Origin: a virus
DNA: 23,743 nucleotides
Direction: 5' to 3' (one strand)
IMG/VR virus record: IMGVR_UViG_3300047562_003248
Span: 1 to 23,743 of that record
In this document: in pieces, positions 1 to 23,743 of the stretch
How positions within the stretch are numbered: the stretch's first letter is position 1
Layout of the letters: each line of letters begins with the position of its first letter
Notes under the pieces: generated by a model
Told to the model about the DNA's origin: nothing
Seen by the model: only the letters and a program-made list of their open reading frames with translations
Databases searched by the model: none
Position numbers and translations under genes: made by a program

Positions 1-2
1 GA

Positions 3-161
3 TTTTCTCCCTGGATCCGACAAGATAAAATCAAAGATCTTGATTATGTCAAACGTTATTATGGTTATAGTAATGAAAAGGCAAAACAAGCTTTGAGGAT
101 TCTTACTAAAGAACAACTTACTTTTATTAAATCGAAATTTGAAACTGGAGGAACAAAATGA
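3..161 (+). CDS. 62: Clamp loader small subunit gp62, C-terminal 52 residues (partial)
   Basis: An open frame enters from the left edge and stops at TGA 159-161, overlapping the regA start as ATGA. The visible end contains PWIRQDKIKDLDYVKRYYGY followed by a lysine-rich helix ending KFETGGTK. In T4-like phages gp62 is the small subunit of the gp44/gp62 sliding-clamp loader, and the gene directly before regA is normally 62, so position and overlap carry most of the weight. No motif in this fragment is diagnostic by itself. The GGAGG inside its last codons is the ribosome binding site of regA, which implies translational coupling. Confidence 0.75.
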   Translation, partial: FSPWIRQDKIKDLDYVKRYYGYSNEKAKQALRILTKEQLTFIKSKFETGGTK

Positions 162-598
162 GTGTCGTTCAAGAACCTGAAGTGAAGTGGACGCCCGACC
201 AAATGGTGGAAGTGATTCTTAATGAACCCGATGATTTTTTGAAGGTTCGTGAGACTTTGACCCGTATCGGAGTTGCATCGCGCAAGGAAAAGAAAATCTA
301 TCAGTCTTGCCACATTCTTCATAAGCAAGGTAGATATTATCTAGTTCACTTTAAGGAACTGTTTGCCTTGGATGGTAAACATGCAAACCTGACTGTGAAC
401 GATGTTCAACGTCGCAATCGTATCGCTCAACTTCTTGCAGATTGGGGTCTGATTGAGATTGTTGATGTAAAGAAGATTCAGGATATCGCTCCTTTGAATC
501 AAATTAAAGTTCTCGCTTACAAAGATAAGGGAGATTGGATTCTTGAAACCAAGTATAATATTGGTTCCAAGAAGAAAAAGGGTGAAGAGACCGAATGA
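158..598 (+). CDS. regA: RegA translational repressor
   Basis: This 146-residue protein is recognisable as T4 RegA. It has the family run DDFLKVRETLTRIGVA near residues 26-41, then YQSCHILHKQGRYYLVHFKE and the segment RRNRIAQLLADWGLIEIVDV. RegA binds the translation initiation regions of many early phage mRNAs and represses them, including its own. T4 RegA is about 122 residues. Here there is an N-terminal extension of roughly 15 residues and a basic/acidic tail (GSKKKKGEETE). The start is fixed by GGAGG at 147-151 six bases before ATG and by the ATGA overlap with gp62. A strong hairpin terminator follows at once, so 62-regA probably ends a transcription unit. Confidence 0.95.
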   Translation: MSVVQEPEVKWTPDQMVEVILNEPDDFLKVRETLTRIGVASRKEKKIYQSCHILHKQGRYYLVHFKELFALDGKHANLTVNDVQRRNRIAQLLADWGLIEIVDVKKIQDIAPLNQIKVLAYKDKGDWILETKYNIGSKKKKGEETE

Positions 599-604
599 TT
601 TTTT

Positions 605-629
605 AGGGAGTTCAACACTCCCTTTTTTT
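605..629 (+). terminator. Rho-independent terminator after regA
   Basis: A perfect 7-bp stem, AGGGAGT (605-611) with ACTCCCT (617-623), closes a 5-base loop and runs into a seven-T tract. It begins seven bases after the regA stop codon. Confidence 0.9.
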
Positions 630-636
630 GTAAAAG

Positions 637-645
637 TGTTATAAT
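637..645 (+). promoter_or_regulatory. Extended -10 promoter candidate for hsp20
   Basis: TGTTATAAT is a perfect -10 hexamer with the TGn extension. It lies just after the regA terminator and about 60 bases before the hsp20 start. No good -35 element sits 17 bases upstream, because that place is occupied by the terminator stem, so recognition would rest on the extended -10. The transcript would start near 652 and have a leader of about 54 bases. Confidence 0.6.
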
Positions 646-705
646 TATATACGGATGCCATAAGGGTCCACAAAACACAAACTCGCTTACAAAGGAGCTA
701 CAATA

Positions 706-1140
706 ATGACTAACCTTGCACGTTATACTGCTGCGGATCTTCATACTTTGATGGAAAAGATTACACGCAATAGTATTGGAATGGACGAATACTTTGATCG
801 TCTATTTCATCTTCATGAAACTACTTCTAATTACCCACCTTATAATCTTGTACAAGTAAGTAACGTAGAATCACGTCTTGAACTTGCATTAGCAGGATTT
901 AAAAAATCTGAAGTTCATGTTTACACTGAATATGGTAAACTTTTCATAGAAGGTCAAAAAGAAGACAAAGAATCTGATGCAAGTTATATTCATAAAGGAC
1001 TTGCTCAAAGAAGTTTTAAGAGAGCATGGACACTTGCTGATGATACTGAAGTCAAAGAAGTTAAATTTGAAGATGGTCTATTGAGTGTAGAGTTGAGAAA
1101 AATTGTTCCTGAACATCATAGTCGTAAAGATTATCTCTAA
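706..1140 (+). CDS. hsp20: Hsp20-type small heat shock protein
   Basis: This 144-residue protein has the layout of an alpha-crystallin small heat shock protein. A helical N-terminal arm of about 45 residues is followed by a beta-rich domain (about 46-131) with LELALAGFKKSEVHVYTEYGKLFIEG and a late SFKRAWTLADDTEVKEVKFEDGLLSVEL, the family's A-x-x-x-x-G-L-L signature region, then a short tail. Hsp20 proteins are ATP-independent chaperones that hold unfolding proteins. They are common in T4-like cyanophages, where a role in capsid assembly or in host stress has been suggested but not settled. The start is supported by AGGAG (693-697) eight bases upstream. The gene stands alone between two terminators. 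Confidence 0.92.
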   Translation: MTNLARYTAADLHTLMEKITRNSIGMDEYFDRLFHLHETTSNYPPYNLVQVSNVESRLELALAGFKKSEVHVYTEYGKLFIEGQKEDKESDASYIHKGLAQRSFKRAWTLADDTEVKEVKFEDGLLSVELRKIVPEHHSRKDYL

Positions 1141-1171
1141 ATATAATTGAATATCGTCGGCGCTGCGCCAC

Positions 1172-1215
1172 GGGAGGTAACTGGCAAAATCCAGTTGACA
1201 CCTCCCTCTTTTTTT
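1172..1215 (+). terminator. Rho-independent terminator after hsp20
   Basis: A long hairpin has outer stem GGGAGGT (1172-1178) with ACCTCCC (1200-1206) and inner stem AACTGG (1179-1184) with CCAGTT (1191-1196). It has a 6-base loop and a 3-base bulge, and it leads into TCTTTTTTT. A small GC hairpin (GGCGCTGCGCC, 1159-1169) precedes it. Confidence 0.88.
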
Positions 1216-1223
1216 GGTAAAAT
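1195..1223 (+). promoter_or_regulatory. Sigma-70-type promoter embedded in the hsp20 terminator
   Basis: TTGACA (1195-1200) is a perfect -35 hexamer, and TAAAAT (1218-1223, 5 of 6) follows after exactly 17 bases. The -35 lies in the 3' arm of the terminator hairpin and the terminator T-tract forms the spacer. Transcription would begin near 1230, only about 16 bases before the next start codon and inside its AGAGGA ribosome binding site (1228-1233). That is tight and leaves some doubt. Confidence 0.6.
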
Positions 1224-1245
1224 AGGTAGAGGATAAAATTTCAAA

Positions 1246-1581
1246 ATGTCAACCAAACTAGCATTGTTAAAGACTGGAGATTACGTTATTGCAGATGCAA
1301 AAGAATTGGTTTCTGAAGAAAAAGTTCGTGGATATTTATTCACTAATCCACATAAAGTTGTCTTAAACACTCCAATTACTTTGTTGGAAAATCTAAATGA
1401 AGATTTTGATAGTGTTGTTAATATAACTTTATCTCCGTGGATTATTTTGTCTTCTGATAAAGACTATGTAGTAACTCCAGACTGGGTTGTAACTATTGTT
1501 GAACCAATTAACTCTTTAAAAGAAATGTATGAGGAAAAGGTAAATGGAACGGAACGTCAAGTGCTTACTTCTGAACATTGA
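1246..1581 (+). CDS. Conserved small cyanophage-type protein, possible Sm-like fold
   Basis: I do not recognise a proven function for this 111-residue protein. It opens with short alternating beta strands (KLALLKTGDYVIADAKEL), a turn, then an FTNPHKVVL segment. It ends WIILSSDKDYVVTPDWVVTIVEP before a terminal helix. The following gene shows the same layout, so the two look like paralogues. A marine metagenome family of presumed cyanophage origin has been shown to have an Sm/LSm fold, and this strand pattern would suit that family. That assignment is inference. AGAGGA (1228-1233) lies 12 bases before the ATG. The C-terminus overlaps the next gene by 38 bases. Confidence 0.8.
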   Translation: MSTKLALLKTGDYVIADAKELVSEEKVRGYLFTNPHKVVLNTPITLLENLNEDFDSVVNITLSPWIILSSDKDYVVTPDWVVTIVEPINSLKEMYEEKVNGTERQVLTSEH

Positions 1582-1813
1582 TAATGTTTTAATATCTGAG
1601 GTTATTGAAATTGATGCACAACTTGGAGATCCAAATTGTAAATTAACTAACCCCTGTCGCTGGAAAAAAAATGAATCTACTGAGGAGTTTTATTTTGAAA
1701 GATGGATAGAGGCATCTGATCAAAAAGAATTGATGATTAGATCTGAGGATATTTTAACAATCGCAGATCCAACTCCAGAAGTAATTAAAAGGTATTTTGA
1801 ATTTATTGAATAA
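1544..1813 (+). CDS. Conserved small cyanophage-type protein, paralogue of the preceding gene
   Basis: This 89-residue protein has no assigned function. Its pattern VKCLLLNIDNVLISEVIEI, then CKLTNP, then RWIEASDQKELMIRSEDILTIADP and a final helix, lines up with that of the gene before it. Matching landmarks are LL-K/N--D-VI, the TNP turn, W-I--S--K, the D-hydrophobic-TI/V--P segment and a closing Y/F-rich helix. The start lies inside the upstream gene, with GAGGAAAAGG (1531-1540) as ribosome binding site. The stop codon shares one base with the gp43 start (TAATG), so it is probably translated together with the polymerase. Sm-like RNA binding is possible but unproven. Confidence 0.78.
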   Translation: MERNVKCLLLNIDNVLISEVIEIDAQLGDPNCKLTNPCRWKKNESTEEFYFERWIEASDQKELMIRSEDILTIADPTPEVIKRYFEFIE

Positions 1814-4314
1814 TGCGATTTTACACAAACGTTCAAATGGTCGGGGATCACTTCTTGGTTCGCGGTTATGAAAATGGCAAACATTTCATGACTCGTGAGA
1901 AGTTTAACCCGACTCTTTTTGTCCCTTCTAATAAAAAAACTAGATATGAAACTTTGACTGGTGATTATGTTGAAGCAGTTCAACCTGGGTCTGTTCGTGA
2001 TTGTCGAGAGTTTATTAAGAAGTATGAGAACGTAGAAAATTTTAAAATTTATGGTAATACTGGATACATCTACCAATATATTTCGGAAATGTATGCTGAA
2101 GAAGAAATCAAATTTGACATCAGTAAGATAAAAGTTACGACTCTTGATATTGAGGTTGCTTCAGAAAATGGATTCCCAGATGTAGAATCTGCTGCTGAAG
2201 AAGTTTTACTGATTACTATTCAAGATTATTCCTCGAAGCAAATTCGCACTTGGGGCCTTGGTCCATTTCGGAATAAACAAAAAAATGTAATATACAAATC
2301 TTTTCAAACTGAAAGAGATTTGCTGATGGATTTTATTAACTGGTGGATGATTGAAGAAAATACTCCAGAAGTTGTGACTGGTTGGAACGTCGAACTGTAT
2401 GATATTCCATATCTTGTTCGTCGTTTAGATCGTATTCTTGGAGAAAAACTAATGAAACGTTTTTCTCCATGGGGTCTTGTAACTGAAGATGAAATTTATA
2501 TCTCTGGTCGCCGCAATATTTCTTATGATGTTGGTGGTATTACTCAACTTGATTATTTAAATCTTTATAAAAAATTTACTTACAAAGCACAAGAATCTTA
2601 TCGTCTTGATTATATTGCTGAGGTGGAATTGGGTCAGAAAAAACTTGACCACTCTGAATTTGAAACATTCAAGGATTTCTATACGAAGGGATGGCAAAAG
2701 TTCTGTGAATACAACATCGTTGACGTAGAACTTGTTGACCGTTTGGAAGATAAGATGAAATTGATTGAACTTGCGATTACGATGGCGTATGATGCGAAAG
2801 TAAATTATGCCGATGTGTTTTCTCAAGTTCGAATGTGGGATACGATCATTTACAACTACCTAAAGGCAAGAAATATTGTCATCCCTCCTAAAGAGAGATC
2901 TGATAAAGATTCTAAGTATGCTGGGGCATATGTTAAAGAACCGATTCCTGGTGTTTATGATTGGGTGGTCAGTTTTGATCTTAATTCTCTATATCCTCAT
3001 CTCATCATGCAATACAATATTTCGCCAGAAACACTTTTGGAGGAAAGACATCCTAATGCAAATGTTGAAAGGATTTTGAACGAGGAAATTAATTTCGAAT
3101 TATATAAAGACTATGCGGTATGTGCAAATGGAGCAATGTATCGTAAAGATGTTCGTGGATTTCTACCAGAATTGATGGAGAAGATTTATAATGAACGTGT
3201 AATCTTCAAAAAGAAAATGCTTGCGGCAGAGCAAGAGTATGAGAAGACAAAAAATAAACAACTTCTCAAAGAAATTGCTCGTTGCAATAATATTCAGATG
3301 GCGAGAAAAATTCAATTGAACTCTGCCTATGGTGCGATTGGAAATCAGTATTTTCGTTATTTTAAACTTGCAAATGCTGAAGCAATCACTCTATCTGGGC
3401 AAGTGTCTATTCAGTGGATTATGAATGCTATGAATGGATATTTGAACAAAGTTCTTAAGTCAAAAGAGGTTGATTATGTTATTGCTTCAGATACTGATTC
3501 TCTTTACGTTAATATGGGTCCTTTGGTGGAAACTGTATTCAAAGGAAGAGAGAAAACTACTCAAAGTATTGTTTCGTTCCTTGATAAGGTCTGTCAGGTG
3601 GAATTTGAAAAATATATTGAAAGTTCTTATCAAAAATTGGCGGACTATGTGAATGCTTATGATCAAAAGATGTTCATGAAGCGAGAGTGTGTTGCTGAAC
3701 GTGGTATTTGGACTGCGAAGAAGCGATACATTTTGAGTGTGTGGGATAGCGAAGGTGTTCGTTATGAAGAACCTAAACTGAAAATCAAAGGTATTGAAGC
3801 AATTAAATCTTCTACTCCAGCACCTTGCCGCAAAATGCTCAAAGACTCATTTAAAATTATGATGAGTGGAAGTGAAGATGATATGATTGAATTTATTGAT
3901 GAGTGTCGTAAGAAATTCAAATCTCTTCCCCCAGAGCAGATTGCATTTCCAAGAACTGCCTCTGATGTGCGTAAATATCATTCTTCATCAAGCATTTACG
4001 CACATAAAACCCCAATTCATATTCGTGGAGCACTTCTCTTTAATCATTACATTAAAGAGAAAAAATTAACAAATAAATATTCACTTATTGCAAATGGAGA
4101 AAAGGTTAAATTTATTTTCTTGAAAAAACCAAATATAATTCAAGAAAATGTAATTTCTTTCATTCAGGACTTTCCAAAGGAGTTGTGTCTTGACAAATAT
4201 ATCGACTATGAACTACAATTTGAGAAGAGTTTTATTGATCCACTTAAATCAATTCTTGATGCGATTGGGTGGAAAACAGAAAAATCAACAAACTTGGAGT
4301 CATTTTTCGCCTAA
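1813..4314 (+). CDS. 43: Replicative DNA polymerase gp43, family B
   Basis: This 833-residue protein carries the full family B set. The 3'-5' exonuclease motifs are LDIE (D112, E114), TGWNVELYDIPY and YNIVDVELVD. Polymerase motif A is DLNSLYP (389-395), motif B is KIQLNSAYGAIGNQY (from 499) and motif C is SDTDS, with catalytic D560 and D562. T4 gp43 is about 898 residues, so this is the somewhat shorter cyanophage-like form. It copies the phage genome on the gp45 clamp and proofreads. The start overlaps the upstream stop (TAATG), and the next gene is joined in the same way. All catalytic residues appear intact, and no intein or intron interrupts the gene. Confidence 0.97.
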   Translation: MRFYTNVQMVGDHFLVRGYENGKHFMTREKFNPTLFVPSNKKTRYETLTGDYVEAVQPGSVRDCREFIKKYENVENFKIYGNTGYIYQYISEMYAEEEIKFDISKIKVTTLDIEVASENGFPDVESAAEEVLLITIQDYSSKQIRTWGLGPFRNKQKNVIYKSFQTERDLLMDFINWWMIEENTPEVVTGWNVELYDIPYLVRRLDRILGEKLMKRFSPWGLVTEDEIYISGRRNISYDVGGITQLDYLNLYKKFTYKAQESYRLDYIAEVELGQKKLDHSEFETFKDFYTKGWQKFCEYNIVDVELVDRLEDKMKLIELAITMAYDAKVNYADVFSQVRMWDTIIYNYLKARNIVIPPKERSDKDSKYAGAYVKEPIPGVYDWVVSFDLNSLYPHLIMQYNISPETLLEERHPNANVERILNEEINFELYKDYAVCANGAMYRKDVRGFLPELMEKIYNERVIFKKKMLAAEQEYEKTKNKQLLKEIARCNNIQMARKIQLNSAYGAIGNQYFRYFKLANAEAITLSGQVSIQWIMNAMNGYLNKVLKSKEVDYVIASDTDSLYVNMGPLVETVFKGREKTTQSIVSFLDKVCQVEFEKYIESSYQKLADYVNAYDQKMFMKRECVAERGIWTAKKRYILSVWDSEGVRYEEPKLKIKGIEAIKSSTPAPCRKMLKDSFKIMMSGSEDDMIEFIDECRKKFKSLPPEQIAFPRTASDVRKYHSSSSIYAHKTPIHIRGALLFNHYIKEKKLTNKYSLIANGEKVKFIFLKKPNIIQENVISFIQDFPKELCLDKYIDYELQFEKSFIDPLKSILDAIGWKTEKSTNLESFFA

Positions 4315-4451
4315 TGGAATTACCTATTAATCAAAAAGAATTGGAGTATATAATAAACGCAATAAAAAATACAAATCCACAACTTTATGCTAAATTGTGG
4401 TCATATAAATTGAACATTCTTAAAGGGGAAAAAATCAATGGACTTTCTTAA
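4314..4451 (+). CDS. Small protein between gp43 and uvsX (45 residues)
   Basis: The gene starts at the TAATG overlap with gp43 and ends 14 bases inside uvsX. The protein starts MELPINQKELEYIINAIKN and continues as a helical segment ending with a basic stretch (KLNILKGEKINGLS). The function is not known. The double overlap with two core replication genes, and a coding-like sequence with no low complexity, suggest a real gene. A longer form from an ATG at 4269 inside gp43 would overlap the polymerase further and is less likely. Confidence 0.65.
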   Translation: MELPINQKELEYIINAIKNTNPQLYAKLWSYKLNILKGEKINGLS

Positions 4452-5445
4452 AGATATCGTAAAAGAAATTGGAGATGATTACACTAAATTAGCATCAGAT
4501 ATTGACGAAACAGAAACTTATGTTGATACGGGTTCATACATTTTTAATGCACTGGTTTCAGGTAGTATATTTGGTGGTGTATCTGGGAATAAGATTACTG
4601 CTATTGCTGGAGAGTCTTCTACTGGAAAGACTTTTTTCTCTATCGCAGTGGTTAAGAATTTTCTTGATACTCATCCCGATGGTTACTGTCTCTACTTTGA
4701 TACTGAGGCTGCTATCACTAAATCTCTTTTAGAAAGTCGGGGAATTGATACTACACGTCTTGTGGTTGTTAATGTTGTGACTGTTGAAGAGTTCCGTACA
4801 AAGGCACTTAAAGCAGTTGATTTGTATATGAAAAAACCAGAGGCAGAACGCAATCCTTGTATGTTTGTGTTAGACTCTCTGGGTATGCTTTCTACCAGCA
4901 AAGAAATTACTGATGCTTTGAATGAGAAAGAAGTTCGGGACATGACTAAATCGCAACTGATTAAAGGTGCGTTCCGTATGCTTACTCTCAAATTGGGGCA
5001 AGCAAATATTCCCATGATTGTAACTAATCATACTTATGATGTGATTGGTGCTTATGTACCAACTAAAGAAATGGGTGGTGGTAGTGGTTTGAAATATGCA
5101 GCTTCTACTATCATCTATCTAAGTAAGAAAAAAGAAAAGGATGGAACTGAAGTTATTGGAAATATTATTAAAGCAAAAACTGCTAAATCCCGTCTGAGTA
5201 AGGAAAATAAAGATGTTGAAATTCGCCTTTATTATGATGAGCGTGGTCTTGATAGATATTACGGTCTTCTTGAACTTGGTGAAATTGGCGGACTTTGGAA
5301 AAATGTAGCAGGTCGTTATGAAATTGGTGGTAAAAAACTTTATGCTAAACAGATTCTTGCAAATCCGGAAGAATATTTTACTGAAGAAGTAATGAATAGT
5401 CTGAATGATATTGCAAAACGTGAATTCTCTTATGGAACGAATTGA
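4438..5445 (+). CDS. uvsX: UvsX RecA-like recombinase
   Basis: This 335-residue RecA-family ATPase has Walker A GESSTGKT (58-65), the catalytic glutamate region DTEAA (88-92) and Walker B CMFVLDS (D146). The later segment IVTNHTYDV followed by MGGGSGLKY corresponds to the RecA/UvsX DNA-binding loop region. UvsX forms filaments on single-stranded DNA and drives strand exchange for recombination-dependent replication and repair. T4 UvsX is about 391 residues, so this version is shorter. AGGGG (4424-4428) nine bases upstream supports the start. The end overlaps gp41 by 14 bases, matching the T4 neighbourhood in which uvsX precedes 40/41. Confidence 0.95.
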   Translation: MDFLKDIVKEIGDDYTKLASDIDETETYVDTGSYIFNALVSGSIFGGVSGNKITAIAGESSTGKTFFSIAVVKNFLDTHPDGYCLYFDTEAAITKSLLESRGIDTTRLVVVNVVTVEEFRTKALKAVDLYMKKPEAERNPCMFVLDSLGMLSTSKEITDALNEKEVRDMTKSQLIKGAFRMLTLKLGQANIPMIVTNHTYDVIGAYVPTKEMGGGSGLKYAASTIIYLSKKKEKDGTEVIGNIIKAKTAKSRLSKENKDVEIRLYYDERGLDRYYGLLELGEIGGLWKNVAGRYEIGGKKLYAKQILANPEEYFTEEVMNSLNDIAKREFSYGTN

Positions 5446-6811
5446 AACTACAATTCTCAGAAATTTAATATACAATGAAAATTACTCCCGAAAAGTTATT
5501 CCTTTCATACAACCAGATTATTTTGAGAGCAAATCCGAAAAGGTCATTTTTGAGGAGATTGTTCAATTCATTGTCAAATATGGTTCGGCAATCACCATCG
5601 AAGCACTCAATATTGAGATAGAAAATCGCACAGATTTAACTGAAGATCAGGTAAAAGAAGTCAGGGAAATTAATAAGTCTCTGAATGATTTTCCCGTTGA
5701 AAATCAATGGTTATTGGATACTACCGAAAAGTGGTGTCGTGATCGTGCTATTTACTTGGCACTTATGGAATCAATTCATATTGCTGATGGAAATAATGAA
5801 AAAAAGAATCGTGATGCGATTCCTAGTATTCTTTCGGATGCTCTCGCAGTATCTTTTGATAATAATATCGGACACGATTATCTACAAAACTATGAAGAAC
5901 GATATGAGTTTTACCACAGACAAGAAGACAAGATTGAATTTGATCTTGAGTATTTTAATAAAATTACGAAAGGTGGGATCCCTAACAAAACTCTTAACAT
6001 CGCTCTTGCTGGTACGGGTGTCGGCAAGTCTTTATTCATGTGCCATGTGGCTAGCTCCGTCTTGCTCCAAGGGAGGAACGTTTTGTACATTACGCTTGAA
6101 ATGGCGGAAGAGCGAATTGCTGAAAGAATTGACGCAAACCTTTTAAATGTTCCAATTCAGCAATTGGTTGATCTGCCACGCCAAATGTTTGAAAATAAAG
6201 TAACAAATATAGCGAAAAAAACACAGGGAACTTTAATCATTAAAGAATATCCAACTGCTTCAGCACATGCGGGGCATTTTAGAGCACTTCTTAATGAACT
6301 ATCTCTTAAGAAATCATTTAAACCTGATATTATTTTCATTGATTACCTTAATATTTGTGGTTCCTCAAGATATAAGAGTAATTTCTCAGTCAATTCTTAC
6401 TCTTATGTGAAAGCAATTGCAGAAGAACTGCGTGGTCTTGCTGTAGAATTTAATGTGCCTATCGTCAGTGCTACTCAAACTACACGAAGTGGATTTGGAT
6501 CTTCTGATGTGGAATTGACTGACACCTCCGAGTCTTTTGGTTTGCCTGCCACTGCTGACCTTATGTTTGCTCTGATTAGTACAGAAGAATTGGAGCAACT
6601 GGGTCAGATTATGGTTAAGCAACTGAAAAACCGCTATAATGACCCTACTATCTACAAACGTTTTATTGTAGGCATTGATCGTGCCAAAATGCGTCTTTAT
6701 GATTGTGAGCAGACTGCTCAAAAGGACATACTTGACTCTGGACAAGAAGACGAGTATAATAATGATGAAGACAAAAAACCTAAAAAGTCGTTCGAAGGAT
6801 TTAAATTTTAA
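5432..6811 (+). CDS. 41: Replicative helicase gp41 (DnaB-like)
   Basis: This 459-residue protein (T4 gp41 is 475) has a helical N-terminal domain and a RecA-type helicase domain. Walker A is GTGVGKS (194-200), followed by YITLEMAEERIAERIDANLL and a Walker B-like IIFIDYLNICG, then IVSATQTTRSGFGSSDVELTD. gp41 is the hexameric helicase at the fork and works with gp61 primase. I chose the ATG at 5432 because MERIETTILRNLIY matches the short N-terminus of T4 gp41. An upstream ATG at 5405 would add nine residues inside uvsX. The C-terminal tail is acidic then basic (EDEYNNDEDKKPKKSFEGFKF). Confidence 0.95.
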   Translation: MERIETTILRNLIYNENYSRKVIPFIQPDYFESKSEKVIFEEIVQFIVKYGSAITIEALNIEIENRTDLTEDQVKEVREINKSLNDFPVENQWLLDTTEKWCRDRAIYLALMESIHIADGNNEKKNRDAIPSILSDALAVSFDNNIGHDYLQNYEERYEFYHRQEDKIEFDLEYFNKITKGGIPNKTLNIALAGTGVGKSLFMCHVASSVLLQGRNVLYITLEMAEERIAERIDANLLNVPIQQLVDLPRQMFENKVTNIAKKTQGTLIIKEYPTASAHAGHFRALLNELSLKKSFKPDIIFIDYLNICGSSRYKSNFSVNSYSYVKAIAEELRGLAVEFNVPIVSATQTTRSGFGSSDVELTDTSESFGLPATADLMFALISTEELEQLGQIMVKQLKNRYNDPTIYKRFIVGIDRAKMRLYDCEQTAQKDILDSGQEDEYNNDEDKKPKKSFEGFKF

Positions 6812-7227
6812 TGGAAACTGCTAAACACGTAAATTTTGATAAGTATGCTGAGTTTGTGGATGCTGTAACTTCTGATGCATCCAAAGATTTTCTTGCCCTT
6901 TCTGATCGTCTTGTTGCTCTTGATGAGAAAGGTGCAAACATTGAGCGACTCCTGACTTCTGCTGTTGGTATCAATGCCGAAGGTGGTGAGTTTATGGAGA
7001 TTGTAAAAAAAATGGTGTTTCAAGGCAAACCTTATAATGAAGATAATCGTGAGCACCTGATTATCGAACTGGGTGATATTATGTGGTATGTTGCTCAAGC
7101 ATGTATGGCACTTGATGTGACCCTTGATGATGTGGTTGCCCGCAATGTGCAGAAACTTCTCAAGCGTTATCCTGAGGGCGCTTTTGATGTTTATTTCTCT
7201 GAAAACCGTGCTGCTGACGACCGATGA
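6811..7227 (+). CDS. mazG: MazG-like nucleoside triphosphate pyrophosphohydrolase
   Basis: This 138-residue all-alpha protein carries the MazG metal-binding signature. E57, E60 and E63 lie in NAEGGEFMEIVKK, and E86 and D89 lie in IIELGDIMWYV. MazG enzymes hydrolyse nucleoside triphosphates to monophosphates. Cyanophage MazG has been proposed either to alter host (p)ppGpp or to clear dNTPs for reuse, and the sequence does not decide between them. The start overlaps the gp41 stop (TAATG), so it is part of the replication operon, consistent with nucleotide salvage. The stop overlaps the next start (ATGA). Confidence 0.9.
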   Translation: METAKHVNFDKYAEFVDAVTSDASKDFLALSDRLVALDEKGANIERLLTSAVGINAEGGEFMEIVKKMVFQGKPYNEDNREHLIIELGDIMWYVAQACMALDVTLDDVVARNVQKLLKRYPEGAFDVYFSENRAADDR

Positions 7228-7406
7228 CTAAAGAAAAACAAGTAACCCTTAAAATGGATGTTCGTTCTGCTGCTGCAGTTCGTCAGGTTCTTTTTGAATC
7301 ACAAAGGGGACATAGTTACGAGTTTCCTTCTGGACGAATTAATGATATTCGTTCGGTTATTCGTGATCTTGATGAAAAAATTGGATCTGCAGTTGGTGAA
7401 GAATAA
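7224..7406 (+). CDS. Small conserved-looking protein, 60 residues
   Basis: The gene starts in an ATGA overlap with mazG. The protein has a beta-like start (KQVTLKMDVRSAAAVRQVLFESQRG) followed by a helical IRSVIRDLDEKIGSAV. No function is recognised. Its coupling to mazG and normal composition make it likely to be real. It closes the early replication operon, since the next gene begins 12 bases later without overlap. Confidence 0.72.
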   Translation: MTKEKQVTLKMDVRSAAAVRQVLFESQRGHSYEFPSGRINDIRSVIRDLDEKIGSAVGEE

Positions 7407-7418
7407 ATATTTTAAAAA

Positions 7419-7823
7419 ATGTCTTTGATTGGAAAAAGAAGAGGGAGACCAACTACAAGAATTCAATTTGATTCTATTTTAAAAACTTTTTTAATTTTTT
7501 TGAAAAGGGAACTTAGAATTACATTTGATATTCCTGTAGTTTTTATTGATGATGCTGAGTTTGCAAAAAAATCTTATGCTTTTGGATTTATAAATCCTGA
7601 AGATAAAAGGATTTATGTTAGCATTATAAACAGACATCCCATAGATATTTTAAGAACTCTTTCTCATGAAGTAGTTCACTATAAACAACTTACACAAAAA
7701 AATACTATTAAATCTCATGCTGGGAGTGCAGAAGAAAATTTTGCAAACGCTAAAGCAGGTGAGATTATGAGAAAATATGGAAAACTTCATCCAGAATTAT
7801 TTGACTTAATGCCAATTAGGTGA
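7419..7823 (+). CDS. Putative zinc metallopeptidase-like protein (HExxH)
   Basis: This 134-residue protein has HEVVH at 83-87 and, about 18 residues later, AEENFANAKAG with E105/E106, the layout of a gluzincin in which a downstream glutamate is the third zinc ligand. The spacing and the EE-N-A-N-A pattern resemble M78/ImmA-like or SprT-like minimal proteases more than large secreted ones. There is no signal peptide; the N-terminus is basic (GKRRGRPTTR), which suggests action inside the cell or on nucleoprotein. The substrate is unknown. The stop codon (7821-7823) immediately precedes the -10 box of the tRNA promoter. Confidence 0.72.
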   Translation: MSLIGKRRGRPTTRIQFDSILKTFLIFLKRELRITFDIPVVFIDDAEFAKKSYAFGFINPEDKRIYVSIINRHPIDILRTLSHEVVHYKQLTQKNTIKSHAGSAEENFANAKAGEIMRKYGKLHPELFDLMPIR

Positions 7824-7829
7824 TATAAT
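7801..7829 (+). promoter_or_regulatory. Sigma-70-type promoter for tRNA-Ala
   Basis: TTGACT (7801-7806, 5 of 6), a 17-base spacer and a perfect TATAAT (7824-7829) with a TGn extension (TGATATAAT). The -35 lies inside the metallopeptidase gene. The expected start near 7836 is about nine bases before the tRNA. Confidence 0.75.
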
Positions 7830-7844
7830 TCTTTTTTTTAGGGG

Positions 7845-7917
7845 GGGGAATTAACTCAGTTGGTAGAGTAGCGCCTTTGCAAGGCGAATGTCAGCGGTTC
7901 GAGTCCGCTATTCTCCA
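7845..7917 (+). tRNA. tRNA-Ala (anticodon UGC)
   Basis: The 73-base cloverleaf folds as follows. The acceptor stem is 7845-7851 with 7910-7916 (one G-U pair). The D arm is ACTC/GAGT with loop AGTTGGTA. The anticodon stem is CGCC/GGCG with loop TTTGCAA and anticodon TGC at 7878-7880. The variable loop has five bases, and the T arm AGCGG/CCGCT has loop TTCGAGT. The outermost anticodon-stem pair is G-A, a mismatch. The discriminator is A7917 and CCA is not encoded, so host enzymes would have to add it. It reads GCA codons. The 5' end lies in a run of eight G (7841-7848). Confidence 0.93.
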
Positions 7918-7920
7918 TAT

Positions 7921-7928
7921 ACTAAATA
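7921..7928 (+). promoter_or_regulatory. Weak late-promoter-like element before the nucleotidyltransferase gene
   Basis: ACTAAATA matches TATAAATA at 6 of 8 positions, including the whole TAAATA core. It lies 45 bases before the start codon, similar to the 29-39 bases seen at other late genes here. Transcription would start near 7934. Confidence 0.3.
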
Positions 7929-7965
7929 CTTTATATTATGTGTAGAAGTATACTTATATAAAGTA
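7927..7965 (+). promoter_or_regulatory. Inverted repeat abutting a start codon (possible translational switch)
   Basis: TACTTTATAT (7927-7936) is perfectly complementary to ATATAAAGTA (7956-7965), with a 19-base loop. The 3' arm ends at the base before the ATG at 7966. The stem is AT-rich with a single G-C pair, so its stability is modest. In an RNA reading through from the tRNA promoter the hairpin would hold the initiation region. A late RNA starting near 7934 would lack most of the 5' arm. Confidence 0.4.
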
Positions 7966-9300
7966 ATGAAACTATTCTCAAAATTTATTACAGAAGCAAC
8001 CGCAGCATCTCAACAGGCAAACAGATTAGGTCTTGTTGGGGATGGGCATGGTGGATGGTATAACAGAGCTACTGGAGAATTTGAAGCAAAGACAGTAGGT
8101 GGATCTTTACAGTATTATAATAAGAGACAGAGAATACCTGGAAAAGATCCTAATCAAACTCCAAGAGAAAAGCAGATTGCTTCTCCTGGATACAATGAAG
8201 TTCCAGTAACTCCCCAGGTTCAACAAGTACCACAGGAGCAAATTCCTCAAGAGATTCCTCAAGAGCAAATTCCTCAAGAGATTCCTCAGGAACAAATCCC
8301 CCAAGAAGAGATTCCACAAGAACAAATTCCACTACCAAGCTTTATTCCTGTAGAAAAAACCAAACAGATATTGACAATTGTATTTGGTAGATTTAATCCC
8401 CCAACAGTTGCTCATCAAGAGTTGATGGATACTGCTGCACAATTTTCTATGGAGGAGGGTGGTGATTATGTAATCTTACCATCAAGAAGTTTTGATCCTA
8501 AAAAGAATCCTTTGGATCCGGATACAAAAATATTTTTTATGAGAAAAATGTTTCCAGATCATAGTGAGAGAATTGTTAATGATCCGAATCAAATTACAAT
8601 TTTTGATACTTTAAAAAAAGCACATAATGATGGGTATGCGAATGTAAGGATAATTTGTGGATCTGAAAGAGCAAAGGAATTTGAAAAATTATCAAATAAT
8701 TATAATGGACAATTATATGAATTTGATATTATTGAAGTTTTTCCTGTTGGAGATGTAGATCCAGATGGAAAAAAAGTAGATGCAATTTCTTCTTCAAGAA
8801 TGAGACTCGCTGCAGCAGAAGGAGATTTGGTTACATTTAGAGACTTACTTCCCAGAACAATTAAGACTAAAGAAGTGATTGAATTATTTGATTTAGTTCG
8901 ACAGGGGATGGGTATACAAGAAATGCAACAAGAAGGATATAATCTTTGGGAAATTGCACCAAAGTTTGATTTACAATCTTTGAGAGAAAATTATATTCAT
9001 AATAATATTTTTAAAGTTGGTGATATTGTAGAAAATTTAAATACTGGTCTTTCTGGAAAAATTATTCGTAGAGGAACCAACTATTTAATTTGTGTAACTG
9101 AGGACAATATAATGTTTAAATCCTGGATTAAAGATGTTTCTGAATCATATACTGAAAAACATATGTCTAGAAAGATGAGAACTCCTGGAAAAAGAAATAC
9201 TCTTATTGGTACTGACGGATATAGGAAAAATGCTATGGACGTTATGGGTGTACGTAATATAAAGAATTTCATAAATAGAAATAGAAAAAAAGTAAAGTAA
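7966..9300 (+). CDS. Nucleotidyltransferase with capsid-targeting-like N-terminus
   Basis: This 444-residue protein starts MKLFSKFITEA, closely matching the capsid-targeting sequence of T4 internal proteins (MKTYQEFIAEA). Cleavage after ITE would fit gp21 protease. A linker follows with Pro-Gln-Glu-Ile repeats (89-122). The catalytic domain begins LTIVFGRFNPPTVAH (136-150) and has ISSSRMR (274-280). These are the two signatures of the HxGH nucleotidyltransferase superfamily, closest in look to NMN/nicotinate-mononucleotide adenylyltransferases, although the first HxGH histidine is replaced by T147. The C-terminus has a small beta domain (FKVGDIVENLNTG..RRGTNYLICVTEDNIMFKSWI) and a very basic tail. 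An ATG at 7888 lies inside the tRNA and was rejected. The substrate is not certain. Confidence 0.85.
   Translation: MKLFSKFITEATAASQQANRLGLVGDGHGGWYNRATGEFEAKTVGGSLQYYNKRQRIPGKDPNQTPREKQIASPGYNEVPVTPQVQQVPQEQIPQEIPQEQIPQEIPQEQIPQEEIPQEQIPLPSFIPVEKTKQILTIVFGRFNPPTVAHQELMDTAAQFSMEEGGDYVILPSRSFDPKKNPLDPDTKIFFMRKMFPDHSERIVNDPNQITIFDTLKKAHNDGYANVRIICGSERAKEFEKLSNNYNGQLYEFDIIEVFPVGDVDPDGKKVDAISSSRMRLAAAEGDLVTFRDLLPRTIKTKEVIELFDLVRQGMGIQEMQQEGYNLWEIAPKFDLQSLRENYIHNNIFKVGDIVENLNTGLSGKIIRRGTNYLICVTEDNIMFKSWIKDVSESYTEKHMSRKMRTPGKRNTLIGTDGYRKNAMDVMGVRNIKNFINRNRKKVK
8230..8331 (+). repeat. Pro-Gln-Glu-Ile repeats, 27-bp period
   Basis: Codons 89-122 of the nucleotidyltransferase gene encode alternating IPQE and IPQEQ units. 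At the DNA level a 27-bp unit at 8239-8265 recurs at 8266-8292 with few changes. It probably forms a flexible linker between the N-terminal segment and the catalytic domain. Confidence 0.85.
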
Positions 9301-9312
9301 AAAAGTTTTCTC

Positions 9313-10788
9313 ATGAAAAAGCACATTGCTGAAGAATTACCTGCAAGAAAATTTCCACAGGCGTCTTTATCAAAAGGTGGTGATGATAAAGACCGTCAGG
9401 GTGGCGATAGAGGTCGTGAGGTTGGTGAAGGTGGAGAAAAAACTCCGGAAAAGAGAGTTAGACAAGCAGTTTACGATATTAAATATCGCGCAAGAAGAGA
9501 AAATATTCCTTTGAGAGCAGCATACACTCAATACATGCAAAATAGTTCTATGTCCGAACAAGAAAAATCAATGGTGAGAGAAAAACTTTTTGGTAAAGGT
9601 GGAATTGTAAAGGAAACATATTTGCAAGGTATTCCAGAATTAGCATCTTCCTCAGTTGCAAAGGCATTGTATAATGTTTTTGTTGAGAAAAAATCTGAAA
9701 CTATTGATTATGACCAACTTAAAAATGAATTAGAAGAATCATCTCACAACAGTGGAGAAAGAAAATATAAAGTAAGAGTTACTGATAAAAATGGAACTTC
9801 TTATGTAAGATATGCAACTCGTGAAAAAATTAATTCTCTCAGATCAAATCCAAATATTGATTCTGTCGAGATGACTGAATATGGCGAACCTTATGAAGGA
9901 GAAGCAAAAGGCGGTAAGCAAACTGCTGCGGCAAAAGCAGGTAAAGATTATGACGGAGATGGTAAAGTAGAAAGTGGTGCTAAAGAGTATCGTGGTGCAG
10001 TTCATAATGCTATTCAACGTAAAAAAGGTGGAGTTCCTGATGGTAAAGATACCTCAAGTGTAAAGGAAGAATTTCTTGGAGAGTTAACAGACGAACGTAC
10101 AATTGATGTTAAAGGTAAAAAAAAACCTAACAAAATTATCGTGCATCACAAAAATGATAATGATATGACCGAAAGTTCATATTCTAAATTTTTGGGATTG
10201 TTGAGCGAAAAGAAAATGACATCTTCTGAAAAAAAGAAGGAAAAAAAATTAAAGAAAAAATATGATGATTCTGGCATGAAGGCGAGCATGAAAAAACAGT
10301 ATGGATCAAAAAAAGGTGAAAATGTTTATTTTGCTACGATTCGCAAACAGGCAATGAAAGAAGAATCTTGTGGATCTGATGATAAAACAAAAAATGATCC
10401 AAGACAAGGTGCGACTAAAAGAAGTTTGATCAGAACTAAACTTGGTTCAATGGGAATAAACAAAGCAGTTATAATGTCAGCTTCTTATGAACCAGAAGGT
10501 GAAGTAATTGATGAAAGACGGAGAGAAGATAAAGGAAAACCAAGAAAACCACGCAATCGTGCAGTTGAACTTGTAAAGTCGAAAAATAAAGAAGGAATGA
10601 TGACCAGGAGTGGAAGAACTATTGCTCAGCACGAAGAAGACAGAGGTGTTTCTGAACGCGATCGTCCTAGAGAAGCAGAAGAAACAACCGCTGATAGACT
10701 TGCAGCAAGAAAGAATAGAGAAGCAGCAGCAAAAGCATCCGCTCAAAGAGCAAGAGAGGATGAAAATAGAAGACGCAGACTTAATTGA
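9313..10788 (+). CDS. Putative virion-associated protein, lysine-rich, with a Ca-binding-like loop
   Basis: This 491-residue protein has no recognised enzyme domain. It is rich in Lys, Glu, Gly and Arg. It contains DYDGDGKVESGAKEY, a D-x-D-x-D-G acidic loop like those of calcium-binding EF-hand or Excalibur motifs, and an internal SSYSKFLGLLSEKK (289-301) that echoes the N-terminal targeting motif of neighbouring late proteins, with a possible gp21-type LSE site. A long basic segment (KKEKKLKKKYDD) and an Arg-rich C-terminus suggest DNA or core contact. It follows the nucleotidyltransferase by 12 bases and probably shares its transcript. Virion or prohead-core location is inference. Confidence 0.7.
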   Translation: MKKHIAEELPARKFPQASLSKGGDDKDRQGGDRGREVGEGGEKTPEKRVRQAVYDIKYRARRENIPLRAAYTQYMQNSSMSEQEKSMVREKLFGKGGIVKETYLQGIPELASSSVAKALYNVFVEKKSETIDYDQLKNELEESSHNSGERKYKVRVTDKNGTSYVRYATREKINSLRSNPNIDSVEMTEYGEPYEGEAKGGKQTAAAKAGKDYDGDGKVESGAKEYRGAVHNAIQRKKGGVPDGKDTSSVKEEFLGELTDERTIDVKGKKKPNKIIVHHKNDNDMTESSYSKFLGLLSEKKMTSSEKKKEKKLKKKYDDSGMKASMKKQYGSKKGENVYFATIRKQAMKEESCGSDDKTKNDPRQGATKRSLIRTKLGSMGINKAVIMSASYEPEGEVIDERRREDKGKPRKPRNRAVELVKSKNKEGMMTRSGRTIAQHEEDRGVSERDRPREAEETTADRLAARKNREAAAKASAQRAREDENRRRRLN

Positions 10789-10790
10789 AA

Positions 10791-10798
10791 TATAAATA
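10791..10798 (+). promoter_or_regulatory. Late promoter (TATAAATA)
   Basis: An exact T4-type late promoter box, 38 bases before the start codon of the 58-residue gene at 10829. It begins just after the stop codon of the upstream gene. Confidence 0.75.
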
Positions 10799-10828
10799 CA
10801 GTAGGATACTCTTCACACGGAGGACATC

Positions 10829-11005
10829 ATGAGAGATGTATTAGTCAATGTGGTAAAACCACTGATTATCTCAGTCGCAACTCATCCAGCAGTTAAAAAT
10901 CTTGTCATTGAACTTCTTGAAAAGTATGTAAATACAACTGATAATAGTATTGACAATATGATTCTTGTAACAGTTAAAGAACTTATCTTTAAACCACAAG
11001 AATGA
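10829..11005 (+). CDS. Small protein, 58 residues, unknown function
   Basis: A strong GGAGGA ribosome binding site (10819-10824) lies four bases before the ATG, and a consensus late promoter precedes it. The protein starts MRDVLVNVVKPLIISVATHP, followed by a helical KNLVIELLEKYVNTTDNSID and a final helix. It is moderately hydrophobic but lacks a clear membrane segment. Its stop overlaps the next start (AATGA), so the two are translationally coupled. The function is unknown. Confidence 0.78.
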   Translation: MRDVLVNVVKPLIISVATHPAVKNLVIELLEKYVNTTDNSIDNMILVTVKELIFKPQE

Positions 11006-11172
11006 TTACTTGTTTGATAACGAATTGGGGATTCACTGTTGCTCTTGCATTTTTATTGACAATCTCTGAGTGGTTAGCAAAAACAAAAAGATTTGAAGAG
11101 AATGGAATATTAGATTTAATTAACCATTTTTTAAAAACACTTTTACATAAACATAAGGAAGACCAAAAGTAA
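11002..11172 (+). CDS. Small single-span membrane protein, 56 residues
   Basis: The gene starts within the end of the preceding gene (ATGA). Residues about 4-24 (CLITNWGFTVALAFLLTISEW) form a hydrophobic segment, followed by a charged tail (AKTKRFEENG..HKHKEDQK). This is the layout of a small late membrane protein. A holin or holin-accessory role with its coupled partner is conceivable but not shown. The stop codon lies in the loop of the terminator that follows. Confidence 0.75.
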   Translation: MITCLITNWGFTVALAFLLTISEWLAKTKRFEENGILDLINHFLKTLLHKHKEDQK

Positions 11173-11187
11173 AGGTCTTCTTTTTTT
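11158..11187 (+). terminator. Rho-independent terminator after the two small late genes
   Basis: GAAGACC (11158-11164) pairs perfectly with GGTCTTC (11174-11180) across a 9-base loop, followed by seven T. The last T is also the first base of a late promoter. Confidence 0.9.
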
Positions 11188-11194
11188 ATAAATA
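11187..11194 (+). promoter_or_regulatory. Late promoter (TATAAATA)
   Basis: An exact late box directly fused to the T-tract of the preceding terminator, 39 bases before the start at 11226. TTTTATA (11184-11190) and TATAAAA (11199-11205) form a short dyad around it. Confidence 0.78.
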
Positions 11195-11225
11195 TCAATA
11201 TAAAAGAATTCAAAGGTAAGGAAAC

Positions 11226-11771
11226 ATGTCTCTTTGGGGCAATAAAGATCTAGTTGCTAATACGAGCACTATCGCTGTTAATTTTAGTACATTAACTGTA
11301 ACTGGTGCTGCCACAACTTTCTCAACAGCGGGTGTTGCTGAGGGAGATGTTCTTGTAGTTGGCGCTGGTGCAACATTCGGGTATGCAGTTGTAAAATCAG
11401 TATCTTCAAACACATCTTTGGCAATTCATTCAACTGATTACTTTGTTTCTGGAATTACTACTATTGCTGCTGGTGCATCATACTTCATTACTCAACTTCC
11501 AATTTATACTTTAGGTGATGTTAATTACGATGCACCTGATGTCAAATCAAATAGAACTTCAAGCGTATTTGGTGTAGATACAACTGAACAAGCAGTAGTA
11601 AATGCTGCTTCAGGAGATGCTCGCAAATATGCAGCACCTCATGCTGGATGGGTTGGTGTTACTACTTATGTTGACACTCATGGAAATTTAAGAGTTAAGA
11701 CTGAAACATTAGTTGCAGGAAGTTCAATTGCAACAGACGCTGCTGACGACGCTAAGTATCCAGATAGTTGA
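11226..11771 (+). CDS. Putative virion structural protein, 181 residues
   Basis: The protein starts MSLWGNKDLV and is rich in Thr, Ser, Ala, Gly and Val, with a beta-strand pattern and few charged residues, as expected of a surface-exposed phage structural protein. No catalytic motif is seen. It has its own late promoter and an AAGG ribosome binding site just upstream. The middle contains VEGDVLVVG-like strands and the C-terminus includes WVGVTTYVDTHGNLRVKTETL. Assignment to the virion rests on composition and late control, not on a known family. Confidence 0.7.
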   Translation: MSLWGNKDLVANTSTIAVNFSTLTVTGAATTFSTAGVAEGDVLVVGAGATFGYAVVKSVSSNTSLAIHSTDYFVSGITTIAAGASYFITQLPIYTLGDVNYDAPDVKSNRTSSVFGVDTTEQAVVNAASGDARKYAAPHAGWVGVTTYVDTHGNLRVKTETLVAGSSIATDAADDAKYPDS

Positions 11772-11780
11772 TAATGTAGT

Positions 11781-12161
11781 ATGAGATTTGAAGAACTGAA
11801 TAAAGATAATTATTTGTTATTTGCAATTAAATTTTATGATAATCCTCAATCATTAACTAAAGAGGATTTTGATAATGATTTGAAGAGATTTAAATATGTA
11901 AAAAGACTTTTAAATCGATATAAAAACACCAAAAATATTGAAGATTTAAAAGTTCATTTAATATTAAATCATCTAATAGTATTATTCAACGTTTTTGATG
12001 ATGCAACAGTTCCTTTGTTATTTTATAATTTAGATCAATCTCATTGGCCAATTCTTAAAAGTTTTTTGATTTTTTTGAATCGTTTACCTGAGTTTCCAAA
12101 AACTACAATTAATTCTATTCAAGAAGATAAAGACTGTCTGTCATTATTGCAATCAATTTAA
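11781..12161 (+). CDS. Conserved-looking hypothetical protein, 126 residues
   Basis: The protein is helical, starting MRFEELNKDNYLLFAIKFYDN, then a basic YVKRLLNRYKNTKNIEDLK, then hydrophobic HLIVLFNVFDDATVPLLFYNL and FLIFLNRLPEF. I recall similar small proteins in T4-like phages without a defined function. It ends in a TAATG overlap with the next gene, and the three genes 11781-12815 are closely packed as one unit before gp61. Confidence 0.75.
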   Translation: MRFEELNKDNYLLFAIKFYDNPQSLTKEDFDNDLKRFKYVKRLLNRYKNTKNIEDLKVHLILNHLIVLFNVFDDATVPLLFYNLDQSHWPILKSFLIFLNRLPEFPKTTINSIQEDKDCLSLLQSI

Positions 12162-12391
12162 TGGATAAAGTAGATAAACTTATTTCAATTATTAGAATTA
12201 TTCGTGAAGAAGTTGCAATGTCAACCGCAAGTACTGCTGGAAAAGCAGGTTTTGGGGGAAGTGCTCAGGGGTTTGATCCAGGACCAACTGCAGGATATGA
12301 TAAACCTTTATTTGATGGAAGAAGTCGTGTTGCTAGAAGATTACCTCCACCATATAGGAATGCGCTAATAAATTTAAAGAGGAGAAAATAA
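12161..12391 (+). CDS. Small hypothetical protein, 76 residues
   Basis: The gene starts in a one-base overlap with the preceding stop (TAATG). A helical N-terminus (KVDKLISIIRIIREE) is followed by a Gly/Ala/Pro-rich stretch (FGGSAQGFDPGPTAGYDKP) and a basic end (RRLPPPYRNALINLKRRK). No function is recognised. The flexible middle with a basic tail suggests a small binding or structural protein. Confidence 0.7.
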   Translation: MDKVDKLISIIRIIREEVAMSTASTAGKAGFGGSAQGFDPGPTAGYDKPLFDGRSRVARRLPPPYRNALINLKRRK

Positions 12392-12392
12392 T

Positions 12393-12815
12393 ATGTTTCA
12401 ATCATCATCTACCGAAACAAAACTAGCACTACTTGAAGAGCGAATTAATGTTTATGAGCAGATGATGGAAAGGATTGATACCGCAATCCAAAAAATTGGA
12501 GAGACGAGTCAGAATATTAGTCAAATGCTCGCTGTTCACAATGAAAAGATTGAGCAATGTAATCGGACTGATAATTTAATTGTCACAATGATTGAGGATA
12601 TTAAAAAGTCTTCAAAGGAACAACATGAACAAATAAGCAAAGAGTTGGGAGAAAGGATAGAGAAAGTCGAAGAAAAAGTGGAAATAATAAATCAATTTAA
12701 ATGGAAGGCAGTGGGGGCACTTGCAATAGTTGCATTATCAATTGGGATTGCACCAACATTATCATCAGTCTTGACTAGCGCAGCGGCACCTGTTAGAATG
12801 GAGATCAAGAAGTAA
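12393..12815 (+). CDS. Coiled-coil protein with C-terminal membrane anchor
   Basis: This 140-residue protein has a long helical heptad-like region (about 8-100, with LALLEERINVYEQMMERID and ELGERIEKVEEKVEIINQF) and one hydrophobic segment at about 106-127 (VGALAIVALSIGIAPTLSSV). The architecture resembles XhlA-like and other small phage coiled-coil membrane proteins, some of which act with holins. That link is tentative. It starts right after the previous gene, with AGGAG just upstream, and ends 14 bases before gp61. Confidence 0.75.
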   Translation: MFQSSSTETKLALLEERINVYEQMMERIDTAIQKIGETSQNISQMLAVHNEKIEQCNRTDNLIVTMIEDIKKSSKEQHEQISKELGERIEKVEEKVEIINQFKWKAVGALAIVALSIGIAPTLSSVLTSAAAPVRMEIKK

Positions 12816-12829
12816 TAATTCTCCTCATA

Positions 12830-13801
12830 ATGGATTTTGTTGATTTCAAGTACATTGGTTTAGTTTCACCACGTTTACAGAAATTTAAAAGAGTTAAAGC
12901 AGATCTTTACAATTTTCGATGTCCTATTTGTGGCGATTCTCAAAAAAATAAAAATAAGACCAGGGGATATTTTTACTCAGTAAAAAACAATACAAACTTT
13001 AAGTGTCATAATTGTGGCGCTAGCATGTCGTTTAATAATTTTCTTAAAGAGATAGATCAAACTTTACATAAGCAATATTCTCTAGAAAAATTTAAAGAAG
13101 GGCATACGGGTAGAAATTTTGTAGTTGATGAACCTAAATTTGAATTTAAAAAACCTATTTTTAAAAAAAAAATTGATTTACCGAAAGCATCTGAGGTTTT
13201 AGTTGCTAAAGAATACTTAGAAAATAGAAAATTAAATCCCGAAAAGTTTTATTTTGCTCACAAATTTAAAGAGTGGGCAAACACTCAAAAACAAACTTTT
13301 TCTCAAGTTATTCCTGAAGAGTCACGCATAATCATACCTCTTTATGATTTTGACCACAATCTCATCGGGTTTCAAGGGAGATCACTAACTTCAAAGTCTG
13401 TTAAATATATTACCGTGATGCTTTCTGATGACGCTCCAAAAATTTATGGACTTGACCAAGTTGATTTTTCGAAACCCATTTACATTGTTGAAGGACCCTT
13501 CGATTCCACATTTGTACAAAATTCTGTTGCTATGTGTGGGTCCGACGTTAATATTGGGTCGTTTGGTTGGAGCGATTATATTTACGTTTTTGATAACGAA
13601 CCACGTAATCGAGAAATCGTCAACCGAATATCAAAAACCATCGACAGAGGTGATAAAGTGATCATATGGCCATCATCAATTCAGCAAAAAGACATCAATG
13701 ACATGGTTCTCTCTGGACTTAATGTCATGGATGTGTTAAAATCAAATACCTACTCAGGTTTAGAAGCAAAAATTAAGTTTAACAATTGGAAGAAAATATG
13801 A
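12830..13801 (+). CDS. 61: DNA primase gp61
   Basis: This 323-residue protein (T4 gp61 is 342) has an N-terminal zinc-binding module with C31, C34, C59 and C62 (CPIC..CHNC). It has a Toprim-like catalytic core with VEGPFDS (E221, D225) and a later acidic DNEPRN (D255), followed by KVIIWPSS. gp61 makes the RNA primers for lagging-strand synthesis on the gp41 helicase. In T4, 41 and 61 are near neighbours. Here more than 6 kb of accessory and late genes separate them. Its stop overlaps the nrdA start (ATGA). Confidence 0.93.
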   Translation: MDFVDFKYIGLVSPRLQKFKRVKADLYNFRCPICGDSQKNKNKTRGYFYSVKNNTNFKCHNCGASMSFNNFLKEIDQTLHKQYSLEKFKEGHTGRNFVVDEPKFEFKKPIFKKKIDLPKASEVLVAKEYLENRKLNPEKFYFAHKFKEWANTQKQTFSQVIPEESRIIIPLYDFDHNLIGFQGRSLTSKSVKYITVMLSDDAPKIYGLDQVDFSKPIYIVEGPFDSTFVQNSVAMCGSDVNIGSFGWSDYIYVFDNEPRNREIVNRISKTIDRGDKVIIWPSSIQQKDINDMVLSGLNVMDVLKSNTYSGLEAKIKFNNWKKI

Positions 13802-16095
13802 GCAACGGAACGAAAGTCGTTAAGAGAAATGGAAAAACTGAATCACTCGATTTAAATAAACTTCACGTTATGGTGGAAGAGGCATGTAAAGACCTCGCAA
13901 ATGTATCTGCATCGCAAGTTGAGATGCAGTCTGGGATTCAATTTTATGATGGCATTACAACCGCAGAAATTCAGGAGATTCTGATTCGCTCTGCCTCAGA
14001 CTTAATTGACTTAGAGCACCCAAATTATCAGTTTGTAGCTGCTCGTTTACTATTGTTTTCGTTACGCAAACAGTTATTTGGTCGTATGTATGAATGTCTC
14101 ACTGTAAAGCAGCATGTGGAATGTTGTGTGGGTAGAGGAGTCTATGATCCTGAAATTTTGTCAATGTATTCAGATGAAGAGTTTGAGAAACTTGAGTCTT
14201 TTATTGATCATGGTCGTGACTACTTGTTCACTTATGCAGGTCTACGTCAGGTCGTTGATAAGTACCTCGTGCAAGATAGAAGCACTGGTGCCTTATATGA
14301 AACGCCACAATTTATGTACCTTTTGATTGCGGCAACTATTTTCTCCAAGTATCCTAAGGAAACCCGTCTAGACTACGTTAAGAGGTATTATGACGCAATC
14401 TCCAAACACAAAATCAACATTCCAACTCCCATCATGGCAGGAGTGCGAACGCCACTTAGACAATACGCTAGTTGTGTTCTGGTTGATGTTGATGACACCC
14501 TCGATAGTATCTTTACTAGCGATATGGCTATTGGCAGATACGTTGCACAAAGGGCGGGAATCGGTATCAACGCAGGTCGCATCCGTGGCATCAACAGCAA
14601 AATACGAGGTGGCGAGGTTCAGCACACGGGTGTTGTACCGTTCCTCAAAAAGTTTGAAGCGACTGTCCGATGCTGTACTCAAAATGGCATACGCGGTGGA
14701 TCCGCCACCGTCCACTTCCCAATCTGGCACCAAGAAATCGAAGACATCTTAGTATTGAAAAATAATAAGGGAACTGAGGACAATCGTGTTCGTAAGTTAG
14801 ACTATAGTATCCAAATCAGCAAACTCTTCTATGAACGATTCATTCAAAACAGAGAAGTCTCACTCTTCTCTCCACACGACGTTCCTGGTTTGTATGATGC
14901 TTTTGGCACTGATCGATTTGACGAGTTATATGTACGTTATGAACGAAATGAGTCTATTTCAAGAAAAACTATCAGTGCTCAAGAACTCTTTTTGGCACTT
15001 TTAAAGGAAAGGGCAGAGACTGGTCGCATTTATATTATGAATATTGACCATTGCAATTCTCACTCATCATTCATTGATAAAGTTGAGATGAGCAATCTGT
15101 GTCAGGAAATCACTCTCCCAACTAAACCACTTCAACACATTGATGATACTGATGGTGAAATTGCTCTTTGCATTCTTTCTGCTATCAATGTTGGTAAAAT
15201 CAGGGATCTTGAAGATCTTCAAGTTCTTTGCGATCTTGCTGTTAGGGGTCTTGATGAACTCATTGATTTTCAAGGATATCCCGTCAGAGCAGCAGAAATC
15301 GCCACCAGAGCACGTCGTTCACTTGGAGTAGGATTTATTGGTCTTGCCCATTACCTTGCCAAGCACGGCGAGCATTACGATGATCCTGGTGCTTGGAAGT
15401 TGGTGCATGATCTTACTGAAGCATTTCAGTATTATCTGATTCAGGCAACTGTTGATCTTGCAAAGGAAAAAGGTGCTTGTGAATATTCACATCGCACCAA
15501 GTATGGGCAAGGTATTCTGCCGATTGATACATACAAGAAGGATGTGGATGAAATCGTTCCAAACGAATTAAAGTATGATTGGGAAGGTCTTAGAGCACAA
15601 GTTAAGCAATACGGTGTCAGGAACAGCACTTTGTCCGCACAGATGCCATCGGAGAGCAGTTCCGTTGTGTCAAACGCAACCAACGGAATCGAACCACCTC
15701 GCGGATACCTGTCCGTTAAGAAATCGAAGAAGGGCCCACTTAAGCAAATTGTTCCCCAATATCAAACACTTAAAAACAATTATACACTTTTGTGGGATAT
15801 GCCCAGCAATCGTGGTTATATTCATATTGTTGCAGTTATGCAGAAGTTCTTTGATCAAGCGATCTCTGGAAACTGGTCGTATAATCCAGAAAATTATGCC
15901 GATAATGAAGTTCCTACTTCAGTAATGGCTCAAGATCTCTTGACTACATATAAGTATGGCTGGAAAACCAGTTACTACCAAAATACATATGACCATAAGA
16001 CTGATGAGGTTGAAGAAACTAAACAGTCTCTTGAAGATTTAATTTCTCAACTAGAAAACGCAGAGGAGGAAGATTGTGAGTCTTGTAAGATTTAA
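13798..16095 (+). CDS. nrdA: Ribonucleoside-diphosphate reductase large subunit, class Ia
   Basis: This 765-residue protein aligns along its whole length with E. coli NrdA. It has an ATP-cone-like N-terminus (VVKRNGKTESLDLNKLH), the active-site cysteines C226 and C458 and the radical cysteine C435 with E437 (NLCQE). It also has the tyrosine pair Y726-Y727 (YYQNT) and NSTLSAQMPSESSS near the substrate site. The C-terminal redox pair is C760 and C763 in CESCKI, closer together than in E. coli (CESGACKI). It reduces ribonucleotides to deoxyribonucleotides with NrdB, supplying dNTPs for phage replication. I chose the ATG at 13798 in the ATGA overlap with gp61; an ATG at 13786 would add only four residues. 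Confidence 0.97.
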   Translation: MSNGTKVVKRNGKTESLDLNKLHVMVEEACKDLANVSASQVEMQSGIQFYDGITTAEIQEILIRSASDLIDLEHPNYQFVAARLLLFSLRKQLFGRMYECLTVKQHVECCVGRGVYDPEILSMYSDEEFEKLESFIDHGRDYLFTYAGLRQVVDKYLVQDRSTGALYETPQFMYLLIAATIFSKYPKETRLDYVKRYYDAISKHKINIPTPIMAGVRTPLRQYASCVLVDVDDTLDSIFTSDMAIGRYVAQRAGIGINAGRIRGINSKIRGGEVQHTGVVPFLKKFEATVRCCTQNGIRGGSATVHFPIWHQEIEDILVLKNNKGTEDNRVRKLDYSIQISKLFYERFIQNREVSLFSPHDVPGLYDAFGTDRFDELYVRYERNESISRKTISAQELFLALLKERAETGRIYIMNIDHCNSHSSFIDKVEMSNLCQEITLPTKPLQHIDDTDGEIALCILSAINVGKIRDLEDLQVLCDLAVRGLDELIDFQGYPVRAAEIATRARRSLGVGFIGLAHYLAKHGEHYDDPGAWKLVHDLTEAFQYYLIQATVDLAKEKGACEYSHRTKYGQGILPIDTYKKDVDEIVPNELKYDWEGLRAQVKQYGVRNSTLSAQMPSESSSVVSNATNGIEPPRGYLSVKKSKKGPLKQIVPQYQTLKNNYTLLWDMPSNRGYIHIVAVMQKFFDQAISGNWSYNPENYADNEVPTSVMAQDLLTTYKYGWKTSYYQNTYDHKTDEVEETKQSLEDLISQLENAEEEDCESCKI

Positions 16096-16117
16096 AACAG
16101 GTTTGGAGGATAAACCA

Positions 16118-17260
16118 ATGGTCGAATCGATGACCGTTTTTAACTCCAATGAAGTAGACACCAAAAAGCAACCTATGTTTTTCGGTCAACCATTGGGAAT
16201 ACAAAGATATGATTCTTACAAGTATCCAATATTCGATAAATTAACAACACAGCAATTGGGTTATTTCTGGAGACCCGAAGAAGTATCTCTTCAAAAAGAT
16301 CGTAGCGACTATCACATGCTACGCCCAGAGCAAAAACACATCTTCACTAGTAACCTGAAGTATCAGGTGATGTTGGATTCAGTTCAGGGTCGTGGTCCTG
16401 GTATGGCATTTGCTCCATACTGCTCTCTTCCTGAACTGGAAGCATGTATGAAGGTATGGGAGTTTATGGAGATGATTCATTCTCGCTCATACACTTATAT
16501 CATCAAAAACGTATATTCAGACCCATCTGAAGTTTTTGATACTATTCTCAGAGATGATAGAATTATGGAACGTGCCGTGAGTGTCACTCAGGCATATAAT
16601 GATTTCATCAACAGTGCTCAACATTATGGCACATCTAATGAATGGGTTCATGCATTAGAACAAGTTCCATACGCACAAGAGGTAAGATATGAACTCAAAC
16701 GTAAACTGTTCAGAGCAGTTGCAAATGTTAATATTCTTGAAGGTATTCGCTTTTATGTCAGTTTTGCTTGCAGTTTTGCATTTGGCGAACTCAAACTTAT
16801 GGAAGGAAGTGCAAAAATTATCTCACTAATTGCTAGAGATGAGAATCAGCATCTGGTTATCACGCAGAACATTCTAAACAAGTGGAAGGAAGGTGATGAT
16901 CCCGAAATGGCACGTATCAGTAAAGAGGAAGAGCGGTGGGTTTATAAGACCTTTGAAAATGCTGTAAACCAAGAAAAACTTTGGGCAGAGTATTTGTTCA
17001 AGGACGGTTCTATGATTGGTCTCAATGACAAATTGTTACAGCAGTATGTCGAATGGATTGCAAACCGTAGAATGAAGGCAATTGGACTCAAACCACTCTA
17101 TGATATTCCTGCCAAGAATAATCCCCTTCCCTGGACTGAGCACTGGATTTCTTCTAAGGGACTTCAAGTTGCTCCACAAGAAACAGAAGTTGAGTCCTAC
17201 ATAGTAGGTGGGATTAAACAAGATGTTACCAAAGATACTTTCTCAGGATTCCAATTATGA
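16118..17260 (+). CDS. nrdB: Ribonucleoside-diphosphate reductase small subunit, class Ia
   Basis: This 380-residue protein matches E. coli NrdB. Iron ligands and the radical tyrosine are present: D87 (MLDSVQG), E118 and H121 with Y125 in EMIHSRSY, a further glutamate in LEGIRFYVSF, and E/H in ARDENQH. The C-terminus (FSGFQL) matches the peptide that docks on NrdA. The start at 16118 is supported by GGAGGA (16105-16110) seven bases upstream. An in-frame GTG at 16076 inside nrdA lacks such support. With a conserved tyrosine it is a class Ia type enzyme that needs oxygen, fitting a host that photosynthesises. Confidence 0.97.
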   Translation: MVESMTVFNSNEVDTKKQPMFFGQPLGIQRYDSYKYPIFDKLTTQQLGYFWRPEEVSLQKDRSDYHMLRPEQKHIFTSNLKYQVMLDSVQGRGPGMAFAPYCSLPELEACMKVWEFMEMIHSRSYTYIIKNVYSDPSEVFDTILRDDRIMERAVSVTQAYNDFINSAQHYGTSNEWVHALEQVPYAQEVRYELKRKLFRAVANVNILEGIRFYVSFACSFAFGELKLMEGSAKIISLIARDENQHLVITQNILNKWKEGDDPEMARISKEEERWVYKTFENAVNQEKLWAEYLFKDGSMIGLNDKLLQQYVEWIANRRMKAIGLKPLYDIPAKNNPLPWTEHWISSKGLQVAPQETEVESYIVGGIKQDVTKDTFSGFQL

Positions 17261-17369
17261 TGAATGGTGTGAGCAGGAAATCCTGAACGCATACCGAGAA
17301 GCGGCAGAATCTGATGAGTTTCTGTTTGGTGATTATGATTTTAAGAAAGAATGGTTAGAGGGTCGTTAA
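17223..17369 (+). CDS. Small acidic protein after nrdB, 48 residues
   Basis: A frame begins at ATG 17223 inside nrdB (38-base overlap) and continues 109 bases past its stop. The product is acidic and aromatic: SNYDEWCEQEILNAYREAAE followed by SDEFLFGDYDFKKEWLEGR. There is one cysteine and no known domain. The coding-like composition, and the fact that it fills the gap exactly up to the terminator, support a real gene. The function is unknown; a role with the reductase is only a guess from position. Confidence 0.5.
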   Translation: MLPKILSQDSNYDEWCEQEILNAYREAAESDEFLFGDYDFKKEWLEGR

Positions 17370-17383
17370 GATCCTCTTTTTTT
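17357..17383 (+). terminator. Rho-independent terminator after the nrd genes
   Basis: AGAGGGT (17357-17363) pairs with ATCCTCT (17371-17377), with one G-U pair and a 7-base loop, and runs into a seven-T tract. The stop codon of the 48-residue gene lies in the loop. Confidence 0.82.
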
Positions 17384-17390
17384 ATAAATA
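17383..17390 (+). promoter_or_regulatory. Late promoter (TATAAATA)
   Basis: An exact late box fused to the terminator T-tract, 35 bases before the start at 17418. It lies in a perfect 10-bp dyad, TTTTTTATAA (17378-17387) with TTATAAAAAA (17394-17403). Confidence 0.8.
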
Positions 17391-17417
17391 AAATTATAAA
17401 AAACCAAAAAGAAAAAA

Positions 17418-18323
17418 ATGTCTAGAATTACTGGAAGTGAAGTACAGGGATTGATGGAAGCATATTCTGCTGTTTATGCTCCGCAAGAACTTACCGAAGA
17501 GCAAGTTTGGGAAGAAGTTGAAGCATGGGTAAATTCACTCGTAGAAGAGGGTTATGACCTGAGTGAGTATACTTGGGAAGATATGTATGAAGAGTATCTG
17601 AATGAAATGGGACAACCTGGTGGTAATCGTCCTGGTGGTAATAGACCAATTTCTAACACACCATATCAATCAAGATTTGCTCGTCCAATGAATGCTGGAA
17701 CTCCAGTTTCTCAAGGTGCTAGAAGAGGTGCCGCACCTTCCAGACCTGTAGCAAGACCACAAATTGGAGGATTGGGTGGATTGGGTGCTGGATATAGAGG
17801 AGCAGAACTTCAACAAGCAGCAAGAGCAAGAGCATCTCAAGTAGGTACACCACGCCAAGGAACTGCAGGTGGTCCTACAACTGGTGGCAATACTCCTATT
17901 GGATCTTCACCTTCCCCTGCCCCTGCAGCAACACAGGTAGTTTCTAAACCAACTACAACAGCAACTGCTCCTGCAGCAACACAGGTAGTTTCTAAACCAA
18001 CTACAACAGCAACTGCTCCTGCAGCACCAACTCCATCCGCAACTACAACTGCTCCAGCAACACCTGCTAGAACTTTTAATCCTTTGATGCAGAGAACTTT
18101 TGGTTATCAGACTGGTTATGCACCAAGTCAGGTTAAACAAGATCCTAAAAAAATGGCGCAAATGGGATCATTGAGAAGTATTAGTTCTTCATTTGATGTA
18201 TTTGATGTTGTTCAAGGATATCTGATTGATGAAGGATATGCTGAAACTGAAGAGGCAGCGGCAGTCATTATGGCAAACATGAGTGAAGAGTGGAAACAAA
18301 GCATTATTGAAAGTATTGTTTGA
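17418..18323 (+). CDS. Putative virion protein with two shared helical modules, 301 residues
   Basis: The N-terminal module (27-63) reads EEQVWEEVEAWVNSLVEEGY then DLSEYTWEDMYEEYLNE. The middle is low complexity, rich in Gly, Pro, Thr and Ala, with an exact 16-residue tandem duplication. The C-terminal module (257-301) contains DVVQGYLIDEGYAETEEAAA and MSEEWKQSIIE. Both modules recur in the gene at 19776 in the other order. No enzyme motif is present. Late promoter, late neighbours and linker-type composition point to a virion or prohead-core protein. Proteins with this WVNSL..GYDLS..TW motif are, as I recall, widespread in cyanophages but poorly understood. Confidence 0.75.
   Translation: MSRITGSEVQGLMEAYSAVYAPQELTEEQVWEEVEAWVNSLVEEGYDLSEYTWEDMYEEYLNEMGQPGGNRPGGNRPISNTPYQSRFARPMNAGTPVSQGARRGAAPSRPVARPQIGGLGGLGAGYRGAELQQAARARASQVGTPRQGTAGGPTTGGNTPIGSSPSPAPAATQVVSKPTTTATAPAATQVVSKPTTTATAPAAPTPSATTTAPATPARTFNPLMQRTFGYQTGYAPSQVKQDPKKMAQMGSLRSISSSFDVFDVVQGYLIDEGYAETEEAAAVIMANMSEEWKQSIIESIV
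17922..18026 (+). repeat. 48-bp tandem repeat in the 301-residue protein gene
   Basis: Two copies, 17922-17969 and 17970-18017, are identical over 48 bases, and a 9-base third start follows. Each copy encodes PAATQVVSKPTTTATA. The unit is a multiple of three, so copy number can change without a frameshift. Confidence 0.95.
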
Positions 18324-18345
18324 TTATATTTTAAAACTTTTTATT

Positions 18346-18372
18346 AGAGGGTCTAACCAACCCTCTTTTTTT
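18346..18372 (+). terminator. Rho-independent terminator
   Basis: AGAGGGT (18346-18352) pairs perfectly with ACCCTCT (18360-18366) across a 7-base loop, followed by a T-tract that ends in the next late promoter. Its 5' arm is identical to that of the terminator at 17357. Confidence 0.88.
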
Positions 18373-18379
18373 ATAAATA
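18372..18379 (+). promoter_or_regulatory. Late promoter (TATAAATA)
   Basis: An exact late box fused to the preceding terminator T-tract, 30 bases before the start at 18402. TTTTTTA (18367-18373) and TAAAAAA (18382-18388) form a dyad. Confidence 0.8.
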
Positions 18380-18401
18380 ACTAAAAAAGTAAGAAAGAAA
18401 A

Positions 18402-19733
18402 ATGAAGTCTTTTAGTCAATTTTTGCAAGAATCTTATATTGAAGAAGAGCAAGCAGATCAACTCAGACTATTAAAAAGAGATAATAAAACTGCGTATGAT
18501 CTTAGAAAACCCATAGGAAATAGAGGACTTTCTACAGATCCTACTCCACCTCCTGCAAATAGAAGACTTGGACCATCTGCTCCAGAAGCACCAAAAGAAG
18601 CTCCAGGTCAACAAGTAATTAGACAAACTTCTAATCCCCCAACTACAAAAGCACTGGAACCTGGCAAACCTGGGAAACCATTAGCAAAACCAATTAATCA
18701 AATTCCAGATGCAATGGCTCAAGGAGCGTATGATGCTGCAAGAAGTAATCCCAGAACTGGAACACCTAGTAATTTAACTGCTACACCTTCTACACCACTA
18801 TCTTCTACACCACAACGTCGTCCTCCCGCAGCAAATACATCACCACAACGTCGCCCACCATCAGTAAATCCATCTTCAAGGGTTGAAGTTTTGGGTAAAC
18901 CACCATCAGGATCTCCACCTAGATCACCTGGTGGAGCATTAGCATTAAGACCCCAAGGATCATCAGCATTGACTACTTCTGCTGGAAGTCAATCTAAACC
19001 AATTAATGTTAGAACTAATTTAAACGTACCCGGCGGAAGACCAAAAATTCCTGGATTAAAATCTGGTGGAGCCATTAGTGCTGCACTTGGTACTGCTGAT
19101 GAAAAAATGAAAGGATCTGGTTGGGCAAGATCTCTCGCTAAAGGTGCTACAGTAGGTGCTGGTGCTGTTTTAGGTGGTCTTGCTGGTGGCGCTGCTGGAA
19201 CTGCAATTGCCCCTGGTGCTGGAACCGCAATTGGTGGTTATGCTGGACAAGCAGTAGGCGCTGCAGCAGCAGAAAAAGCGTTTGATGTTGCTGCTGGCGC
19301 GAATGCAAAAGAAAGAGCAGCAATGGCAACTGCAAACCGCCAGCGTCAAGCAGGAACCGCTATTAAAGGTATTGGTGGGCAAACAACATTCAGTCAGAAG
19401 AAACCAGGTGGTCCTGCATTTATGTCAACTGGTGTTGGTAATCAGAGAAGAACTGTTCAACTTGCCAAGACTGGCGTAGTTCACAGAGGTGGTCAATCAG
19501 TTGCTGGACATCTTGCATTCAAAGGTGGTAAAGCAGTTTATAAAGCGGGACCAAGTGCTCAATCTCTTGCTAAAACTTCTTCTAACCCATTAGAAAGAAT
19601 TGGAAGAACTTTATTTGCAGGTGCTTATAAGAAGCATGATGCAGCAAAAGCACAACAAGCATTGGCAAAAGCAAGACAAAATGATGCTGCTCGTAATAAA
19701 AAACTTGGAGTAAAGGCACTTCCTGGCAAGTGA
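18402..19733 (+). CDS. Putative internal or ejected virion protein with capsid-targeting-like N-terminus
   Basis: This 443-residue protein starts MKSFSQFLQES, the same pattern as T4 internal proteins and as the nucleotidyltransferase at 7966, with a gp21-type site after LQE. A Pro/Ser/Thr-rich unstructured half follows, with PQRRPPA and PQRRPPS repeats. Residues 248-290 form a long Gly/Ala zipper (GAGAVLGGLAGGAAGTAIAP onward) that could insert into a membrane. The C-terminal half is basic. This layout (targeting peptide, flexible arm, glycine zipper) would fit a protein packaged in the head and ejected with the DNA. It could equally be a scaffold component. It has its own late promoter. Confidence 0.72.
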   Translation: MKSFSQFLQESYIEEEQADQLRLLKRDNKTAYDLRKPIGNRGLSTDPTPPPANRRLGPSAPEAPKEAPGQQVIRQTSNPPTTKALEPGKPGKPLAKPINQIPDAMAQGAYDAARSNPRTGTPSNLTATPSTPLSSTPQRRPPAANTSPQRRPPSVNPSSRVEVLGKPPSGSPPRSPGGALALRPQGSSALTTSAGSQSKPINVRTNLNVPGGRPKIPGLKSGGAISAALGTADEKMKGSGWARSLAKGATVGAGAVLGGLAGGAAGTAIAPGAGTAIGGYAGQAVGAAAAEKAFDVAAGANAKERAAMATANRQRQAGTAIKGIGGQTTFSQKKPGGPAFMSTGVGNQRRTVQLAKTGVVHRGGQSVAGHLAFKGGKAVYKAGPSAQSLAKTSSNPLERIGRTLFAGAYKKHDAAKAQQALAKARQNDAARNKKLGVKALPGK

Positions 19734-19737
19734 TTTT

Positions 19738-19745
19738 TATAAATA
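19738..19745 (+). promoter_or_regulatory. Late promoter (TATAAATA)
   Basis: An exact late box three bases after the upstream stop codon and 38 bases before the start at 19776. It lies in a perfect 10-bp dyad, TTTTTATAAA (19734-19743) with TTTATAAAAA (19748-19757). No GC-rich terminator precedes this one. Confidence 0.75.
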
Positions 19746-19775
19746 TCTTTATAAAAAGGTATTTAATTTATAACC

Positions 19776-21479
19776 ATGTCTAGAATTTCGCAAGACTTTA
19801 TTAATAATCTTGGTTTTTTATATGAGAGCGTTCATGTAAAAGATCAAGATTTTTTAAATGAAGAGTCTGAATATTATGATGCAGAGTTGACAGAATTTGT
19901 AGCAGATATTCTTTCCACAATTTCTTCATCTATGGTTTGTGAGGGTTATAGTGCAGAAGGAATATTTTCTTTTCTTGAAATTTCTTCAGATGAAACTATC
20001 ATTGAGAAATATTTAAATTTTGATGAATCTTTTCTTACTGAAAGTGTTGTTGAAGAAGGATATATTGAAGAGCAATTGTATTTGTTTGATTCTACAATTT
20101 TAGAATTTTTGGGGGCACTTGGTAAGGGAGCAATTAATCTTATTGGAAGGGTAGCATCAAAACCTGCAAGAATGGCAGTTGCCAAAAAAATTATGAATAG
20201 TAAAGATCCTATTAGAACAGCAGCAGCTGTAGATAGATGGGCTCGAACGAAATTGGGTAAATCTGGATTTAATCCTAATTTAGTTTCTAAGGCTGGTGAT
20301 CTTTCCATGAAAACTAGAATGGGAAAACTTGCTCCAGCACTTGGAAAAATAAGAGACATTGCTAGAGGAGCAAAAGGATTTGCAAAAAATGCTTTATTGG
20401 CAGGCACTGGTGTTCTTGCTGGATATGCTGGTGCTAAATTAGGAAGTGGTGGTTCTGGACAACAAGATGGTGGTAAGCAAACACCATCTGGAACTGACGG
20501 AACTGGAGGATCTGGAAGTGGTGGAGGAACTGGAGGATCTGGAAGTGGTGGAGGAACTGGAGAACCTGTAATGAGAGATCCAGTAAGACCTTCTAGAACT
20601 CAAGATTCAAGGAACAATCAATATCAAAGAGATAGAGCAGCAATTTCTACTGCTAAGACTCCTGAGGCAAAAGCGGCAGCAGTTAAGAAAGCAGAAGAAA
20701 CTGGAATGGCTGCTTGGGCAAAGGCACATCCAGAACTTGCTGCTAAAGTAAAACCTGGTCAATCTGGTTATGATGTAATTACTAAGACAAGATTAAAACC
20801 AGGTCCTAATGAAAAACAAGATCAAACACCGACAATTGGGAAACCAGAAGCACAAATTGATAAGTCATCAGTAGAAGCAGATATTAAGAGAGAACAGGAA
20901 AGATTAAAGAAAAAGGCACAACAAACACCAGTAACTGCTAAAGAATCATATGATTCTTATGATGTCATTCTTGAATATTTAATTGATACTGAGCAGGTTG
21001 ATACTCTTGAAGAAGCACATTATGTAATGTTAGAAATGGATGCTGAAACAGTTGGAGATATTATTGAAGAATATGAAGATTATTTACTTGCTGAAGAAAT
21101 TGAAGAATGGGTAAATGATCTTTTAGACGAAGGTTATGATCTTTCAGAATATACTTGGGATGAAATAGTTGAGTATTATGTGACTGAAGGATTCAAACCT
21201 ACTGGATACCATCATGATTTTGATCCTTATAGGTGGGATTATGGACGAAATCAGTCTACAGCAACTTCACCTAGAGGTAGAAGAATTCAAAAGAGAGTAA
21301 GAGACTTAGAAGATTCTGGAGATCAAAAAACAGCAGATCGTATTCATAAGGCAGCAAGTAATAGAAGTAATCAAGAAAGAGGACTTGCAAAACAAAAAAG
21401 AAATAAAAGAAGAGGTCCTGGACCAAGAAGAGCAAGACAAGACGCTATGAGAGATATGAGTGATTCTGGATTTGCATAA
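19776..21479 (+). CDS. Putative virion protein sharing modules with the 17418 gene, 567 residues
   Basis: The N-terminus is acidic and helical, with several [FY]L-x-E segments; FLTES (86-90), then IEEQ, echoes the start of the 18402 protein. A basic helical segment follows (GKGAINLIGRVASKPARMAV), then a short glycine zipper (206-220) and a Gly/Ser linker with a 9-residue tandem repeat. Module A lies at 394-431 (DVILEYLIDTEQVDTLEEAH onward) and module B at 439-470 (EEIEEWVNDLLDEGYDLSEY then TWDEI). The C-terminal 80 residues are very basic. No enzyme motif is seen. It is late-expressed and probably virion-associated; basic tail and zipper are compatible with DNA contact or ejection. Confidence 0.73.
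   Translation: MSRISQDFINNLGFLYESVHVKDQDFLNEESEYYDAELTEFVADILSTISSSMVCEGYSAEGIFSFLEISSDETIIEKYLNFDESFLTESVVEEGYIEEQLYLFDSTILEFLGALGKGAINLIGRVASKPARMAVAKKIMNSKDPIRTAAAVDRWARTKLGKSGFNPNLVSKAGDLSMKTRMGKLAPALGKIRDIARGAKGFAKNALLAGTGVLAGYAGAKLGSGGSGQQDGGKQTPSGTDGTGGSGSGGGTGGSGSGGGTGEPVMRDPVRPSRTQDSRNNQYQRDRAAISTAKTPEAKAAAVKKAEETGMAAWAKAHPELAAKVKPGQSGYDVITKTRLKPGPNEKQDQTPTIGKPEAQIDKSSVEADIKREQERLKKKAQQTPVTAKESYDSYDVILEYLIDTEQVDTLEEAHYVMLEMDAETVGDIIEEYEDYLLAEEIEEWVNDLLDEGYDLSEYTWDEIVEYYVTEGFKPTGYHHDFDPYRWDYGRNQSTATSPRGRRIQKRVRDLEDSGDQKTADRIHKAASNRSNQERGLAKQKRNKRRGPGPRRARQDAMRDMSDSGFA
20499..20560 (+). repeat. 27-bp tandem repeat (Gly/Ser linker)
   Basis: The unit at 20499-20525 is repeated exactly at 20526-20552, with an 8-base partial third copy. 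Each unit encodes GTGGSGSGG. Confidence 0.92.
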
Positions 21480-21511
21480 GAAAAGGATTGATTGAATTAT
21501 AACATAAGTTC

Positions 21512-21537
21512 GGGGGCTTGACAAGTCCCCTTTTTTT
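21512..21537 (+). terminator. Rho-independent terminator after the late virion gene block
   Basis: GGGGGCTT (21512-21519) pairs with AAGTCCCC (21523-21530), including one G-U pair, across a 3-base loop, followed by seven T. Confidence 0.88.
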
Positions 21538-21565
21538 GTCTAGACTACCTTTGTCCCGGTTGAAG

Positions 21566-21573
21566 GATAAATA
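21566..21573 (+). promoter_or_regulatory. Late promoter variant (GATAAATA)
   Basis: Seven of eight bases match the late consensus. It lies 29 bases before the start at 21595, close to the spacing at 18372. Confidence 0.6.
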
Positions 21574-21594
21574 ATAGCTCTTGAAAGTTATTAA

Positions 21595-22044
21595 ATGAGC
21601 TATGAGAACCCCTGGATGTATCTTGGAGAGATTTTTGACTCTGATCACATTCAAGATAACTTTGGTTTTGTATATCTTATATCTTGTAATAAGACTCACC
21701 GTAAGTACTGGGGCAGAAAGTATTTTTGGTCTTATAGAACACCTCCAGGAAAGAAAAGAAAAGTAAAGCAAGAATCTGATTGGAAAAATTATTATGGTTC
21801 TTGTCCAGAATTAAAAGAAGATGTTAAAAAATACGGTAAAGAGTTTTTCAATAGAGAAATTATAAGTCTTCATAAATCAAAAGCGGATTGTAATTATGAA
21901 GAGACTAGGCAACTATTTTTGAACAATGTTCTGAAGGAATCTCTTGACGACGGGACTCCAGCGTACTACAATGGGAACATCCTTGGTAGATATCTACGAA
22001 AAGACTATGGAAACTTTGGAAAATACTCTCCGCCATACTCATGA
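21595..22044 (+). CDS. GIY-YIG-like endonuclease family protein
   Basis: This 149-residue protein has a GFVYLI strand, then KYWGRKYFW in the places of the GIY and YIG elements. It continues ESDWKNYYGSCPELKEDVKK, then a basic FFNREIISLHKSK and an acidic CNYEETRQLF that could supply the metal-binding glutamate. Similar proteins in T4-like phages are annotated as Seg-like or homing-type endonucleases, although mobility has rarely been shown. No intron or inserted reading frame is visible next to it. It has a late-type promoter and overlaps the following small gene by 38 bases. Confidence 0.65.
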   Translation: MSYENPWMYLGEIFDSDHIQDNFGFVYLISCNKTHRKYWGRKYFWSYRTPPGKKRKVKQESDWKNYYGSCPELKEDVKKYGKEFFNREIISLHKSKADCNYEETRQLFLNNVLKESLDDGTPAYYNGNILGRYLRKDYGNFGKYSPPYS

Positions 22045-22189
22045 TTGGGTAATAGATCGAATTCATTTTCTATGTGAAGATAAAAAAATTGAAGACTCTC
22101 ATGCAATTCAATCTGAATTTTCTGAGTGGTTAAATCCAGAAATTGAAAATCATGACGTTCTATCTTTACAATTAATTAGTGAGTTATAA
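22007..22189 (+). CDS. Small hypothetical protein, 60 residues
   Basis: The gene starts inside the end of the GIY-YIG-like gene (38-base overlap). The protein starts METLENTLRHTHDWVIDRI, continues with an acidic CEDKKIEDSHAIQSEFSEWL and is probably helical. An upstream ATG at 21944 in the same frame is deeper inside the neighbour and less likely. It ends in a 6-base convergent overlap with the minus-strand adhesin-like gene, with no terminator between. The function is unknown. Confidence 0.6.
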   Translation: METLENTLRHTHDWVIDRIHFLCEDKKIEDSHAIQSEFSEWLNPEIENHDVLSLQLISEL

Positions 22190-23125
22190 AATTGGTGGTA
22201 AATCTAAAGTTCTTGTAGATGGATATGAGCGGTCTAACCCCCAAATAATTCTGACTGCTCCACCTGATCCACCTCCACTACTAATATTATATGCATCATC
22301 ATCGGTAGATCCTCCCCCACCACCATAAAATCCACCATCTGCTCTCCCAGCAAAAAATTCTGACGTAGAACCATTTCCACCGCCAGATCCACCATTACCT
22401 CCAATTCCAGGACTTTGAGTACCTGCTACAGGTACAATTCCAGATGCTCCTTCTCCATATACTCCAACGCCACCTCCACCTCCACATCCAGTAGAACCAT
22501 TTACTCCACCAGATCCACCACCGCCAGATCCGGATGTACCTGTAAAAGCCCATGCACCACTGTAAACACTACTATATCCACCATATCCCCCATCTCCAGA
22601 ATATCCTGCAGCGCCTCCTCCAGAACCGCCAACAGAGTTATAAACACTGTAACCACCTTGACCACCATTTCCTCCACCATCTCTTTCAGTACCACTGGAA
22701 GTTCCTCCGAGTGCTGAAAATCCTGTTTGAGTACCTGTTGGAGAACCTTGCCCACCACCAGCGAGTAATAGTGCAGTAGATCCTCTTACTATTGAACTAT
22801 TTCCTCCAGGGGAACCGCTATAATAATACCAAACACCAAAAAAACTTCTTACAGAATACCCTCCAGCACCACCACTTCCAACAGTTACTGTTAGTATTTC
22901 TCCAGGAGTGACTGCAAAAGTTCCATAACTTAATCCACCTCCTCCTCCACCTCCTGTACCTCTTCCTGGGTTTCCTGTTGCTCCCGCACCACCGCCACCA
23001 CCAATGCAAACTGCAGATATTTGAGTGACTCCTGCTGGAACTGTAAATGAATAATTACCAGCAGTTGTGTATAATTGTTGACCTCTTTTTGGTTCTATTG
23101 CCGTTAGCATTTGAATGATACTCAT
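22184..23125 (-). CDS. Glycine-rich tail-fibre or adhesin-like protein
   Basis: This 313-residue protein has a short N-terminal part with YSFTVPAGVTQISAVCIGG, a strand-rich entry typical of phage glycine-rich domains. About 220 residues of glycine-rich blocks follow (GGGGGAGATG, GGGGGGGLSYG, GCGGGGGVGVYGEG and others). The C-terminus has GGAVRIIWGLDRSYPSTRT. Blocks of this kind in T-even-type gp38 adhesins form a stacked polyglycine helix sandwich that carries receptor-binding loops. A receptor-binding role here is inference. It starts one base after the collagen-like gene and forms a two-gene minus-strand operon with it. Confidence 0.78.
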   Translation of the reverse strand: MSIIQMLTAIEPKRGQQLYTTAGNYSFTVPAGVTQISAVCIGGGGGAGATGNPGRGTGGGGGGGLSYGTFAVTPGEILTVTVGSGGAGGYSVRSFFGVWYYYSGSPGGNSSIVRGSTALLLAGGGQGSPTGTQTGFSALGGTSSGTERDGGGNGGQGGYSVYNSVGGSGGGAAGYSGDGGYGGYSSVYSGAWAFTGTSGSGGGGSGGVNGSTGCGGGGGVGVYGEGASGIVPVAGTQSPGIGGNGGSGGGNGSTSEFFAGRADGGFYGGGGGSTDDDAYNISSGGGSGGAVRIIWGLDRSYPSTRTLDLPPIL

Positions 23126-23126
23126 T

Positions 23127-23507
23127 TTAAGAAAGTCCAGGTCCTGTGACTACAAATTCATTTGTACCTACACATAAAACAGTACATAACCCTTTTTGTG
23201 CCAATGTTCGAGTTCCTGTTAAATTGCTTCCAGAAAAATACATTGTTACTGAAGGACCACTAACCGTTATTGATGACGCTGATTTATTGAAAATTGTTAC
23301 TACATCTCCAATAGAAAATATGTTTGCTGGTACTGAAACGTTGTAAGATGTTGATACGTGTTTTCCCACATCACCAATTTCTAAAACATAAGTATTTGTT
23401 GGACTAGTTTGTGGAATTGATGTTGGATTTCCAATTGGTCCAATAGTTCCTTGCAAACCTTGGAGACCAATAAAACTATTTCCTAATATTTCCGATAGTT
23501 TTGCCAC
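23127..23507 (-). CDS. Collagen-like tail-fibre-associated protein, 126 residues
   Basis: The start codon is GTG (23507-23505). The N-terminus MAKLSEILGNSFIGLQGLQG runs into a short Gly-x-x repeat (GLQGLQGTIGPIGNP), as in trimeric phage fibre proteins. A beta-rich domain follows, with VSVPANIFSIGDVVTIFNKS and ending GTNEFVVTGPGLS. Such small proteins commonly accompany tail-fibre or whisker genes in cyanophages. It precedes the glycine-rich gene by one base, and a late promoter box lies 30 bases upstream on the minus strand. Confidence 0.75.
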   Translation of the reverse strand: MAKLSEILGNSFIGLQGLQGTIGPIGNPTSIPQTSPTNTYVLEIGDVGKHVSTSYNVSVPANIFSIGDVVTIFNKSASSITVSGPSVTMYFSGSNLTGTRTLAQKGLCTVLCVGTNEFVVTGPGLS

Positions 23508-23529
23508 AATTAAATGAGATTATTTTTTC

Positions 23530-23537
23530 TATTTATT
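23530..23537 (-). promoter_or_regulatory. Late promoter variant (AATAAATA) for the fibre operon
   Basis: Read on the minus strand, AATAAATA lies 30 bases before the GTG start at 23507, matching 7 of 8 bases of the late consensus and the spacing of the plus-strand late genes. Confidence 0.62.
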
Positions 23538-23557
23538 TTGAAAAGGCAACAAAATCC

Positions 23558-23587
23558 TTGACAAAACCTAAATACCTCCTATATTAT
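23558..23587 (+). promoter_or_regulatory. Sigma-70-type promoter, divergent from the fibre operon
   Basis: A perfect TTGACA (23558-23563) is followed after 18 bases by TATTAT (23582-23587, 5 of 6), or after 16 bases by TATATT (23580-23585). The start would be near 23594. No early gene lies downstream within the window except a leader ORF and the first codons of a possible gene. Confidence 0.68.
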
Positions 23588-23592
23588 GGGAT

Positions 23593-23608
23593 ATCCCTTT
23601 ACAGGGAT
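23593..23608 (+). promoter_or_regulatory. Hairpin at the expected 5' end of the transcript
   Basis: ATCCCT (23593-23598) pairs perfectly with AGGGAT (23603-23608) around TTAC. The 3' arm holds the AGGG that could serve as ribosome binding site for the ATG at 23615. The upstream GGGAT (23588-23592) also makes a 10-base palindrome with the same ATCCC. Confidence 0.5.
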
Positions 23609-23614
23609 TACATC

Positions 23615-23659
23615 ATGAGAATTTGGTGTGACATTAGAGCCGTGGAAAGTGCCCTTTGA
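23615..23659 (+). CDS. Possible leader peptide, 14 codons
   Basis: ATG at 23615 opens MRIWCDIRAVESAL and stops at TGA 23657-23659. AGGG (23603-23606) is eight bases upstream. The stop lies at the top of a hairpin, CCCTTT (23652-23657) with AAAGGG (23662-23667), and the same AAAGGG can instead pair with CCCTTT at 23674-23679. It may be a regulatory leader or simply chance. Confidence 0.3.
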   Translation: MRIWCDIRAVESAL

Positions 23660-23709
23660 GAAAAGGGTGTACCCCCTTTCTATACGGATGTAGAGTTCAA
23701 TTAAAATTA

Positions 23710-23743
23710 ATGCAATCTATCTTTACAGTAGCCCTGCCTCTTC
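23710..23743 (+). CDS. Probable start of a gene cut by the window edge
   Basis: An open frame from ATG 23710 reads MQSIFTVALPL and runs off the end. The beginning is hydrophobic, like a signal peptide or membrane protein start. There is no clear ribosome binding site. The strong sigma-70-type promoter upstream suggests a gene expressed from host-type signals. It is too short to identify. Confidence 0.4.
   Translation, partial: MQSIFTVALPL

Follow-up and report, generated by a model that had tools for sequence, protein, structure and literature searches.

A nucleotidyltransferase gene preceded by tRNA-Ala

The window analysed here, a stretch of 23,743 nucleotides from an IMG/VR virus record, is a fragment of a T4-like cyanophage; among the isolates of the phage collection it comes closest to S-SRM01, from freshwater (73% DNA identity along the stretch). 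On the plus strand, which also carries the next gene and the second CTS gene described below, an open reading frame and a profile match identified a whole gene at 7966..9300 for a nucleotidyltransferase of the Kyanoviridae family phrog_395, named T4-GC190 in genome papers. Its ATG at 7966 and its stop codon at 9298-9300 delimit a protein of 444 amino acids. The start at 7888 of the open reading frame listing was rejected, since it would overlap the tRNA-Ala gene (7845-7917) that directly precedes the nucleotidyltransferase gene, and since this upstream start is absent from relatives, in every one of which the MKxF methionine is the start. The next gene (9313..10788) encodes a basic 491 aa protein assigned to phrog_3326 by profile match. 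The S-SCSM1 gene product paired with it by syntenic position is a virion protein detected by mass spectrometry (MS).

The profile search matched phrog_395 ('cytidyltransferase') with an E-value of 1.5e-90 over residues 129-414, which comprise the core and the C-terminal barrel. The gene neighbourhood agrees with that in S-SRM01, S-SCSM1 and S-SM2, and the S-SCSM1 member, there called NMNAT (QFG06348.1), likewise follows mazG with tRNA-Ala close by. Members of the family show the same domain order as the window protein, including a capsid targeting sequence (CTS) and a 'GHG' mini-domain, and relatives have been detected in virions. The clade of the window protein differs from the other members by TxAH instead of (T/H)xGH in motif 1 and by a longer IPQEQ linker. 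Relatives are present in more than 500 phage records, by far most of them from Synechococcus and Prochlorococcus phages, and 449 candidate stretches encoding a relative were found in IMG/VR. A scan queried with the relative from jumbo phage K64-1 returned a near-identical copy only. The jumbo-phage relatives (K64-1 and GAP32; L089 and L094) are bare cores that adjoin a DNA methyltransferase, and their genomes encode a NAPRTase/NadV-type enzyme. Both the family and its occurrence in virions had been described for relatives, whereas the CTS and the mini-domain shared with other proteins are new here.

Domain layout and predicted fold

The protein begins with the CTS MKLFSKFITE (residues 1-10; 7966..7995), recognized by its match to T4 IPIII; the prohead protease is predicted to cleave after codon 10, ahead of codon 11 (ITE/A). 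The adjoining mini-domain (residues 12-52; 7999..8121) has the pattern A..A..LGL..DGHGGWY...GEFEAKTVGG.LQYY and was delimited by AF2 and sequence comparison as a helix followed by beta strands. It is followed by a Pro/Gln/Glu-rich linker (residues 57-130; 8134..8355), disordered in AF2, in which TRF detected arrays of IPQEQ/IPQE units at 8220-8330 and which varies between 58 and 85 aa across relatives. The HIGH-type nucleotidyltransferase core (residues 133-319; 8362..8922) was delimited by Pfam, AF2, Foldseek and VIA. Alignment placed in it GRFNPPTVAH (residues 141-150; 8386..8415), an (H/T)xGH motif with a G149A change, and ISSSRMR (residues 274-280; 8785..8805), a motif of the SSTxxR type in which R280 is invariant. 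An SH3-like small beta barrel (residues 336-395; 8971..9150; AF2 and Foldseek) and a basic tail (residues 396-444; 9151..9297; sequence and AF2) complete the protein. The barrel also occurs as a separate open reading frame in S-CAM1 and P-HM1. The preliminary description of this DNA had listed a targeting-like N-terminus, a repeat linker, a core with the two motifs, a small beta domain and a basic tail. All of these were recovered, while the GHG mini-domain and the Gly149-to-Ala change had been overlooked.

In an AF2 model built with 50 diverse relatives, pLDDT was mostly above 90 in the core; the barrel was confident, the mini-domain fairly confident and the tail weak. Pfam CTP_transf_like (PF01467) matched the window protein slightly below its 21-bit cut-off (20.6 bits, E 0.00055), and all 50 diverse family members gave such matches (best 2.6e-10). 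Foldseek placed NadD/NMNAT first for the core (1.9e-6), followed by PPAT and FAD synthetase. On VIA re-alignment PPAT, NadD and archaeal NMNAT all scored Z 12-13.8 (rmsd 2.8 and 150 aligned residues with Z up to 13.8). The earlier assignment to an enzyme class related to NMN adenylyltransferase is supported by the predicted fold, a Rossmann-like nucleotidyltransferase fold. In sequence searches, phmmer of the protein against PDB gave no match, and the family profile reached only E 0.09-0.5 against PDB, with a weak UPF0348 (MJ0951) match. E. coli NadD and CoaD could be aligned by hhalign over 21-24 columns near motif 1 only, at low probability. For the barrel, the best Foldseek hit had an E-value of 1.8e-3 among mixed MscS, KOW-type and Tudor folds, and we kept the designation SH3-like. 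Over residues 133-319 the window protein has the fold of cellular NadD/NMNAT and CoaD (PPAT) and counterparts of their two nucleotide-binding motifs, the first with Ala at position 149, but at ~12-19% identity, below the curated cut-offs, and it adds packaging and SH3-like domains.

A T4-type capsid targeting sequence

The internal proteins IPIII, IPII and IPI of T4, as well as Alt, carry a 10-residue N-terminal CTS, and the internal proteins are prohead cargo that is trimmed by gp21 (PMC9958956, PMC9026906). The window protein (MKLFSKFITEA) shares F/Y4, F7, I/L8 and E10 with the start of IPIII, which reads MKTYQEFIAEA in its record. According to mutational work in T4, targeting depends on residues 4 and 7, and processing on residues 8 and 10 (PMC9026906). 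Among 41 distinct N-termini of the family, F7 and E10 were invariant, position 4 was F or Y and position 8 was I, L or V, while positions 3, 5, 6 and 9 varied. The functional positions 4, 7, 8 and 10 were conserved in all 80 IMG/VR relatives compared, which had been retrieved with patterns that did not cover the N-terminal CTS stretch. The cargo differs from that of T4: it is a nucleotidyltransferase unrelated to the T4 internal proteins, with an additional GHG mini-domain and linker, and its fold does not consume NAD by ADP-ribosyl transfer, as Alt does. In the literature searched, with partial journal coverage, we found no description of a CTS linked to cyanophage proteins; the sole match names cyanophages in its references only.

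Members of the family have been detected by MS in virions of S-SM1 (PMC3037559), S-SCSM1 (PMC9602691) and S-CREM2 (PMC10665884), and S-CBWM1 is cited alongside in the virion-proteome literature. Presence in purified virions was established by others, in relatives; the domain layout, the fold, the CTS match, its conservation and its co-occurrence with MS-detected virion proteins were computed here. The packaging proposed in the preliminary description is strongly supported by this CTS with its conserved functional positions and by the published MS of orthologues. Packaging in the head is well supported, with virion detection coming from relatives of the window phage. By analogy with T4, the protein may be injected together with the DNA. 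Injection of the family enzyme and an effect on NAD were already proposed for relatives (PMC9602691, PMC10665884). The annotations of S-SCSM1 and S-CREM2 include a prohead protease of the gp21 type, which lies in a region that the 23.7 kb of the window do not cover.

Other proteins with a CTS

In 815 kb of related DNA, a strict CTS expression gave 87 matches, 85 of which were members of this nucleotidyltransferase family, and none in shuffled proteins. The remaining two represent one other protein, encoded in the window at 18402..19733 (MKSFSQFLQE/S) and by a homologue in S-SRM01 (L095:31947). This Ala/Gly/Pro-rich protein is, judged by its sequence, probably another internal head protein. Its gene is flanked by 17418-18323 (phrog_3708) and 19776-21479 (phrog_27516), which match no Pfam family and share an EEWVN.L.EEGYDLSEYTW-like repeated segment, N-terminal in one and C-terminal in the other. 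Elsewhere in the window, 7419-7823 encodes a 134-aa HExxH protein with a weak Peptidase_M78/DUF6782 match and no CTS; an IMG/VR protein with a comparable weak M78 match (L314:590-1051), unlike this copy, does bear a CTS.

In S-CREM2 a strict N-terminal CTS was found in 4 of 218 open reading frames, and all four are on the list of 52 virion proteins (Fisher p=0.003): a SAM lyase (PF23780), an APH-like kinase, the nucleotidyltransferase and gp13, to which no function is assigned. A relaxed motif adds the Cas9-like nuclease, with the motif core at residue 18. The SAM lyase (L246:3837-5081), as a CTS-bearing virion protein, suggests an injected anti-restriction activity. S-SCSM1 has a single further CTS open reading frame (44215-44535), which is absent from the MS-detected proteins.

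Scanning IMG/VR in an unbiased way with the back-translated CTS yielded at least 78 usable open reading frames. Among the matches listed, all 78 begin at most 27 codons from the preceding in-frame stop, as true starts would, and the nucleotidyltransferase family forms the largest group, about half. The others listed include a GNAT acetyltransferase (Pfam), DUF6267 proteins, a DPBB protein and a WYL_2 protein, together with HAD phosphatase-like and ADP-ribosyltransferase-like proteins recognized by eye only. Two CTS genes were adjacent (L288:3736-4149 and 4149-4529), one with an HGT-type ADP-ribosyltransferase-like start and no Pfam match, the other encoding a GNAT acetyltransferase.

Motif 1 and selection on the core

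The preliminary description had held that threonine in place of the first histidine of HxGH leaves the activity open. This concern proved unfounded: either residue belongs to the normal signature, (H/T)xGH, the working enzyme CoaD of E. coli has GTFDPITNGH at the aligned position, and the two residues interchange within the family, where 80 loci comprised 63 TxGH, 14 TxAH and 3 HxGH and the jumbo-phage relatives K64-1 and GAP32 have HxGH. With CoaD and relatives bearing Thr, we rejected the idea that this residue means an inactive enzyme. The Gly149-to-Ala change that produces TxAH is, in the sequences compared, more unusual than the Thr. It was found in all 14 members of the window clade, whereas Gly is present in 80 of 80 other sequences, and T147 and H150 are kept. 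In the same clade the near-invariant D234 is replaced by E, T or G and the common R264 by V or I. Relaxed selection was nevertheless not seen in the TxAH clade, which is under purifying selection, with a median core dN/dS of ~0.11 compared with 0.14 in canonical relatives. Because its core is under the same constraint as that of the other members, altered specificity or chemistry would be a more likely explanation than decay.

The acceptor substrate

The protein is modelled as a HIGH-type adenylyltransferase fold, from which the substrate cannot be read because PPAT, NadD and archaeal NMNAT lie within ~1.5 Z of each other. A cytidylyltransferase, as the family name implies, was considered and rejected since ATP-using adenylyltransferases predominate among the Foldseek and VIA matches listed, although CTP could still be used. 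Specific NCBIfam matches among 50 members, all weak, were to NadR/NadD in 40 and to CoaD in 11. As the NMNAT profiles give the best fit, a pyridine mononucleotide (NMN or NaMN, giving NAD) would be the likeliest single acceptor, a tentative choice that we would place somewhat short of an even chance.

NAD had been put forward in the preliminary description as a target, and it may be one. The NMNAT equivalog TIGR00482 gave 12.5 bits against a cut-off of 112.45, and no family record scored above the cut-off. NadV/NAMPT (PF04095) was encoded in none of the 16 other phage records that carry the gene and was confined to two jumbo phages, K64-1 and GAP32, although every NadM phage is reported to have NadV (PMC9503650). 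A complete phage NAD salvage pathway (NadV plus NMNAT) was therefore rejected for the cyanophage records, in which the host would need to supply the mononucleotide. The 'NAD synthetase' annotated in S-SRM01 (L095:35019-35450) is a SegE GIY-YIG endonuclease according to Pfam (E 9.5e-39) and is misannotated.

A proposed internal head enzyme

We consider it probable, with moderate confidence, that this gene supplies a T4-like freshwater cyanophage with an internal head enzyme, which is packaged by its CTS, trimmed, injected and transfers AMP to a small acceptor. The protein would be synthesized late in infection and enter the prohead core via residues 4 and 7 of the CTS, perhaps with assistance from the GHG mini-domain next to it. 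The prohead protease would then trim it after Glu10, and the enzyme would stay in the head on its flexible linker until it enters the host together with the DNA, where, during the first minutes of infection, the core may move AMP from ATP onto a small acceptor.

Packaging and injection are also compatible with an acceptor other than a pyridine nucleotide, the enzyme being specialised as a PPAT, a FAD synthase or otherwise, or modifying a host macromolecule. That PPAT equals or exceeds the other folds in VIA Z, that TxGH is the PPAT form, the missing NadV partner, the weak MJ0951 match and an SH3-like domain that could bind a macromolecule all speak for this reading, which we regard as unlikely but deserving real weight; the NCBIfam matches (40 to 11 for NadD/NadR over CoaD) and the Foldseek ranking with NadD/NMNAT at the top argue against it. 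Less probable still is a non-catalytic core in the TxAH clade, which would make the protein a DNA-condensing or structural filler of the head or one that binds a ligand without turnover. The clade-wide G149A and the replacements of D234 and R264 would fit, as would the basic tail and the large variable linker, but H150, ISSSRMR and most core invariants are kept, and the dN/dS values of 0.11 and 0.14 reveal no relaxation.

The proteomics literature itself raises another reading, in which a soluble enzyme of the infection phase merely co-purifies with virions. The authors of a relative's proteome left this possible, and the short jumbo-phage relatives have no CTS at all. We find it very improbable in view of the independent detection in several phages, the T4-type CTS with its conserved functional residues and the S-CREM2 open reading frames with a CTS, all of which encode virion proteins. 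Several proteomics papers left undecided whether cyanophage virion enzymes are packaged or contaminants. A CTS that is conserved at key residues, and in S-CREM2 is found on virion-detected proteins only, partly answers this question and can be tested by point mutation. It also yields an easily applied sequence criterion by which injected effectors of marine and freshwater viruses can be sought.

The GHG mini-domain on unrelated virion proteins

The mini-domain was also found behind CTS-like peptides in S-CREM2 gp12 (Cas9-like nuclease) and gp14 (APH kinase, two copies), in g128 and the PKN8 kinase of S-CRM01, in ACG-2014f gp190, and in PKN8 (two copies) and a 977-aa protein of S-H34. The S-CREM2 nuclease and kinase and the S-CRM01 kinase, like the window protein's relatives, are reported virion proteins, but their catalytic domains are different; moreover, the S-CREM2 and S-H34 kinases contain two mini-domain copies, and the CTS core of gp12 lies away from the initial Met. 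Because the mini-domain travels with unrelated virion enzymes, the simplest reading of these sequences is that it may be a cargo-loading or retention element.

We lean, by a little, towards the broader proposal that CTS and GHG form a portable cargo-loading module of the Kyanoviridae, such that any protein bearing it would be loaded into the head and delivered to the host by injection. If so, the module would mark delivered enzymes that include the nucleotidyltransferase, kinases, the SAM lyase and the Cas9-like nuclease, together with the GNAT, DUF6267 and possible HAD-like and ADP-ribosyltransferase-like proteins of the IMG/VR scan. The injected effectors of cyanophages could then be read from sequence. 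Relatives of Pelagibacter phage HTVC008M also have a GHG-like mini-domain within large unassigned proteins (L194, L235 and L238).
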